Source: Azonexus sp. (lineage in GTDB: Bacteria; Pseudomonadota; Gammaproteobacteria; Burkholderiales; Rhodocyclaceae). Taken from it: 64,000 bases of DNA. This document shows positions 1-64,000 of this stretch, one piece after another. The position numbers and the translations under genes were made by a program. The stretch lies in assembly GCA_030696345.1 (NCBI GenBank), contig JAUYSK010000003.1, forward strand, positions 62,001 to 126,000. Reading direction: 5' to 3'. Position 1 is the stretch's first letter; the number at the start of each line of letters is the position of its first letter. The notes under the pieces are model-generated. The model saw only the letters and a program-made list of their open reading frames with translations, did not search any database and was not told the origin of the DNA.

Positions 1-155
1 TGATTGGCGGCGCAGCCGGCGATGAAGCCGAGAACGCGGATGCCGACCTGACCTTCGTGGCCCATACGCCGACTCCGGACTTTGACGACCTGCTCACCTG
101 GATCACGCCAGCCCTGCTCAAATCCCGCTTGGTCGCGGTCGGCAAGCTTCCCTAG
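1..155 (+). CDS. C-terminal end of an unrecognised protein (5' end outside window)
   Basis: An open frame runs from the window edge (first full codon at 3) to a TAG at 153-155 and gives about 50 residues, ending in LVAVGKLP. It contains an acidic Asp/Glu/Ala stretch followed by a more hydrophobic tail with a TWITPALL segment. Codon use matches the neighbouring genes, so it looks like the end of a real gene, but no family can be named from so little sequence. Confidence 0.45.
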   Translation, partial: IGGAAGDEAENADADLTFVAHTPTPDFDDLLTWITPALLKSRLVAVGKLP

Positions 156-244
156 ATCATCTCAAGCACGCCTTTTGGCTTATTGACCTTAACCGCCACC
201 ACTGCCAGACTGGACTATGCAACCGTTATGAGTTCAACCAGCCC

Positions 245-1555
245 GTGAGCCAGCACCCCTTCCTTTTCTCCCTGCGCAACGCCGGCATCAATCCTGATGA
301 CGATGCCGAAATACGGCTGAAGAAATCACTACTGATCTTTGCCACGGGCCTCGTCTGCCTCGGTTCCATGCTCTGGCTTTTCCTCTATGGCCAGATGGGG
401 CCACAGTTTTCGGCAACTGCACCGTTCATTTTTCAGATACTGCTGGTCAGCAACCTGCTTTTCTTTTTCCGTAGCGGCAATTTCGACTTTTTCCGCTACA
501 CACAGTTGGCACTCTTCCTCTTCGCACCTTTTGCCGTGCAATGGAGCATCGGCAACTTCATCACGGCCAGCGGCACCAGCCTGTGGGGCCTGCTGGCGCC
601 GATCGGCGCGGTTCTGTTCTTCGGCGTTCGCGAATCCATCGCCTGGTTCATCGCCTATATTTTCCTGACCGCCCTCTCCGGCTTTTTTGACTACTTCCTG
701 GCTGACAGCCTGGCCGCAACCGCACCCAAAGTAGCGACCCGGACCAGCGTCTTTTTCTTCGCCCTGAATTTCGCGGCAATTTCCAGCATCGTCTATCTGC
801 TGCTGCGCTACGCAGTCCAGGAAAAGGCCAAGGCACAGGCTGAGCTGGAAGCTACCCATTGCCTGCTTCAGGCCGAGCAGGAACGATCCGAACGGCTCTT
901 GCTCAACATCCTGCCCGGCCCGGTCGCCGAACGTCTCAAGCACAACAAGCAGACCATCGCCGACGGTTTTGCCGATGTCACCGTGATGTTCGTTGATATC
1001 GTCAACTTCACCAAGATCGCGGAAGGGCTGTCACCACAACAGGTCTTTGCGATGTTGAACCGCATTTTTTCCTCCTTCGATGAACTGGCAGAAGAGTTTG
1101 GCGTTGAAAAAATCAAGACCATCGGTGACGCCTATATGGTTGCCGGCGGCCTCAACAACGAGCTGACCAATTACTCGAAATCGATCACCGAACTGGCCAT
1201 TGCGATGCGCGATCTGCTGCGCAAGGACTTCGCCATCAACGATATGCACCTGGAAGTGCGCATCGGTATCGGTACCGGACCGATCGTCGCTGGCGTCGTT
1301 GGCAAGAAAAAATTCATCTACGACCTGTGGGGCGACACCGTCAATCTGGCCAGCCGGATCACCAGTGAAGGCGTACCGGGCATGATTCAGGTCGACGAAA
1401 CCACCTACCGGCGACTGAGCGAGCACTTTTCCTTCCATGAACCACAAACAATCTATTTGAAAGGCAAGGGGAACACCGTGGTTTATCGCCTGATCGGCCC
1501 GCAGGACCAAAGCGATGTTTTGCAAAGCGCCATCAGCGACGAGCTGACAGACTGA
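245..1555 (+). CDS. Membrane-bound class III adenylate cyclase
   Basis: Predicted to make cAMP from ATP at the inner membrane. The 436-residue protein has five to six hydrophobic segments in residues 25-190, a short Glu/Ala/Lys-rich linker to about 215, and a class III cyclase catalytic domain to about 420. Visible motifs are FVDIVNFT with the first metal-binding Asp (about 248), KTIGDAYM with the Lys that reads adenine (about 291), and YDLWGDTVNLASR, which carries the partner Asp and the transition-state Asn and Arg. The Lys/Asp pair favours ATP over GTP. The start is a GTG because the nearby ATGs at 217 and 228 are out of frame and soon stop. The 3' end overlaps the convergent kinase gene by 23 bases. 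Confidence 0.88.
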   Translation: MSQHPFLFSLRNAGINPDDDAEIRLKKSLLIFATGLVCLGSMLWLFLYGQMGPQFSATAPFIFQILLVSNLLFFFRSGNFDFFRYTQLALFLFAPFAVQWSIGNFITASGTSLWGLLAPIGAVLFFGVRESIAWFIAYIFLTALSGFFDYFLADSLAATAPKVATRTSVFFFALNFAAISSIVYLLLRYAVQEKAKAQAELEATHCLLQAEQERSERLLLNILPGPVAERLKHNKQTIADGFADVTVMFVDIVNFTKIAEGLSPQQVFAMLNRIFSSFDELAEEFGVEKIKTIGDAYMVAGGLNNELTNYSKSITELAIAMRDLLRKDFAINDMHLEVRIGIGTGPIVAGVVGKKKFIYDLWGDTVNLASRITSEGVPGMIQVDETTYRRLSEHFSFHEPQTIYLKGKGNTVVYRLIGPQDQSDVLQSAISDELTD

Positions 1556-3215
1556 ATGCCACCCGACCCGGTCGGTTCGCGATCAATTCCAGGCTATAGC
1601 CTGCCGCTTCGGCTTGACGGGTGGCGTGAAAAAGACCTATTCCCAGCCCATCTTCCGAACTGACCGGCTCATGCAAAATGGTGTCCGCGACCTCCGAAGC
1701 GACCGGCTCACCATCGTCAGCCACCATCAGTCCGGCATGAGCAAAGCTGACTCGGATACCCAGCCCCGGTTGGCGCTGACGTTTGGCTAGCGCGTTCTGC
1801 AACAAGTTTTCCACGACGCTATCGAACAGGCTTCTGGGTACCATCTCATCGGGTTCGGGCAGCCCGTCCCAGACAATATCGGCATGACCATAGCGGTCTT
1901 TCAAACTTTCCCACCAGACCGCTGCATCAACGCGCTCAGAGCCATCAACTTGAGGCGACTGCAGCTTTTCCAGCGTGACCTTCAGCCGTTCGGTAATCTG
2001 CGGCAACTGTCGGCTTAACAGGCCGGCCAGTTCGGCGGGATTACCCGGCCGAGAAGCCGCATAGCAAAGGACCTGTAACGACTGCAGGATATTTTTTACG
2101 TCATGAGTGACGCGGGCGCCGGTCTCATACACCGCCTGCAGATACCCCATGCGCTGCAATTGGGAAGCCTGGCGCTTGACCAGATAGAATTCAGCGGCCA
2201 GCCGTAGCAACCACTCGACATGCCATCGCATTGATGGCGATGGCGCCAACCGAAAATAGACCACCAGAGAAAATTCTCTGGCCTGGTAAACGTGACTATG
2301 CGGGGTTCGCTCGCCCGACTGCCCAAGCTCGCCTGCCGCCTCCCAGGAAGCGCCCATTACCCACGGCATACCTTGCAAACGCTCCATTGCAGCACCGAGA
2401 AAACGGCCCGGATCGACCTCTTTTTCGCTTTCCTCGGACAGCTGTACCAGCCATTGCTCAAGGGGCATCCCCACCGACAGCAGATAGCGCGACAAGGCAG
2501 AACCCACGCCCGAAAAGCCGGCGCGCGGATTCCAGGCCCAAGCCACGACCAGCAAGGCGCCGGCTACAGTCAGCGAGGTTTTGAACAGGGATTCGACGTA
2601 ACTGACTCCGCCGACCAGCATGTAAGCCAGCGCGCCCAGCACAAAAACCGCCAGCACCAGAAAAACCAGCATGCCATAGAACAGATCAAAGGCATCACCG
2701 GCCCGTCGCCGTGGCGCCCGCGCAGGAAAGACCAGCAGTAGCGGCAGAAGCAAAGGCATCAGGCGAGCAAATATGTCACGCGGCAAGGGGTCGAGCACGA
2801 CGGCAGGAGAAACCTCCGGGACCACCCCAAATACCGTTACGCCGACCAGATAGCCAAAAGCGAGCAAATAGCCCGTCCGTTCCCCCCGGCGCTCCGTCCA
2901 CAACACACGCCCACCAATCGCAGCTGCCAGCGCACCGCACCAGATCAGCAACAGCCACGGGCCGAGAAACCAGGTGGAGACCAGCGCCGCTGCAAAAAGC
3001 ATCGCACCCTGGCGCAAACTGATACGCCGCTCGCCGGCAACGAACGGTTGCCAGATCAGGAACAACCCGAGCGCAACCAGCCATAGCAGTCGGATAGCCG
3101 GAATTTTCCAGCCGCCGAAGGCCAGCACATGCAACATCAGCAGATGGCCAGCCAGTAAAAAATGGGGCCAGTCGCCCAACCGCGCTTTGAAATCTCGCTT
3201 TTGACCAGTGTTCAT
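1533..3215 (-). CDS. Membrane histidine kinase, HDVKN-type H-box
   Basis: A two-component sensor kinase of 560 residues if it starts at the MNTGQKRDF methionine; an in-frame ATG 23 codons upstream is possible. The N-terminal half has about eight hydrophobic segments. The C-terminal half has the phosphoacceptor H-box RVTHDVKNILQSL (about 368-380), the N-box VENLLQNA, the G1 motif VADDGEP and the G2 motif GLGIGLFHATR. The HDVKN H-box and polytopic sensor recall PrsK-type kinases of exopolysaccharide/PEP-CTERM systems rather than PilS; this is inference. No response regulator is adjacent. It diverges from a sigma-54-promoted pilin gene, so a link to an NtrC-type regulator elsewhere is plausible but unproven. 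Confidence 0.82.
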   Translation of the reverse strand: MNTGQKRDFKARLGDWPHFLLAGHLLMLHVLAFGGWKIPAIRLLWLVALGLFLIWQPFVAGERRISLRQGAMLFAAALVSTWFLGPWLLLIWCGALAAAIGGRVLWTERRGERTGYLLAFGYLVGVTVFGVVPEVSPAVVLDPLPRDIFARLMPLLLPLLLVFPARAPRRRAGDAFDLFYGMLVFLVLAVFVLGALAYMLVGGVSYVESLFKTSLTVAGALLVVAWAWNPRAGFSGVGSALSRYLLSVGMPLEQWLVQLSEESEKEVDPGRFLGAAMERLQGMPWVMGASWEAAGELGQSGERTPHSHVYQAREFSLVVYFRLAPSPSMRWHVEWLLRLAAEFYLVKRQASQLQRMGYLQAVYETGARVTHDVKNILQSLQVLCYAASRPGNPAELAGLLSRQLPQITERLKVTLEKLQSPQVDGSERVDAAVWWESLKDRYGHADIVWDGLPEPDEMVPRSLFDSVVENLLQNALAKRQRQPGLGIRVSFAHAGLMVADDGEPVASEVADTILHEPVSSEDGLGIGLFHATRQAEAAGYSLELIANRPGRVAFSLSARR

Positions 3216-3294
3216 TTCAGAAACAATCTGTCCAGTTTTCGACACTTTTTTACGAAAAAACGGGGAAAAATGACAAATTCCCACTTTATATCAC

Positions 3295-3310
3295 TGGCAC
3301 AAAATTTGCT
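3295..3310 (+). promoter_or_regulatory. Sigma-54 (-24/-12) promoter of the pilin gene
   Basis: TGGCAC at 3295-3300, five bases, then TTGCT at 3306-3310 match the RpoN consensus with exact spacing. It lies 36 bases before the prepilin ATG at 3346. Type IV pilins are often RpoN-dependent, which fits. Confidence 0.8.
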
Positions 3311-3345
3311 GATATTCAAACAGGAAAATTCAATCGGAGCATGCC

Positions 3346-4035
3346 ATGAAAAGCCATCAAAAAGGCTTCACCCTCGTCGAAATCGCCATCGTGCTGGTCA
3401 TTATCGGCCTGTTACTGGGTGGCGTGCTCAAAGGGCAGGAGTTGATCAATAGCGCGAAAGTCAAAAACATGGTTGGGGATTTCCGTACAACCTCAGCTTT
3501 GATTTACGGCTATCAGGACCGTTTCAAGAATTTTCCTGGTGACCAAAACCAGGCCCAACTTGACGCGGGATTCGGACTTGGCGTTGCGACAGCCTGCACT
3601 CCGGCCGCAGCGGGCCTTTGCACTGCCAACAATGGTCGCCTTGATGGTGACTGGGATGCAGGTGCAATCACTTCTGAAACATTCGTCTTCTGGCAGCATG
3701 TTCGTTTGGCTAACCTAGCCACCGGCGCAACAAATACCGGAGATCCCAATTACGCGCCACGGAACGCCGATGGCGGTCGTCTTGGTGTAGAAAGCGGGGT
3801 CAGCGCTGCCGGTTTAGCCACACCATTTATCGCCGCCATGCGCGGATCAGCCTATGTCTGTTCGAATGGTGTGCTTGGCCGCTATGTTCGGCAAATCGAC
3901 ACAACCATGGACGATGGCAACACCGCCGGCGGTTCAGTACAGGCCGTTCCAATGGGCTCCGCCCGTGGCACAGCAGCCACAGCGACCATAAACATTCAGG
4001 ATGGCCAGCAATACATCGTTTGTGCCAGCCTCTGA
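3346..4035 (+). CDS. Type IV pilin-like / type II pseudopilin-like prepilin
   Basis: A 229-residue protein with a short basic leader and the prepilin peptidase site KG|FTLVEIAIV; Glu at mature position 5 is present. The hydrophobic helix continues through VLVIIGLLLGGVLKG. The rest is a soluble domain with four cysteines and GDQNQAQ and Asn/Gly-rich stretches, like the pilin-like proteins found as single genes in many betaproteobacteria. It is longer than a typical major PilA (about 140-160), so a minor or specialised pilin is as likely. The ribosome site CGGAG lies about eight bases before ATG. It is single-gene, with its own sigma-54 promoter and terminator. Confidence 0.85.
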   Translation: MKSHQKGFTLVEIAIVLVIIGLLLGGVLKGQELINSAKVKNMVGDFRTTSALIYGYQDRFKNFPGDQNQAQLDAGFGLGVATACTPAAAGLCTANNGRLDGDWDAGAITSETFVFWQHVRLANLATGATNTGDPNYAPRNADGGRLGVESGVSAAGLATPFIAAMRGSAYVCSNGVLGRYVRQIDTTMDDGNTAGGSVQAVPMGSARGTAATATINIQDGQQYIVCASL

Positions 4036-4054
4036 CACTGAGCACATTTGATTG

Positions 4055-4078
4055 AAGCCCGCTTCGGCGGGCTTTTTC
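4055..4078. terminator. Rho-independent terminator after the pilin gene
   Basis: AAGCCCGC and GCGGGCTT form a perfect 8-bp stem around a TTCG tetraloop, followed by a T run. It lies between the convergent pilin gene and the antiporter gene; its right edge touches the antiporter stop codon. Confidence 0.85.
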
Positions 4079-6038
4079 ATTTCTGCAGCAGCCTTTCCTC
4101 AGCCGCCGAAACCGCCTCCGGGTTGCCCAAAACCACCACCACATCTCCCAACTCAAGCCGCGTTTCCGGCGCCGGTTCAACCGCCCGAATACCGCGCCGC
4201 CTTATGGCGCTGACTTCACACCCCAGTTCGTCAAGATCGACGTCATCCAGCGTCTGGCCAATCGCTGCTGAACCCGCGACGAGCAAAATGGAATGCAGGC
4301 GGGGCTCATGGTGGTCATCGTCGTCGTCATGTTCTCGATCACTCAGGCCGCGATAGAAGCCTCGAAGCAGGCTGTAGCGCTCGGAGCGGGTCTGACGGAT
4401 GCGCTTGAGTACACGATTGATCGGAATGCCAAGCAATACCAGCGCATGCGACGCGAGCATCAGGCTGGCTTCCAGCGCTTCTGGCACGACTTCTGCCGCG
4501 CCGGCATGTCGTAGCCGGTCCATGTCGCGCTCATCAGCAGTCCGCACCACCACCGGCAAGTCGGGGCGGAGCGATTGCACGTGATGCAATACTTTTTCGG
4601 CAAGCAGCGTATCGCTGACGGTGACAATCACCACACTTGCCCGCATCAGGCCAGCCGCAACCAGAGTCTCCTTCCGGCCGACATCGCCGAAAACGACGTT
4701 CTCGCCCCCAGCCGCGGCCTCTCTGACACGATCGGGATCAAGGTCGAGCGCGATGTAATTGACCCCCTCCTGCCCGAGAAATCGCGCCAGATACTGACCA
4801 TTGCGTCCGAAACCGCAAAGGATGGCATGCTTTTCCGTCCCCATCGACTGGGCGGCGATCTTGGTCAAGTGCATCGAACGCATCAGCCATTCGCTGGCGA
4901 CGAAGCGCATGACGAGCTTTTCACTGTATTGAACGATGAAGGGCGCAATCAGCATGGAAAGTACCAGCGCCGTCAGGGCCACCTGCTCGATCTCTTTCGG
5001 CATGCGGGTAATTTCACCGAGCAACACAAAACCGAATTCACCACCGGCACAGAGCCACAGGGCCGAGCGGATCGAATTTCCGGGCGTTGAGCCCAGCCGC
5101 CAGGAGAGCAATCCGACGACGACACTCTTGATCACGAGCAGGGCGACTAGCACCAGCAAGACCTGCCACCACAGACCGACCAACAATTGCATATCGAGCT
5201 TGACCCCGATGGTGACGAAGAACAGCCCCATCAGCACATCGCGGAATGGCTTGATGTCCTCTTCCACCTGCAGGCGATATTCCGTCTCGGAGATCAGCAT
5301 GCCGGCAACAAAGGCGCCCAGCGCCAGGGACAGCCCGGCCAGTTCGGTCACCGTGGCAAGGCCCAGCGTAATCAGCAAGACGTTGAGGACGAACACTTCG
5401 GAAGACTTGGCCCGGGCAACGAAGTGAAACCACTTGCGCATCAGCTTCTGGCCAAAAACCAGAATCACGGCAAGCACCACCACTGCCTTGAGCAGCGCGA
5501 TACCGAGCAGGATGGCGAGTTTCTCCGGCGGCTGGGTCAGCGCCGGTATCACTACCAGCAAGGGCACCACGGCAAGATCCTGGAACAACAGTACGCCCAT
5601 GATTTCGCGGCCATGTGCCGAATCAAGCTGCATGCGTTCAACCAGGAGCTTGGTCAGAACGGCTGTTGAAGACATGGCGAAAACACCACCCAGCGCAATA
5701 CCAAGTTGCCAGTTGATGCCAAGCGCCATGACCAGCAGGGTCATCAACACCATGGTCACTACCACTTGCAACAACCCCAAGCCGAATACGATGCGCTTCA
5801 TCGCATAGAGTTTGGGCAAGGAAAACTCGAGGCCGATCGAGAACATCAGGAAAACCACACCGAATTCGGCAAGGTATTCCGCACGATGCATCTCGTTCAT
5901 CAGATTCAGCGCGTGCGGGCCGATCAGGCTGCCTACCAGAAGGTAGCCCAGCACCGGAGGCAGGTTAAAGCGCCGGAAGATGACAACGGCCACCACCGAG
6001 GCACCAAGCAGCAGGAGGACGAGAGACAGTGCGCTCAA
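4077..6038 (-). CDS. CPA2-family monovalent cation:proton antiporter with RCK domain (KefB/KefC-like)
   Basis: Predicted K+ (or Na+)/H+ exchange across the inner membrane. The 653-residue protein starts with about 12 hydrophobic helices (residues 1-375) including the GALLAGM/LIS-like ALGAFVAGMLISETEY segment typical of CPA2 antiporters. An RCK_N/TrkA-N nucleotide-binding domain follows (about 400-520) with the Rossmann motif CGFGRNGQYLARFL. A TrkA_C-like domain with an acidic/His linker (DDDDDHHE) ends it. Length is close to E. coli KefC. No KefF/KefG ancillary oxidoreductase gene lies next to it, so glutathione gating is not shown. It diverges from kdsD with a 52-base gap. Confidence 0.88.
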   Translation of the reverse strand: MSALSLVLLLLGASVVAVVIFRRFNLPPVLGYLLVGSLIGPHALNLMNEMHRAEYLAEFGVVFLMFSIGLEFSLPKLYAMKRIVFGLGLLQVVVTMVLMTLLVMALGINWQLGIALGGVFAMSSTAVLTKLLVERMQLDSAHGREIMGVLLFQDLAVVPLLVVIPALTQPPEKLAILLGIALLKAVVVLAVILVFGQKLMRKWFHFVARAKSSEVFVLNVLLITLGLATVTELAGLSLALGAFVAGMLISETEYRLQVEEDIKPFRDVLMGLFFVTIGVKLDMQLLVGLWWQVLLVLVALLVIKSVVVGLLSWRLGSTPGNSIRSALWLCAGGEFGFVLLGEITRMPKEIEQVALTALVLSMLIAPFIVQYSEKLVMRFVASEWLMRSMHLTKIAAQSMGTEKHAILCGFGRNGQYLARFLGQEGVNYIALDLDPDRVREAAAGGENVVFGDVGRKETLVAAGLMRASVVIVTVSDTLLAEKVLHHVQSLRPDLPVVVRTADERDMDRLRHAGAAEVVPEALEASLMLASHALVLLGIPINRVLKRIRQTRSERYSLLRGFYRGLSDREHDDDDDHHEPRLHSILLVAGSAAIGQTLDDVDLDELGCEVSAIRRRGIRAVEPAPETRLELGDVVVVLGNPEAVSAAEERLLQK

Positions 6039-6090
6039 GGGGCTTTCCGCGATTCAGGTATACTTCGGCCATCATAACCGCAGCCCGCCC

Positions 6091-7089
6091 ATGAACCCAA
6101 GCCCATCTACTTCTCGTTACTCGCCGGAACGCGCTCTGGAACTGGGGCGCCAGACGCTGAGCATCGAGGCTGCTGCGGTCGACGCCCTCAAAAGCCGAAT
6201 TAATGGCGACTTTGCCAGTGCCGTCGAACTCATTCTGAACAGCCACGGGCGCGTCATCGTCAGTGGCATGGGCAAATCTGGCCATATCGCCCGCAAGATT
6301 GCGGCAACCATGGCCAGCACAGGCACCCCGGCCTATTTCGTGCACCCCGCCGAAGCCAGCCACGGCGATCTTGGCATGATTACCCGCGACGACGTGCTGT
6401 TGGCGCTGTCGAATTCGGGCGAATCAGAAGAGTTGCTGCGCATCGTGCCGCTGGTCAAGCGCCAAGGTGCCAGGCTGATTTCGATGACTGGCAACCCGGC
6501 TTCGACGCTGGCCCGCGAAGCCGATATTCATCTCGACGCTAGCGTCGAGCAGGAAGCCTGCCCGCACAACCTTGCCCCGACCGCCAGCACTACCGCAGCG
6601 CTGGCCCTGGGGGATGCGCTGGCCGTGGCGCTGCTCGATGCCCGCGGGTTCGGGCCGGATGATTTCGCCCGCTCCCACCCCGGCGGCTCGCTCGGGCGCC
6701 GCTTGTTGACCCACGTCAGTGATGTCATGCGCCAGCTCGACCAGGTGCCTGCCGTATCGCCCGAAACCAATATTACCGATGCCATCGTCGCCATGTCACG
6801 TGGCGGCCTTGGGCTGGTGGCGGTTACCGACGCAGAAGGCAAGGCACTCGGCATATTTACCGATGGTGACTTGCGCCGATCCTTTGAAAAACGTATCGAC
6901 CTGCGGCAGGGCGAGATCGCCTCGGTCATGCACAGCGCGCCGCACAGCATCGCACCCGAGCGCCTGGCGGTCGAAGCCGTCGAAATGATGGAGCGCCTGC
7001 GCATCAACGCGTTGCTCGTTGCCGACCCAAGCGGCCGCCTGGTTGGCGCGCTCAACATGCACGATCTGTTCACCGCCAAGGTCATCTGA
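6091..7089 (+). CDS. kdsD: D-arabinose-5-phosphate isomerase
   Basis: Interconverts ribulose 5-phosphate and arabinose 5-phosphate, the first step of Kdo synthesis for lipopolysaccharide; cytoplasmic. The 332-residue protein has an SIS domain (about 30-185) with VSGMGKSGHIARKIAATM and the TSTGTPAYF-like MASTGTPAYFVHP and LSNSGES segments, and two CBS domains (about 205-332). The start is the MNPSPSTS ATG; longer in-frame reading would run into the antiporter promoter region. The stop overlaps the kdsC start by one base (TGATG), so translation is coupled. A possible -10 element TATACT lies at 6059-6064 without a clear -35. Confidence 0.95.
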   Translation: MNPSPSTSRYSPERALELGRQTLSIEAAAVDALKSRINGDFASAVELILNSHGRVIVSGMGKSGHIARKIAATMASTGTPAYFVHPAEASHGDLGMITRDDVLLALSNSGESEELLRIVPLVKRQGARLISMTGNPASTLAREADIHLDASVEQEACPHNLAPTASTTAALALGDALAVALLDARGFGPDDFARSHPGGSLGRRLLTHVSDVMRQLDQVPAVSPETNITDAIVAMSRGGLGLVAVTDAEGKALGIFTDGDLRRSFEKRIDLRQGEIASVMHSAPHSIAPERLAVEAVEMMERLRINALLVADPSGRLVGALNMHDLFTAKVI

Positions 7090-7616
7090 TGGACGCCAAA
7101 ACCCGCGCTACCCGCATCAAGCTCGTCGCCTTCGACATTGACGGCGTGATGACCGACGGTGGCCTGCACTACACCGACGATGGCGGTGAATTAAAAACCT
7201 TCAACGTCCAGGACGGACTCGGCCTCGTCCTGATGCGCCGCGCCGGTATCGAACTGGCCATCGTGACGGGTCGCACTTCAGGCGTCGTTGCCGCCCGCGC
7301 CGCTGACCTCGGCATCGAACATGTGTACCAAGGCGTTGCCAACAAGCGCGTCGCCGTTGGCGGCCTGCTGGAAAAACTGGGCCTGCAGTGGGCAGACTGT
7401 GCCTTCATGGGTGACGACCTGATCGACCTGCCTGCAATGACCCTGTGCGGCCTCGCCATTGCCCCGGCAAATGCGCGCCCCATCGTCAAGGAGCGTGCCC
7501 ACGCCATCACCGATGCTGCTGGCGGCCACGGTGCCGTGCGTGAGGCCATTGAATTCATCCTGAAGGCCCAGGACAAGCTGGAAGCGGCGTTCGCGCCCTA
7601 TCTTGAGTCGCAATGA
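7089..7616 (+). CDS. kdsC: 3-deoxy-D-manno-octulosonate 8-phosphate phosphatase
   Basis: HAD-family phosphatase that releases Kdo from Kdo-8-phosphate in the cytoplasm. The 175-residue length is typical. Motif I is AFDIDGVMTDG, motif II VTGRTS and motif III FMGDDLIDLPAM; there is no large cap domain, as usual in KdsC, which works as a tetramer. It sits between kdsD and lptC with overlaps of one base upstream and four bases downstream, giving a single LPS-precursor and transport operon. Confidence 0.95.
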   Translation: MDAKTRATRIKLVAFDIDGVMTDGGLHYTDDGGELKTFNVQDGLGLVLMRRAGIELAIVTGRTSGVVAARAADLGIEHVYQGVANKRVAVGGLLEKLGLQWADCAFMGDDLIDLPAMTLCGLAIAPANARPIVKERAHAITDAAGGHGAVREAIEFILKAQDKLEAAFAPYLESQ

Positions 7617-8194
7617 AACACTGGCCCAGCCAACTCTTTCCGGTGATTTTGCTGGCATTGCTGGCCGGACTCAGCTTCTGGCTGCAAAAAGCTGTCGATA
7701 TTGGTGAACCCAAACACGATGGCAAGCTGCGCCATGACCCGGACGCCATTGCCGAAAATTTTGAAATTCGCCGCTTTGACTCTACCGGCCAAGTCAAATA
7801 CCGCTTGACCGCGCCCTATCTGGTCCATTTCCCTGACGATGACAGCTCCGAGCTCAAGTCCCCAAAGCTGACCAGCTATCGACTGAACGCGCCGCCCGTC
7901 GAGATCGTTTCAAAGCTGGCCAAAGTGACCTCCAAGGGTGAAACGATCTACCTCTGGGATGACGTCAGTGTTACCCGCGCCGCAACGGCTGATCGCCCGG
8001 AAATGGTCGCCCGCATGCCGGACCTGACCGCCCAGCCGGATGCCGGCTTCGCCTTCACCAACAGCCCGGTGGAAATCACCCAGGGGCAGTCCTGGATCAA
8101 GGGCGTTGGCGCAACACTTGACGACAACACCTCCACCCTCGTTCTGCAGTCACGGGTCACCGGCCTGTACATCCGCACCAGGACAACACCATGA
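7613..8194 (+). CDS. lptC: LPS export protein LptC
   Basis: Inner-membrane-anchored periplasmic protein of the LPS transport bridge, passing LPS from LptBFG to LptA. The 193-residue protein has one N-terminal membrane helix (FPVILLALLAGLSFWL) and a periplasmic beta-jellyroll with the YRLTAPYLVHFPDD segment typical of the family. ATGA overlap with kdsC and another ATGA overlap with lptA indicate translational coupling. Confidence 0.92.
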   Translation: MKHWPSQLFPVILLALLAGLSFWLQKAVDIGEPKHDGKLRHDPDAIAENFEIRRFDSTGQVKYRLTAPYLVHFPDDDSSELKSPKLTSYRLNAPPVEIVSKLAKVTSKGETIYLWDDVSVTRAATADRPEMVARMPDLTAQPDAGFAFTNSPVEITQGQSWIKGVGATLDDNTSTLVLQSRVTGLYIRTRTTP

Positions 8195-8793
8195 TGCTTC
8201 GTATCGCCACCCTGACTCTCTGCCTGCTTACCACGCCACTTGCGCTGGCCGAACGGGCTGACCGTGACAAGCCAATGCAACTCGAAGCCAACCGGATTTC
8301 AATTGATGACGCCAAAAAAATCCAGATCCTTGAAGGCGATGTCCTGATTACCAAGGGCACGATGACGCTCAAGGCCGAGCGTGTGGTTGTCACCGAAGAT
8401 CAGTATGGTTTCCAGAAGGGCGTCGCCTTCAGTGGCAAGGATGGCCTGGCGCGCTTCCGCCAGAAGCGTGAAGGCAAAGAGGAGTACATGGAAGGTGAAG
8501 CCGAGCGCATCGAATACAACAGCAACAGCGAAATCACCGAGTTGTTTCACCGCGCCTGGGTGAAGAGCGGTGAGGATCAGGTCAAGGGCGATTACATCTG
8601 GTACGACGCTGTCAGCGAAAAATATCTTGTCACCGCCGGCGCGGCTCGTGACCCGAAAGCCCCGCCGCCCCGCGTTCGCGCCATCATCCAGCCGAAAAAC
8701 AAAAAGAGCGAACCGGAACGCCCGGCCTCCCGCCCCGAACGGCTTGAATTGAAGGGGGCTGGTGGCCTGAGCCTGCCGGATGCACAGCAGTAG
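8191..8793 (+). CDS. lptA: LPS transport periplasmic protein LptA
   Basis: Periplasmic bridge subunit that carries LPS to the outer membrane. Of 200 residues, the first about 21 form a signal peptide ending LALA before ERADRD. The OstA-like fold shows MQLEANRISIDDAKKI and GDVLITKGTM. The C-terminus is a Pro/Lys/Arg-rich tail. In most proteobacteria lptB and rpoN follow directly; here the next gene on this strand is a phasin after a 234-base gap with its own promoter. Confidence 0.92.
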   Translation: MMLRIATLTLCLLTTPLALAERADRDKPMQLEANRISIDDAKKIQILEGDVLITKGTMTLKAERVVVTEDQYGFQKGVAFSGKDGLARFRQKREGKEEYMEGEAERIEYNSNSEITELFHRAWVKSGEDQVKGDYIWYDAVSEKYLVTAGAARDPKAPPPRVRAIIQPKNKKSEPERPASRPERLELKGAGGLSLPDAQQ

Positions 8794-8884
8794 TGCATTT
8801 GCCAAAATCGCTGCAAGAAAACCCCCAGCCGAAGCGGCTTTTGAGCAGCCACAAGAAACTGTTTAATCAGGAGCTTACGGTCAA

Positions 8885-8922
8885 TTGTGCACCGCACAAA
8901 ATAATTGTTGACAATGCAACAA
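8885..8922. promoter_or_regulatory. Two inverted repeats at the phasin promoter (candidate operator)
   Basis: TTGTGC-ACC-GCACAA (8885-8899) and TTGTTG-ACAATG-CAACAA (8905-8922) are perfect inverted repeats in tandem; the second covers the -35 box. TGC/GCA-rich palindromes are the type of site bound by PhaR, the PHA-responsive repressor of phasin genes; assigning PhaR here is inference. Confidence 0.5.
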
Positions 8923-8935
8923 TCACTTCTATAAT
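8908..8935 (+). promoter_or_regulatory. Near-consensus sigma-70 promoter of phasin gene 1
   Basis: TTGACA at 8908-8913 and TATAAT at 8930-8935 are both perfect boxes with a 16-base spacer, about 90 bases before the phasin ATG. Such a strong promoter fits an abundant granule-coating protein. Confidence 0.8.
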
Positions 8936-9027
8936 TGAGCTCATGGTGCAGTGCAACATAGCTTCTGAAAGAGCGCTGCAACGGTTTTTTCTGTTTAGCA
9001 TGACCTTTAAATTTTAGGAGATATCCC

Positions 9028-9570
9028 ATGTTCAAGACTCCCGAGCAATTCGCTTCTGCCAACAAGGCTACCGTTGATTCCCTGCTGTCCTTGGCCAATA
9101 CCGCCCTGGCTTCTGCCGAGCGTATCGCCGCCCTGAACCTGAATACCGCCCGTTCGCTGGTCGAAGACTCTGTCTCCGGCGCCAAAGCCCTGATGGGTGC
9201 CAAGGATCCGCAAGAAGCCATGTCGATTCAGGCTTCCCTGGCCAAGCCGAATGTCGAGAAAGCTGTTGCTTACTCGCGCAGCGTCTACGAAATCTCTGCG
9301 CAAACCCAGGAAGAACTGTCCAAGATGGTTGAGTCGCAATTCGGTGACTTCCAGAAGACCGTTGCTGCCCTGCTCGACCAGGCTGCCAAGTCTGCTCCGG
9401 CCGGTTCTGATGTTGCTGTCGCCGCTGTCAAGAGCGCCATCGCTGCCGCCAACTCTGCCTTCGACAACATGAACAAGGCTGCCAAGCAAGTCGCTGAAAT
9501 CGCTGAAGCCAACGTTGCCGCTGCCACCAACGCTGCAGTCAAGACGGTCACCACCAAGAAGTCCAAGTAA
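9028..9570 (+). CDS. Phasin family protein (copy 1)
   Basis: Phasins coat polyhydroxyalkanoate granules in the cytoplasm and control their size and number. The 180-residue protein is Ala-rich and almost wholly amphipathic helix, starting MFKTPEQFASANKA, with the family core ERIAALNLNTAR and KAVAYSRSVYEI, and ending in a Thr/Lys tail (TVTTKKSK). Length and composition match PhaP-type phasins (phasin_2). It has a strong AGGAG ribosome site, its own strong promoter and a downstream hairpin; highly biased codons suggest heavy expression. Confidence 0.92.
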   Translation: MFKTPEQFASANKATVDSLLSLANTALASAERIAALNLNTARSLVEDSVSGAKALMGAKDPQEAMSIQASLAKPNVEKAVAYSRSVYEISAQTQEELSKMVESQFGDFQKTVAALLDQAAKSAPAGSDVAVAAVKSAIAAANSAFDNMNKAAKQVAEIAEANVAAATNAAVKTVTTKKSK

Positions 9571-9581
9571 TCAGCTTTGAT

Positions 9582-9609
9582 AGCCCCCACCTGATCGTGG
9601 GGGCTTATT
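9582..9609 (+). terminator. Hairpin between the two phasin genes
   Basis: AGCCCCCAC and GTGGGGGCT form a 9-bp perfect stem with loop CTGATC, followed by TTATTT. The weak T run suggests partial termination, allowing some read-through into the second phasin gene, for which no separate strong promoter is visible. Confidence 0.65.
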
Positions 9610-9644
9610 TCATCCGCAGCACCCAAATTTGATTGGAGAAGAAG

Positions 9645-10214
9645 ATGAACAACCCGAATCTTGAACAACTGGCCGCTGCCCAAAAAGCCAACACCGAAGT
9701 CATGTCTGCCCTGCTGCGCACCGCCTTCAACGGCGTCGAGCGCCTGACCGCGCTGAACATGGCCGCTTCCCGTGAGTTCTTCAACAACACGGTTGCCAGC
9801 ACCCAGCAATTGATGGCTGCCAAGGATGCAAATTCTGTCGCCAAACTGAACACCGAACTGGCCCAGCCCAGCGTCGAAAAAATGGTTGAATATTCGCGCA
9901 GCGTCTATGACCTGGTCGCCGAAATGCAGAAGGAAATCACTTCGGTGATGGAAGCCCAGTACAGCACCTTCACCAAGAATGCGACCAGCGCCGTTGAGAA
10001 GGCCAAGTCTTCCGCACCGGTCGGTGGCGATGTTTTTGCCGCCACCATGCAGACCATGCTGGGCGCCTCGACCAAGGCTTTCGACAGCATGAACTCGATG
10101 GCCAAGCAACTGTCCGATATCGCTGAAGCCAACCTGCAGGTTGCCGGCAAGGTTGCCGCGCCGGCCAAGACGAGCGCCACGACCGCTGCTGCCAAGAAGG
10201 CTGCCGCCAAGTAA
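9645..10214 (+). CDS. Phasin family protein (copy 2)
   Basis: A 189-residue paralogue of the preceding phasin, aligned along its length (ERLTALNMAASREF, KMVEYSRSVYDLVAEMQKE) and ending in an Ala/Lys tail (AAAKKAAAK) that could bind DNA or the granule-associated nucleoid, as in PhaF/PhaM-like proteins; that last point is inference. It starts at the MNNPN ATG behind GGAGAAGAAG. It lies 74 bases after copy 1, so the pair is a local duplication. Confidence 0.9.
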   Translation: MNNPNLEQLAAAQKANTEVMSALLRTAFNGVERLTALNMAASREFFNNTVASTQQLMAAKDANSVAKLNTELAQPSVEKMVEYSRSVYDLVAEMQKEITSVMEAQYSTFTKNATSAVEKAKSSAPVGGDVFAATMQTMLGASTKAFDSMNSMAKQLSDIAEANLQVAGKVAAPAKTSATTAAAKKAAAK

Positions 10215-10236
10215 TACCGGTTGCGCTGCAGCCCAC

Positions 10237-10268
10237 AAAAAACCCGCGACTGAGTTCGCGGGTTTTTT
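10237..10268. terminator. Bidirectional terminator after the phasin genes
   Basis: AAAAAACCCGCGA and TCGCGGGTTTTTT form a 13-bp perfect stem around a short loop, with T runs when read in either direction. It separates the phasin genes from the convergent CinA-like gene. Confidence 0.9.
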
Positions 10269-10289
10269 ACGTTTACGGCAAGCGTAGAC

Positions 10290-11054
10290 TCAAGGCCGCC
10301 AGACCCAAATTATTCCCCTCTTTTCGATCTCAAGGCGGATTTCTTCCATCGCCTGATCGACCAGCTCGGGCGAGCCTTCGACACCCAGTTCCAGATGTTT
10401 GCGTTCCGTGCCAATCAGCGATGGCAGCGAGAACAGGCGCAGCGTCGGATAGTCCTTGACGATGCGCTCCATCAGATCGAGCAGGGCGCTTTCATAGGCG
10501 GTCGGCCCGGTCAGCAGAAATGCCTTTTCGACCATGCCTTCGACCGGCCTGAAGAGGTCTGCATAAAAGGTATCGAGCGCCCATTCGATCATCGGGTGCG
10601 CCATCTGGGGAAAGCCCGGAACGAAATAATGTTCGTTGGCCATGAAGCCGGGTATGCGATTGAACGGATTGGGCACGATTTTGACGCCCGCCGGGAAGGT
10701 CACCAGTTGCCGGCGCTGATCGGTAATTTCTTCGCCATTGAAACGGACCTTCAATTCCTCATGGCCCTCCGGATGAAGTTCCAGAGCAACGCCGAGCGCC
10801 GCCGCCACGGCCTGCCGGGTGTGGTCGTCCGGCGTATTGCCGATACCGCCACAGGAGAAGACGACGTCGCCGGCGGCCATCGTGCGCTTGAAAGTGGCGG
10901 CGAGACGTTCCCGATCGTCGCCGAGATACTCCACCCAGGTAAGACGCAGACCACGCTGCCCGAGCATTTCAGCGATCTTGGCAAAATGCTTGTCCTGGCG
11001 CTTGCCTGACAAAATCTCGTCGCCAATGATGATGGCGCCAAAGCTGCGACTCAT
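10290..11054 (-). CDS. CinA N-terminal-type (MoCF-domain) protein, COG1058
   Basis: A 254-residue stand-alone molybdopterin-binding-like domain related to the N-terminal half of CinA, whose family includes NMN/ADP-ribose pyrophosphatases. It begins SRSFGAIIIGDEILSG and holds SCGGIGNTPDDHT and the VPGFPQM loop. Annotations of this family often read competence/damage-inducible protein A; the exact substrate is not visible here. The ATG overlaps the stop of the upstream EI24 gene by four bases (ATGA). Confidence 0.85.
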   Translation of the reverse strand: MSRSFGAIIIGDEILSGKRQDKHFAKIAEMLGQRGLRLTWVEYLGDDRERLAATFKRTMAAGDVVFSCGGIGNTPDDHTRQAVAAALGVALELHPEGHEELKVRFNGEEITDQRRQLVTFPAGVKIVPNPFNRIPGFMANEHYFVPGFPQMAHPMIEWALDTFYADLFRPVEGMVEKAFLLTGPTAYESALLDLMERIVKDYPTLRLFSLPSLIGTERKHLELGVEGSPELVDQAMEEIRLEIEKRGIIWVWRP

Positions 11055-11785
11055 AAACGCTCTCCCTCGATGGTGACCAGAGCCCCGCCGCGCGACCGGC
11101 GCAGCGCCTCCAGCCCGTAATGGACAAATGATAGCGCCGCCAGTGCCGGCACCAGCAAGCCGATTATCGGTATGTGAGCGAGCAGCGCCATGGTCAAACC
11201 GAGCATGAATAGCGGTCCCTTGTGCTGCTGCCGGATACTTCGCCACTCCTCGGCCGTGGCGTGCATGGAGAGCGCATCGTAGGCAAAGGTACGGCGATTG
11301 AGCCAGGCCATCAGCAACATTGGCAAGAGCAGCGACAGGCCGGGAACAATCCACAAAGGCAGCGTCAATAGCCAGCCGGCGATGAACAAAATCGAGGCAA
11401 AAACGCTGTTGACCGCAGCAGCGACAAAACTGTCCTTACCCATCGGCGCGACGTCGCGATATTCCGTTTCCGACAGTCGTTTCAGCATCAGGGGCATAAT
11501 CACAAGGGCCGCCAGCAGCGACGCCGTCAGGTAAGCGCAGGCAAAGATCGCCATCCAGCCGCCAAGATAGGCCAGGATATGGGCCAGCCAGGCGACGCCC
11601 CAACCGATCAGAATGGTCATCGGCGGATGGCCAAGCAGCCAGTCGACCAGTGCGCCCAGCCCCCAGACTGCCAGCGCAATCCACAGCACAAGCGAGAGCA
11701 GCGCCGGGACCAGCACATAAACCCAGACCTTGCCGCTACGCAGGCTGGCCAGCGAGCGCATCAGCGCCAGCATCACGTCACCCAT
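11051..11785 (-). CDS. EI24-domain (CysZ-like) membrane protein
   Basis: A 244-residue inner-membrane protein with six or so hydrophobic segments; the ending VHYGLEALRRSRGG and the segment LTLPLWIVPGLSLLLPMLLMAW with WLNRRTFAYDALS are typical of the EI24/CysZ-like family found in betaproteobacteria. CysZ transports sulfate, but this family's role is not settled. It starts within the end of hrpA (8-base overlap) and is coupled to the CinA-like gene, so the three form a minus-strand operon hrpA - EI24 - CinA-N. Confidence 0.8.
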   Translation of the reverse strand: MGDVMLALMRSLASLRSGKVWVYVLVPALLSLVLWIALAVWGLGALVDWLLGHPPMTILIGWGVAWLAHILAYLGGWMAIFACAYLTASLLAALVIMPLMLKRLSETEYRDVAPMGKDSFVAAAVNSVFASILFIAGWLLTLPLWIVPGLSLLLPMLLMAWLNRRTFAYDALSMHATAEEWRSIRQQHKGPLFMLGLTMALLAHIPIIGLLVPALAALSFVHYGLEALRRSRGGALVTIEGERL

Positions 11786-14700
11786 GCTGAATTCCTTCCC
11801 ATTGTTTTTGCAGGCGCTTGACCGATACCGGCACCGGCGTCTTCAGTTCCTGCGCAAAAAGGCTGATGCGCAACTCTTCCAGCAACCAGCGGAACTGGTC
11901 GATCTGCGGATCAGCCGCCCCCTGTTTGGCCAACTGCAGGAAACGCCGTTCGTAATTGGTCCAGAGCGGCGCGTATTCGGCCATCAGGCGGGCATCGCGG
12001 GCCGGGTCGGACTTGAGTTTATCGAGCCTGACCTGCATCCCCTTCAAATAACGCGGGTAGTGCTGCAGCCGTTCGAACGGTGTTTCCGCAACGAAATTCT
12101 TGCCCATCAGCCGCTTCATCTGCGCTTCGATGTCCTGCACCGCCGCCGCATGTATCTTGAACGCCGGCAGCTTCTTGATCACCGCCAGCCATTCGGTCAG
12201 CACCGCACCGACCATCCGGCAGACCTCCTGCATGACCAGGCCGAGCCGGGCCTTGCTGTCGCCGCAACGGCCCTTGAAGGCAGTCGGCGTCGTCGGCAAG
12301 GGTTCGCTCAGACAGGCACGCTCGAAGGTCAGGGCGATGATCTGGCGCTTCAGGTCGTCGTTGCTGCCCAGCGCCATGTATTGCATGGCCATCTGGCTGA
12401 GGCCCGGCACATTCTTGTCGAAATACTTCACCTGATCGCGGAATTGCAGCATGAACAGGCGTAGCAGGCCGGCACGGTGAGCCGACCCGGCCTCCTCGGC
12501 CGAGTCGAAAACCTTGAGGCTGACGGTTTCGCCTTCATCGGTCAGCGCCGGATAGCCGATCACGGTCTGGCCTGCGACCGGGACTTCCATCAGTTCGGGC
12601 AACTCGCCAAACGTCCAGTCGGTCAGATTGCTGTATTCGGACGGCGTTTCGTGCAGTTCGGCGAATTCCTGCTTGGCTTCCTTGCCCCAGTCGGCGCGCA
12701 ACTGTACCAGGCTGCGGTTCATGTCGAGCTGACGCGAATGCTCGTCGATCAGCTTGTAGTTCATCGAGAAATGCAAAGGCAGCGCATCCGGCCGGAAGGC
12801 ATCCGGCGTCACCGCCCAACCCCGGGCGTTCAGGCCACGGGCGACAAGGATGTAATCGATCAGCGGCGGGATCAGCCCCTGATTCATCTTCTTTTCGTTG
12901 CCTGCTGCGGTGGACATGAATTCTTCGACAAATTCCGGCACCGGCACCAGCTTCGCCCGAATTTTCTGCGGTAGCGTCTTGATCAGCTGCACCAGCTTTT
13001 CCTTGAGCAGGCCGGGCACCAGCCATTCCATCCGGGCCGCCGGAATCTGGTTGAGCTGCGCCAGCGGCAGCGTCAGCGTCACGCCATCGCGCGGTGAACC
13101 GGGCTCAAAATGGTAGGTCAGCGTGTAATCGACGCCGCCCACTTTCAGGTGATGCGGAAAGGCCTCAGTGGTGACGCCGGCCGCCGAGTGGCGCATCAGG
13201 TCATCTTTGGCGAGGAACAGCAGCTTCGGATTGTCGCGCTCGGCTTCCTTGCGCCAGTGGTCGAAGCTGGCGCCGTTGTGGATGCCCTCGGGAATCAGGT
13301 GATCGTAGAAGGCGAAAATAAGCTCGTCATCGACCAGTACATCCTGCCGGCGCTGCTTGTGTTCGAGGTGCTCGATCTCGCGGATCAGCTTCTGGTTGTG
13401 CTGAAAAAATGGCCAGCGCTTGGCGAAGGCATCGTCGATTTCCTCGCCGACCAGTCCCTGACGGATGAAAATTTCGCGTGACTCGGCCGGCGCCAGCGGA
13501 CCGTAATGGATGCGCCGTTTTGGGTTGATCACCACGCCGTAGAGCGTCGTCCGCTCCCAGCCGGCGACCTGCATCGACTTCTTTTCCCAATGGGCATCGA
13601 AGTAGCTGCGTTTGATCAAGTGAGCGCCCACTTTCTCCAGCCAGTCCGGTTCGATGCGGGCGACGCAGCGCCCGAAGAGGCGGGTCGTCTCGGTAATCTC
13701 GGCTGCCATGATCCACTTGCCGGCCTTTTTCTGCAGCGGCGATGAAGGATGGATCAGGTAACGGATGCCACGGGCACCGAGGTAGTAACCGGTTTCGTCC
13801 GCCTTGCAGCCGAGGTTGCCGAGCAGGCCAGCGAGCAGCGCCTGATGGATGGCATCGTAGGTACCCGGAATATCGCTTTCCTTCCAGCCCAACTCCGCCA
13901 CCATCGCATGCAGCTGGCCATGTACCTCGCGCCACTCACGCAGCCGCAAATAGGAAAGGAAATGGGCATGGCAGTTGTCGATCAGCTGCTTGTTCGATTT
14001 CTTGTGGTCGACCGCATTGGCAAACCAGTTCCACAGCTTCCACCAGCTCAGGAACTCCGATTTTTCGTCAGCGAACAGCTTGTGCTTTTCGTCCGCCGCC
14101 TGCTGGCGTTCCTGCGGCCGTTCGCGCGGGTCTTGGGCCGAGAGGCCGGCGGCGATGACCATGACTTCCTTGAGGCAACCGAGATCGCGCGCCGCCACCA
14201 GCATGCGGCCGATGCGCGGGTCGAGCGGCAGCTTGGCCAGCGACTGGCCGATTGGCGTCAGCACATTTTCGTCGTCAAGCGCCCCCAGTTCCTGCAGCAG
14301 CGCGTAGCCATCGGCAATTGCCTTGGCCGGCGGCGGTTCAAGGAAAGGGAAGCTTTCGACATCGGTCAGCTTCAGCGATTTCATGCGCAGGATGACGCCG
14401 GCCAGTGAGGAACGAAGAATCTCGGGATCGGTGAAAGGCTGACGTGCGTTGAAATCAAGTTCGTCGTACAAACGAATGCAGACGCCCGCCGCGACCCGGC
14501 CACATCGCCCGGCCCGCTGCCGCGCCGCCGCCTGCGAGATTTTCTCGATCTGCAACTGCTCGACCTTGTTGCGGTAGGAGTAGCGCTTGACGCGGGCCAG
14601 TCCGGTGTCGATCACATAGCGGATGCCCGGCACCGTCAGTGAAGTTTCGGCAACGTTGGTCGCCAGCACGATACGCCGCGAACTTCCGGAAGGCTTGAAA

Positions 14701-15773
14701 ATGCGATCCTGCTCACCAGCCGACAGCCGCGAGAACAGCGGCAGAATTTCCGGCGCATGCGCTGACGACATCCCGGGCCGGGCCAGCGCATGTTTGCGCA
14801 AGGCTTCTGCCGCTTCACGGATTTCCCGTTCGCCCGGCAGGAAGACCAGAATGTCGCCGCTGCCCAATCGTGACAACTCGTCGGCAGCATCGACAATCGC
14901 GTCGTAAAGATCGCGCTCGTCGTCCTTCTTTTCCAGATCGTCAACCGGCCGGTAACGCACATCGACCGGATACAGGCGGCCGGAAACCTCGATCACCGGC
15001 GCGCCGCTGAAATGCTGCGAAAAACGCTCGGCATCGATGGTGGCCGACGTGATGATCACCTTCAGATCCGGGCGCTTGGGCAGCAACTGCTTCAGGTAGC
15101 CCAACAGGAAATCGATGTTCAGGCTGCGCTCATGCGCCTCGTCGATGATGATCGTGTCGTAGGCGCTCAAATACGGATCGGACTGCGACTCGGCAAGCAG
15201 AATGCCGTCGGTCATCAGCTTGACCCAACTATCTGCGGTCGACCGGTCCTGGAAGCGGATTTTCACGCCAACCCCCGTGCCGACCTGCGTCTTCAACTCC
15301 TGCGCCAACCGTGTCGCCACCGAGCGTGCGGCCAGCCGGCGCGGCTGGGTGTGGCCGATCAGGCCGGCACCACCTCGACCAAGCTCTAGGCAAATTTTCG
15401 GCAATTGCGTTGTCTTGCCAGAACCGGTTTCACCACAAACGATGACGACCTGATGCTTTTTGATCAGCGCGGCGATTTCGGCCCGCCGCTCATTGACCGG
15501 CAGATCAGCCTGAAACTCCGGCCTGGGCAGCGAAGCCTGGCGTAGTGCCAGCCCGGCCCGCGATTTCTCCAGCAGCAGCGCGAAATCGGCCTGCAGTTTT
15601 TCGCGTTTTTCACCGGTCGACCGCAGCATGTTGCGTTGCATGCCGCGCAGCCGCCCGAAATCAGCGGTCAGGCAAAGCAGTCGCTCATTGCTCTCCGGTC
15701 GGGGTCTTTTCTGTTCGTTATTTTTTTCCATCATCCAGATTTCGTCAGCAAACAAACCCGCATGCCGCGCCAT
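11778..15773 (-). CDS. hrpA: ATP-dependent RNA helicase HrpA
   Basis: A DEAH-box helicase of up to 1331 residues, close to E. coli HrpA (about 1300), implicated in rescuing collided ribosomes on mRNA. Motifs in order: Walker A GETGSGKTT, motif II DEAH in IIIDEAHERSLN, SATID, and the C-terminal-helicase QRAGRCGRVA. The HA2/OB-fold region and the large DUF3418 C-terminal domain follow. Two starts compete: the ATG at 15773 has a good AGGA site five bases upstream; ATG pairs at 15731-15734 begin MEKNNEQKRP without a clear site. Confidence 0.95.
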   Translation of the reverse strand: MARHAGLFADEIWMMEKNNEQKRPRPESNERLLCLTADFGRLRGMQRNMLRSTGEKREKLQADFALLLEKSRAGLALRQASLPRPEFQADLPVNERRAEIAALIKKHQVVIVCGETGSGKTTQLPKICLELGRGGAGLIGHTQPRRLAARSVATRLAQELKTQVGTGVGVKIRFQDRSTADSWVKLMTDGILLAESQSDPYLSAYDTIIIDEAHERSLNIDFLLGYLKQLLPKRPDLKVIITSATIDAERFSQHFSGAPVIEVSGRLYPVDVRYRPVDDLEKKDDERDLYDAIVDAADELSRLGSGDILVFLPGEREIREAAEALRKHALARPGMSSAHAPEILPLFSRLSAGEQDRIFKPSGSSRRIVLATNVAETSLTVPGIRYVIDTGLARVKRYSYRNKVEQLQIEKISQAAARQRAGRCGRVAAGVCIRLYDELDFNARQPFTDPEILRSSLAGVILRMKSLKLTDVESFPFLEPPPAKAIADGYALLQELGALDDENVLTPIGQSLAKLPLDPRIGRMLVAARDLGCLKEVMVIAAGLSAQDPRERPQERQQAADEKHKLFADEKSEFLSWWKLWNWFANAVDHKKSNKQLIDNCHAHFLSYLRLREWREVHGQLHAMVAELGWKESDIPGTYDAIHQALLAGLLGNLGCKADETGYYLGARGIRYLIHPSSPLQKKAGKWIMAAEITETTRLFGRCVARIEPDWLEKVGAHLIKRSYFDAHWEKKSMQVAGWERTTLYGVVINPKRRIHYGPLAPAESREIFIRQGLVGEEIDDAFAKRWPFFQHNQKLIREIEHLEHKQRRQDVLVDDELIFAFYDHLIPEGIHNGASFDHWRKEAERDNPKLLFLAKDDLMRHSAAGVTTEAFPHHLKVGGVDYTLTYHFEPGSPRDGVTLTLPLAQLNQIPAARMEWLVPGLLKEKLVQLIKTLPQKIRAKLVPVPEFVEEFMSTAAGNEKKMNQGLIPPLIDYILVARGLNARGWAVTPDAFRPDALPLHFSMNYKLIDEHSRQLDMNRSLVQLRADWGKEAKQEFAELHETPSEYSNLTDWTFGELPELMEVPVAGQTVIGYPALTDEGETVSLKVFDSAEEAGSAHRAGLLRLFMLQFRDQVKYFDKNVPGLSQMAMQYMALGSNDDLKRQIIALTFERACLSEPLPTTPTAFKGRCGDSKARLGLVMQEVCRMVGAVLTEWLAVIKKLPAFKIHAAAVQDIEAQMKRLMGKNFVAETPFERLQHYPRYLKGMQVRLDKLKSDPARDARLMAEYAPLWTNYERRFLQLAKQGAADPQIDQFRWLLEELRISLFAQELKTPVPVSVKRLQKQWEGIQHG

Positions 15774-15948
15774 CTTTTTCCTGCAAAGATCAAGCCGCGA
15801 ATTTTGCAGTAAATCACCGGCTTAATCCATGAAAGACACAAGTTGTCACCGTTATAAGACGAACCACAAACAGTTTTGCCGGTCGATAGCAGTTAGCATC
15901 TAGCGATTTCTTGAACGATGCATCATTCGAGTTGGCAGGAAAGAGTTC

Positions 15949-16566
15949 ATGTACCACGGAGAAAGATTCAATGCCTGGACGCATCTGATCGGTGCCCTGC
16001 TCGCCCTGAGCGGCGCCACCTGGCTGATCGTCCTGGCCATGGCCAGCGGTGACGGCTGGAAGGTGTTCAGCGTTGCCGTCTATGGTGTAACGCTGGTCGC
16101 GCTGTACAGCATCTCGACGATCTATCACAGCGTGCGCGGCCGGGTGAAAAACTTCCTGCGCAAGCTTGATCACCTGTCGATCTATCTGCTCATCGCTGGC
16201 AGCTATACGCCGTTCTGCCTGATCAGCCTGCGCGGGCCGTGGGGCTGGTCACTATTCGCCATCGTCTGGACGCTGGCGGTGATCGGCATGTTGCAGGAAA
16301 TCAAGCCGCGCTCGGAAGCGCGGGTGCTTTCGCTGATCATTTACGCGGTGATGGGCTGGATCGTTATCGTCGCCGTCAAGCCGCTGCTCGAAACCCTCGG
16401 CCTTGCCGGTTTTCTCTGGCTGGCGGCCGGCGGTGTGTTCTACACCGTGGGTATCGTGTTCTTTGCCTTCGACGAGCGCTTCCGCCACTGGCATGGCATC
16501 TGGCACCTTTTCGTGATCGCCGGCAGCCTGGCGCATTTCATCGCGGTGCTGTTCTACGTACTTTGA
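15949..16566 (+). CDS. Hemolysin III (PAQR/YqfA-like) family membrane protein
   Basis: A 205-residue protein with seven hydrophobic helices, opening YHGERFNAWTHLIGALLAL and containing the conserved STIYHS, LRKLDHLSIYLLIAGSYTPF and HLFVIAGSLAHF segments. The three conserved His and the Ser/Asp of this zinc-binding hydrolase-like superfamily are present. The name hemolysin III is historical; a lipid hydrolase or lipid-homeostasis role is more likely. GCAGGAAAG precedes the ATG. DUF1294 follows after ten bases. Confidence 0.9.
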   Translation: MYHGERFNAWTHLIGALLALSGATWLIVLAMASGDGWKVFSVAVYGVTLVALYSISTIYHSVRGRVKNFLRKLDHLSIYLLIAGSYTPFCLISLRGPWGWSLFAIVWTLAVIGMLQEIKPRSEARVLSLIIYAVMGWIVIVAVKPLLETLGLAGFLWLAAGGVFYTVGIVFFAFDERFRHWHGIWHLFVIAGSLAHFIAVLFYVL

Positions 16567-16576
16567 TCGACCGGCA

Positions 16577-16882
16577 ATGACGATATCCATCCTCGTGTTT
16601 TACGCCCTCGCCAGCACCGTCACATTCGTTGCCTACCTGCTCGACAAATCGGCCGCCCGCAACGGCCAATGGCGCACCCGGGAGAGCACCCTGCACCTGC
16701 TCGCCCTGATCGGCGGCTGGCCGGGGGCGCTGGTGGCGCAGAAGCAGTTGCGTCACAAATCGAGCAAGGCTTCGTTCCTGGCGGTTTTCTGGCTAACCGT
16801 GCTGCTCAACTGCGGCGCGCTTGGCCTGCTCATGACGCCAGCCGGCAGCAAAGCCCTGAAAACCCTGCTTGGCATGGCCTGA
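16577..16882 (+). CDS. DUF1294 family small membrane protein
   Basis: A 101-residue protein with three hydrophobic segments and the family signature AYLLDKSAARNGQWRTRESTLH then GGWPGALVAQKQLRHKSSKASF. The function is unknown; some relatives are fused to cold-shock domains. It is ten bases behind the HlyIII gene and likely co-transcribed. Confidence 0.88.
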   Translation: MTISILVFYALASTVTFVAYLLDKSAARNGQWRTRESTLHLLALIGGWPGALVAQKQLRHKSSKASFLAVFWLTVLLNCGALGLLMTPAGSKALKTLLGMA

Positions 16883-16928
16883 TCGTCAGCAAATCAAAGG
16901 ATGAGTTTTCAGCCGTGAATCCAGGGAT

Positions 16929-17216
16929 TCAGCAGGAGCGACGGTTTTGCGGATTCCAGGAGAACAGGGCACGGGCGGCACGATTCAGGCATTCGAGAAC
17001 AGACTTGCCCGGCTTGGTCGCAAGCGTCTGGGGGTTCCAGGAGAAAGCCGGACGCAGCGTGTTGGCCAGTGACTCCAGCAGCGAAAGCAGGCTGTTGCCC
17101 AGAAGCAGCGCATAAAGGCGCAGGCGTTCGGCGAAGAGTCCTTGCAGACGCTGGATTTCCTGGGCGCGCAGGGCGCGGGCTTGGCATTCGATGGTCGGGA
17201 TGTCGATGGGGGCCAT
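16929..17216 (-). CDS. Small unknown protein with a duplicated FSWNPQ motif
   Basis: A 95-residue protein starting MAPIDIPTIECQARALRAQEIQ after AAGGAA, seven bases upstream. The first third (ECQARALRAQEIQRLQGLFA) is helical and recalls short proteobacterial proteins with an IE-x-(E)ARALRA pattern; this is a weak resemblance. A Leu-rich segment (LYALLLGNSLLSLLESL) follows. The sequence FSWNPQ occurs twice, 27 codons apart, and the matching DNA repeat TTCCAGGAGAA lies at 16954 and 17035, which points to an internal duplication. No function can be assigned. Confidence 0.6.
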   Translation of the reverse strand: MAPIDIPTIECQARALRAQEIQRLQGLFAERLRLYALLLGNSLLSLLESLANTLRPAFSWNPQTLATKPGKSVLECLNRAARALFSWNPQNRRSC

Positions 17217-17336
17217 GATTTTTCCTTTTTTTGCTGCAACGCAACATTGCACGGACCGAACTTTAATTGTCGCGGCTATTTATAACAATGGCCACCGATG
17301 GCAAAACATTTGTGAATTTTCGTCCATAATCAAGCC

Positions 17337-18239
17337 ATGGATCGTGCCGCTGAAATGACTGCCTTTGTTCGCGCCGTGGAGGTCGGCGGCTTTTCTGCGG
17401 CCGCACGGGAAATGGGGCTGACGCCATCAGCCCTGTCGAAGCTGGTTACCCGCCTGGAAGATCGCCTCGGCGCCCGCCTGCTCACCCGAACGACCCGCCG
17501 ACTGCAACTGACCGTGGAGGGTGAGGCCTTCTACAACCGGGCCCGCCCTATCCTGACGGCGATGGATGAAGCCGAGGCTGAAGTCGCCGAAGCCGGCACG
17601 CATCCGCGCGGCCTGCTCCGCCTGCACAGCGGCTCGGCCTTCGGCATGCATCAGTTGACGCCGGCGATACCGCGCTTTCTGGAAAAGCACCGTAACATCG
17701 AGCTGGAAATCACCATCAATGACGTGCCCCCAACCCCCGCCGATGACAATTTCGACCTGACCATCCGCATCGGCACGCTGGAAGATTCATCGACCGTCGC
17801 TCGTCGCATCTGCAATCTGGAGCGGGTTATCTGTGCCGCGCCGGCCTATCTCGAACGCTTCGGCACCCCGCGCACGCCGGATGAACTGCAACAGCACAAT
17901 TGCCTGTGGATCACCACCCTGCCGGCACTGCGGCGCTGGCCATTCGATACCGACGACGGCATCCGCGTCGTCCATATCGGCGGCAACGTTGTCGCCAATA
18001 ATGCTGAAACCGTGCTGCAACTGGCCGTTGCCGGCGTCGGCATCACCCGGCTGACCGATGTCATCGTCGGCCAGGCCATCCGCCGTGGCGCGCTGATCCC
18101 CATCCTCTCCGACTGGCATCACGTCGAGCCGGTACCGCTGTTCGTCACGTATCCGAGCGGCCGCCATCTCGCCCCGAAGGTCAGGGTGATGGTGGATTTT
18201 CTGGTTGAGGAATTCGGGCGGGCGCCCTGGCGGGTTTAA
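17337..18239 (+). CDS. LysR-family transcriptional regulator
   Basis: A 300-residue regulator with an N-terminal winged helix (EMTAFVRAVEVGGFSAAARE, then LTPSALSKLVTRLEDRLGARLL) and a periplasmic-binding-type effector domain from about 90 onward. The form is of the CrgA/DmlR-like subgroup (NLERVICAAPAYL). No divergent target gene lies upstream; the neighbours are the small unknown gene and crcB, and its target is not evident. Confidence 0.93.
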   Translation: MDRAAEMTAFVRAVEVGGFSAAAREMGLTPSALSKLVTRLEDRLGARLLTRTTRRLQLTVEGEAFYNRARPILTAMDEAEAEVAEAGTHPRGLLRLHSGSAFGMHQLTPAIPRFLEKHRNIELEITINDVPPTPADDNFDLTIRIGTLEDSSTVARRICNLERVICAAPAYLERFGTPRTPDELQQHNCLWITTLPALRRWPFDTDDGIRVVHIGGNVVANNAETVLQLAVAGVGITRLTDVIVGQAIRRGALIPILSDWHHVEPVPLFVTYPSGRHLAPKVRVMVDFLVEEFGRAPWRV

Positions 18240-18257
18240 GCCGCTTGCCGGACCGGC

Positions 18258-18665
18258 TCAGGACCAGATGCGGGTAGCCCCGACCGTCAGCAGGCCGAGG
18301 TAAGTCGCCGTCAGCGAACCAGCAAAATGAACGGTCGCCAGGCCGATGGCCCAGGCTGGCTGGCCGGCCAGCAGACGTTCGACGACTTCGGCCGAAAAAG
18401 TGGAGAAAGTCGTCAGTCCACCGAGGAAGCCGGTGATGGCGAACAGTTTCCAGGCCAGCGGAAAATGGGCGTTAATGTGAAACAGCCCCACCGCCACGCC
18501 CACCAGATAACCACCGACCACATTGGCCGCCAGCGTACCGAGCGGCAAGGCAATGAATAACGGGTTGAGCGCCATCCCGAGCAGCCAGCGCACCCAGGCG
18601 CCCAAAGCGGCCCCGGCGCCAACGGCGACGAAATTCAGGGCGGAAAGGTTATGCAGGAAGGACAT
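18258..18665 (-). CDS. crcB: Fluoride exporter CrcB/FluC
   Basis: A 135-residue, four-helix dual-topology protein that exports fluoride as a dimer. It has the signatures GAALGAWVRWLLG, NVVGGYLVG (with the pore Asn) and GFLGGLTTFSTFS (with the central sodium-binding turn and the Phe box). No fluoride riboswitch is apparent in the 70 bases before its ATG. It diverges from glnS. Confidence 0.95.
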   Translation of the reverse strand: MSFLHNLSALNFVAVGAGAALGAWVRWLLGMALNPLFIALPLGTLAANVVGGYLVGVAVGLFHINAHFPLAWKLFAITGFLGGLTTFSTFSAEVVERLLAGQPAWAIGLATVHFAGSLTATYLGLLTVGATRIWS

Positions 18666-18735
18666 AAGGGTGAATTGTAGCGGCTTGACGGCCTCTGCCG
18701 GTTAAAATGGCGCCATTGAAATCCGAGGTTTTACC

Positions 18736-20538
18736 GTGAGCAGCCCCAACAAACCAGAAGCCGCCCCCGCCGCCAATTTCATCAGGAATATCGTCGAAGC
18801 CGACCTCGCCGCCGGCAAGCACGCCCAGCGCCATTGGGCCGGCCAGCCCGGCACCGCTGCCGACCACGCTGCGGCACCGCTTGATGCAGCAAAGCTCCGC
18901 ACCCGCTTCCCGCCGGAGCCGAACGGTTATCTGCACTTTGGCCATGCCAAATCCATCCTGCTCAACTTCGGCCTAGCCGAGCAATATGGCGGCCGCTGCC
19001 ACCTGCGTTTCGACGACACCAATCCGGAAAAGGAAGAGCAGGAATACGTCGATTCGATCATCGACGCCGTTAAATGGCTGGGCTGCTCCTGGGATAAGGG
19101 CAGCGAGAATAATCTCTATCAGGCCTCCAACTATTTCGACTGGATGGCCCAGTTCGCTGAATACCTGATTTCGGCCGGCCACGCCTACGTCGATAGTCAG
19201 TCGGCCGACGAAATGCGCGCCAATCGCGGCACACTGACCCAGCCTGGCAAGGATTCACCTTTCCGCGCCCGTTCGGTTGCCGAGAACACGGATCTCTTCA
19301 AGCGCATGCAGGCTGGCGAATTTGCCGACGGCACCCACATCCTGCGCGCCAAAATCGACATGAGCGCGCCCAACATCAACCTGCGCGACCCGGCCATCTA
19401 CCGCATCCGCCACGCCACCCACCACAATACCGGCGACAAATGGTGCGTCTATCCGATGTACACCTTCGCCCACCCGATCGAGGATGCGCTGGAATGCATC
19501 ACCCACTCGATCTGCACCCTGGAATTCGAAGACCAGCGCCCGTTCTACGACTGGCTGCTCGAACGTCTGGCCGAAGGCGGCCTGCTGCAACGGCCGCTGC
19601 CGCAGCAGATCGAGTTCTCGCGCCTCAACCTGACCTATGTCGTCCTGAGCAAGCGCAAACTGATCCAGCTCGTTGAAGAAAAGCACGTCGAAGGCTGGGA
19701 TGATCCGCGCATGCCGACGCTCGTCGGAGCCCGTCGGCGCGGCTATTCGGCCGAAGGTTTCCGCCTGTTCGCTGAGCGCATCGGCGTCTCCAAGCACGAC
19801 TCGCTGATTGATTACGTGCTGTTCGAAGATGCCATGCGCGAAGTCATGAACGAGTCCGACCAGCGCCGCATCGCCGTTCTCGACCCGATCAAGCTGATCA
19901 TCGACAACTATCCGGAAGGGCAAGTCGAGGAATGCTTCGCGCCGAATCACCCGCTGCACCCGGAACTCGGCCAGCGCGCCGTGCCCTTCAGCCGCGAACT
20001 GTGGATTGAAGGCGAAGACTTCATGGAAGTACCGAGCAAGGGCTACCGCCGCCTTTTCCCGGGCAACATGGCGCGCCTGCGTTACGGCTACGTGGTCGAA
20101 TGCACCGGCTGCGACAAAGATGAAAATGGCAGGATTACTGCGGTGCACTGCATTTATTTGCCCGAAACCAAGTCCGGCACACCGGGCGCTGACAGCGTCA
20201 AGGTCAAGGGCAATCTGCACTGGGTGTCCGCCGCCCAATCCTACGCCGCCGAAATCCATTTATTCGAGCGCCTTTTCAAGGTTCCCGCTCCCGGCAACCG
20301 CCGTGAAGGTGATGCGCCCGATCTCGAACGCAACTTCCTCGACGATCTCAACCCGGAATCAAAGCAGACGATCACCGCCCAGCTCGAACCCTGCCTGCGC
20401 GACGCCAAGCCTGAAGAGCGCTTCCAGTTCGAACGCCACGGCTATTTCGTCGCCGATCATGTCGATTCGAAGCCAGGAACACCCGTCTTCAATCGGGCGG
20501 TGACGCTCAAGGATTCATGGGGCAAAGCAGTCGCCTGA
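18736..20538 (+). CDS. glnS: Glutaminyl-tRNA synthetase
   Basis: Charges tRNA-Gln. The 600-residue class I enzyme has PPEPNGYLHFGHAKS (HIGH motif), a VLSKRKL loop (KMSKS equivalent), and a C-terminal anticodon-binding beta-barrel with the LERNFLDDLNPESK segment. It is a little longer than E. coli GlnS (554) because of an N-terminal extension and the C-terminal tail. The start is GTG with GAGG eight bases upstream. The nucleotidyltransferase-like gene begins eight bases after its stop. Confidence 0.96.
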   Translation: MSSPNKPEAAPAANFIRNIVEADLAAGKHAQRHWAGQPGTAADHAAAPLDAAKLRTRFPPEPNGYLHFGHAKSILLNFGLAEQYGGRCHLRFDDTNPEKEEQEYVDSIIDAVKWLGCSWDKGSENNLYQASNYFDWMAQFAEYLISAGHAYVDSQSADEMRANRGTLTQPGKDSPFRARSVAENTDLFKRMQAGEFADGTHILRAKIDMSAPNINLRDPAIYRIRHATHHNTGDKWCVYPMYTFAHPIEDALECITHSICTLEFEDQRPFYDWLLERLAEGGLLQRPLPQQIEFSRLNLTYVVLSKRKLIQLVEEKHVEGWDDPRMPTLVGARRRGYSAEGFRLFAERIGVSKHDSLIDYVLFEDAMREVMNESDQRRIAVLDPIKLIIDNYPEGQVEECFAPNHPLHPELGQRAVPFSRELWIEGEDFMEVPSKGYRRLFPGNMARLRYGYVVECTGCDKDENGRITAVHCIYLPETKSGTPGADSVKVKGNLHWVSAAQSYAAEIHLFERLFKVPAPGNRREGDAPDLERNFLDDLNPESKQTITAQLEPCLRDAKPEERFQFERHGYFVADHVDSKPGTPVFNRAVTLKDSWGKAVA

Positions 20539-20545
20539 ACCACCC

Positions 20546-21034
20546 ATGCTCTATCTCGACCTCTTTCAGGCCCTCCATGCCCATCAGGTTCGTTATCTGC
20601 TGGTGGGAGGGCTGGCCATGAACCTGCACGGTGTTCCACGGATGACCATGGATGTCGATCTGGTGCTGGCCATGGACGAGGCCAACCTCGACCATTTCAT
20701 CGATTGCGCAAAAAGCCTTGGGCTGGTACCTCTAGCTCCCGTTCCGCTGAGCGCACTCAAGGATCCGGCACAACGCAAAGACTGGTTCGAGCAGAAACAC
20801 ATGCTGGCTTTTGGACTACAAAACACCAACGCCCGCGTTCCGGTCATGGTCGACATCCTGATTGCTCCCCAGGTCGATATTCAGCAGGCGTTTGAGCGCT
20901 CGCTAAGCAGAGACCTGAATGGTCTCCCCATTGCGCTAGCCTGCATTGAAGACATGATCGCGCTGAAAACCAACACGGGCCGCGCCCAAGATGAAAGCGA
21001 CATCGAACACCTGGAGCGCATCCGTGAGCGCTGA
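20546..21034 (+). CDS. Nucleotidyltransferase-fold protein (MNT/AbiEii-like)
   Basis: A 162-residue protein with the minimal nucleotidyltransferase signature VGGLAMNLHGVPRMTMDVDL: the GG pair and the two-Asp DVDL metal site. A C-terminal helix CIEDMIALKTNTGRAQDESDIEHL is shared with stand-alone nucleotidyltransferases of the DUF6036/AbiEii type, many of which are toxin or antitoxin components. A small gene overlaps its 3' end by 11 bases, giving a two-gene module. It may be co-transcribed with glnS. Function not shown. Confidence 0.7.
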   Translation: MLYLDLFQALHAHQVRYLLVGGLAMNLHGVPRMTMDVDLVLAMDEANLDHFIDCAKSLGLVPLAPVPLSALKDPAQRKDWFEQKHMLAFGLQNTNARVPVMVDILIAPQVDIQQAFERSLSRDLNGLPIALACIEDMIALKTNTGRAQDESDIEHLERIRER

Positions 21035-21224
21035 GCGCCGCCCGCAAAAAGCCGGCTTTCGCTATTTCGTCAGCGATGAGCAATTGGCCGCTTTTGGTCG
21101 ACTGACGCTACTGCAACGCCTCGAATGGGTCGAAGCCGCCCGCGAGTTCACCTGGCTCGCCCAGACGCCCGAAACCCATGCCCGCCATGAGCGCTTGCGC
21201 CAGGGCAAATTCATCGATCAATGA
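21024..21224 (+). CDS. Small partner protein of the nucleotidyltransferase-like gene
   Basis: A 66-residue protein read from GTG at 21024, inside the end of the preceding gene, with GGAG about eight bases upstream. It reads FRYFVSDEQLAAFGRLTLLQ followed by RLEWVEAAREF, a short helical protein often seen next to this kind of nucleotidyltransferase. It ends by overlapping the methyltransferase ATG by four bases (ATGA). The pairing resembles a toxin-antitoxin arrangement, but neither gene's activity is known here. Confidence 0.6.
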   Translation: MSAERRPQKAGFRYFVSDEQLAAFGRLTLLQRLEWVEAAREFTWLAQTPETHARHERLRQGKFIDQ

Positions 21225-22402
21225 CGCGCAACATCGAACAACTCGGCCAGGTCTTCACGCCACCCACAGTGGTGGATTTCATGCTCGACCTGTGCACGAA
21301 CAAGGGACGAGCCCTTGAGCCATCGGCCGGTGATGGCGCCTTTTTCAGCGCGCTGAAAGCCCGTCATGACGATTGCGTCGGCATCGAGATTGATCGCCGC
21401 GTCGCGCCCGAAGGCGCTTTGGTTCAGGATTTTTTCGACTACCCGCTGAGCGAGCAGTTCGACAGCATCATCGGCAACCCGCCCTATGTCCGTTTTCAGG
21501 ATGTTGCGGTGGACACCAAAAAACGCCTTAAATCCGACCTCTTCGACGCCCGCAGCAACCTCTTCCTGTTCTTCATCGAGAAGTGCATCCGTCACCTGAA
21601 GCCGGGCGGCGAACTGGTTTTCATCGTGCCGCGCGAGTTCATCAAGTTGACTGCCGCCAGGAAGCTCAATGCCTGGCTATATGAGCAGGGCAGCATCACG
21701 CATTTCTACGAAACCGGCGACACGCGGGTTTTTGGCGAGCACACGCCAAACTGCGCCATTTTCCGTTTCGAGAAAGGCCGCACCGACTGCCAGATGGCCG
21801 ATGGCCGGCGTTTTGTCGAAGTCGATGGCCAGCTGATGTTCCTGCGTGACGATTACGGCGTGCGCTTTTCCGACGTTTTCATGGTCAAGGTGGGCGCCGT
21901 CTCCGGGGCCGATCACATCTACACGCATCCCAAGGGCAACATGGAGTTCGTCTGCTCGAAGACCGTGGAAACCGGCGAAACGCGCCGCATGCTCTACGGC
22001 ATCAAGCACCCGCACCTCGACAAGCACAAGGAAGAACTGCTCGCCCGCCGCGTCAAGACTTTCGATGAAAGCAACTGGTGGCAGTGGGGCCGGGCCTTCC
22101 CGATCAACCTGCATCCGCGCATCTACGTCAATGGCAGGACGCGCAAGCCGGAGCCGTTTTTCCTGCACGACTGCAACAGCTTCGACGGTGCCGTGCTCGC
22201 ACTGTTCACCAAAAACCAGCGCATGCCGCGCCGCGAACTGATCGAATGCACGATGATGTTGAACAAGGAAGTCGACTGGCAGCAACTCGGCTTTGTCTGC
22301 GACGGTCGCTTTCTGCTGACTCAGCGTAGCCTGCAGACCTGCCTGCTGCCGGATAAGTTTTCCCGTTTCCTACCGTCTGACAAGCACAAGGACGCCGTAT
22401 GA
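21221..22402 (+). CDS. Orphan N6-adenine DNA methyltransferase (Eco57I/TaqI-like)
   Basis: A 393-residue gamma-class amino-methyltransferase: region before motif [16 protein letters not shown], motif [11 protein letters not shown] (about 29-38), motif IV NPPYVRF (about 86-92) and a C-terminal target-recognition half. These indicate SAM-dependent methylation of adenine in DNA. No restriction endonuclease gene is nearby, so it appears solitary. The ATG overlaps the previous small gene and its own TGA overlaps pyrF (ATGA on both sides), so it is translated in one coupled run with a housekeeping gene. Confidence 0.8.
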
Positions 22403-23211
22403 CCTTTACCAGAATGCTCGCCAACGCCACGCAGAAGAACAATTCCCTGCTCTGTGTCGGCCTCGACCCTGATCCCGCCAAGTTCCCCGAACATCTCAGA
22501 GGCCGCGACGATGCCATCTTCGGCTTCTGTGCCGATATCGTCGACGCCACCGCCGATCTGGTCTGCGCCTTCAAACCGCAGATTGCCTACTTTGCCGCCC
22601 ACCGCGCCGAAGAACAGCTTGAAGCACTGATTGCCCACATCCACAGCAATCACCCGGGCATTCCAGTCATTCTCGATGCCAAGCGCGGCGACATCGGCTC
22701 TACCGCCGAGCAATACGCCATCGAAGCTTTCGAGCGCTACAAGGCTGACGCCGTCACGGTCAACCCGTATATGGGCCGCGATTCGGTCGATCCCTATCTG
22801 GCTTACCCGGAGAAGGGGGTCATCCTGCTCTGCCGGACTTCCAACCTGGGCGGCAGCGACCTGCAATTTCTCGATGTCGGCGGGGAAAAACTCTACGAAC
22901 GCGTTGCCCGTCTGGTCGCCACCGAATGGAACCGCAATGGCCAGTGCGCCTTGGTCGTCGGCGCCACCTTCCCGGCTGAAATCGCCCGCGTCCGCGAGAT
23001 CGTCGGCGACATTCCGTTACTCGTTCCCGGCATCGGCGCGCAGGGCGGCGACATTGAAGCCACTGTCCGGGCCGGCCGCACAGCCAACGGTGGCGGACTG
23101 ATGATCAACTCCTCGCGGGCCATTCTTTTCGCCGGCAAGGACGAACACTTTGCTGCCAGCGCCCGCAAAGTCGCGCAGGAAACCCGCGACGCCATCAATC
23201 AGTACCGTTAA
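22399..23211 (+). CDS. pyrF: Orotidine 5'-phosphate decarboxylase (left-part copy)
   Basis: Last step of UMP synthesis. The 270-residue enzyme is of the long PyrF type: [33 protein letters not shown], the active-site [16 protein letters not shown], and [10 protein letters not shown] near the phosphate site. It overlaps the methyltransferase stop by four bases. A second, clearly different pyrF lies at 52892-53731. Confidence 0.95.
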
Positions 23212-23222
23212 GGAATACCAGC

Positions 23223-24101
23223 ATGCGCATGGACGACCAACGCGAAAGCGACAACCTCGAAGACCGCCGCGGCAGTGGGGGTGGCGGCGGCTTGCGCCTC
23301 GGCGGTGGTCGCATGGGCCTGGGCACCATCGCCATCGCGCTGGTCGCCAGCTATTTTCTCGGCATCAACCCGATGACCGTGCTCAACATGCTGAGCGGTG
23401 GCGGCATGCCGGCCATCGAGCAAAGCGCCCCGCCCCCGGCCCACCGACCGCCGGCTGAAGACCAGATGGCCAGGTTTGTTTCCAAGGTTCTGGCCTCGAC
23501 CGAAGACACCTGGAACGAAATTTTCCAAGCCAATGGCCGCCAATATCAGGAGCCCAAGCTGGTGCTATTCACCGGCACCACGCCGACCGCCTGCGGCACC
23601 GGCCAGTCGGCCATGGGCCCGTTCTACTGCCCGGGCGACCAGAAGGTTTACATCGATCTCTCCTTCTATCGCGACCTCAAGGATCGCTTCAAGGCCCCCG
23701 GCGAATTCGCCCAGGCCTATGTCATCGCCCACGAAGTCGGGCACCATGTGCAGAACCTGCTCGGCATTGCCGAAAAGGTGCACACCACCCAGCAACGCGT
23801 CGGCAAGGTCGAAGCCAATGCCCTGTCCGTTCGCATGGAACTGCAGGCCGATTGCCTGGCCGGCGTCTGGGGCAAGCGTACCGACACGATGAAAAGCGTC
23901 CTCGAACCGGGCGACCTCGAAGCCGCGCTGACCGCTGCTTCCGCCATCGGCGACGACCGCCTGCAGCAGCAAACGCAAGGCCGCATCGTGCCTGAAAGTT
24001 TCACCCACGGCAGTTCGGCGCAGCGCGTCAAATGGTTCAAAAAAGGCTTTGAAACCGGCGACATGAACCAGTGCAACACCTTCAAGGCAGCCCAGCTTTG
24101 A
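23223..24101 (+). CDS. ypfJ: Neutral zinc metallopeptidase, YpfJ family
   Basis: A 292-residue membrane-anchored peptidase. A Gly/Arg-rich cytoplasmic start (RRGSGGGGGLRLGGGR) precedes one membrane helix (MGLGTIAIALVASYFLG); the periplasmic domain has the HExxH zinc site in VIAHEVGHHVQNLLG and the family ADCLAGVWG segment carrying further ligands. Physiological substrate unknown. It follows pyrF by 11 bases and overlaps the next frame. Confidence 0.9.
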   Translation: MRMDDQRESDNLEDRRGSGGGGGLRLGGGRMGLGTIAIALVASYFLGINPMTVLNMLSGGGMPAIEQSAPPPAHRPPAEDQMARFVSKVLASTEDTWNEIFQANGRQYQEPKLVLFTGTTPTACGTGQSAMGPFYCPGDQKVYIDLSFYRDLKDRFKAPGEFAQAYVIAHEVGHHVQNLLGIAEKVHTTQQRVGKVEANALSVRMELQADCLAGVWGKRTDTMKSVLEPGDLEAALTAASAIGDDRLQQQTQGRIVPESFTHGSSAQRVKWFKKGFETGDMNQCNTFKAAQL

Positions 24102-24640
24102 GCCCGGAGGCCGAGCCCGCAGCAGAAACAAAACGCCCACGCTGGCGACGCTGGGGACTTGAAGCCCTCATTTTCATCGCCGCCTTCACGGCCTTCCAGC
24201 TCTGGCAGGCCCGCAATACGCCACATGGCCCGGCACCGACTTTCGCCGGCCAGTTGCTTGACGGCCAGCCTTTCGAACTGAATACCTGGCGCGAACACCA
24301 TCCGGGAAAAGCCACCCTCCTTTATTTCTGGGCGGAATGGTGCCCGGTCTGCAAAACCACGGCGGGTAACGTCAGCGCCATTGCCGAGGATTGGCCGGTG
24401 ACCAGCATCGCCATCCAGTCCGGCCCAGCGGCAACGATCAGCAAAGTGATGCACGAACGCAATTACCGCTGGTCGACACTGCCGGATGAAACCGCAGAAA
24501 TCCTCAAACTGTATGGCCTGCCCGGCACGCCGGCTTTCATCGTGATCAACCCAGCCGGCAATATTGCTTTCGTCTCCATCGGCTACACCAGTGAAATCGG
24601 CCTCCGCCTGCGCTTGTGGTGGGCCGGCCAGCAATCATGA
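24098..24640 (+). CDS. Membrane-anchored thioredoxin-fold protein (TlpA/DsbE-like)
   Basis: A 180-residue protein with one N-terminal membrane helix (LEALIFIAAFTAFQLW) and a periplasmic thioredoxin fold with the redox motif WCPVC and the cis-Pro loop GTPAFIV. The catalytic CxxC with Pro suits a protein-disulfide reductase/oxidoreductase of the TlpA/ScsD kind. No ATG fits; the TTG at 24098 overlaps the peptidase stop (TTGA), while a GTG at 24071 in frame is an alternative. Its own stop overlaps the M23 gene start. Confidence 0.82.
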   Translation: MSPEAEPAAETKRPRWRRWGLEALIFIAAFTAFQLWQARNTPHGPAPTFAGQLLDGQPFELNTWREHHPGKATLLYFWAEWCPVCKTTAGNVSAIAEDWPVTSIAIQSGPAATISKVMHERNYRWSTLPDETAEILKLYGLPGTPAFIVINPAGNIAFVSIGYTSEIGLRLRLWWAGQQS

Positions 24641-25449
24641 TCAAACCCCTTGTTTTACTGCTGGCGATGTTTCTTGCCAACACTGCCTTCGCCCTGCCCC
24701 GGCACTCGCCCGTTCCCGGCGGTATTGCCATCGTCGATCTTGGTCCGACCACCCAGCCAGCGCCTACTGCCCGCTGGGGCGAACAGCCGCTTGCCGTGGT
24801 TCGTGAAAATGGTCGCTGGTTCGCGCTGCTCGGCATCCCGCTCGACACCCTGCCAGGCGAAATGGAAATTGCCGTTTTAAGCGGGTCCACCGCAGCAGTC
24901 AAAAAAATCAGCGTCGGCATCAAGAATTACCCGGAACAGCGCCTGACCATCAAGGACAAGCGCAAGGTCGAACCCAACCCGGATGATCTGGCCCGTATCG
25001 AGCGGGAAAAAGAAACCACCGAAGCCATCAAGCGCCGTTTCTCGGCCACTGCCCCGCTGACCGATTTCCACCTACCCGCCAACGGGCCGCTGTCGTCGCG
25101 CTTTGGCCTGCGCCGCATATTCAACGGCCTGCCGCGCAACCCGCACGCCGGGCTCGATGTTGCCGTCGGCACCGGCACACCGGTCAAGGCGCCAGCCGAT
25201 GGCACCATCGCCAATACCGGCGATTATTTCTTCAATGGCAATACAGTTTTCATCGACCACGGTCAGGGGCTGATCACCGCCTACATGCATCTCTCACGTA
25301 TCAATGTGCGGGCCGGGCAAGCTGTCAGACAAGGCGAGCCCATCGGCGCCGTCGGTTCCACCGGCCGCGCCACCGGTCCACACCTGCACTGGGCCGTGAT
25401 CCTCAACAACACGCCGGTAGATCCCGAACTATTCCTCGCCCGACCGTAG
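24637..25449 (+). CDS. M23 (LytM-type) peptidoglycan endopeptidase
   Basis: A 270-residue exported cell-wall hydrolase or activator. It has a signal peptide (MIKPLVLLLAMFLANTAFA), a beta-rich N-terminal domain, and a C-terminal M23 domain with zinc ligands in HAGLDVAVG and the HLHW motif near 247-250, all intact, so it is probably an active enzyme rather than an EnvC-type activator. ATGA overlap with the thioredoxin-like gene; terminator directly downstream. Together with the two preceding genes it forms an envelope-protein run. Confidence 0.92.
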   Translation: MIKPLVLLLAMFLANTAFALPRHSPVPGGIAIVDLGPTTQPAPTARWGEQPLAVVRENGRWFALLGIPLDTLPGEMEIAVLSGSTAAVKKISVGIKNYPEQRLTIKDKRKVEPNPDDLARIEREKETTEAIKRRFSATAPLTDFHLPANGPLSSRFGLRRIFNGLPRNPHAGLDVAVGTGTPVKAPADGTIANTGDYFFNGNTVFIDHGQGLITAYMHLSRINVRAGQAVRQGEPIGAVGSTGRATGPHLHWAVILNNTPVDPELFLARP

Positions 25450-25456
25450 ATGTAAT

Positions 25457-25478
25457 AAAGGCAGCCGAAGCTGCCTTT
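25457..25478. terminator. Hairpin terminator after the M23 gene
   Basis: AAAGGCAGC and GCTGCCTTT form a 9-bp perfect stem around CGAA. It lies between the M23 gene and the convergent 41-residue gene and could serve both. Confidence 0.75.
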
Positions 25479-25497
25479 GCATGCACGCGAAGCAAGC

Positions 25498-25623
25498 TCA
25501 CACCTTCGGCTTCGCCGGTGTGCTCATCTGTTTTTCATCTTTAGCCTTGTCACCGCAGGCAATCGCAGAAACGCTGCCGACGGCGAACAGGGCGGCTACC
25601 AGAACGGATACGAATTTTTTCAT
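25498..25623 (-). CDS. 41-residue exported small protein
   Basis: Encodes a peptide starting MKKFVSVLVAALFAVGSVSA, a clear signal sequence, followed by IACGDKAKDEKQ and a Pro/Lys tail (STPAKPKV). The ribosome site AAGGAG lies six bases before the ATG. An AIAC box makes it either a small lipoprotein or a secreted peptide of about 20 residues. Charge-rich mini-proteins of this design are known in Rhodocyclales but uncharacterised. It ends near the hairpin at 25457-25478. Confidence 0.7.
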   Translation of the reverse strand: MKKFVSVLVAALFAVGSVSAIACGDKAKDEKQMSTPAKPKV

Positions 25624-25689
25624 CGGCATCTCCTTGGCTAAACGACAGTCGTATGAGCAAATTTACGGCGCTTGGTTCAATATTGCCGA

Positions 25690-26016
25690 GTGAAAGAAGA
25701 AATAATCCATCTCCATCGCGATGCGCCGGCCAAACCTGCCGAGGGACAAGCCTGCAATGGCTGCGGCGTCTGTTGTGCGCTGGAAACCTGCCCGGCCGCC
25801 CGCCTGCGCTTTCTGCAGCGCCACGGCCCATGTCCGGCACTGGAATGGTCGGCGCCTGAGTCTCGTTACCAGTGCGGCCTGCTCATGCGGCCTGGCCAAT
25901 ATCTGAACTGGCTGCCGAGCGCCGGCGAACACCTGGCCAGCCGAGTATTCGCCCGCTGGATCGCTGCCGGGAAAGGTTGCGACTGCTCGGCCCAAGCCTC
26001 GCCAGAACAGGGTTGA
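25690..26016 (+). CDS. Cysteine-cluster protein, YkgJ-like
   Basis: About 108 residues from GTG at 25690 (TTG at 25672 also in frame). It has CNGCGVCC near residues 23-30 plus further cysteines (ETCPAA, GPCP, YQCGLL, GKGCDC), a pattern of small YkgJ-type metal-binding (zinc or iron chelating) proteins. No ribosome site is obvious. Function unknown. Confidence 0.65.
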   Translation: MKEEIIHLHRDAPAKPAEGQACNGCGVCCALETCPAARLRFLQRHGPCPALEWSAPESRYQCGLLMRPGQYLNWLPSAGEHLASRVFARWIAAGKGCDCSAQASPEQG

Positions 26017-26022
26017 GCCCGT

Positions 26023-26205
26023 TCAGCCGATCAGGCCATGGCCTGCCTTCCGCACGGCGATGCCCTGACAGGCGCCGAGCGCCCCTCTCGCGTTTAACAA
26101 GCGCATCAGCGAAAGCATCACAACCATGACCGGCAGCAAGACAAAAAGTGCCAGCTCCACGGCAGAGCGTCCGGACTTCAGGAAGATATCGATGAGAATT
26201 TCCAT
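26023..26205 (-). pseudogene. Truncated N-terminus of a nucleoside-recognition (Gate)-domain membrane protein
   Basis: The 60-residue frame starts MEILIDIFLKSGRSAVELAL and continues through a membrane helix to LSLMRLLNARGAL, then leaves the expected sequence (GACQGIAVRKAGHGLIG) and stops. The first 42 residues look like the start of a much longer permease-like protein with Gate domains; the rest is missing. I read it as a decayed fragment; a genuine mini-membrane protein cannot be excluded. Confidence 0.45.
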
Positions 26206-26487
26206 GGCGTCGCCATATTCATTGCGATTGAAGACGTAGACCATGAGTATGTTTTCCACGCACGTTACGGATAATCATGGACTGCCACGCGAATGAGTAG
26301 TCATTTGCACTGCTGCTCGACTAAGAAAACAACCAGAAAGTCTATGTTCGGTTGCGCACATACGGCATTTATAAAGTTTGGCACTGTGGCCGCTTAAAGC
26401 GAAAAGCTCAGAGACTCAAAAAGCCACCATGCAAGTCACAACGATGAAGGTTTTGGCTGTCAAAGATAAGCCAAGGTGAGGAAGTGG

Positions 26488-27006
26488 ATGCTTTCTCGAA
26501 TAGCTGCCGTTACGAGAATCCTATTATTCGGATGTGGCATGGGTTGCCTCACTGCGATTGCTGCTGAGACGCCTCCCGAAGCACCTACAATCCTGGACGC
26601 TCATCAATATTTCGCGTCTGTAGTTTCCAACAACGGTGTTGCAGCGCTTTATACGGTGAGCAGGAACAGAGATGTTCTTGGATACGCAAATTTCCCCCTG
26701 CGCAGCTACGAAGGCGTTACATGCAATTCAGAAATCACCCTGACAAATGGGGTGAAAATTCAATTCAACTGGGCACTTGTGAACGAGGCACTAGCCAGTG
26801 ACGGCCAAATTGGCATGTGGCGACGACCCAATGTTGTCTATGAATACTTTCACATGCTGACGATTGAAGGTGGCGTTGTTGCTCTACCGTCCAACATCAT
26901 TCCCAAGCTGATCCTCGCTATTAATAATGAAATTTCCAGGAACAGATTGTCGAAAGCCATTGACCTATTGTCTTCCGCTTGCCGGGGAAAATCCAAATTC
27001 GATTAG
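26488..27006 (+). CDS. Unknown exported protein
   Basis: A 172-residue protein from ATG at 26488 behind GAGGAAGTGG (an upstream in-frame GTG at 26476 is weaker). A hydrophobic N-terminus (ILLFGCGMGCLTAIAA) followed by ETPPEAP looks like a signal peptide. The mature part has two cysteines (VTCNSE, SSACRG) and no recognised motif. Base composition is noticeably A+T-richer than flanking genes, and the stretch has no operon partners, which suggests acquired DNA. Confidence 0.6.
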   Translation: MLSRIAAVTRILLFGCGMGCLTAIAAETPPEAPTILDAHQYFASVVSNNGVAALYTVSRNRDVLGYANFPLRSYEGVTCNSEITLTNGVKIQFNWALVNEALASDGQIGMWRRPNVVYEYFHMLTIEGGVVALPSNIIPKLILAINNEISRNRLSKAIDLLSSACRGKSKFD

Positions 27007-27389
27007 GGTCGTACGCAGGATTGCGCTCCTGTGAGGAATCAGCGCAGTAAGCCGTGATTTGCCGGCGTGTCCTCCATAAAGCACTGGTGCGGGGCGAAGT
27101 AAAAGCCCCATGGTGCGCCAGTATGTAGTCAGCCCGCAAAAGGCGCTTTTCTCTCGCCGCTCAAGCATCTGAGTGTCATCGGCAACGGACGGCCATGAAG
27201 CGACACTCATCCAACCGCACGTAGTGCTGACCGGCCGGAATGGGCACCGAAGTAATGTAAGCAGCCGACGAAATGAAAAACGGAACCTTAAGAGTTCCGT
27301 TTTTTTGCTGACGAACTACCTGAAGCAATCAACACGATTGACCCCAGCTAGCCCGAAAATGGGCATTTTTTATGTCGACCGCAGCAGTC
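27007..27389. other. Gene-free stretch between the unknown exported gene and trpE
   Basis: No convincing coding region on either strand. It contains the terminator at 27276-27306 and a short GCCC/GGGC hairpin with a T run (27351-27371, plus strand). There is no trpG start here although trpE ends at 27390 reading toward this side. Confidence 0.6.
27276..27306. terminator. Rho-independent terminator, bidirectional
   Basis: AAAAACGGAAC and GTTCCGTTTTT pair over 11 bp around CTTAAGA, with T runs in both directions. It could end the trpE transcript (minus strand) and anything arriving from the left. Confidence 0.8.
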
Positions 27390-28865
27390 TCAGTCGATTC
27401 GCGTGTCCAGCCCTTGCTCGGCCAACTCGGCAGCGCGCAGGACGGCACGGGCCTTGTTCTGTGTTTCGGTCCATTCCGAACTGGGATCGGAATCGGCGAC
27501 GATGCCGGCGCCAGCCTGGACATGGAGTTGCTTGTCCTTGAGCACGGCGGTACGGATGGCGATGGCCAGATCCATGTCGCCGTTGAAGCCGAGGTAACCA
27601 ACCGAGCCGGCGTAAATGCCGCGCTTGACCGGTTCCAGCTCGTCGATGATTTCCATCGCGCGCACCTTCGGCGCGCCGGATACGGTGCCGGCCGGGAAGG
27701 TTGCGCGCAGCACGTCGAGCGCATCGAGCCCCTCCTGCAGCTTGCCTTCGACATTGGACACTATATGCATCACATGCGAGTAGCGCTCGACGATCATGTT
27801 CTCGGTGAGTTTGACCGTGCCCACTTTGGCGACGCGACCGCAGTCGTTACGGCCGAGGTCGAGCAACTGGGTGTGTTCGGCGCGTTCCTTCTCGTCGGCC
27901 AGCAGTTCGACGGCGAGGGCGGCATCTTCTTCCGGCGAGGCGCCACGCTTGCGGGTGCCGGCAATGGGACGCACGGTGACGCGGTCGCCTTCGAGGCGGA
28001 CAAGAATTTCCGGCGAGGCCCCGACAACATGGAAATCCTCGAAGTCGAAGTAGAACATGTAGGGCGACGGATTCAGGCTGCGCAGGGTGCGGTAGAGTGC
28101 CAGCGGCGTCGCGCCGAAGGGCTTGGTCATGCGCTGTGAGAGGACGACCTGCATGACGTCGCCTTCGGTGATGTAGTCCTTGGCCTTGAGCACGGCTTTC
28201 TTGAAGGCCGCTTCGCCGAAGATGGAGACGGCGGGCTCGGAATGCACCGGCTTCTCGGCCGGGATCACGACCGGCATGCGCAGCTTGGCGAGCAGTTCCT
28301 TCAGGCGCGCCCGCGCCTTCTGGTAGGCCCCGGGAAAACCGGGTTCGGCGTAAACGATCAGGGTCAGCTTGCCGGACAGGTTGTCGACGACGGCGATTTC
28401 TTCGGAGAGCAGCAGGCCGATATCCGGCGTCCCGATGTCATCCGGCTTGTGGGTACGGGTCAGCTTGGTTTCAACGTAGCGCACGGTGTCGTAGCCGAAG
28501 CAGCCGACCAGACCGCCGCAGAAGCGGGGCAGGCCGGCCTGCGGGGCAGCGCGGAAGCGCTTCATGTACTTGCCGATGAAGTCGAGCGGATTGGTGTCAT
28601 CCTCACGCTCGGCGATGCGGTTGCCGGTCAATACCAGGACCTGATGACCATGCACGACGATGCGGGTCTGGGCGGCCAGACCGATGATCGAGTAGCGACC
28701 GAAACGCTCGCCACCCTGCACCGATTCGAGCAGATAGGTGTAAGGCGTGTTGGCCAGCTTGAGATAGATAGAGAGCGGCGTGTCGAGGTCGGCAAACGTT
28801 TCCAGCGTAACGGGAATACGGTTGTAGCCTTGCGCGGCAAGCGAATTGAATTCGGTTTCAGTCAT
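27390..28865 (-). CDS. trpE: Anthranilate synthase component I
   Basis: Converts chorismate to anthranilate, first step of tryptophan synthesis. The 491-residue protein carries the feedback site region [18 protein letters not shown] (the LLES element that binds Trp), and the catalytic [31 protein letters not shown] and [18 protein letters not shown] motifs. It normally works with a TrpG amidotransferase, but no trpG follows. Upstream in the same direction are a Trp-rich leader ORF, gph and rpe. Confidence 0.95.
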
Positions 28866-28902
28866 GGGGAAGCCTCGAAAATGACAAGCGTTTTGCGGTC
28901 TG

Positions 28903-29016
28903 GTGCGTTGCGCCGGAAGGGCGCGCGAATGAAGTTCAGGAGCGCCAGCGGCGCCAGTCCTGAGCCCCGTCGAAGGGCCAGCCTTGCCATTCGTTCCAGA
29001 GTCGCAGAGTCATCAT
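28903..29016 (-). promoter_or_regulatory. Candidate trp attenuator/leader region before trpE
   Basis: Read on the minus strand, four 5-base segments alternate: GCGCC (28954-28950), GGCGC (28946-28942), GCGCC (28924-28920), GGCGC (28914-28910). Segment 1 and 2 overlap the last two Trp codons of the leader peptide; 2 can pair with 3, and 3 with 4, the logic of an attenuator. No T run follows segment 4, so control of trpE translation or Rho access is more likely than classical termination. This is inference from sequence. Confidence 0.5.
28936..29016 (-). CDS. trpL: Trp-rich leader peptide upstream of trpE
   Basis: A 26-residue ORF with five Trp codons at residues 7, 10, 13, 21 and 24 (LWNEWQGW and DWRRW). 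It starts in an ATGATGA overlap with the gph stop and ends 70 bases before the trpE ATG. A Trp fraction near one in five, next to the first gene of tryptophan synthesis, is the hallmark of an attenuation leader peptide. Too short for usual gene callers. Translation would be coupled to gph. Confidence 0.6.
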
Positions 29017-29693
29017 TTGTGTTTGAGGTCTTTAAAAGTAAGGGCTTGCTGGTAGGCAACAAGCAGATCGGATACTAGCGCATCGCAATCGGCACTGTCC
29101 ACCGGCTCACCCTCGTTGTAGCCGTAGGGCACGGCATAGGCCAGACAGCCGGCAGCATGGGCGGCATGAATGTCGTTGAGCGAGTCGCCGATATGCAGAT
29201 TGCGATCCGGCCGCACTGCGAAAAGACGGCAGGCATGCAGTATCGGTTCGGGGTGCGGCTTCTTGTGCGCCGTCGTGTCGCCGGAAACGATGACATCGAA
29301 GAATTCGGTCAGGCCCATGCGATCGAGCAGCGCCTCGGTGAACATGCCCGGCTTGTTGGTGACGACGCCCATCTTGAGGCCGCTCGCCTTCCAGGCCTTG
29401 AGACCTTCGATCACGCCCGGATAAATCAGGGTCAAACAGCCGTTGACCGCAGCATAGTGACGTTTGAAGGATTCGATGGCGGCGTGCAGCTTTTCGGCAG
29501 AAGGCGGCTGGGTGTGGGTCAGGCACCGCTCGACCAGTACTGCCATACCCTTGCCAACGAAGCTGTGAACCTCGGCCTGTGTCCGTGGCGGTTCGCCAAT
29601 TTCAAGCAACATCAGGCGGCAGGCTTCCGCCAGATCGGCGATGGTATCGAGCAGCGTGCCGTCGAGGTCAAAGGTGACGGATTGGAAATGCAT
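29013..29693 (-). CDS. gph: Phosphoglycolate phosphatase
   Basis: A 226-residue HAD hydrolase that removes 2-phosphoglycolate. Motif I FDLDGTLLDT, motif II VVTNKPG, Lys in GDTTAHKKPHPEP and motif IV IGDSLNDI are present with the usual helical cap. It starts one base inside the rpe stop and its TGA overlaps the Trp-rich leader ORF, giving the order rpe - gph - leader - trpE on one transcript, the common betaproteobacterial arrangement. Confidence 0.93.
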   Translation of the reverse strand: MHFQSVTFDLDGTLLDTIADLAEACRLMLLEIGEPPRTQAEVHSFVGKGMAVLVERCLTHTQPPSAEKLHAAIESFKRHYAAVNGCLTLIYPGVIEGLKAWKASGLKMGVVTNKPGMFTEALLDRMGLTEFFDVIVSGDTTAHKKPHPEPILHACRLFAVRPDRNLHIGDSLNDIHAAHAAGCLAYAVPYGYNEGEPVDSADCDALVSDLLVAYQQALTFKDLKHK

Positions 29694-30391
29694 CAGACTT
29701 TGCCCAGTTCGGCCCGCAGACTGCCGATGATCGAATCGTAGCGATGCGGGTCGCTGTCCTTGCCGGCGCCATAAACGGCGGAACCGGCAACGAAGGCATC
29801 GACGCCGGCGCGGGCGATTTCGGCGATGTTGGCAGTGTTCACGCCGCCGTCGATTTCGAGGCGAATGCGACGGCCACTTTCCTTCTCGTAGGCATCCAGT
29901 TTGGCGCGCGCCTGCCTGGCTTTGGCCAGCGTACCGGGAATGAACTTCTGGCCGCCGAAACCGGGGTTAACGCTCATTAGCAGGATGACGTCGATCTTGT
30001 CGAGGACGTAATCCATGTAGTCGAGCGGCGTGGCCGGGTTGAAGACCAGACCGCCCTTGCAGCCGGCATCACGGATCAGCGACAGGCTGCGGTCGACGTG
30101 ATCAGAGGCTTCCGGATGAAAGGTGATGATGTTGGCGCCGGCCTTGGCGAAATCGGGAATGATGCGGTCCACCGGCTTGACCATCAGATGCACATCGATG
30201 GGTGCTGCGGTGCACGGGCGAATTGCCTCACAAACCAGCGGGCCGATGGTTAAATTGGGAACATAATGGTTGTCCATCACGTCGAAGTGAATCCAGTCAG
30301 CACCCGCAGCGATGACGTTTTTCACCTCTTCACCCAGGCGGGCAAAGTCGGCAGACAGAATGGATGGGGCAATGCGGAAGGTGTGGGACAT
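29693..30391 (-). CDS. rpe: Ribulose-phosphate 3-epimerase
   Basis: Interconverts ribulose 5-phosphate and xylulose 5-phosphate in the pentose phosphate pathway. From the [16 protein letters not shown] start it is 232 residues, a TIM barrel with metal-site His and Asp in [36 protein letters not shown] and LEIDGGV. Longer in-frame reading would cover the promoter region. It faces apaG head to head; the protein looks Rhodocyclales-like whereas apaG looks Comamonadaceae-like. Confidence 0.95.
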
Positions 30392-30485
30392 GGCTTGTCT
30401 GGGGCTTGGGTGGCGTTGAAATGGCGACAGCGCGCATTTTCGCAGGCCTGACAAGGGCTTGCTGCAGCGCGGTAACATGCCGATC
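30392..30485. other. Probable junction between two genomes (rpe/apaG divergent spacer)
   Basis: To the left genes have moderate G+C and Rhodocyclales-like order; to the right G+C is visibly higher and order is Comamonadaceae-like. The crossover may lie in this spacer or in the conserved first about 45 codons of rpe. The spacer itself holds no clear promoter. Confidence 0.6.
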
Positions 30486-30881
30486 ATGTCGAAATACCAG
30501 TTCACCTGTGAAGTCGAGCCCCAGTACCTCAGCGAGCAGTCCTCGCCCGAGGAGGATCTGTACGCCTTTGCTTACACCATCACGATCACGAACACCGGTG
30601 ACGTGACGGCGCAGTTGATCGCGCGCCACTGGGTCATTGACGACGCGCGCGGCCACACCGACGAGATAAAGGGACTGGGCGTGGTGGGCAACCAGCCGCT
30701 GCTGCGCCCGGGTGAAGCCTTTCAGTACACGAGCGGCACACGGCTGCACACCCCGAACGGCACCATGCGCGGCAGCTTTTTCTGCGTGGCTGAAGACGGC
30801 GAACGCTTTGAAGCCCCGGTGCCGGAATTCGCACTCCAGGCCGGTGGCTCGGGCTCAGGTCCGGCCCGCGTGCTGCATTGA
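30486..30881 (+). CDS. apaG: ApaG protein (Co2+/Mg2+ efflux-associated)
   Basis: A 131-residue single fibronectin-III-like ApaG domain, with [38 protein letters not shown] and [16 protein letters not shown]. Mutants in other species affect cobalt resistance and Ap4A levels, but the biochemical role is unclear. It starts at MSKYQ (a second ATG is three codons upstream). The C-terminal extension ending PARVLH is typical of Comamonadaceae. It is the first gene right of the probable genome junction. Confidence 0.92.
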
Positions 30882-30921
30882 GTGCCTTCGCTCGGCGGGG
30901 GCGCGCCCACACCCAAACCGC

Positions 30922-33015
30922 ATGGACCTCACCCGGCTGATTGACGCGCTCGACCCGCAAGCCCCGCTGGCGCAGCGCCACCTGTGGCTGATCGAGTTGC
31001 TGCGCTGGGTGCGCGGCGACGCGCAGGACCCGCAGGCGAGCGTGGCGCGCGTGCGCCTGTTTCTGGACGCGGTGCAGCACCGCCCCGAATGGCTGGTCCG
31101 CTGGCGCAACTGGTGGCAAACCTTTGTGGGCAGCGTGGACGCCACGCCCCTGCTCGCCGACTACGGTTTTGCCCCACGCACCGCTTTTTTGAGCGAACTG
31201 GGCCAGCGTTTGCGCCGCAAGGTACTGCCCGGCACCCCGGAAACCACCGACCTGGCCGAACTGTTTGGCCTGCTGCTGCCCACCCGGTTTGACGTGCTCT
31301 GGCTCAAGGCGCTGGACACCGCCACGCTGGAGCGCCTGCGCCGTCTGTTGTTCACGCCCGCCGAGGCGGCGCACACCGACGCGACCCCCGAAGCAGCCGG
31401 CTTCTGGCAAACCGCACTCATGGACGCGCTCATTTTCTGCGTGAGCCAAGTCAGCGCCACCGGCTTTGCGTCTGAAATCCGGGTTCGCATGTCGGCCGAG
31501 GCACAAGCCGGACGGCCCTTTCACGAGCTGCCCTCGTCTTTTGAGGTGCTGCGCCTGGGGGTGCAGAACCACGGGCCGCACAGCCCCCAGGCGCTGGAGG
31601 CGGCCGCGCAGCTGCGCGCACAGCTCGACGCCTGCCGCCACGCCGCCTACAGCGTCTACTCGCACCTGGAGGCGCACGGTGTTTCGGTGGGCATTGTGTT
31701 TCGGCTGCGCCAGCTGCGCGAACGCATTGTGCGCATCAAGGAACTGCTGGACTGCCTGCAGTCCGAGCAGCCCGAGCGCGCCACCGCCACCCTGCTGGCC
31801 GACCTGGCCCAGGTGGGCCAGGACAACCGCAGCATCCGCGCCCTGATCGCCAGCAGCTCGCAGCTGACGGCCGCCAAGGTGGCCGAACGCAGCGCCGAAA
31901 GCGGCGAACACTACATCACCCGCGACGCCGACGAATACCGCCAGATGCTGGGCAAGGCAGCGGGCGGCGGCGCGGTGCTGGGCCTCACCACCTGGGTCAA
32001 GTTGTCCCTCTATGCGCTGGGTTTGTCGGCATTCTGGGGCGGGTTTGCCGCCGGACTGAACTACGCCTTCTTTTTTGTGCTGATCCAGTTGCTGCACCTG
32101 ACCGTGGCCACCAAGCAACCCGCGGTGACCGCCCCGGCCATGGTCGCCAAGCTCAAAGACATTCGGGAGCCGGGCGCGGTGCGCCGTTTCGTGGACGAAG
32201 TGGCCAACCTGTTTCGCTCGCAAATCGCGTCCATCGTGGGCAACGTGGGCCTGGTGGTGCCGGTGGTGGTGGTGCTCAGCCTGGTGCTGCAGTTCGTCAC
32301 CGACGCGCCCATGATTGACGCCAACCAGGCGCAGCACGCGCTGCACGACTTGCACCTGCTGGGGCCCACGGTGCTTTTTGCGGCGCTCACCGGGGTGCTG
32401 CTGTTTGCGTCCAGCATCGTGGCCGGCTGGGTTGAAAACTGGTTCGTCTTTCACAAGCTGGACTCGGCCGTGCGGCACAACCCCCGCTTCACCCGCGTGC
32501 TGGGGCCTGCCCGCGCCGCCCGCTGGGCCACCTTTCTGCGCAGCAACGTATCGGGTCTGGCGGCCAATATTTCGCTCGGCTTCATGCTCGGCCTGGTGCC
32601 GGCCTTTGCTGCCTTTTTCGGCCTGGGGCTGGACGTGCGCCACGTCACGCTGGCCGCGGGACAGGCAGCGGCCGCCGCCGCGTCGATCGGCCCGGGCATT
32701 CTGACCGAACCCGCCTTCTGGTGGGCCGTGGCCAGCATCGCGCTGGTCGGCCCGATCAACCTGGCCGTGAGTTTCTACCTGGCGTTTCGCCTGGCGCTGC
32801 GTGCCCAAAGCATCAGCGAAGTCAACCGCCAACGCATCCGTGCGGCCCTCTGGCGGCGCATACGCAGCGCATCACTGAGCTTCTTGCTGCCCCCGCGCCG
32901 ACCGCGCAACGACGCCCGCCAGGACGACGTTGACAGGGAAAAAACCGAAGGTGCGCCACCCGTCGACGCGCCCGACAGCGTGCCGCCGCCCGCAGCCCCC
33001 CCGCAGCATGGGTGA
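30922..33015 (+). CDS. Gcr-family membrane protein (annotated as site-specific recombinase)
   Basis: A 697-residue protein of the family named after the Neisseria Gcr site-specific recombinase. Residues 1-340 are soluble and helical; about six hydrophobic segments follow (LTTWVKLSLYALGLSAFWGG, NYAFFFVLIQLLHLTV, LVVPVVVVLSLVLQFV, GPTVLFAALTGVLLFASSIV, GFMLG-like and the last PINLAVSFYLAF). A Pro/Asp-rich tail ends it. No recombinase active-site motif (Tyr- or Ser-type) is evident, so an enzyme acting on DNA is doubtful. Its stop lies inside thiL. Confidence 0.75.
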   Translation: MDLTRLIDALDPQAPLAQRHLWLIELLRWVRGDAQDPQASVARVRLFLDAVQHRPEWLVRWRNWWQTFVGSVDATPLLADYGFAPRTAFLSELGQRLRRKVLPGTPETTDLAELFGLLLPTRFDVLWLKALDTATLERLRRLLFTPAEAAHTDATPEAAGFWQTALMDALIFCVSQVSATGFASEIRVRMSAEAQAGRPFHELPSSFEVLRLGVQNHGPHSPQALEAAAQLRAQLDACRHAAYSVYSHLEAHGVSVGIVFRLRQLRERIVRIKELLDCLQSEQPERATATLLADLAQVGQDNRSIRALIASSSQLTAAKVAERSAESGEHYITRDADEYRQMLGKAAGGGAVLGLTTWVKLSLYALGLSAFWGGFAAGLNYAFFFVLIQLLHLTVATKQPAVTAPAMVAKLKDIREPGAVRRFVDEVANLFRSQIASIVGNVGLVVPVVVVLSLVLQFVTDAPMIDANQAQHALHDLHLLGPTVLFAALTGVLLFASSIVAGWVENWFVFHKLDSAVRHNPRFTRVLGPARAARWATFLRSNVSGLAANISLGFMLGLVPAFAAFFGLGLDVRHVTLAAGQAAAAAASIGPGILTEPAFWWAVASIALVGPINLAVSFYLAFRLALRAQSISEVNRQRIRAALWRRIRSASLSFLLPPRRPRNDARQDDVDREKTEGAPPVDAPDSVPPPAAPPQHG

Positions 33016-33982
33016 GTTCGAACTCATTCAGCGCCACTTTCAGCGCAGCAACCAGACTCCACCCGGACAAGTGGTGCTGGGCATTGGCGACGACTGCGCC
33101 TTGCTGCAGCCCTCCCCCGGCCACCAGCTCGCCATCTCTTGCGACATGCTGGTTGAAGGTCGCCATTTTTTTGCCGACGCAGACCCCGCCGCGCTCGGCC
33201 ACAAAGCGCTGGCCGTCAACCTGAGCGATCTCGCCGCCATGGGGGCTCGCCCGCTGGGTTTCACCCTGGCACTGGCCTTGCCCAGCGCCCAGGACGCCTG
33301 GCTCAGCGGCTTTGCCCAGGGCCTGTTTGCACTGGCCGACCTGCACGCCTGCCCACTGGTGGGTGGCGACACCACGCGCGGACCGCTCAACCTCTGCATC
33401 ACCGTGTTCGGCGAACTGCTGCCGGGCCAGGCCTTGCGTCGCAGCGCGGCGCAGCCGGGTGACGACCTGTACCTGAGCGGTCGCACTGGCGAAGCCCGGC
33501 TGGCACTGGCGTTGCTGCAAGGCACCGACTGGGCGCTGCAACACACCGCGCCAGGTGCCCTGCACCGGCTGCGCGGCCGGCTGGAACGCCCGCAGCCACG
33601 CATGGCACTGGGCCGGGCGCTGGCCAGCGTGGCCCATGCCGCGCTGGACGTGAGCGACGGCCTGGCCGGCGACCTGGGCCACATCTTGCAAGCCAGTGGG
33701 GTGGGCGCCGATATTCACCAGGAGCTGCTGCCCGTGGCCCCCGACCTGCAAGCCCTGCCCGAAGCGCTGCTGCTGGACTGCCTGCTCAACGGCGGCGACG
33801 ACTACGAACTGCTGTTCACCGCTGCGCCGTCCGACCGCGCCGCCATTGAAGCCGCAGCCCAGAGGAGCCAGACGCCGGTGCACCGCATCGGGCAGATCAG
33901 CACCACGCCCGGCTTGCGGCTGCACAAGGCGACGGGCCAACCGGTGATGCTGACACCCCGCGGCTTTGACCACTTTGCCTGA
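33008..33982 (+). CDS. thiL: Thiamine-monophosphate kinase
   Basis: Phosphorylates TMP to the cofactor TPP. The 324-residue enzyme shows GIGDDCALL, the SDLAAMGARPLG segment, GGDTTRG, DVSDGLAGDL and GGDDYELLF, all typical. The ATG overlaps the upstream membrane-protein gene by eight bases. No TPP riboswitch is expected or seen inside this operon. Confidence 0.95.
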   Translation: MGEFELIQRHFQRSNQTPPGQVVLGIGDDCALLQPSPGHQLAISCDMLVEGRHFFADADPAALGHKALAVNLSDLAAMGARPLGFTLALALPSAQDAWLSGFAQGLFALADLHACPLVGGDTTRGPLNLCITVFGELLPGQALRRSAAQPGDDLYLSGRTGEARLALALLQGTDWALQHTAPGALHRLRGRLERPQPRMALGRALASVAHAALDVSDGLAGDLGHILQASGVGADIHQELLPVAPDLQALPEALLLDCLLNGGDDYELLFTAAPSDRAAIEAAAQRSQTPVHRIGQISTTPGLRLHKATGQPVMLTPRGFDHFA

Positions 33983-34054
33983 GGTGTCGGTGTTCGGCTT
34001 GCACCAGATCTGCGCGCCCGGTTCGGTCCTGGTCACATCGCCATAATCCTCTTC

Positions 34055-34582
34055 ATGCTCCAACCCGTCCCCCCCACCGGCACGCCGTCCATGGTCCGAC
34101 CCACCTGGGCCTTCCTGCTGGCCCATCCCGCGCACTTCATCGCCATGGGCGGGGGATCGGGGCTGTCCCGCTTCGCACCCGGCACGGTGGGCACCCTTTG
34201 GGCCTGGGCCGCGTTTGTGTTGCTGCAACCCGTCATGTCCGACGTCGCCTGGGCCGTCCTGATCGGCGTGGGCGCGCTGGCGGGCTGGTGGGCCTGCACG
34301 GTCACGGCGCAGCACCTGCGCATCGCCGATTCGGGCCACATCGTTTGGGACGAAGTGGTGGCTTTCTGGCTGGTGCTGTGGCTGGTGTCACCCGCCGGTT
34401 TCTGGGGGCAGCTGGTGGCGTTCGCGTTGTTTCGTTTTTTCGACGCGGTGAAGTTCGGCCCCATGGCCTGGGCCGACCAGGCCTTCAAAGGCTTCGGCCC
34501 ACGCGGGGGCTTCGGCATCCTGCTGGATGACTTTGCTGCCGCGTTCTGCACCTTGCTCGTGATCGCGATCTGGAGGTATTGA
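34055..34582 (+). CDS. pgpA: Phosphatidylglycerophosphatase A
   Basis: Dephosphorylates phosphatidylglycerol phosphate in the inner membrane to make phosphatidylglycerol. The 175-residue protein has the GSGLSRFAPGTVGTLWAW segment, the acidic DSGHIVWDEVVAFWLV site, and FRFFDAVKFGP, all family marks, and four hydrophobic helices. thiL - pgpA - pncC is a common betaproteobacterial order. The alternative start MVRPTWAFL lies 12 codons downstream. Confidence 0.93.
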   Translation: MLQPVPPTGTPSMVRPTWAFLLAHPAHFIAMGGGSGLSRFAPGTVGTLWAWAAFVLLQPVMSDVAWAVLIGVGALAGWWACTVTAQHLRIADSGHIVWDEVVAFWLVLWLVSPAGFWGQLVAFALFRFFDAVKFGPMAWADQAFKGFGPRGGFGILLDDFAAAFCTLLVIAIWRY

Positions 34583-34583
34583 G

Positions 34584-35069
34584 ATGCCCACCATCCCCGA
34601 ACTGGTCGAACAACTCGCCACCGCACTCAAAGCCCGAGGCCAGTTCATGGCCGCCGCCGAGAGCTGCACCGGCGGGCTCATCTCCGGTGCCTGCACCGAC
34701 CTCAGCGGTTCCAGCGACTGGTTCGAGCGCGGTTTTGTCACCTATTCCAACGCCGCCAAGTGCGAGATGCTGGGTGTACCGGCCGCGGTGATCGAGGCCC
34801 ACGGCGCGGTGAGCGAGCCAGTGGCCCGCGCCATGGCCGCAGGTGCGGTGGTCAACGCCCATGCCCACTGGTCGGTGGCCGTGACCGGTATCGCCGGCCC
34901 CACCGGCGGCGGCGCCGGGAAGCCGGTGGGCACGGTGTGGTTTGGCTGGGCCACGCCCATGGGCGTGTTCACCGAACGTCAGCACTTCGATGGCGACCGC
35001 GCCGCCGTGCGCCAAGCCACCGTGGCACACGCACTGGCCGGTTTGCTACAGCGGCTGACGAACGTCTGA
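34584..35069 (+). CDS. pncC: Nicotinamide-nucleotide amidase (CinA C-terminal family)
   Basis: Deamidates NMN for NAD recycling. The 161-residue protein has the catalytic Ser region AAAESCTGGLISGACTD, the YSNAAK loop and GIAGPTGG. It starts one base after the pgpA stop. The stand-alone CinA N-terminal domain at 10290-11054 is in the other genome part and is not its partner here. Confidence 0.95.
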   Translation: MPTIPELVEQLATALKARGQFMAAAESCTGGLISGACTDLSGSSDWFERGFVTYSNAAKCEMLGVPAAVIEAHGAVSEPVARAMAAGAVVNAHAHWSVAVTGIAGPTGGGAGKPVGTVWFGWATPMGVFTERQHFDGDRAAVRQATVAHALAGLLQRLTNV

Positions 35070-35106
35070 ACCAGCGCCAGGCATTCGCCAACCCACGGCA
35101 TCCATC

Positions 35107-36252
35107 ATGGCCGCGCCTCTCAAGCACCTCATCAACGCAACCACCGTGACCCATGCGGGCCAGCACCTGCGGCGTGTCTGGCCTGCCTTTGACCACCTCC
35201 AGTTTGAGCAGCGGGCCAGCCACGGACTGGAAACACGGGCATTCAAGGCCCGCGCCATGCAGCTGGCAGACGCACTGCAGGCCACCCTGCCCGACAACTT
35301 CTGCGCCGCCTGCGACGTGATTGAGAACAGCCTGGGGCCGCCGCTCGCGCTGGATGCACAAGGTGAACCGGTGGCCCTGGTGGCTGGTCCACGTGGGGAG
35401 GGCCTGACCGGCTGGGTGGTCTGGTCCCTCGGGGAATATGTGGCGCGGCGTGGCATGAACCACGTGCCGCGCGCCCTGGCCTGCCTGCACGCACTCACCC
35501 AGCGCTTGACCGCCGAATTCGCGATCCGCCCGTTCCTGCAGCAGCACCCCGAGGCGTCGATCGCTGTGTTGCACCACTGGGTGAACGACCCAAGTGCCCA
35601 TGTGCGCCGACTGGTGAGCGAGGGCTCACGTCCACGCCTGCCCTGGGGCCTGCGGCTGCAGGCGCTGGTGGCAGACCCGGCGCCCACCCTGCCGCTGTTG
35701 CGCGCACTGCAAGACGACCCCAGCGCCTATGTGCGCCGCAGCGTGGCCAACCACCTGAACGACATCGCCAAGGACCACCCGGATCTGGTGGCCGAATGGA
35801 TCCGTGAGCATCGGCGCGAGGCCAGCGCCGAGCGCAGTGCCCTGCTGCGCCACGCCAGCCGGGGCCTGATCAAACAAGGTCATGCTCCCGCCCTGGAAGC
35901 CTGGGGATTCGGGCGGGGCTTGCAGGGAGAGGCCTCGCTGAGCCTGTCCACCGACCACGTCACCGTGGGGGAAGATGTGGGCCTGCACGTGACGCTACGG
36001 TCCACCGCGCAGCAGCTCCAGCCCCTGGTGGTGGACTACGCGGTGCACCATGTCCGCGCCAACGGCAGCACCAGCCCCAAGGTCTTCAAAGGCTGGCAAC
36101 TGACGCTGGCGCCCCAGGAAACACGCACACTGGACAAGCGCCACAGCCTGCGCCCGGTCACCACGCGGCCTTTGTACCCCGGCCGACACCGGGTGGACCT
36201 GCGCATCAACGGACAGACCTGCGCCAGCGCCGACTTTGAGCTGCTGCCCTGA
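35107..36252 (+). CDS. AlkC-type DNA glycosylase for 3-methylated purines
   Basis: A 381-residue HEAT-like-repeat protein: ALK-type helical repeats to about 260 (LHHWVNDPSAHVRRLVSEGS, LQDDPSAYVRRSVANHLND) and a C-terminal Ig-like beta-domain (about 280-381) of the kind found in AlkC subfamily proteins. It probably excises alkylated bases such as 3-methyladenine. It follows pncC by 37 bases with no evident ribosome overlap. Assignment as AlkC rather than AlkD rests on the C-terminal domain. Confidence 0.85.
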   Translation: MAAPLKHLINATTVTHAGQHLRRVWPAFDHLQFEQRASHGLETRAFKARAMQLADALQATLPDNFCAACDVIENSLGPPLALDAQGEPVALVAGPRGEGLTGWVVWSLGEYVARRGMNHVPRALACLHALTQRLTAEFAIRPFLQQHPEASIAVLHHWVNDPSAHVRRLVSEGSRPRLPWGLRLQALVADPAPTLPLLRALQDDPSAYVRRSVANHLNDIAKDHPDLVAEWIREHRREASAERSALLRHASRGLIKQGHAPALEAWGFGRGLQGEASLSLSTDHVTVGEDVGLHVTLRSTAQQLQPLVVDYAVHHVRANGSTSPKVFKGWQLTLAPQETRTLDKRHSLRPVTTRPLYPGRHRVDLRINGQTCASADFELLP

Positions 36253-36443
36253 GACACCGACCCGGTGCCACCGCGGCTGGCCGCCACGTCCTCGTCCCAG
36301 CGCTTCCCCCTGCAAGGCATCCCCAGGCAGCCCAGATCCTGGTTTGACCTGGAAACGGCAGTTGGACAGGCCCGAGTGGGCTGTCAGGGGGTGCGCTGGC
36401 AAGGCGTAACCCGCGCAGCGGCGCAGGGTGGGGGCGCGTCAGC

Positions 36444-37259
36444 TCAAGCGCCGTGGCACTTTTTGTACTTTTTACCGCTGCCGCAGGGACACAGATCGTT
36501 GCGGCCGGGGGTCGCTGCCTTGCGCACCGACTCCACCCGGGGACCCAGGCTCTGCCAGAGCTGGCGCAGGTCGTACACCGCCCAGATGGCGGCGCCGAAG
36601 TCGTTCAGACGCGTGTCGCTCACACTGGGAGGGCCATCGTCGCTGTGCATGCAGACCGTGGGCTCGTCCGTGTCGTCTTCGGTCAGCGCGACAATCGCGT
36701 CCAGCGCGTCGTTGAGCATGGCCGCAGCCTCCTTGTCGCGCGGTGCCGCCCATTCCTCGGCCCAGTTTTCCACCACGAACATGAACCCCAAAGCCCACAC
36801 CTGACCAAACGCGGGCAGCTCCTGGTCTCCAATCTCGGCCCTCGCCTCTTCGGGCAGACCGGCCACCGCGCCGCGCACATCCATCACCTCGGGGTGGTAG
36901 CTGCGCTCGTCTTCCAGGGTTTGAACATCGCTGTTGAGCGCCGCCGCCACCTCGTTCCAGCGCCGGGTCCACAGCGTCATGAACTGCGCCAGTTGCGCCT
37001 CGTCGGCAAAAAAGGTGTCTTCTTCGTCGCTGCCGGCCACGCCGGGCGTGCTGTCGCCCGTACCAAGCAAGACCGGGAAAAATTCGCTGGGCAGGACCAG
37101 GCGGCGTGTGCACAGCAGCGCCGCAATGGCGCCCTCGCAAAATTCCCACTGCGGCACGTCTTCGCCGCGCGTGCGCAGGTCGTCCAGAATGGCGTCGAGC
37201 GCATCAAAATCGTCGGGGTCCATCGGCTCGGTGGACAGGCTCAGGGGTTCGGTTGTCAT
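36444..37259 (-). CDS. UPF0149 (YgfB/YecA) protein with C-terminal SEC-C motif
   Basis: About 271 residues from MTTEPLS. The N-terminal two-thirds is UPF0149-like (EFCEGAIAALLCTRRLVLP, GQVWALGFMF). The C-terminal 20 residues form a SEC-C zinc motif (CPCGSGKKYKKCHG) like the one at the end of SecA. YecA binds ribosomes near the SecA site in E. coli; a similar role is inferred. Convergent with the AlkC-type gene. Confidence 0.88.
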   Translation of the reverse strand: MTTEPLSLSTEPMDPDDFDALDAILDDLRTRGEDVPQWEFCEGAIAALLCTRRLVLPSEFFPVLLGTGDSTPGVAGSDEEDTFFADEAQLAQFMTLWTRRWNEVAAALNSDVQTLEDERSYHPEVMDVRGAVAGLPEEARAEIGDQELPAFGQVWALGFMFVVENWAEEWAAPRDKEAAAMLNDALDAIVALTEDDTDEPTVCMHSDDGPPSVSDTRLNDFGAAIWAVYDLRQLWQSLGPRVESVRKAATPGRNDLCPCGSGKKYKKCHGA

Positions 37260-37399
37260 GGCGGGCAAAGCGTCGGGGTTTTGGGAATTCGGCCAGTGTA
37301 GCCTTGCTGAGTCCCCGCAAGACGCCCCAGCAAAGACCCCAAGGCGCTCTGCGCCTGGTGACAGCGCGCCGGCAAGGACGGCGTCTACACTGTGCAGCC

Positions 37400-38728
37400 A
37401 TGAAAGGCGAACCAGACTTCCTGCACAACCTGCGCAGCGAAATGGGCGACGGGCGGCAGTGGCTGGACCGGGTGGTGGTGATTGTCTACGCGGTGCTGGC
37501 CGGCTTGGCGGTGGTGGGCTTCACCCTGCTGGCGGACGCGGCGTTTGGTCTGTACCAGAGCCTGCGCAGCGCCGCCTGGTGGGCGCCCCTGCTGTGGACA
37601 CCGCTGCTCACCGCGGCCGTGGTCTGGGCCATTCGGCGCTGGGCGCCCGGAGCGGCGGGCTCGGGCGTGCCGCAGTTGCTGACGGCTTTGGCCCCCGAAA
37701 CGCCGGTGGGTGAGCGCTCGCGCTTCATTTCCCTCAAGCTCAGCATCGCCAAGATTCTGGCTGTGTCGGGCGGGCTGCTGGCGGGTTTGTCCATCGGGCG
37801 GCAAGGGCCTTCGGTGCAGGTCGCGGCTGGGGTGATGCTGCATGCCCGACGCTGGCTGTCGCCCCGCTCCGACATCAGCGACCGCGAACTGATGGTGGCG
37901 GGCGGCGCGGCGGGCATTGCCGCGGCATTCAACACCCCGCTGGGCGGCATTGTGTTTGCCATTGAAGAGCTGTCGCGCCGGCTGCAAGAACGCAGCAGCG
38001 GCCTGATGCTGGCGGCCATTGTGGTGGCCGGTCTGGTGGCGGTGTCGGCGTTTGGCAACCTGTCGTATTTCGGCCGGGTGCGGGCGGAATCGGTGTCGTG
38101 GTGGAACCTGCTGGCGCCCGGCACCCTGGTGGCCCTGGGTTGCGGGCTGCTGGGGGGCTTGTTGTCGCGACTGATGCTGGCCTCGTTCACCGGCCTGCCC
38201 GACCGCTTTTGTGCCTACCGCCGCAAGCGCCCGGTCACCTTTTCGGCCCTGTGCGGCTTCGCGGTGGCCGTGATCGCGGTGGTGAGCGACGGCGCTGCCG
38301 TGGGCGTGGGCCACCAGCACACGCACACCCTGCTGGACCAGGCGGCCGCAGGTGCCGCTGCCCAGACCCACCAGCCCCTGCTGTTCACCGGATTGAAGTT
38401 CATCGCCTCGTGGCTGTCGGCCTGGGCCGGTGTGCCGGGTGGCATATTCGGCCCCAGTCTGTCCATCGGTGCCGGCCTGGGCGCTGACGTGGCCTGGCTG
38501 CTGGACTCGCCGCATGGCGCAGCCCTGATTGCGCTGGGCATGTGCGGCTTTCTGGCGGCGGTGACACAAACGCCCATCACCGCCATGATCATCGTGATGG
38601 AAATGACCGACGGTCACAGCATGGTGCTGAGCCTGATGGCCTGCGCGCTGGTGGCCAGCCTGCTCTCGCGCATGATCAGCCGCCCGCTGTACAGCACCAT
38701 GTCGGCCCTCATGATGCGCCGGTGGTGA
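37400..38728 (+). CDS. ClC-family chloride transport protein with Gln at the gating-Glu position
   Basis: A 442-residue polytopic membrane protein of the ClC family: GSGVPQ (selectivity filter), GRQGPSV, FNTPLGGIVFAIEE and GGIFGPSL. In ClC antiporters and most channels the second motif is GREGP and its Glu gates the external path; here residue 135 is Gln. The internal proton-glutamate in VFAIEE is present. So it may leak chloride or lack proton coupling. Start at ATG 37400. Confidence 0.9.
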   Translation: MKGEPDFLHNLRSEMGDGRQWLDRVVVIVYAVLAGLAVVGFTLLADAAFGLYQSLRSAAWWAPLLWTPLLTAAVVWAIRRWAPGAAGSGVPQLLTALAPETPVGERSRFISLKLSIAKILAVSGGLLAGLSIGRQGPSVQVAAGVMLHARRWLSPRSDISDRELMVAGGAAGIAAAFNTPLGGIVFAIEELSRRLQERSSGLMLAAIVVAGLVAVSAFGNLSYFGRVRAESVSWWNLLAPGTLVALGCGLLGGLLSRLMLASFTGLPDRFCAYRRKRPVTFSALCGFAVAVIAVVSDGAAVGVGHQHTHTLLDQAAAGAAAQTHQPLLFTGLKFIASWLSAWAGVPGGIFGPSLSIGAGLGADVAWLLDSPHGAALIALGMCGFLAAVTQTPITAMIIVMEMTDGHSMVLSLMACALVASLLSRMISRPLYSTMSALMMRRW

Positions 38729-38744
38729 GCAGGACGGCCCCACG

Positions 38745-38825
38745 GCGCTGCTGCGCAGCCTCCTCCCGCAGGAGCGCCGCACCTGGTGGCCCGGCCAAGC
38801 CGGTTTCACGGGTGCTCCAGGAGCC
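38745..38825. repeat. Interspersed intergenic repeat, copy 1
   Basis: The stretch shares GGCCCGGCCAAGCCGGTT (38788-38805), followed by a C-(A/G)-(C/T)-GGGTGC tail, with the minus-strand copy near 54710-54842. It also carries a GCGCACC-like element 5' of the core. It sits between the convergent clc and MFS genes. This kind of palindromic, gene-end repeat is typical of Comamonadaceae. Confidence 0.6.
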
Positions 38826-38920
38826 TGTCGGAAGTGGAAATCGCCGGCCCCAGGTCCGACAGGCGCCCGGGTGAAGGCCGGGCGCGCCGGTGGGCGCGGT
38901 GCGTTTCCGTGGGTTCCGAA

Positions 38921-40135
38921 TCAGTGGCGCGTTGGACCGGCCAAGACAGGCACCCGCATGGGCCAGGCCAGCACCAGCCACACCAGCATGGCCACGCCGC
39001 ACACCGCGAACAGGCCGGTCGCGCCATGTGCACTGGCCAGCCAGCCGCCCACCGCACCACCCACAAAGAAGCCCACCGACTGCAGCGTGTTGTAAACGCC
39101 CAGCGCCGCACCGCGTGCGTGCACCGGTGCCAGGCGGGAGGCCAGGCTGGGCTGGCTGGCCTCCAGGGTGTTGAAGCCCATGAAAAACACAAACATCAGC
39201 AGGCCCAGCGTCCACAGGCCGGGTGCGGCACCGTCGCCGCCACTGCGCGAGGCCGCCCACCAAAGCCCCAGTTGCACCAGCGCAATCAGGCCAATGGCGC
39301 TCAGAAACACGCCACGCAATTTGCCGCGCCGCTCCATGGGAAACAGCACGCCGCCCATGACCACCAGCGAAGCCACCACGGCCGGCAGGTACACCTGCCA
39401 GTGGTCCACCTTGGCCAGCCCGGCCTGCACCAGCAGCGCGGGCACCGCCATCCACATGGCGAGCTGCACGGCATGCAGCACAAACACGCCCAGGTTCAGC
39501 CGCAGCAAACCGGGGTGGCGCAGCGCTTCGCCCAGGCCACGGCGCACCTGGCGCATGTCGGACGGCTTGTGCACCACCGGCTCGGGCGGTGCCACCCAGA
39601 TCACCACCGCGATGCCGGCCAGCGCCAGCGCACCCGTGAGCGCGAAAATGCCGGCCAACCCGATGGCAGCGGCCAGCAGGGGCGCCAACACCAGCGAGAG
39701 CGCGAACATCAGTGCAATGCTGGCGCCCACCAGGGCCATGGCTTTGGTACGCACGCCGTCGCGCGTCACGTCGGCCAAAAACGCGGTGACGGCGGCCGAA
39801 ATGGCGCCAGCGCCTTGCACGGCACGCCCGATCGTCAACCAGGTGAGGTCGGGCGCCCAGGCCGCAATGCCGCTGCCCAGGGCAAACAGCAACAGGCCAG
39901 CCACGATGGTGGGCTTGCGGCCATAGCGGTCAGACGCGAGACCAAACGGGATCTGCAAAAATGCCTGCGTGAGGCCGTACATGCCCATGGCCAGGCCCAC
40001 GCGGGCGGCGTCGTCGCCACCGGGCAGGCGCGCCGCTTCCAGCGCAAACACCGGCAACACCAGAAACAGCCCCAGCATGCGCAACGCAAAAATGGCGGCC
40101 AGCGAAGCGCTGGCCCGCCGCTCGGTCCCCGTCAT
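38921..40135 (-). CDS. Major facilitator superfamily transporter (YajR-like)
   Basis: A 404-residue 12-helix transporter from the MTGTERRAS start; another ATG at 40243 would add 36 residues. It contains the motif-A element GLASDRYGRKPTIVAGLL and a proline-rich helix typical of drug/arabinose-type exporters. Ligand unknown. In related genomes an MFS gene of this type lies opposite uvrA; here three extra genes lie between. Confidence 0.85.
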   Translation of the reverse strand: MTGTERRASASLAAIFALRMLGLFLVLPVFALEAARLPGGDDAARVGLAMGMYGLTQAFLQIPFGLASDRYGRKPTIVAGLLLFALGSGIAAWAPDLTWLTIGRAVQGAGAISAAVTAFLADVTRDGVRTKAMALVGASIALMFALSLVLAPLLAAAIGLAGIFALTGALALAGIAVVIWVAPPEPVVHKPSDMRQVRRGLGEALRHPGLLRLNLGVFVLHAVQLAMWMAVPALLVQAGLAKVDHWQVYLPAVVASLVVMGGVLFPMERRGKLRGVFLSAIGLIALVQLGLWWAASRSGGDGAAPGLWTLGLLMFVFFMGFNTLEASQPSLASRLAPVHARGAALGVYNTLQSVGFFVGGAVGGWLASAHGATGLFAVCGVAMLVWLVLAWPMRVPVLAGPTRH

Positions 40136-40243
40136 GCGGGTGGCTGCGACATCGGTCGTGGCGGGGTTTGCAGGCGAAGGGGCGGCAGGCGAGAGCGACA
40201 CAGTGTGGAAACCAGCAACACGCAGGCGGTCAGCCTGCGCCAT

Positions 40244-40620
40244 ACCGGGGAATGTTGGGCACAAATACATATTGTGCGCCAAGGCGTCTGCGGCCCCGCA
40301 GGGCCAAGCGCTCAAGACATGGCTCCCGCGCGTGCATCCCGGCCAGGGCTTGCCCCGAACCACCCGGCCCCGTACACTCCCGCCATGCATTCCCAGCCAA
40401 ACACATGTGATGGCTTCCTGACCGCTCTGGCTGATGCCAGAGCAAACCACGTCGGGAAGGGCGCAGCCATGCGCCCGCACTGGTTGCACAAGCCGGTCGC
40501 ACATTCCTAAGCCCGGCGATACACCTCTCACCCTTCTGCGCAAACCTCCATCGCCGGGCCTCAGTCCAGCGCCTTTGCGGCCGCTCCTTTGGTGCACGGC
40601 TGCGTTTGATGGAGTGCTTT
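40244..40620. other. Regulatory spacer between the MFS gene and the Rnk-like operon
   Basis: No convincing gene; a 41-codon frame at 40385-40510 lacks a ribosome site. It holds the inverted repeat GCACAA-N7-TTGTGC (40259-40277), just upstream of the minus-strand MFS gene and a possible operator for it, and a long inverted repeat described separately. Confidence 0.55.
40511..40559. repeat. 10-bp inverted repeat in the leader of the Rnk-like operon
   Basis: GCCCGGCGAT (40511-40520) and ATCGCCGGGC (40550-40559) are perfect inverted copies separated by 29 bases, 62 bases before the first ATG of the operon. A stable RNA hairpin or a two-site operator would both fit. Confidence 0.55.
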
Positions 40621-41022
40621 ATGCCGACAGTCAAGAGTGGGGGGCGCACGCTCACCCAATTGGATTTCACACGTCTGTGCAAGCTCAACGGCGGTCTGCT
40701 GCCCGATGTCCTGGACGACCACCTGCCGGTCGCTGACCTGGTGAACTCGCGCGAGGTACCCGGTGATGTGATCACCATGTACTCGCAAGTGGAGATTTGC
40801 ATGCAGGAAACCGGCCTGCGCCTCCGGCTCACGCCGGTATACCCCACCGACGCCGAACCGGTGTCGGGTTTTGTTTCGGTGCTGTCGCCGGTAGGGGCCA
40901 GCCTGCTGGGGCTTAGCGTGGGCGACACCGCAACCTGGTGCACACCGAACGGTGACGCCTGCGCGGCAGAGGTGGTCAGCATCCTGTTTCAGCCGGAGGC
41001 CAGCGGTGACTTCACAACCTGA
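40621..41022 (+). CDS. Rnk-like / GreA-GreB C-terminal domain protein
   Basis: A 133-residue protein with an N-terminal helical part and a C-terminal GreA/GreB-type FKBP-like domain (LSPVGASLLGLSVGDTATW, ILFQPEASGDF), the layout of Rnk, the regulator of nucleoside diphosphate kinase, which binds RNA polymerase. Start ATG 40621; TTG/ATG codons at 40606-40609 are in frame upstream. It overlaps the Usp gene by 17 bases. Confidence 0.8.
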   Translation: MPTVKSGGRTLTQLDFTRLCKLNGGLLPDVLDDHLPVADLVNSREVPGDVITMYSQVEICMQETGLRLRLTPVYPTDAEPVSGFVSVLSPVGASLLGLSVGDTATWCTPNGDACAAEVVSILFQPEASGDFTT

Positions 41023-41986
41023 ACGACCGCCACCCAAGACCCCGACGGGAGGCACCGGCACGCAGCCGGGTTCGGCGTGCGAACCCGATCCGGCTGCGCT
41101 GGGCTTGATCGTGGCGGTCACGGACCTGTCCGTTGAATCCGAGCAGGCGCTGTCGCGGGCGGCGCTGCTGGCCGTCCAGCACCGTGCACAACTGCGTTTC
41201 GTTTACCTGGCGGGCGGCGCCAGCAGCCGCTACCCCAATCCTCAGGAACGCCTGATGCAGCGCTGCCGGGCGCTGGGTCGCCAGCACAACATCCTGATTG
41301 AGCCCGCGGACAACGGGGGCTCTACGCTGAAAAGCGTGAAGGTGGCGGCCAAGGGCGCGAGTCTGCTGGTGATGCACCACCATTTGTCTGGCAAGTTGGG
41401 CAGTTTTGTCAAACGCTCGGTCGTCGATCAACTGCTGCGCGAGAGCGACTGTCCTGTGCTGGTGGTCAAGGGCCCGGTCGCAGCTCCCTACCGCAACACC
41501 CTGGTTGCGCTGGACCTGAAAGCCGGCTCAGAGCAACTGCTGAAATGGGGGCTTATCGCAGGGCCGAGAACCAAGATGTCGGTCTTTCACGCCTTGGACA
41601 ACCAGGTGATGCGGTCTGGCCGGGCGACGGTAATCGACAAAACACGTCCGTTACCGTCTGTGGATGAGCGGCGCGCCACAGAGCGCCAGTTGGCACAGAC
41701 CTACCTGCGAGCTGTGGTCGATCTGCACGTTCCAGCCGGCCAGGCTGCTGAAATTTTCGTGGCTTACGGAGAGCCGGCCCGGGAACTGGCTTCCCTTCAG
41801 TGCGCGAGGCAGAGCAACCTGATCGTCATCGGCAAGCGTCACGCCACGTTCATGGATGACGTCCTGCAGCGTTCGCCGGGCCAGCGGGTATTGAACCAAT
41901 CGTCGGGTGACGTGTTGATCTCGCCGCTGAACGACGCTGCGTTAAGCCCTTCCACCGCCGGAGGACCGGGGGCGACATGGATCTGA
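41006..41986 (+). CDS. Tandem universal stress protein (UspA family)
   Basis: About 326 residues read from GTG at 41006 with CGGAGG seven bases upstream. Two Usp-type alpha/beta domains are visible: the first opens LIVAVTDLSVESEQALS and ends SFVKRSVVDQLLRESDCPVL; the second opens NTLVALDLKAGSEQLL and ends with the FMDDVLQRSPGQRVL segment. The ATP-binding Gly/Ser motifs are modified. It overlaps the downstream gene by ten bases. Confidence 0.82.
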   Translation: MTSQPERPPPKTPTGGTGTQPGSACEPDPAALGLIVAVTDLSVESEQALSRAALLAVQHRAQLRFVYLAGGASSRYPNPQERLMQRCRALGRQHNILIEPADNGGSTLKSVKVAAKGASLLVMHHHLSGKLGSFVKRSVVDQLLRESDCPVLVVKGPVAAPYRNTLVALDLKAGSEQLLKWGLIAGPRTKMSVFHALDNQVMRSGRATVIDKTRPLPSVDERRATERQLAQTYLRAVVDLHVPAGQAAEIFVAYGEPARELASLQCARQSNLIVIGKRHATFMDDVLQRSPGQRVLNQSSGDVLISPLNDAALSPSTAGGPGATWI

Positions 41987-42849
41987 CACAAACTTTTTTG
42001 CGCAAAAAGAGCCCTTGTGCCGAGGGGTTTCGGTGGTTTGCGAGGAACCACCCACTCGGTGACAACTACCAACACGTGCTCGACTCGCTGGTTCAGGCCG
42101 GTCGCGTCAAGGATGCCTGCTGGCTGCTCTCCCAGTTCGGCCCAACCAACACGGTGTTGCGGCTGGATGAAATCAGCGCAGACGCCATCGTGTTCGCGGG
42201 CACCCTGGAGGTGCGGGGAAACATCGATGTCCATACCGTGGTTCAGGCGGGCAAGTCCATTCGGGCTGGCGGGGGTCTTCGCGCCGGAGACGCGGTCATT
42301 GCGGGTGAAGACCTGTGGGCGGGAGCAAACGTGCGAACCGAGGGCACGATTCACTCCGGGGGAAACATTCGAGTCGCCTGGGGCATCGAAACGGGTGCCG
42401 ACATCGTTTGCGGGGGCGACTTGAAAGCGGCGTGGGATGTGCTGTGCGGCGGCGCGCTCTCCGTGGGTGCAAACGCCGTGGTGGGGCAAGACCTGCACGC
42501 TCGAGGCAGCGTGACCTGCGCGAAGGGACTGCGGGTCGGTGGCGCGATGAACAACGCGGACAACATCCATGCAGGTCAGGGCATTCTGGTGGGCGGCGAC
42601 ATTCGCTGCGGACGGCATCTTGAAGCGGAGTGGGGCATCAAGGCGAACGGCCACATCATGGCATCAGGCGCCATCAAGGCCGGCGAGAGCCTCAGCGCGA
42701 GCGGCGACATACGGGCGGGCGCCGGTTACGGCGTCTATGCCGGACTCAATGTTCAGGTCGAGGCCTGGGAATCCAGCGGGCAGGTTCACGCAGTGGCCAA
42801 ACCAGAAGCGCTCCTCAGTGGGCTCTGGTCCGGGCCACTGGCGTTCTGA
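41977..42849 (+). CDS. Beta-helix repeat protein with unique N-terminal domain
   Basis: A 290-residue protein. Residues 1-60 (FLRKKSPCAEGFRWFARNHP, LDSLVQAGRVKDACWLLSQF) form a domain I do not recognise. The rest is a series of Gly/Ala/Ile/Val repeats of about 18 residues, such as GDLKAAWDVLCGGALSVGA, forming a right-handed parallel beta-helix like bactofilins or polymer-forming cytoskeletal proteins. No signal peptide, so cytoplasmic. It closes a tightly overlapping operon with Rnk-like and Usp genes. Confidence 0.6.
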   Translation: MDLTQTFLRKKSPCAEGFRWFARNHPLGDNYQHVLDSLVQAGRVKDACWLLSQFGPTNTVLRLDEISADAIVFAGTLEVRGNIDVHTVVQAGKSIRAGGGLRAGDAVIAGEDLWAGANVRTEGTIHSGGNIRVAWGIETGADIVCGGDLKAAWDVLCGGALSVGANAVVGQDLHARGSVTCAKGLRVGGAMNNADNIHAGQGILVGGDIRCGRHLEAEWGIKANGHIMASGAIKAGESLSASGDIRAGAGYGVYAGLNVQVEAWESSGQVHAVAKPEALLSGLWSGPLAF

Positions 42850-42998
42850 GCGAAGTGCGCGGCAAAAAACCCGATGGTGAGGGCGTGGAAAGATGGCGCG
42901 GCAAGAGCCGAAAGGCTTTCGCATCTGCGAAAAACCGCATGGCGCCTTATCATGCCGGGTTGCCTTTTTGACGCCAGAACCCGCGCTGGTGCACCGCT

Positions 42999-45900
42999 TT
43001 GAACCAGATTTTGCCCCCCTCGCTCTTGAACACGCCGTCAGCGGCACCGCCGGCGCCCTCGCCCGCCCACACAGCGGCCATGCGCACGGCCGCGCTGCTG
43101 TCGGTGCGCGGTGCGCGCACGCACAACCTGAAAAACATCGACCTCGACATCCCCAAGCACGCGCTGGTGGTGATCACCGGGCTCTCCGGGTCGGGGAAGT
43201 CCAGTCTGGCGTTTGACACGCTGTACGCCGAGGGCCAGCGCCGCTACGTGGAAAGCCTGAGCGCTTACGCGCGGCAGTTTTTGCAGCTGATGGACAAGCC
43301 CGATGTGGACCTGATCGAAGGCCTGTCGCCTGCCATTGCCATCGAGCAAAAGGCCACCAGCCACAACCCGCGCTCCACCGTGGGCACCGTCACCGAGATC
43401 CACGACTACCTGCGCCTGCTGTACGCCCGCGCCGGCACCCCGCACTGCCCCGAGCACGGGCTGCCGCTGGCCGCGCAAAGCGTGGCGCAAATGGTGGACA
43501 CGGTGCTGGCCCTGCCCGAGGGCACGCGGCTGATGATTCTGGCGCCGGTGGCGCGCGAGAAAAAAGGCGAATTCACCGAACTCTTTGCCGACATGCAGGC
43601 CCAGGGCTATGTGCGTTTTCGCCTCAACGGCGCCGTGGTGGAGGCCGAAGCCCTGCCCGCGCTCAAAAAAACAGAGAAGCACAACATCGACGTGGTGATC
43701 GACCGCATCAAGGTGCGTTCGGCTGAAGAGGAAGGCACCAACCCGCAACGCCAGCGCCTGGCCGAAAGCTTTGAAGCGGCGCTGCGCCTGGCCGACGGCA
43801 AGGCCATTGCGCTGGAAATGGACGGCGGCGCGGAGCACGGTTTTTCTGCCCGGTTCGCCTGCCCGGTATGCAGCTACACCGTGGGCGAGCTGGAGCCGCG
43901 CCTGTTTTCCTTCAACTCGCCCATGGGCGCCTGCCCCACCTGCGACGGCCTGGGCCACACCGAGGTGTTTGACCCGAACCGCGTGGTGGCCTTTCCCACG
44001 CTGAGCCTGGCCAGCGGCGCCATCAAGGGCTGGGACCGGCGCAACGGCTACTATTTCGCCATGATCGAAAGCCTGGCGGCGCACTATGGTTTTGACGCCG
44101 AAGCGGCTTGGGACAGCCTGCCCGAAGCGGTGCATCAGGTGCTGCTGTACGGCTCGGGTCTGGACGACATCAAGTTCAGCTACGCGCTGGAATCGGGCGA
44201 AAAGGCCGGCAAGAAAATCAGCAAAAAGCACCCGTTCGAAGGCATCATCCGCAACTTTGAGCGGCGTTACCGCGAAACCGACAGCCCCGCCGTGCGCGAA
44301 GAACTGTCGCGCTACCGCGCCACCCAGCCCTGCCCCGACTGCGGTGGCTCGCGCCTGCGCAAGGAAGCGCGCCACGTGTTCGTGGGCGAAGGCGAGCTCA
44401 AGCAGCCCATCTACAAAATCAGCCACATCACGCTGGGCGAGTCGCTGGCGTACTTTCAAAAGCTGCATCTGCCCGGCGCCAAGGGCGACATTGCGGCGCG
44501 GGTGATCAACGAGATTCGCCAGCGGCTGAAATTTTTGAACGACGTGGGCCTGAACTACCTGAGCCTGGACCGCAGCGCCGACACGCTGAGCGGCGGCGAG
44601 GCCCAGCGCATCCGGCTGGCGAGCCAGATTGGCAGCGGCCTGACCGGGGTGATGTATGTGCTGGACGAGCCCAGCATTGGCCTGCACCAGCGCGACAACG
44701 ACCGCCTGATTGCCACCCTGCAACACCTGCGCGACCTGGGCAACACGGTGCTGGTGGTGGAGCACGACGAAGACATGATGCACGCCGCCGACCATGTGAT
44801 CGACATGGGACCGGGCGCCGGTGTGCACGGCGGGCGCGTGATGGCGCAAGGCACGTGCGCCGAGGTGATGGCCACGCCGGGCTCGCTCACCGGCCAGTAC
44901 CTCAGCGGCGCGCGGGCCATTGCCGTGCCGGCGACTCGCACCCCCTGGCTGCCGGTGGTGAAAACCAAAGCGGCAGCGCCCATCAAGTCGCGCTTTCCCA
45001 TGAGCCCCGCCGCCGAACGCCGCAGCGCGCGCGAGGCCGCGCACGTGGCGACGCTGGGCGAGCTGCAAGAAATTCGCGTGGTCAACGCCACCGGGCACAA
45101 CCTCAAGGGCGTCAGCGTGGCCTTTCCAGTGGGCCTGCTCACCTGCGTCACCGGCGTGTCCGGGTCGGGCAAATCCACGCTGGTGAACGACACGCTCTAC
45201 GCCGCCGTCTCGCGCACGCTCTACCGCTCGCACGAAGAGCCTGCCGCACACGAAGCCATAGAAGGCATTGAACATTTCGACAAGGTCATCAACGTCGACC
45301 AAAGTCCGATTGGCCGCACACCGCGCAGCAACCCGGCCACCTACACCGGTTTGTTCACCGGCATCCGCGAACTCATGGCCGAAGTGCCCACCGCCCGCGA
45401 ACGCGGCTACGGCCCGGGGCGCTTCAGCTTCAACGTGGCCGGTGGCCGCTGCGAAGCCTGCCAGGGCGATGGTGTGGTGAAAGTGGAAATGCACTTTTTG
45501 CCCGACGTCTATGTGCCCTGCGAGGTCTGCCACGGCAAGCGCTACAACCGCGAAACGCTGGACGTGCAGTACAAGGGAAAAAACATCGCCCAGATTCTGG
45601 ACATGACGGTGGAGCAGGCCCACGCCTTCTTTGGCGCCGTGCCCACGCTGCACCGCAAGCTGCAAACCCTGATGGACGTGGGCCTGACCTACATCCAGCT
45701 CGGCCAGAGTGCCACCACGCTCAGCGGCGGCGAGGCACAGCGCGTGAAGCTGGCGCTGGAGCTGAGCAAACGCGACACCGGGCGCACGCTCTACATCCTG
45801 GACGAGCCCACCACCGGTCTTCACTTTGCCGACATTGAACTGCTGCTGAAGGTGCTGCACCAGCTGCGCGACGCGGGCAACACCATCGTGGTGATCGAGC

Positions 45901-46061
45901 ACAACCTGGATGTGATCAAAACCGCCGACTGGCTGATCGACATGGGGCCCGAGGGCGGTTCGGGCGGTGGCATGGTGCTGGCGCAGGGCACACCGGAAGA
46001 CATTGCCGCGCACGAGGGCAGCTACACCGGGCGGTATTTGGCGCGCTTGCTAAGGGGTTGA
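42999..46061 (+). CDS. uvrA: UvrABC excision repair protein A
   Basis: DNA-damage sensor of nucleotide excision repair, an ABC-type ATPase dimer. The protein has Walker [13 protein letters not shown], two signature blocks [17 protein letters not shown] and [16 protein letters not shown], Walker [13 protein letters not shown] and [12 protein letters not shown], and zinc modules CPVC...CPTC and CEAC...CEVC. From TTG at 42999 it is 1020 residues; ATG at 43080 ([11 protein letters not shown]) gives 993 and is perhaps the better start, since neither has a clear ribosome site. Confidence 0.96.
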
Positions 46062-46135
46062 AGGCTGTGCACAAGCGATTTGGATTCGCTTAAATATCGG
46101 TCTCCCGGTACCGAGAATACAATTTAAACCGTTGA

Positions 46136-46768
46136 TTAATATTGATTTTTTTCTATCAATTGTCTAGATATTGTCTGAATCCTCCGCCGACTCAGATGAT
46201 TTAGACAATGGCAGACTCCGCGTCCAGACGGCTCCCACGCACGGCGGTTGGCCACAATGGTCTTGTCTTGGTCAGACATTTCGCTCAACAGATTCTTCAC
46301 CCGATTGGCTTTTTGCTGAGGCGTCAAACCAGAGGGCATGGCTTCGAGCAGCGTCTGATCAATCTCTTCACGGGTGGCCCTGCCAAACCTGTCGAGCAGG
46401 CTGAGCACCAGTTGCTTGAGCGCTGGCTTCTGCAAACCGGCATGGCGGGTGTACTGCCCTCGCTGGTTAATGGCATCGGCCACAGACGCAGCAATAGGTA
46501 CAGCAGGCGCGCGCCCTTCCACCAACTTCCGGCGCCGAAGATCGGCCAGTATCTTCGTATCAATGGGGCGGCGCTTCTGCAAATGATCCAGTGCAATCAC
46601 CTCGGACAGCGTGAGACTGGAGGCAGAAAGCAGCGCCCGCGTGAAGGCAGGATCAATTTCGCGACCGTGGATACGCACGGTGACGGTGGGGGGCGTCAAC
46701 GCAATCTCAAAATCCGGCATCGGAAAGTGCCGCTCCCGCTGGGTGCGGTACATCCGCTTGATGCCACT
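46136..46768 (-). pseudogene. C-terminal remnant of an AlbA/RecG-like ATP-binding regulator
   Basis: The minus-strand frame reads SGIKRMYRTQRERHFPMP then DFEIALTPPTVTVRIHG and further helix-turn-helix segments, matching the end of AlbA_2/divergent-AAA-4 proteins (often annotated RecG-like). A frame change at about 46236-46245 breaks the end: in the alternative frame GAVWTRSLPLSKSS continues to a stop at 46164. There is no start; it abuts a different truncated gene at about 46767. Two lesions make it a clear pseudogene. Confidence 0.65.
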
Positions 46769-46769
46769 G

Positions 46770-46989
46770 CCAAGCGCAGTTCGTGCAGCAGCGCGCCGTC
46801 CACGGCGATGCTGGTTTTGGCGGCGGTCTTGACGGGGTATTCGGCCAGGAACACCAGATCGTGTTGCCGGCCCCAGGCCTTGAGCAGGTCTTTGAACGCT
46901 TCGCGGACGATGGTCTCGCGCTGGCTGCCGCTGACCTTTCGAATAACGTCGAGCTGCTTGAGGTAGTCGTTGATGAGGAGCTGGCTCAT
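46770..46989 (-). pseudogene. N-terminal remnant of a type ISP restriction-modification enzyme
   Basis: About 73 residues beginning MSQLLINDYLKQLDVIRKVS, then SQRETIVREAFKDLLKAWGR and VDGALLHELR, which is how single-chain type ISP restriction enzymes begin. The expected continuation (GYWEAKD-like catalytic stretch) is missing; the frame instead runs into the adjacent AlbA/RecG-like remnant. It looks like a deletion fused two genes. Confidence 0.65.
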
Positions 46990-47098
46990 GGGTTCCCTGG
47001 ATTGGCCTTGCGCGGCGGTGGCGCAGGCTTGCTCGAATTATGCGGGGCGGGCACGAGGGCTTGCGAGCTTGCGCAGCACCTCCATCGGGCCGGGCGCT

Positions 47099-47917
47099 TC
47101 AGTTGTTGCGGTAAGCCAGGCCCATCGTGGCGCCGTACACCGCTTTGCGGCCGACCAGCGGGCTCAGCGCTGCAGCGCCCTGCAACTGCGAGAGGCTCAG
47201 GCCGCCAAAGGCGACCCAGCGCCGGCTCAGAGCGGTGGTCATGCTCACGCCCAATGACACGCGCTCCCAGCCGCTGCCCAGGCTGTAAGGCGCACGCCCG
47301 GTGGCCAGGGCGGCTTCGGGCGCTATGCCGTAGTGGGTTTGCCGGTACAGGTCGGTGCCCCACACGGCACCGACGCCCAGGTCCCAGTAGGTCTGGTCAG
47401 ACACGGGGTAACGGTAGTTCAGTCCGGTGTTGAGGTAGAAGCCCCCATCACGCCCCAGCAGGTCTTGTGAGCCGCTCACGGACCAACTCCAGCGCGGCCC
47501 CAGAGCCAGCCGGGCCGAAGCACGGCCGCGCAGGGTGTCGCGCACCTTGGGCAGGCCCAGCAACAGCGGATCGGTGCTGAACTTGCGGCCTTTGTCGTAC
47601 TGCAGCGATGTGCTAAGACGCCAATCGTTGGTGGTGGCCAGCACGGTGCTGAGACCGGGGTCAACGGTTTCGCGGCCCACGCTGAGCAAGCTGCTGGCGC
47701 GTCCCGTTGCCAACCGGAAGCGACCGAACTGAAACGCCCACAAGGGACGAAGGCTCAGTCGCTGGTCGGTCTCACCGAGGTGACCAGCCGAGGAAGCGAG
47801 CGAGGCGCCCACCAGATAATCGCGGCTGGCTTCGAGCGCCACGGGCTCAGCAGCCTGCGCCGAGGCGCCGGCCCACAGGGCCGCCAACAGGCAAGGGGTC
47901 AAGCGGGCGTGGGGCAT
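47099..47917 (-). CDS. MipA/OmpV family outer-membrane protein
   Basis: A 272-residue beta-barrel scaffolding-type protein. A signal peptide (LTPCLLAALWAGASAQA) precedes a mature chain with alternating hydrophobic strands, and it ends in YRNN with the typical C-terminal strand (YGATMGLAYRNN) for BAM insertion. MipA of E. coli binds MltA and PBP1B; that role is inferred. An in-frame ATG 12 codons upstream is less likely. Confidence 0.82.
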   Translation of the reverse strand: MPHARLTPCLLAALWAGASAQAAEPVALEASRDYLVGASLASSAGHLGETDQRLSLRPLWAFQFGRFRLATGRASSLLSVGRETVDPGLSTVLATTNDWRLSTSLQYDKGRKFSTDPLLLGLPKVRDTLRGRASARLALGPRWSWSVSGSQDLLGRDGGFYLNTGLNYRYPVSDQTYWDLGVGAVWGTDLYRQTHYGIAPEAALATGRAPYSLGSGWERVSLGVSMTTALSRRWVAFGGLSLSQLQGAAALSPLVGRKAVYGATMGLAYRNN

Positions 47918-47971
47918 GGCCACATGGTACGGGCCGGGCAAACCGCAAGGCACCCGGCGCCCGCAGCCGCT

Positions 47972-48532
47972 TTACAAACCGTGCAGATTTTCAATCGCGT
48001 CGATCACCATGCCGGTGCCAATGGCGATCAGCAAAATGTCGGCGGCCACGCGCACGTAGCGATGGCCTGCGGGTGGCAAACCGATCTGTATCGACACGCT
48101 GTTGGGCACGGAATGGTAGATCACGTCGGCCGGCAAGACGTAGCCGCGTCGCCACTTCTTGGCCTGGCCCGGCGGCATGCAGCCGTTGCCTTTCTTGGCC
48201 AGCCCGGGCGGGCATTTGCCCGCACGGAACTGCGGCTCGTAGTAAGCGAGCGCAGCACGGCGCTGCGGCTCACCGAAGTAGCCGCCGATCTGGATGTTCA
48301 CCGACGTGTGCGAAGAAGACGAAGAAGAAGACCGCTCGCGCTCACCGTGCTGCACGGGGTGCGAGCCGGCGTTGCGGTCGCTTTTGCCTGGGCCTTTCTC
48401 GGATTTCTCCCATTTGTCGGGCTTGCCGCCGCCAGCATGATCGGGTTTTTCGGCCAGAGCGCCGCCCGTGCTCAGTGCCAGGGCGATGCCCAGGGTCAAC
48501 AGTTTCAAGGCGTTGCTTTTCATCATGCTCAT
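47972..48532 (-). CDS. RcnB/CigR-like periplasmic protein
   Basis: A 186-residue protein with signal peptide (LLTLGIALALSTGGALA), a Lys/Asp/Gly- and Ser-rich linker (KPDKWEKSEKGPGKS, RSSSSSS), and an RcnB-type C-terminal domain with PPGLAKKGNGCMPPGQAKKW and an Ile/Ala-rich tail. RcnB modulates nickel/cobalt efflux in E. coli; the exact role here is unknown. It is adjacent to and co-oriented with the MipA-like and DUF4382 genes. Confidence 0.75.
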   Translation of the reverse strand: MSMMKSNALKLLTLGIALALSTGGALAEKPDHAGGGKPDKWEKSEKGPGKSDRNAGSHPVQHGERERSSSSSSSHTSVNIQIGGYFGEPQRRAALAYYEPQFRAGKCPPGLAKKGNGCMPPGQAKKWRRGYVLPADVIYHSVPNSVSIQIGLPPAGHRYVRVAADILLIAIGTGMVIDAIENLHGL

Positions 48533-48541
48533 TGGTTGGTG

Positions 48542-49716
48542 TCAGGGAAAGGTGAAGTTGGGCACCGTCTGGTCATCCATCGGGGTCAGGGTCAGTTCGG
48601 ACGATGTCCGGGTGATGCCACCGGACACGGCGCTGACCCGGAGTTTGCCAGCAACCGTGCCTTCGGGTGTGAAGATCGGGGTGCCGTTCGCAAAGAAGGT
48701 CGCCACTTCCGGTGCGCCAACCGCCAGGTCACCCAGGACGTAGGCGCCGGTGTCCATGTCCACCGGCCGTGACACCAGCTGGATCGTGGTGCCTCCTGGC
48801 AGGCTCTGCCAGGCGTTCACCGTGGCGTCGATCGGGGTGGCCACCGGGTTGTAGGCCACCAGGCCGCGCAACGTGCCCGTGGCCGAGACGGCCGGTGCGA
48901 TGTCCGTGCCGTCCGGCGTGACCCGCACGATCTGGTTTTGCGACACCACCACGTTCTTGACCACAGCAGTCGCCCGACCGGGAGCCGTCACCACCAGGGT
49001 GTAGGTACCCGACTCCACGGGCCAGAGCCGGAATTTGCCCTCCGCATCGGCCACGGTCGAGCGCACAGGCAGGCCATCAAGCTGCAGCGAAACGGCTGCG
49101 CCGGCCATGGCCGGGAGCACCTCGCCAATGACACCCGTTTCGGTGCGCAGAATCGCCCGCACCACCGGCTTGAGGTTGTAGTTGCCGGAATTGCCCGCCA
49201 CCACCACCGATTTGCAGGCGTCGAAGTCCAGCACGAAGTCAGCCCGCTGATCGGCTTCCACGGTCATGTTCACGTTGATCTTCAGGCCCGATTGCTGACC
49301 ACTGGGGGTTTTCAGGGGAATTTCTTGCCCGGATCCCTCGGGGATGGCGCTCAGGCGGATGGAGTTGGCCAAGGGCACATTCGGATTGCCCGGGTTGGCT
49401 GCCAGCACCAGCCGCAGTTGGGTGTAGGTGCCCGCCGGCAGTCGGGTCTCGCCCAGCTCGATCAACGCGCCGTTGGTCAGATCCAGCAGGTTGATCTTGC
49501 TGGGCGTGGCCAGCACGATTTCCGACCAGCCACGCTCGTTTTCACCGGCGCTGCTGCTCTGGTGCACACGAATTTTCTCCACGGTCACATTGACCTCGTC
49601 ATAGCCGCAAGCCGGTGCATCGGTCAGGGCCAGGCGCAGCGTGCCGCTGTCTGCGGTACCGCCACCACCGCCGCCAGCATCACCGCACCGCCCAGGAATC
49701 GGAGTTTGTTCATCAT
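48542..49716 (-). pseudogene. DUF4382 lipoprotein, split by a frameshift near the signal peptide
   Basis: The N-terminus MNKLRFLGGAVMLAAVV reads in one frame from ATG at 49713 or 49716 (AGGTGA site) and, in place of the expected lipobox Cys, runs into PQTAARC. The mature domain GGGGGGTADSGTLRLALTDA, a DUF4382 protein with bacterial Ig-like parts, is in the next frame. The break lies in a GGC-rich tract at about 49640-49665, so a base loss there would restore a typical LAACGGGGGG lipoprotein. It could be a true lesion or a sequencing or assembly error. Confidence 0.6.
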
Positions 49717-49928
49717 GTTGTTCACCTGCATGAGTTGAGAGGAAGGCCGCATGGTGTGGCTCCAAGCGGGTTCGCACCATTGTGGCGCGGTGAATTCGCG
49801 CCAGGGTTTCCAGATGTAATGCGCTCGACCGACAAACGCCATGATGAAGCCGCTCATCCGACTGGCGCTGGTGGGCGCGAGCTGGCAGACTGATCGGCCA
49901 CGCCACCTCGGCCACCCGGCCTGCACCC

Positions 49929-51461
49929 ATGTCGCACGAAACCGAACTCAAACTCGCCCTGCACGCACACGACCTGCCGCGTCTGCTGGCCCATCCGCTG
50001 CTGGCGGCGCCAGCGCCTCGCCGCGAGCACCTGCGCAACACCTATTTCGACACCGCCTCGCTGGCGCTGATGCAGCAGCGCCTGGCCGTGCGCGAACGGC
50101 AGGTGGGTCGGCGCACCCTGTTGACCGTGAAAACCGCCGGCCACAGCGTGGGCGGCCTGAGCCAGCGCGGCGAATGGGAAGGACCCACCCAGCCCGGGCG
50201 GTTTGACTTCGCTGCACTGGTGGATGACGCCACCCTGGCGCAACAGCTCACTCAGCTGGCCCCGCAACTGGTGCCGGTGTTTCGCACCGATTTCACGCGC
50301 CGCAGCTGGCTGCTGCAACATGGCGATGCGCAGGTGGAGGTGGCGCTGGACCAGGGCTACATCGCCACCAGCGGGGTGCATGGCGCACGGCGTGAGCCAC
50401 TGCTGGAGCTGGAACTGGAGCTCAAAAGCGGGCCGGTGGACGCCTTGCTGGCCCTCGCCCACACGCTGGCGCTGGGCCCACATGGCCACGCCGCGCAAGG
50501 CCTGTGGCTGCACCCCACCGACCGCAGCAAGGCCGAACGCGGGCTGGCTTTGTTTCTCGGCCAGCCGCCCACCCCGATGAAAGCGGCGGCTTTGGCAGGG
50601 ACGCTCGAGGGGTCGCCCTTGGCGGCGTTTTGCACCGTGGCGCAAGGCAGCCTGGTGCACCTGCAGGCCAACGTGTCGGGCTGGCTGGAAGCCGGGTCGG
50701 GCGCCAGCACCGTGCCCGACCCCGAATTCATCCACCAGGCGCGGCTGGCGCTGCGCCGGCTGCGTACCGCGCTGCAGCTGTTTGGCGCCCTGTTGCCACA
50801 CCCTTTTTTCAGCCACTGGCGCACGCAGTGGCGGGCCACGGCCCATGCTCTGGCCGGCGCACGCGACTGGGACGTGCTGGCCACCGAGTCGCTGCCCAGG
50901 CTGCTGACCGACACGCCCGACAGCGCGCCGGTCCAGGCGCTGACCGCCTGGGTGCATGCGCACCGCCTGGCCGCCCACCAGCGTGCGCGGGAGGCACTCA
51001 GCGCCCCAGCCCACGCCCTGAACCTGCTCGACTTCACCCGCGCCCTGCTGGCGTTGCAAGACCATTCGAACCACCCGCCTCAGCCACAGCTGAGCCACTG
51101 GGTCACGAGCACCGAGCGCCGGTGGCAACGGGCACTGCTGAACAAAGTCCAGCAGGCGCATGGGCAAGATGCCACCGGATGGCATGCGCTTCGCATCGCC
51201 TTGAAAAAGCACCATCAGGCTCAGGCGCTGCTGGCTGGCCTGAAGCCTGTTCCGCACCGACAATCCGGTGCCATCCAGCTGGTCCGGGCCCAGGCGGCGC
51301 TGGGTTCATTGAATGACCTGAGCGTGGCGCAGAGCCTGCTGGTGGCCTGCCCGCTGCCCGGCGCCGCCGAGCTGCTGCAGCGGCTGCACCAGGAACGGCA
51401 AACGGCGCTGCTTGCCCTGCCCCGCCTGCGGCGCCAACTGCTGCGCACGCTGTCCCGCTGA
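49929..51461 (+). CDS. CYTH-CHAD inorganic triphosphatase
   Basis: A 510-residue protein with an N-terminal CYTH triphosphate tunnel (the ETELKLAL signature with EXEXK residues, about 1-200) and a C-terminal CHAD helical domain (about 230-510) that binds inorganic polyphosphate granules. It likely hydrolyses tripolyphosphate. It starts at MSHETELK. Convergent/flanking genes are unrelated. Confidence 0.88.
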   Translation: MSHETELKLALHAHDLPRLLAHPLLAAPAPRREHLRNTYFDTASLALMQQRLAVRERQVGRRTLLTVKTAGHSVGGLSQRGEWEGPTQPGRFDFAALVDDATLAQQLTQLAPQLVPVFRTDFTRRSWLLQHGDAQVEVALDQGYIATSGVHGARREPLLELELELKSGPVDALLALAHTLALGPHGHAAQGLWLHPTDRSKAERGLALFLGQPPTPMKAAALAGTLEGSPLAAFCTVAQGSLVHLQANVSGWLEAGSGASTVPDPEFIHQARLALRRLRTALQLFGALLPHPFFSHWRTQWRATAHALAGARDWDVLATESLPRLLTDTPDSAPVQALTAWVHAHRLAAHQRAREALSAPAHALNLLDFTRALLALQDHSNHPPQPQLSHWVTSTERRWQRALLNKVQQAHGQDATGWHALRIALKKHHQAQALLAGLKPVPHRQSGAIQLVRAQAALGSLNDLSVAQSLLVACPLPGAAELLQRLHQERQTALLALPRLRRQLLRTLSR

Positions 51462-51584
51462 GCGGGTGAGGAGCGCCAGGCATCGGCACAGCGAAGCCTC
51501 AACGGTGTTGTCCGCGCACCGCTTGGCAAAACCTCAGCGGCCAGACCACAATGGCTGCCATGTACACCACTGAAGGGATCTTCC

Positions 51585-52031
51585 GTGTCAGCCATCACCT
51601 TGCGTTTTCTGGTCGAGCCTGGCGCGATGGGCCCGGGCGGTCATGTGCACAGCGGCACCGTGATGAAGTGGATCGACGAGGCCGGCTGCGCCTGCGCCAC
51701 CACTTGGGCCCAGAGCCCTTGTCGTGCGGTCTACATGAGCAGCCTGCGTTTTTTGCGCGCGGTGAAACTGGGCGACCTGGTGGAGGTGCGGGCCCGACTC
51801 GCCTTCACCGGTGAGACGCACATGAACATCGTCGTGGCGGTGTACAGCGGTGACCTCGCCACCCACAAGCTGGAAAAAACAGCCGAGTGCCTGGCGGTCT
51901 ATGTCTCGCTGGATGCCGATGGCCAACCCATGCGCGTGGACAGCTGGACGCCCGAGACCCCCGGTGAAATGGCGCTGGCCAGCAGCGCAAGGGCACAGTT
52001 CGACGGCACGCGCCCCGCCCCGCTGGAATAG
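51585..52031 (+). CDS. Acyl-CoA thioesterase (hotdog fold)
   Basis: A 148-residue single-hotdog thioesterase (BFIT/YciA-type): opening GTVMKWIDEAGCACATTWAQ, then SLRFLRAVKLGDLVEVRARL, with the catalytic Asp/Asn-type residues typical of the group. Starts at GTG 51585 with AAGGGA about seven bases before. It hydrolyses acyl-CoA to free acid; chain preference not visible. Confidence 0.82.
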   Translation: MSAITLRFLVEPGAMGPGGHVHSGTVMKWIDEAGCACATTWAQSPCRAVYMSSLRFLRAVKLGDLVEVRARLAFTGETHMNIVVAVYSGDLATHKLEKTAECLAVYVSLDADGQPMRVDSWTPETPGEMALASSARAQFDGTRPAPLE

Positions 52032-52078
52032 CGCAGCCCAAGCGCTGCGCGTCGCTTGAAAGGCGTCTGCTGGCTATC

Positions 52079-52696
52079 TCAAACCAAGGCGCTGGGCCGT
52101 GCGGCCACCCGGTCACGCCACGCTTGCAACGCGGCAAAGCCTTCATCGGCGGGCTTGAAGCGCATCAGCCGCCCAAACTCGACGGCGCAAAACGCGGTGA
52201 TGTCGGCAATGGTGAAACGCTCACCCGCCACCCAGGGCTGGCGCTGCAAGTCGGCGTCGAGCCAGGCGGCGGTTTCACGGGCTTTGACCGCCTGCGACTG
52301 GCCGAAGTCGGGAAACTGCGGCTGTTCCAGCGCCGCCAGACCGGGGTGGGTGTGGCGAATGGCGTTGGCCAGCGGCAGCATGAAAGACCACTCCACGCGC
52401 CGGTCGGCCATTTCAATAAAGGCGCGTTCTTCGGCGGTGCGCCCCATCAGGTTGGGCTCGGGCACGCGGCCTTCCATGAAGGTGCAAATGGCGCGGGTTT
52501 CGGTCAGCACGCGGCCGTCGTCCAGCTCCAGCGCGGGCACCCGGGCCAGGGGACTTTTGGCGCGGTAGTGCGCGGTTTTGTGCTCCTGGGCGTTCAGGTC
52601 GATGTTGACCAACTCCAGCCCGTTGATGTTCTTTTCAACCAGAAACATGAGCACGCGCCGGGGGTTGGGCGCACGGGGTGACACGTACAGCTTCAT
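52079..52696 (-). CDS. Glutathione S-transferase family protein
   Basis: A 205-residue cytosolic GST: N-terminal thioredoxin fold (MKLYVSPRAPNPRRVLMFLVE, then VPALELDDGRVLTET with the cis-Pro and SNAIL-equivalent region) and an all-helical C-terminal domain with FTIADITAFCAVEF. Conjugates glutathione to electrophiles or reduces peroxides; the class is not resolved. Longer in-frame start is possible but less likely. Confidence 0.88.
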   Translation of the reverse strand: MKLYVSPRAPNPRRVLMFLVEKNINGLELVNIDLNAQEHKTAHYRAKSPLARVPALELDDGRVLTETRAICTFMEGRVPEPNLMGRTAEERAFIEMADRRVEWSFMLPLANAIRHTHPGLAALEQPQFPDFGQSQAVKARETAAWLDADLQRQPWVAGERFTIADITAFCAVEFGRLMRFKPADEGFAALQAWRDRVAARPSALV

Positions 52697-52891
52697 GGTG
52701 CGGCGCCCTGCGGGCGCTGCCCTGTTTCCACCCGGCTGCGGGTGGGTTTGCCGAGGCGCTCGGCGGCGGTGTAGCAATTGATCATGCGCGGCGGCACCTC
52801 CAGGGCCGTCGCGCATGGTAATGGGCGAGCGGGTTTCTGTCGCGCCCGGGCTGTCGCTTGCGCGAAGCCGGGCGGCTGAGCCCGTTGCCGC

Positions 52892-53731
52892 TCAGCCTTT
52901 GGCGGCTTCGAGCAGGTCGCGGGTGCGCAGCGCCTCGCGGCGGGCGGCGGCGGCAAAGTCGGCGCCGCTGGACGCATACAAAATGGCGCGCGACGAATTG
53001 ACGATGACCGGGCCGGTGGTGGCACCGCCTTGGGTGCGGTAGCCCGCCCGGATGGTGGCCACCGCGTCGCCGCCCTGTGCGCCCACGCCGGGAATGAGCA
53101 GCGGCAGGGTGGGCGCGAGCTCGCGCACGCGCTGAATTTCAGCCGGGTAGGTGGCACCCACCACCAGGCCGAGCTGACCGTTCAGGTTCCACGGGCCTTG
53201 CGCCAGGCGGGCGATGTGCTCGTACAGCAAGGGCTGGCCGTCCACCGAGGCCAGGCGCTGGTTTTGCAGGTCGTCGCCGCCCGGGTTGGAGGTGCGGCAG
53301 AGCAAAAAAGCACCCTTGCCGTGGTACTTCAGGTAGGGCTGCACCGAGTCAAAACCCATGAAGGGCGAGAGCGTGACGGCGTCGGCGCCGTAGCGTTCAA
53401 ACGCTTCCATGGCGTACTGCTCGGCGGTGCTGCCAATGTCGCCCCGCTTGGCGTCCAGAATCACCGGCACCAGTGGCGCCACGGCGCGCATGTGGGCCAT
53501 CAGCTTTTCCAACTGGTCTTCGGCGCGGTGCGCGGCAAAGTAGGCAATTTGCGGTTTGAACGCGATGGCGGTGTCGGCCGTGGCGTCGACGATGGCGGCA
53601 CAAAAGTCGTAAATGCGGCTGGCGTCCCCCTGGAGGTGGGCGGGGAATCTGGCCGGGTCCGGGTCCAGGCCCACGCACAGCAGGGAACGGTTCTGGCGCT
53701 CGGCGCCTTGCAGCATGTCGATGAAGGTCAT
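52892..53731 (-). CDS. pyrF: Orotidine 5'-phosphate decarboxylase (right-part copy)
   Basis: Same function as the left-part copy but clearly divergent: [66 protein letters not shown] [10 protein letters not shown]. From MTFIDM it is 279 residues. Its composition matches the G+C-rich right part. The presence of two complete, divergent pyrF genes is the strongest single argument for a composite window. Confidence 0.95.
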
Positions 53732-53820
53732 GGGCTTGATTTTACGGTTCGGCCGCCCGCGCGACAGCGCAGCCGGCGCCGCCAGCACACCCGGCCACGA
53801 AGCCCCCTAAGATCGCGGCC

Positions 53821-54699
53821 ATGCACGCCCTGTCTCGCCAGCAACTGACCCTGCTCGTTCTGCTCACCCTGGTGTGGGGCTTCAACTGGCCGATCATGAA
53901 ATTCGGTGTGACCGGTTTCCCGCCGCTGACGTTTCGCACCCTCTGCATGTGGCTCGGGCTGCCGGTGCTGGCGGCGGTGTTGCTGTGGCGGCGGGTGCCG
54001 TTTCAGGTGGACCGCGCGCACTGGCGCGAGCTGGCGCTGCTCACCGTGTTCAACATGTTCTTCTGGCACACGCTGGCCATTCTGGCCATTCAGACGCTGT
54101 CCAGCGGGCGCGCGGCCATTCTGGGCTACACCATGCCGGTGTTTTCCGCGCTGGTGGGCGCCTGGTGGTTTGGCCAGCGGCTACCCGGCAGGGCCTGGGG
54201 TGGCGTGGCGGCGGCGGCGCTGGGCGTGGTGCTGCTGCTGTGGCATGAAATCACCAGCCTGTCGGGCAAGCCGCTGGGCGTGGCCATGATGCTGGTGGCC
54301 GCCGCCACCTGGGCGGTGGGCACGCAGCTGATGCGGCGCACCCGCATTCCACACCCCACGCTGGCGCTGTCGTTCTGGATGACGCTGTTCACCGCCGTGT
54401 GGATGACGCTGCTGGCGGTGGTGTTTGAGCGCGACGTCTGGGTCTGGCCCACACCGGCCATTCAGGCGGCCATGGTGTACAACGCGGTGGGGGTGTTTGC
54501 GTTTGCGCAGGTGGTCTGGCTGATGATGGCGCGCGACCTGCCACCGATCGCGTCCACGCTGTCGGTCATGTTCATTCCGGTGCTGGGCGTGTTCAGCGGC
54601 GCCTGGTGGCTGGGCGAGGTGCTGCACTGGCAAGACTGGGCCGCCGTGGCGCTGGTGATGGTGGCGATTGCGTCGGTGTTGTGGCCGGCGCGGCGCTGA
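53821..54699 (+). CDS. EamA-family (drug/metabolite) transporter
   Basis: A 292-residue protein with about ten helices in two EamA repeats (LLVLLTLVWGFNWPIMKFGV at the start; MMVAAATWAVGTQLMRR and SVMFIPVLGVFSGAWWLGE later). Such transporters export amino acids or metabolites; the substrate is not shown. Intergenic repeat copy 2 follows its stop. Confidence 0.88.
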   Translation: MHALSRQQLTLLVLLTLVWGFNWPIMKFGVTGFPPLTFRTLCMWLGLPVLAAVLLWRRVPFQVDRAHWRELALLTVFNMFFWHTLAILAIQTLSSGRAAILGYTMPVFSALVGAWWFGQRLPGRAWGGVAAAALGVVLLLWHEITSLSGKPLGVAMMLVAAATWAVGTQLMRRTRIPHPTLALSFWMTLFTAVWMTLLAVVFERDVWVWPTPAIQAAMVYNAVGVFAFAQVVWLMMARDLPPIASTLSVMFIPVLGVFSGAWWLGEVLHWQDWAAVALVMVAIASVLWPARR

Positions 54700-54709
54700 C
54701 GCGGCTGCC

Positions 54710-54842
54710 TTTAAAGCTTGGGCGCGACGAGAGCTGCACCTCTTTCGCAGGCACCCACGGAACCGGCTTGGCCGGGCCGTAGGGTGCGTCCCTCCTCCCA
54801 GCACCGCAGGCGCGCCAGAGAGGGGGGAAGCCACGTCAGCGG
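54710..54842. repeat. Interspersed intergenic repeat, copy 2
   Basis: Carries on the minus strand the same GGCCCGGCCAAGCCGGTT core (about 54763-54780 plus coordinates, reversed) followed by a CCGTGGGTGC tail, plus a GGAGGAGGGACGCACCC-like 5' block resembling copy 1. Placed between the convergent EamA and udg genes, extending a few bases into the udg 3' end. Confidence 0.6.
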
Positions 54843-55765
54843 CGCAGGGGGGTGTCCACTGTTTCCATGGCGAGGCACAGGTCGGCCCAGGCCTTGCCCT
54901 TGTCGCTGGGGGTGCGCAGCAAATAGGCCGGGTGGTAGGTGACGATGACCGGCACGCCCTGGTAGCGGTGCACCTGGCCGCGCAGCTTGCCGATGGGCTC
55001 ATTGCTTTGCAGCAAAGCCTGCACCGCAAAGCGGCCCATGGCGATGATGACCTTGGGCTGCACCAGCGCCACCTGGCGCGCCAGATAGTGCGCGCACTGC
55101 GCCACCTCGGCGGACTGGGGGTTGCGGTTGGCAGGCGGGCGGCACTTGAGCACGTTGGTGATGTAGGCACCCTGCGCGCCTTCACCGGTGCGGCTGCTGC
55201 CCACGGCGCGCAGCATGTTGTCGAGCAGCTGACCCGCGGCGCCCACAAAAGGCTCGCCTTGCAGGTCTTCGTGCTCACCGGGGGCTTCGCCCACAATGAG
55301 CCAGTCGGCTGGCGTGCTGCCGGTGCCAAACACGGTGTGCTTGCGCCCTTCGCACAGGCCGCAGGCCCGGCAGCCGGCCACGGCTTCGCGCAGCGCAGGC
55401 CAGTCCATCTGCTCGATGCCCGCCGGGAGCGATGCCAGAGCAGCCGCAACCCGCGCGGGTGCAGGGGCCGGGTTGACCGGCCGGGCGCTGGCGGTGACCG
55501 GCGGGCGGGCTGCCGCGGGCGCGGCCACGGGCGCGGGCGCGGCGGGTGTCTGCGGGGCAAGCGGTGCTGCCGCAGGGTGGGCTGCGGGCCGCTCGGGCAC
55601 AGGCTCGGGCGCTGCTGCGGACGCAGCCGGTTTGGGTGCCCACACGCGCACGCCCATTTCGGCCAGCATGGCGCGCTGGCGCGCATCGAGCTGTGGCACA
55701 AACGAGGTGTCTGGCGAGTCGGTGTCCGCCGCCGCAGCGGCTGGCGTGGGCAGATCTGTGCTCAT
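54836..55765 (-). CDS. Uracil-DNA glycosylase, family 4/5 type
   Basis: A 309-residue iron-sulfur uracil-DNA glycosylase. A low-complexity Pro/Ala N-terminal region (about 30-120) precedes the catalytic core with CRACGLC (Fe-S Cys), GEAPGEHEDLQGEPFVG (motif A) and KCRPPANRNP with a further Cys. It removes uracil from DNA. The ATG overlaps the rimI stop by four bases; with rimI and tsaB it forms the common tsaB - rimI - udg operon. Confidence 0.9.
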   Translation of the reverse strand: MSTDLPTPAAAAADTDSPDTSFVPQLDARQRAMLAEMGVRVWAPKPAASAAAPEPVPERPAAHPAAAPLAPQTPAAPAPVAAPAAARPPVTASARPVNPAPAPARVAAALASLPAGIEQMDWPALREAVAGCRACGLCEGRKHTVFGTGSTPADWLIVGEAPGEHEDLQGEPFVGAAGQLLDNMLRAVGSSRTGEGAQGAYITNVLKCRPPANRNPQSAEVAQCAHYLARQVALVQPKVIIAMGRFAVQALLQSNEPIGKLRGQVHRYQGVPVIVTYHPAYLLRTPSDKGKAWADLCLAMETVDTPLRR

Positions 55766-56409
55766 GGCGTTTTCTCTTGGGCGGCCTGGGTTTGCGCCAC
55801 CACCAGGTTCAGGCTCATCACCACGGCGTCTTCGCGCTCGTGCTGGCCCGCGGGGTAGTAGCCGCGGCGCAGGCCCACCTGGGCAAAACCGTAGCGTTCG
55901 TACAAGGCGCGCGCCGGCGTGTTGCTGTGGCGCACCTCCAGCCAGAGCCACTGCGCGCGCTGCCCGCGCGACCACAGCACCAGCGCGTCGAGCATGAAGC
56001 GCGCCCAGCCCTGGCGCTGCTGCGCCGGGGCCACGGTGATGTTGAGCAGGTGCACCTCGTCCACGCCGGGCATGGCCACCAGGTAGCCCAGCAGCACGCG
56101 GCCATCGGCCCGCCCGGGGTGCGCCACCTCACCCGGCAGTGGCTCGCCCAGCAACAGCACCGCCGGGTAGCCCGACTGCAGCGAATCGCTGAAATGCTTG
56201 CGCGACCAGGGGTGGGTGTAGGCGGTTTTCTCCACCTCGACCACGGCGTCCAGGTCGGCCTCGGTCATGGGCACAAACGCAATGCGGCGCTGGCTGTGGG
56301 TGATCGCTGGGCTGGCGCTCTCCGTGGCCAGCGCAGGCCAGCCGCGCTGGGGCCAGGCAGGGCCTGAAGCCGCAGCGCCAGAAGACAGGGCTTGAACGGA
56401 GGGGGCCAT
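55762..56409 (-). CDS. rimI: Ribosomal-protein-alanine N-acetyltransferase
   Basis: A 215-residue GNAT enzyme that acetylates the N-terminus of ribosomal protein S18. The GNAT core shows MTEADLDAVVEVEKTAYTHP, VAPAQQRQGWARFM (acetyl-CoA pyrophosphate loop Q/RxxGxG/A-like) and LEVRHSNTPARALYERYGF. The N-terminal about 45 residues (MAPSVQALSSG...) are an extension, so the true start could be further in. It overlaps udg. Confidence 0.88.
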   Translation of the reverse strand: MAPSVQALSSGAAASGPAWPQRGWPALATESASPAITHSQRRIAFVPMTEADLDAVVEVEKTAYTHPWSRKHFSDSLQSGYPAVLLLGEPLPGEVAHPGRADGRVLLGYLVAMPGVDEVHLLNITVAPAQQRQGWARFMLDALVLWSRGQRAQWLWLEVRHSNTPARALYERYGFAQVGLRRGYYPAGQHEREDAVVMSLNLVVAQTQAAQEKTP

Positions 56410-56414
56410 GAATC

Positions 56415-57269
56415 TCAGGCGGCGGGGGCCGTGGCCGCGGGAGACACGGCCCGGCGCAGGGCATCGCGCTCGACGGTGGTTTGCGCCACTTTGTCGCGCA
56501 CATACAGCGGCAGCGCGTCGCGGGCCGCCGTGGCGGCCCCGGCAGCCAGCAAGCCGGGCGCCAGCCGCAGCAGCGCACTGGCGCTGGGCAAGGCCGGCAG
56601 GCGCTGGCCAGGCACATGGGCCAGTCGATCGGCATAAGCCGCAAACACATTGCCCGCCAGCAGGCATCGCCCTTCGGCCAGACCCGCATCGGCCGGCAGG
56701 CACTGCGCCAGGTAAGCGCCCAGGTCTTGCGGCGCACACAGGCGCGGCGGCGCCAGCGGGCCCAGGCCCTGAGCGGTGTGGGCGTAGGGCGCCACATACA
56801 GCTCGTCCATGCGGGCATCGAGCAAGGCCACGATCACACCCGCCACCGGCTTGCCCGCCTGTTGCGGCGCCTCTTGCAGCGCCTGGCGCGCGGATTCGGC
56901 CAACGCCAGCAGCGTGTCCACCGCCAGCACCGGCAAGCCATCGGGCTGGCTGGGGTTTTGCACACCGTAGGCCAGGCCTTGCGCCACGGCGCAGGCGGTG
57001 CGCAGCCCCGTGAACGAGCCCGGGCCGCGGCCAAACACCACGGCGTCCAGACTGTGCAGCGTCCAGCCGGCCTGGGTCAACAGTGTTTGCACCAGCGGCA
57101 GCAGCGTGGCCGACGCCTGGGCGCCACCCGGGCCGGTGTGTTGCCACAGCGGGGCGCCGCGCACACCACTGCCCAGCGCCACCGACAAGGTGTCGGTGCT
57201 GGTTTCAAGGGCCAGCAGGCGCAGGGCGGCCGGGAGCTTGGCAGACAAATCGGGGGCGGCAACGGTCAT
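56415..57269 (-). CDS. tsaB: tRNA threonylcarbamoyladenosine biosynthesis protein TsaB
   Basis: Partner of TsaD/TsaE in making t6A37 on tRNA. The 284-residue protein begins LRLLALETSTDTLSVALG and contains DAVVFGRGPGSFTGLR and VALLDARMDELYV, the TsaB signatures. It starts at MTVAAPDL (cat at 57267-57269). Convergent with the next dacB on the plus strand? No: it is divergent, with dacB starting 138 bases away. Confidence 0.92.
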   Translation of the reverse strand: MTVAAPDLSAKLPAALRLLALETSTDTLSVALGSGVRGAPLWQHTGPGGAQASATLLPLVQTLLTQAGWTLHSLDAVVFGRGPGSFTGLRTACAVAQGLAYGVQNPSQPDGLPVLAVDTLLALAESARQALQEAPQQAGKPVAGVIVALLDARMDELYVAPYAHTAQGLGPLAPPRLCAPQDLGAYLAQCLPADAGLAEGRCLLAGNVFAAYADRLAHVPGQRLPALPSASALLRLAPGLLAAGAATAARDALPLYVRDKVAQTTVERDALRRAVSPAATAPAA

Positions 57270-57406
57270 CCAGACATTATCGGCCACCCAAGCGCCTGTT
57301 GACGGGGGTGCGCCGTCGCCGCCCCAGCCCCGCCCGTCCACAAATTCCACCCTTTACACGGCCGGGGTGCAGGGGATCCCGATCACGGCCACATAATGAA
57401 AACACC

Positions 57407-58915
57407 ATGTTTTCATTTGTTTCCCGCTCCTTTTTGACGCTGCCGCTGCTGCTTGCCGCCCTGGCTGGCCTGGCCTTGCCGGTGGGTGCGCAGCCTGCGG
57501 CCGATGCGGGTGCGCTGCCGCCGGGCGTGTCGGCTGCGCTGGCGCGCGCGGGCGTGCCGGCCAGCGCGTTTTCGGCGCTGGTTGTGCCGCTGGACACCAG
57601 CGCCCACGTGCGGCTCAGCTACCGCGCCAGCGCCCCGGTCAACCCGGCCTCGGTGATGAAGTTGGTGACCACTTACGCAGCCATCGACCTGCTGGGGCCC
57701 GACTTCACCTGGAACACCCGCTTTTACAGCGACGGCGTGGTGAGCCAGGGGGTGTTGCGCGGCAACCTGTATGTGCGCGGTGGCGGCGACCCGAAACTGG
57801 TGCTTGAGCGCATCCAGGCGGCCTTCATGAACCTGCAAGACCAGGGCGTGCGCGTGATTCTGGGCGACCTGGTGCTGGACCACAGCGCGTTTGAGCTGCC
57901 CGCCATCGACCCCGGCGCCTTTGACGGCGAAGCCCTGCGCCCCTACAACGCATCACCCGACGCCCTGCTCGTCAACTTCAAGTCGGTGGTGCTGACCTTC
58001 CAGCCCGACCCCGCCGCCGGCGTGGCCCGCGTGACCAGCGAGCCGCCCATGGCCGGCCTGAACATCGACGCCACCGTGCCCTTGTCGCGCACCGGCTGCG
58101 GCGATTGGCGCGGCAGCCTGCAAGCCCGCTTCAACGACGCCAACAGCATCCGCTTTGAAGGCCGCTACCCCGGCAGCTGCGGCGAACGGGTGTGGCCCGT
58201 GGCCTACCAGGACCCGGCCAGCTACGCCGCCCGCTCACTCGAAGGCCTGTGGCGCGCCACCGGCGGCGCCATCACCGGCGCGGTGCGCGCGGGCCTCACG
58301 CCGCCCGGCGCGCGCCTGCTGCACGAAGCCCGCTCGCTGCCACTCTCAAACATCATCACCGACGTGAACCAGTGGAGCAACAACGTGATGGCGCAGCAGG
58401 TGTTCCTCACACTCGGCCAGCTGTCACCCACGCGCGTGCTCACCGAAAGCAGCCTGGCCGACCGCCTCGCGCCCGTGCGCACCGCCCGCTTTGAGCGCTC
58501 GCGCGAGGTGGTGGCGAGCTGGTGGAAGCGCACCTTTGGCCTGCGCTACGCTGCCCCCGTGATGGACAACGGCGCCGGCCTGTCCCGCATTGAACGCATC
58601 ACCCCCGAAGCCCTGGTGGGCCTGCTGCGCCACGCAGCCGTGCACCCCAAAGGCGAGCAATTCGTGCAGTCCCTGTCCATCGCCGGCGTCAACGGCACCA
58701 CCGCCCGCATGGCCCGCGGCGCCAACAGCGCCGCACGCGGCAACGCCTGGCTGAAAACCGGCACCCTGCGCGACGTGACCGGCATCGCCGGCTACGTGAA
58801 CGCCGCCAACGGCTCACGCTACGCCGTGGTGGGTTTCATCAACCACCCCAACGCACCCGCCGCCCGGCCCGCGCTGGAAGCTTTGGTGGAGTGGACGGCG
58901 GCGCAGCCGGACTGA
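57407..58915 (+). CDS. dacB: D-Ala-D-Ala carboxypeptidase/endopeptidase PBP4
   Basis: A 502-residue penicillin-binding protein of class C, S13 peptidase. Signal peptide (LPLLLAALAGLALPVGA), then SxxK in PASVMKLVTTYAA, SxN in VNQWSNNVMAQ, and KTG in WLKTGTLRDVTGIAGY; these are intact. It trims or cleaves peptidoglycan cross-links in the periplasm. Start ATG 57407. The gap of 138 bases to the divergent tsaB probably holds both promoters. Confidence 0.94.
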   Translation: MFSFVSRSFLTLPLLLAALAGLALPVGAQPAADAGALPPGVSAALARAGVPASAFSALVVPLDTSAHVRLSYRASAPVNPASVMKLVTTYAAIDLLGPDFTWNTRFYSDGVVSQGVLRGNLYVRGGGDPKLVLERIQAAFMNLQDQGVRVILGDLVLDHSAFELPAIDPGAFDGEALRPYNASPDALLVNFKSVVLTFQPDPAAGVARVTSEPPMAGLNIDATVPLSRTGCGDWRGSLQARFNDANSIRFEGRYPGSCGERVWPVAYQDPASYAARSLEGLWRATGGAITGAVRAGLTPPGARLLHEARSLPLSNIITDVNQWSNNVMAQQVFLTLGQLSPTRVLTESSLADRLAPVRTARFERSREVVASWWKRTFGLRYAAPVMDNGAGLSRIERITPEALVGLLRHAAVHPKGEQFVQSLSIAGVNGTTARMARGANSAARGNAWLKTGTLRDVTGIAGYVNAANGSRYAVVGFINHPNAPAARPALEALVEWTAAQPD

Positions 58916-59281
58916 CTAAGCCTCGGCTTCCCGCGCTGTAGCCATTACAGACTTGACGGGAAATCAAGGCGAATCGACTTCGGGCAGGTCTTGCCAACCG
59001 AAACCGCTTGCCCGCCGCCCAGCAGCCAAATGCCTTCGCCGCGAGCACTCCGCGTCCGGCACGGCCCAAGGCACGACAACCCAAAAACGCGCGCCACAGC
59101 GGTTAGGCGCCACCACCGCCTGTGCGCCTCAAGGCCTTGGCCGGACTGAAAACGAAAGCCCCTGCGCTGGTAGTAACCCTCTGTTTCCAATTGTGTGCTG
59201 GCTCTAACATCGCCTTCTGACAAATAGAACGACCGTTCTTTTTATTGGTCAGATTTCGTTACACACCAGCAGGAGACACGC
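58916..59281. other. Intergenic region before the lipase-like gene
   Basis: A 366-base stretch with no convincing gene; a 92-residue minus-strand frame (58945-59223) has no family resemblance or ribosome site. It holds the 14-bp palindrome at 59226-59239 and, for the following gene, GCAGGAG about nine bases before the ATG. Confidence 0.55.
59226..59239. promoter_or_regulatory. TetR-type palindrome upstream of the lipase-like gene
   Basis: AGAACG-AC-CGTTCT is a perfect 14-bp palindrome 42 bases before the ATG. GAACGnnCGTTC sites are typical operators of TetR-family repressors; no tetR gene is adjacent in this window, so the regulator would act from elsewhere. Confidence 0.5.
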
Positions 59282-60712
59282 ATGAAGTTTTTGAAATGGG
59301 CGGCGATTTCAACCGCAGCCATCACCGTTTTGGCCGCCTGCGGTGGTGGCGACAGCCCCGACGAGGGCAGCAGTTTTGACTTGAGCGGCGCACCCGGCAG
59401 CCTGATCGCGAGTCCCACAGCACTGACCACACTCACGCCTGCGGCCTTCACGGCAGCCTTGACCCAAGCTGGGGCCGCCAGCCTGTTGCAGGTCACCGGT
59501 GCACCCAAGTGCGACATCACCTTCAACTACTTCCAGTACGGCACCGTGGGTGGTGCGGGCGAAAAAACGTCGGCATCCGGCGGCATCATGGTGCCCGGCG
59601 GCGCTGACCCGGCCTGCACCGGGCCACGCCCGGTGCTGCTGTACGCGCACGGCACCAGCACCGACAAAAACAAGAACATGGCCAGCCCGCAAGACGGTGA
59701 AGCTGCGTTGGTCGCCGCCATGTACGCCGCACAGGGTTACATCGTGGTGGCCCCGAACTACGCAGGCTACGAATCTTCGCCGCTGCCTTACCACCCTTAC
59801 CTGAACCTGGAGCAGCAAGCCCAGGACGTGGTGGATGCGCTGACCGCTGCCCGAAAAGGATTTGCCGCCATCAACGCCACGGCCAACAGCAAGCTCTTCG
59901 TGAGCGGTTATTCACAGGGTGGCTTCGTGTCCATGGCCGCCCAGCGCAGGCTGCAATTGGCTGGCACCCCGGTGACGGCCGGCGCGCACCTGTCTGGCCC
60001 TTACAACCTGGGCTATTTTGGGGACATTGTCTACAGCGGCCGGGTGAACCTGGGCGCAACCCTCTTCAGCCCACTGCTCAACACCAGCTTCCAGCGTACC
60101 TACGGCAACATCTACGCTACCCCAAGCGAAATGTACGAGGACACGTTCGCCACAGGCATCGAAACGCTGCTGCCCAGCACCACGCCGCTGAACACGCTGC
60201 TCACCACCGGCAAGCTGCCGGCCACCGCGCTGTTTGCGGCAGACAGCCTGCCCAAACCGGCCGGGTTCGAGCTCTTTTTTGGCACGCCGAACCTGATCAA
60301 AACCAGCTACCGCAATGCGGTGCTTGCAGATGCCTTGGTCAACCCGACCGCGCCCCGGCACCCGCTGCGCGTGGCTGCCTACAAGAACGACCTGCTGACC
60401 CAGAACTGGACACCTGCCCAGCCCATGCTGCTGTGCGGCGGCAACGCCGACCCGACCGTGTTTTTCAGCGCCAACACCAACACCGCCAAGGCGTATTTCA
60501 CGGGCAAGGGCGTGCCAGACCAGGCTGTGACGGTGCTGGATGTGGACAGCGCGCCGACGAGCAGCACCGATCCCTTCCGCTTGGCCAAGGGCGGATTTGC
60601 ACAAGCCAAAGCCGCCGCAGGCGATGCCGCAGCGGTGCTGCAGGCCTATCACGGAACGCTGGTTCCACCCTTCTGCAACGCAGCGGCGCGCGGCTATTTC
60701 GCCCAGTTTTAA
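59282..60712 (+). CDS. Secreted lipase/alpha-beta hydrolase lipoprotein
   Basis: A 476-residue protein with lipoprotein signal peptide (TAAITVLAAC|GGG) and an alpha/beta-hydrolase domain of the prolyl-oligopeptidase/lipase kind: nucleophile elbow GYSQGGF (about 208-214, Ser-Gln as in GxSxG), catalytic Asp region LCGGNADPTVFF and a late His (QAYHGTLVPPF). Likely an outer-membrane or exported esterase. RBS GCAGGAG nine bases before the ATG; TetR-type palindrome upstream. Confidence 0.82.
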   Translation: MKFLKWAAISTAAITVLAACGGGDSPDEGSSFDLSGAPGSLIASPTALTTLTPAAFTAALTQAGAASLLQVTGAPKCDITFNYFQYGTVGGAGEKTSASGGIMVPGGADPACTGPRPVLLYAHGTSTDKNKNMASPQDGEAALVAAMYAAQGYIVVAPNYAGYESSPLPYHPYLNLEQQAQDVVDALTAARKGFAAINATANSKLFVSGYSQGGFVSMAAQRRLQLAGTPVTAGAHLSGPYNLGYFGDIVYSGRVNLGATLFSPLLNTSFQRTYGNIYATPSEMYEDTFATGIETLLPSTTPLNTLLTTGKLPATALFAADSLPKPAGFELFFGTPNLIKTSYRNAVLADALVNPTAPRHPLRVAAYKNDLLTQNWTPAQPMLLCGGNADPTVFFSANTNTAKAYFTGKGVPDQAVTVLDVDSAPTSSTDPFRLAKGGFAQAKAAAGDAAAVLQAYHGTLVPPFCNAAARGYFAQF

Positions 60713-60757
60713 GCCCCGGGTCATAACCTTCTCCATCCACATACAGATCACCACAAC

Positions 60758-61963
60758 ATGAAAAAAACATTCATCGCCACCGCCGCCACGCTGGCCTGTG
60801 CAGGCGCCTGGTCACAGGTCACGCTGTACGGTCTGGCGGACGTCAGTATCACCCACGTCAGCGGCTATGCCCAAGGCAGCGTCACCAGCCTGTCCAGCGG
60901 CCACATGGAAGGCTCGCGCTGGGGCATCAAGGGGGAAGAAGACATGGGCGGAGGCTACAAAGCCCTGTTCACCCTGGAAAGCCGCGTCGAGCTCGACACC
61001 GGTGGGCTGGGCAACCGGCCCACGTCGGGCAACCAACTGCCTGACCGCCTGACCGCCGGACTGCCGCCCGCTGTGGCTGCGGCCCTGACCAACGTTGCCA
61101 TTGGGCCTACGCTGGGCGTCAACCTCAACAACACCGCCTTTGACCGGCAGGCCTGGGTGGGTCTGGTCACGCCCGTGGGCGGTTTTTTGATGGGCCGTCA
61201 ATACACGCCAGCGTTTGAGACCTTTGCAACATTCGACAGCATGAACACGCAGAGTGCTCTGTCGGCCGCCCAGGTGGCGTCAATTCCGGCCGGACTCGAC
61301 ATTCGCTACAACAACACCTTGCAATACCGCATCGTGCAAGGCCCCTGGAATGCGGCGCTCATGTATGGCTTTGGCGAGGGCAACCGCAGCGCAAACAACC
61401 GGCTTCTGGGGATCAACACCCTCTACAAGGGTGGCGCCTTCAACGTGGGTGTTGGCCTCAACAGCAAGAAAAACTCGGCCGGGCAGCAGGCGCTCAAAAC
61501 CACCGTGCTGGGCGCTTCGACGGCCAGAGGCGACTGGATCGTTTCGGGCATGTTCGCCCGCATTCAGGAGCCCAACCCGTCAGCAGGACCTGAGCTGAGC
61601 GCGGGCCTCACGTTGGCCGGTGTACCGGCACCGTTGATCAGCACGGTGCTGGACCGGCTCAAACAAGATGCCAACCTGATCCATGTGGGCGCACGCTACA
61701 ACATGGGCAGCGCCGGCCACGTCACGGTGGCTTACAACCAGCTCAACGACAAACGCGCGTCCAACGCCGACATCAGCTCGTATGGCGTGGCCTACACCTA
61801 CCCGCTGTCCAAGCGCACCAACCTGAACGCGGTGCTCACCCGTTTCAACAACAGCGCGAACGCGCAAGCAGCGCCCGGTGGCAACGGTTACCTCGGTGGT
61901 GTCACCGCCACGGCGGGCCGCGACGCGACGTCGCTGGCACTGGGCATACGCCACAGCTTCTGA
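60758..61963 (+). CDS. Gram-negative porin
   Basis: A 401-residue general porin of the betaproteobacterial Gram_neg_porins/OmpC-like family: signal peptide ending WSQ, then VTLYGLADVSITHVSGYAQG, SRWGIKGEEDMGGG, and the terminal strand ATSLALGIRHSF with the C-terminal Phe needed for assembly. Forms trimeric pores for small solutes. Follows the lipase-like gene by 45 bases. Confidence 0.9.
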   Translation: MKKTFIATAATLACAGAWSQVTLYGLADVSITHVSGYAQGSVTSLSSGHMEGSRWGIKGEEDMGGGYKALFTLESRVELDTGGLGNRPTSGNQLPDRLTAGLPPAVAAALTNVAIGPTLGVNLNNTAFDRQAWVGLVTPVGGFLMGRQYTPAFETFATFDSMNTQSALSAAQVASIPAGLDIRYNNTLQYRIVQGPWNAALMYGFGEGNRSANNRLLGINTLYKGGAFNVGVGLNSKKNSAGQQALKTTVLGASTARGDWIVSGMFARIQEPNPSAGPELSAGLTLAGVPAPLISTVLDRLKQDANLIHVGARYNMGSAGHVTVAYNQLNDKRASNADISSYGVAYTYPLSKRTNLNAVLTRFNNSANAQAAPGGNGYLGGVTATAGRDATSLALGIRHSF

Positions 61964-62015
61964 GTATGCCGCCCGCACGGGTTGCGGGCGCCGCTTCAAG
62001 GCAGCGCGGCGTGGT

Positions 62016-63029
62016 TCAAGCCGCAGCGCGCTGCAACCGGTCCCGCACGCCGTCCCACTCGGGGCTGGCGGGCGGGGTTTCTACCCAGATGAGTTTCACG
62101 CCTGTGGCGTCGAGTTCGCGCAGCGTGGCGAACAGGGCTTGGGCGGCTTGCGCGGCGTCGTCGGGCATGCGGCGCAGGCTCACACCCCGGGCCACCGCAA
62201 GCGGTGCGCGGGCGTACACCGCGATGTGGCGGGCATCGGGTCCCAGCAGATCCAGCGCCGACTGCAGCGGCTGGGCGGCCATGAGCCGCACTTTGGCGTT
62301 GGGCGCGTAGTGCGATTCGAGCGTGCCGGAAGCCCTCGGGGCTGCATCGTCGCGCCCGCGCAGCGGCTGGCCGCAAGCCGCTTCCAGCTGCGCGGTGGTG
62401 ACCATGCCGGGGCGCAGCAACACCGGGTGGCCGCGGGTGCAATCGACGATGGTGGACTCAATGCCCACCGGGCAGGCGCCGCCGTCCAAAATCAACAGCG
62501 CTGCGTCGGGCAGCTGCTTGAATTCTTCGGCCACGTGCGCAGCGGTGGTGGGGCTGACGCGGCCGAAGCGGTTGGCGCTGGGAGCGGCCACACCGAACAC
62601 GCCGTGTGCCCGGGCGGCCGCCAACAGCGCCTGTGCCACCGGGTGCGACGGGCAGCGCAGGCCCACCGAGTCTTGCCCGCCGGCTGACACAGCGGCCACG
62701 CCCTCTCGGCGCGGCAAGATCAGCGTGAGCGGGCCCGGCCAGAAGGCCTGCATGAGCGCCTGGGCAAAGGCGGGCACTTCGCGGGCGTAGTGGTCCACCC
62801 CGGCGCGCCAGCCTTGTGCACCGTCACCGGGCGCCAGGTGCACGATGAGCGGGTGGTCGCTGGGCCGGCCTTTGGCTTCAAAAATACGGTGCACCGCGCT
62901 GGCGTTGTCGGCGTCGGCCGCCAGACCGTACACGGTTTCGGTGGGCATGCCCACCAGCGAACCCGCGGCCAGCCGCTGCGCAGCGGCTTCAATGGCGGCG
63001 GGGTCGGTGGCGCTCAGCAGCACAGGCAT
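62016..63029 (-). CDS. Threonylcarbamoyl-AMP synthase (Sua5/YrdC type)
   Basis: A 337-residue long-form Sua5: YrdC domain (GMPTETVYGLAADA, KGRPSDHPLIVHL, SVGLRCPSHPVAQAL) that makes threonylcarbamoyl-AMP for t6A, followed by a C-terminal Sua5 domain (about 215-337). Starts at MPVLLSATD. It follows purK after 13 bases on the same strand. Confidence 0.93.
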   Translation of the reverse strand: MPVLLSATDPAAIEAAAQRLAAGSLVGMPTETVYGLAADADNASAVHRIFEAKGRPSDHPLIVHLAPGDGAQGWRAGVDHYAREVPAFAQALMQAFWPGPLTLILPRREGVAAVSAGGQDSVGLRCPSHPVAQALLAAARAHGVFGVAAPSANRFGRVSPTTAAHVAEEFKQLPDAALLILDGGACPVGIESTIVDCTRGHPVLLRPGMVTTAQLEAACGQPLRGRDDAAPRASGTLESHYAPNAKVRLMAAQPLQSALDLLGPDARHIAVYARAPLAVARGVSLRRMPDDAAQAAQALFATLRELDATGVKLIWVETPPASPEWDGVRDRLQRAAA

Positions 63030-63042
63030 GGGTGACAGACGC

Positions 63043-64000
63043 TCAAACCCCGTCAAGCGCGGGCAGGCCGAGCAATGCCAGCACCTTCGCAGCGGTTTCG
63101 CGCACCTGTTCCACGGTGGGCGCGGTGATGTTGAGGTGGCCCATCTTGCGGCCCGGGCGGGCGCTGAGCTTGCCGTACAGGTGCAGATGGGTTCCGGGCA
63201 ACGCCAGCACCTGCGCCCACGGCGGCGACACGGGTTGATCGCTGGGCTTGGCGCGCACGCCATTGGCGTCGAACCACAGGTTGCCCAGCAGGTTGACCAT
63301 GATGGCCGGGCTGTGCTGGCGCGGCGTGGGCAGCGGCAGGCCGGCCAGGGCCCGCACCTGGGCATCAAACTGCGACAGGTCGCAGGCGTTTTGCGTGTAG
63401 TGGCCGCTGTTGTGCGGGCGCGGCGCCATTTCGTTGACGATCAGGTCGAGCCCGCCCTGTCCGTCGTTCACCAGGAAATATTCGACACACAGCACGCCCA
63501 CGTAGTTCAGGTGGTTGGCAATGGCCACGGTGCTGACGCGGGCGCGCTCGGCCAGCGCGGCCGGCACCGCGCCGTCGTACACGGCGGTCAGCGCCAAAAT
63601 GCCGTCACGGTGGGTGTTGGCCTGCACCGGAAAACTTACGTTCTGGCCGTCAGAACCGCGCGCCACGATCACCGAGCACTCGGCCTTGAGCGGCATGAGT
63701 TTTTCAAGCACGCAGGGCACGCTGCCCAGCTGCGCCCAGGCAGCGGCAAGCTCTTCGGGGGTGTGCACGCGCACCTGGCCCTTGCCGTCGTAGCCCATGC
63801 GGGCGGTTTTCAAAATGCCGGGCAACAGATCGGCCGGCACGGCGGCCAGCAGCTCGGTGCTGGTGATGGCGGCATAAGGCGCGGGGTACACACCGCTGAT
63901 GGGCGCGCACTGCACGAAGTGCGATTTTTCTTTGATGCGGTCTTGCGCCACCGCCACACAGGCGGCCGACGGTGCCACCGGCCGGTGCGCGCCGAGCGTG
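63043..64000 (-). CDS. purK: N5-carboxyaminoimidazole ribonucleotide synthase (5' end beyond window)
   Basis: ATP-grasp enzyme of purine synthesis that converts AIR and bicarbonate to N5-CAIR. The C-terminal 319 residues are in the window: QDRIKEKSHF near the 5' side, GYDGKGQVRV, ECSVIVARG, and the ATP-grasp IVNEMAPRPHNSGHY. The frame continues to the window edge, so the start is missing. It precedes tsaC with a 13-base gap. Confidence 0.93.
   Translation of the reverse strand, partial: TLGAHRPVAPSAACVAVAQDRIKEKSHFVQCAPISGVYPAPYAAITSTELLAAVPADLLPGILKTARMGYDGKGQVRVHTPEELAAAWAQLGSVPCVLEKLMPLKAECSVIVARGSDGQNVSFPVQANTHRDGILALTAVYDGAVPAALAERARVSTVAIANHLNYVGVLCVEYFLVNDGQGGLDLIVNEMAPRPHNSGHYTQNACDLSQFDAQVRALAGLPLPTPRQHSPAIMVNLLGNLWFDANGVRAKPSDQPVSPPWAQVLALPGTHLHLYGKLSARPGRKMGHLNITAPTVEQVRETAAKVLALLGLPALDGV

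Follow-up and report, generated by a model that had tools for sequence, protein, structure and literature searches.

Control of the tryptophan genes by attenuation is a textbook case, and it is taught as a choice between a terminator and an antiterminator. The enterobacterial trp attenuator (Rfam RF00513) and the locus studied here have in common a leader open reading frame (ORF) with Trp codons upstream of trpE. They differ in that our locus has no U-run terminator, is predicted to form a long-range stem to the Shine-Dalgarno sequence (SD) of trpE instead, and gives no Rfam match over cut-off.

The closest precedent that we have found lies upstream of leuA in Actinobacteria: in this LEU element, a proposed pairing joins Leu codons of the leader to the SD of leuA (PMC1262725). 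The LEU element is like our locus in having a short leader ORF rich in the amino acid of its pathway, and in the proposed pairing of leader codons with the SD at the base of a larger structure. In the LEU element, however, it is a run of Leu codons that pairs, before leuA, whereas in our locus it would be the leader start region and the first Trp codon, before trpE. Furthermore, a pseudoknot is proposed for the LEU element and a candidate binding protein is named, whereas the structure reported here comes from pseudoknot-free folding.

Other described systems resemble our locus in fewer respects. In the erm-type translational attenuators, described in part in PMC5118997, the downstream gene has an inhibitory stem that is opened when a ribosome stalls on the leader, as we propose here; the signal in the erm type is a macrolide-bound ribosome, whereas the signal here would come from ordinary Trp codons for which charged tRNA-Trp is short. 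Sinorhizobium trpL (PMC7298713, in part) and the attenuation of trpE/trpGDC in Pseudomonas putida (from a title cited in PMC8297930) can be likened to our locus by leader-based trp control alone, structures apart. Among the matches listed in our literature search, none dealt with a leader that governs trpE in Rhodocyclales or in Dechloromonas; an earlier description of betaproteobacterial trp leaders may exist, since key comparative work lay outside the reach of the search. We class the Trp leader described below as leader-peptide attenuation without a classical terminator, and we set it apart from classical attenuation because a terminator was looked for and was not found.

We refer to the whole 64,000-nucleotide stretch of DNA that was analysed as the window, and to the window's own locus among the compared trpE loci as L001. 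The genes and the leader of L001, all on the minus strand, are as follows.

27390..28865, minus strand: trpE, anthranilate synthase component I (Pfam PF00425 and PF04715), ATG at 28865.
28936..29016, minus strand: Trp leader ORF (trpL-like), 26 codons of which five are TGG, ATG at 29016, stop at 28936, with a second ATG at 29013.
28954..28977, minus strand: in-frame insert of 24 nt within the leader, coding for PFDGAQDW and bringing an extra (fifth) Trp codon; it lies in the loop, outside the arms of the predicted stem.
29013..29693, minus strand: gph-like HAD phosphatase, upstream (Pfam), its stop overlapping the leader start.

The leader is as the original prediction had it: its length and its five Trp codons, its beginning in the gph stop (the TGA is overlapped by the first ATG of the leader), and the 70 bases that separate its stop from the trpE ATG. 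Pfam searches on the neighbouring genes identify trpE, the gph-like phosphatase, and ribulose-phosphate 3-epimerase (rpe). Promoter-like sequences were matched twice on the minus strand, once inside gph (29101-29072) and once at the 5' end of the longest rpe ORF (30512-30483). The rpe gene agrees with that of the relative L032 at 213/226, the adjoining apaG at only 71/120, and G+C content rises from 60% to 67-69% at about 30400-30500 of the window; this break is either a chimeric assembly join or foreign DNA.

In order to ask how widely the leader occurs, we sought TrpE in 121 genomes of the family, 120 of which gave a match, and took 80 named loci, the best among 257, many of them titled Dechloromonas, Azonexus, Accumulibacter or Propionivibrio. 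The full comparison set comprises 217 trpE loci, with some repeats, and includes 80 further stretches and 27 order-level loci. An upstream ORF with at least two Trp codons in its last 16 is present at 174 of the 217. With the threshold raised to at least three Trp codons in the last 16, such ORFs are found at 59/110 family loci, where shuffled sequences lead us to expect 0.3 and reverse complements yield 0/110; at 59/79 of the named loci (0.3 expected); and at 12/25 loci from other families of the order (0.3 expected). By the same scan, 22/110 family loci have no upstream ORF with even two Trp codons. We conclude that the Trp leader before trpE is not due to chance.

Forty-nine sequences form a group with leaders of the Dechloromonas/Azonexus type. 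The clade consensus leader has 18 codons and 4 Trp codons, and of the latter the first, third and fourth are invariant in 49/49 sequences of the group. The 24-nt insert of L001 is shared with L033 only, among the other 48. Resemblance to a motif had raised the possibility that the insert is a dispersed repeat; this was discarded, as the pattern CCCTTCGACNNNGCTCAGGAC, with up to two mismatches allowed, occurs once in the genome (a statement about that pattern only). L051 and L005 carry in-frame inserts of their own, which differ from each other, behind the first Trp codon and ahead of the later ones; these too fall in the loop and spare the arms. In L081 (Dechloromonas sp. SSB2) the leader frame lacks its usual stop, there being one base fewer nearby, and runs into the trpE start; our RNA model, described below, scores this locus at 181 bits.

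A search at the level of the class, over a somewhat wider stretch, found an ORF with at least two Trp codons at 13/29 loci, some of them surely by chance. Six of the class-level loci outside the order (L224, L228, L229, L232, L239 and L241) have short Trp-rich ORFs just before trpE, and in these the same scan as used below for terminators found no terminator-like hairpin.

Depending upon the relative, the leader stands behind different genes. It follows rpe in L054, L084, L052 and L076, whereas upstream of it in L046 and L072 we saw no rpe and no gph, and apaG there is divergent (genes named from translations in both cases). The start coupled to gph translation that had been proposed is therefore to be divided: the overlap of stop and start is real at the window locus, but the coupling is dispensable, since the leader is kept without gph in relatives. 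These observations bear upon plain translational coupling, according to which translation of the leader (and of gph) opens trpE constitutively and the Trp codons are not a sensor. Such a reading draws support from the overlap itself and from the description of other leaders that are thought not to sense an amino acid (PMC4833913 and PMC8092293). It gives no reason, however, for Trp codons to stand in front of a tryptophan gene, and these codons are kept where gph is absent as well as in other families, with different peptides. We regard plain coupling as unlikely.

Several further features of gene context were recorded. L092 (Dechloromonas sp. STC_125) is a natural leader-less case: within its positions 102-446 we found neither gph nor a Trp leader, and trpE is preceded, at a distance of 11 bases, by the end of an rpe-like ORF. 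The gene after trpE in L032 resembles an amino-acid transporter, not a trp gene, as read from its translation. The trpD and trpB genes of the window's genome lie on other contigs, with neighbours that by their translations are trpG-/trpC-like and trpF-/trpA-like. A simple scan, which turned up some chance ORFs with 2-3 Trp codons, found no convincing Trp leader near trpD, trpB or two aroFGH genes of this genome.

The original prediction placed at the core of the control four short segments that pair alternately as 1:2, 2:3 or 3:4. The segments do exist: GGCGCC and GGCGC occur in Trp-Arg codons (within 28939-28956), and a further GCGCC/GGCGC pair lies past the leader stop, as follows.

28910..28926, minus strand: post-stop hairpin GCGCC/GGCGC (the earlier segments 3 and 4), with no U-run behind it.

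Because GGCGCC is self-complementary, pairing among these segments is promiscuous. Most of the 49-sequence group conserves the post-stop hairpin, but it is missing in L008 and L005, both of which keep the Trp leader. We reject the alternating scheme as the core of the mechanism, since its 3:4 hairpin is missing in two leader-bearing relatives and covariation is stronger elsewhere.

The same hairpin is important for weighing classical transcription attenuation, in which the GGCGC segments would act as antiterminator and terminator and Trp starvation would let RNA polymerase through. A leader of Trp codons 70 nt before trpE speaks for this explanation, as does a GC hairpin past the stop that most of the group conserves. 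On the other hand, the hairpin is absent in two relatives, and it is followed by no U-run, as had already been remarked and as we confirm. In the window scan, no terminator-like site is listed on the minus strand between leader and trpE, and the two minus-strand matches that it does contain (29064-29044 and 29448-29430) both lie inside gph. Across relatives, terminator-like hairpins appear at 5/174 leader loci, in a scan run without a known attenuator as positive control. This low count supports the earlier suggestion that the leader acts on translation and not on termination.

Known families of RNA elements were compared as well. The Trp_leader model RF00513 has no match in window positions 28000-30000 at E up to 5; with stricter filters it exceeds its cut-off in 0/61 genomes of the family, the E. 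coli control being positive, and weaker matches in 4/61 lie on contigs other than that of trpE. The only Rfam matches of any kind in window positions 28000-30000 are to MAT2A_C and CPEB3_ribozyme, both far below gathering scores. In 20 of the 217 loci, searched at E up to 1, no Rfam match was found, T-box included. Taking both sides together, we hold classical attenuation to be very improbable at this locus.

What the spacer does contain is a long-range complementarity. By sequence, the upstream flank of the leader, its start codon and its first Trp codon can pair with the approximately 40 nt before trpE, the SD GAGG included. In the aligned spacers, the 5' arm begins at GACCUC, takes in the leader AUG and ends at the first UGG. 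The parts of the predicted stem at the window locus, from the outer 5' arm inwards and then towards trpE, are as follows.

29021..29030, minus strand: outer 5' arm GACCUCAAAC, whose CCUC pairs with the trpE SD GAGG (probability 0.99 in the window).
29010..29018, minus strand: middle 5' arm AAAUGAUGA, holding the leader start codon and pairing with UGUCAUUU upstream of the SD (probabilities 0.57-0.93).
28996..29006, minus strand: inner 5' arm UGCGACUCUGG, ending in the first Trp codon and pairing with CCAG..CGCA (probabilities 0.92-1.0).
28888..28903, minus strand: inner 3' arm CCAGACCGCAAAACGC, identified from the duplex swap test and pair probabilities.
28877..28887, minus strand: middle 3' arm UUGUCAUUUUC, identified from the covariation alignment and pair probabilities.
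28863..28876, minus strand: trpE SD GAGG to AUG, the predicted sequestered ribosome-binding site (modelled SD accessibility in L001 without ribosomes, 0.06).

The conserved structure thus exceeds the attenuator first proposed on both sides, and reaches from GACCTC (29030-29025) to the trpE SD and start (to 28863). Within the inner arm of the window locus, the pairs UGCG:CGCA have probabilities of 0.92-1.0 and the pairs CUGG:CCAG of about 1.0. The overall folding energy of the region is ordinary (z = -0.75).

We assessed the stem by several procedures. In the first, the two inner arms were swapped among 12 leaders, dereplicated from the 49: the native duplexes have a mean energy of -12.2 kcal/mol, against -9.5 +/- 0.5 for swapped ones, and 0/100000 permutations are as low. 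For L001 itself, 4/11 swapped partners score better than its own. Compensatory changes, in examples read partly by eye, include AGCG/CGCU in L035, UUGCA/UGCAA together with CACUG/CAGUG in L038, CGUAAC/GUUACG in L004, GCAACUGG/CCAGUUGC in L054, and GCGUAC/GUACGC in L031.

A covariance model was built from 20 sequences. The covariation in this 20-sequence alignment alone is weakly above that of shuffles, because the sequences are too conserved. Given 62 loci, the model matches 46 of them, with L001 at 152 bits and L023 as a marginal match (E 0.014). In the alignment of the 46 matches, double changes occur in 20/34 pairs, compared with 5.8 +/- 1.2 in shuffled and 3-7 in slid alignments, counts that ignore kinship; 89.5% of cells are paired, compared with 33-67% in the slid controls. 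For the outer arm, the corresponding values are 98.4% of cells paired and double changes in 3/4 pairs. RNAalifold places its helices in the same places, with 22 pairs of which 12 show double changes. The 46-sequence alignment is fitted to the structure and includes the marginal L023; the covariation counts and the RNAalifold result lean on this alignment, whereas the swap test does not.

Beyond the closest relatives, we compared native leader-to-SD complementarity with that of permuted partners in 115 dereplicated loci. The native score is 35.5, against 29.7 +/- 0.46 for permuted pairs, and 0/20000 permutations are as high. Ranked locus by locus against swapped partners, 23/115 natives fall in the top 5% (about 6 expected) and 51/115 in the top 20% (about 23 expected). 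The best 5' arm overlaps a leader start at 73/115 loci, compared with 30-48 in six permutations. A generic test of duplex energy on the 115 dereplicated loci gives -21.2 against -18.4 +/- 0.28, which is significant overall and noisy. L001 does not stand out in either test, its native pairing being no better than swapped ones (rank fractions 0.74 for complementarity and 0.81 for duplex energy). Strong cases of complementarity in other families of the order include L195, L200 and L208. At L209 there is a perfect 27-nt complement between the leader (-128 to -101 of trpE) and the trpE ribosome-binding region (-35 to -8); it is repeat-like, and is perhaps an inserted repeat.

These comparisons support the view that the SD of trpE is sequestered by a conserved, covarying predicted stem. 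Complementarity of a like kind is found again within the family and in certain other families of its order.

It is natural to ask where a ribosome would have to stand in order to open such a stem. By static folding of the 49 sequences, the mean accessibility of the trpE SD without ribosomes is 0.03-0.05. When a single ribosome is placed so that its A site holds the first Trp codon, the mean rises from 0.05 to 0.16, whereas one ribosome at the leader stop gives 0.07; the value at the first Trp codon is the higher of the two in 44/49 sequences. The effect of a single ribosome is modest because CCUC:GAGG lies upstream of the ribosome footprint, and queueing or co-transcriptional timing must therefore be assumed. 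When the whole 5' arm is covered, accessibility reaches 0.36-0.39, compared with 0.03 when later leader codons alone are covered. There are sequences in which covering up to the first Trp codon leaves the SD closed (L064, L072 and L084, with 0.06, 0.07 and 0.01). In a wider set, covering the leader start lifts accessibility by at least 0.1 at 56/98 loci, compared with 2/98 for covering the leader end. The Trp codons sit some 20 codons past the leader start in many relatives, and therefore the stalled ribosome itself would not cover the arm there.

The evidence from these sequences and their modelled folding points to control of the trpE SD by ribosomes on the leader, and we infer the response to tryptophan from the Trp codons and from the nature of trpE. 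We consider it likely that control of trpE by the Trp-codon leader is a case of translational attenuation. As long as charged tRNA-Trp suffices, ribosomes would clear the leader, the stem would re-form, and trpE would be closed. When charged tRNA-Trp is short, ribosomes would stall at the Trp codons, and the first of these codons is itself part of the 5' arm; the stalled ribosomes, together with a queue behind them (of leader or gph ribosomes), would hold the 5' arm open and leave the trpE SD exposed. Thus, ribosomes held on the leader in Trp scarcity would probably expose the trpE SD and switch tryptophan synthesis on. Queueing is the weakest step of this scheme, and it would be needed both for a large effect and for those relatives in which a long distance separates the start from the Trp codons.

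A further explanation would let the RNA itself be the target. Stalling on the leader, or the closed stem, might alter the access of Rho or of RNase to the spacer, with pairing of the SD secondary. The lack of a terminator-like site between leader and trpE accords with this, and a closed, untranslated trpE would lie exposed to Rho, which we count in its favour. It does not predict, however, that the supported pairs should centre on the SD and the leader start, and we judge an output by Rho or by RNA decay to be most unlikely.

If translational attenuation is indeed the mechanism, the question arises of how general it is. The order to which the window belongs (Betaproteobacteria, by its named relatives) may have a widespread and undescribed class of Trp leaders, a proposal for and against which we see the case as evenly balanced. 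In such a class the leader start and early codons would serve as the anti-SD of trpE, so that closing trpE would close the leader and any queue on the leader would open trpE. The result would be a terminator-free switch responding to tRNA-Trp, in which the peptide and the sequence drift and the complementarity is kept.

Attenuation in this form would employ the same kind of sensing peptide as the classical one and a different likely output, namely the closing of the leader start and of the trpE SD alike by one long-range stem. The shifts of arm register among relatives constitute a natural set of compensatory mutants. If the proposal is true, one could test directly at this locus how stalled and queued ribosomes are turned into access to a downstream start site, and the proposal would explain how many relatives without a matching Rfam element control their first tryptophan gene.
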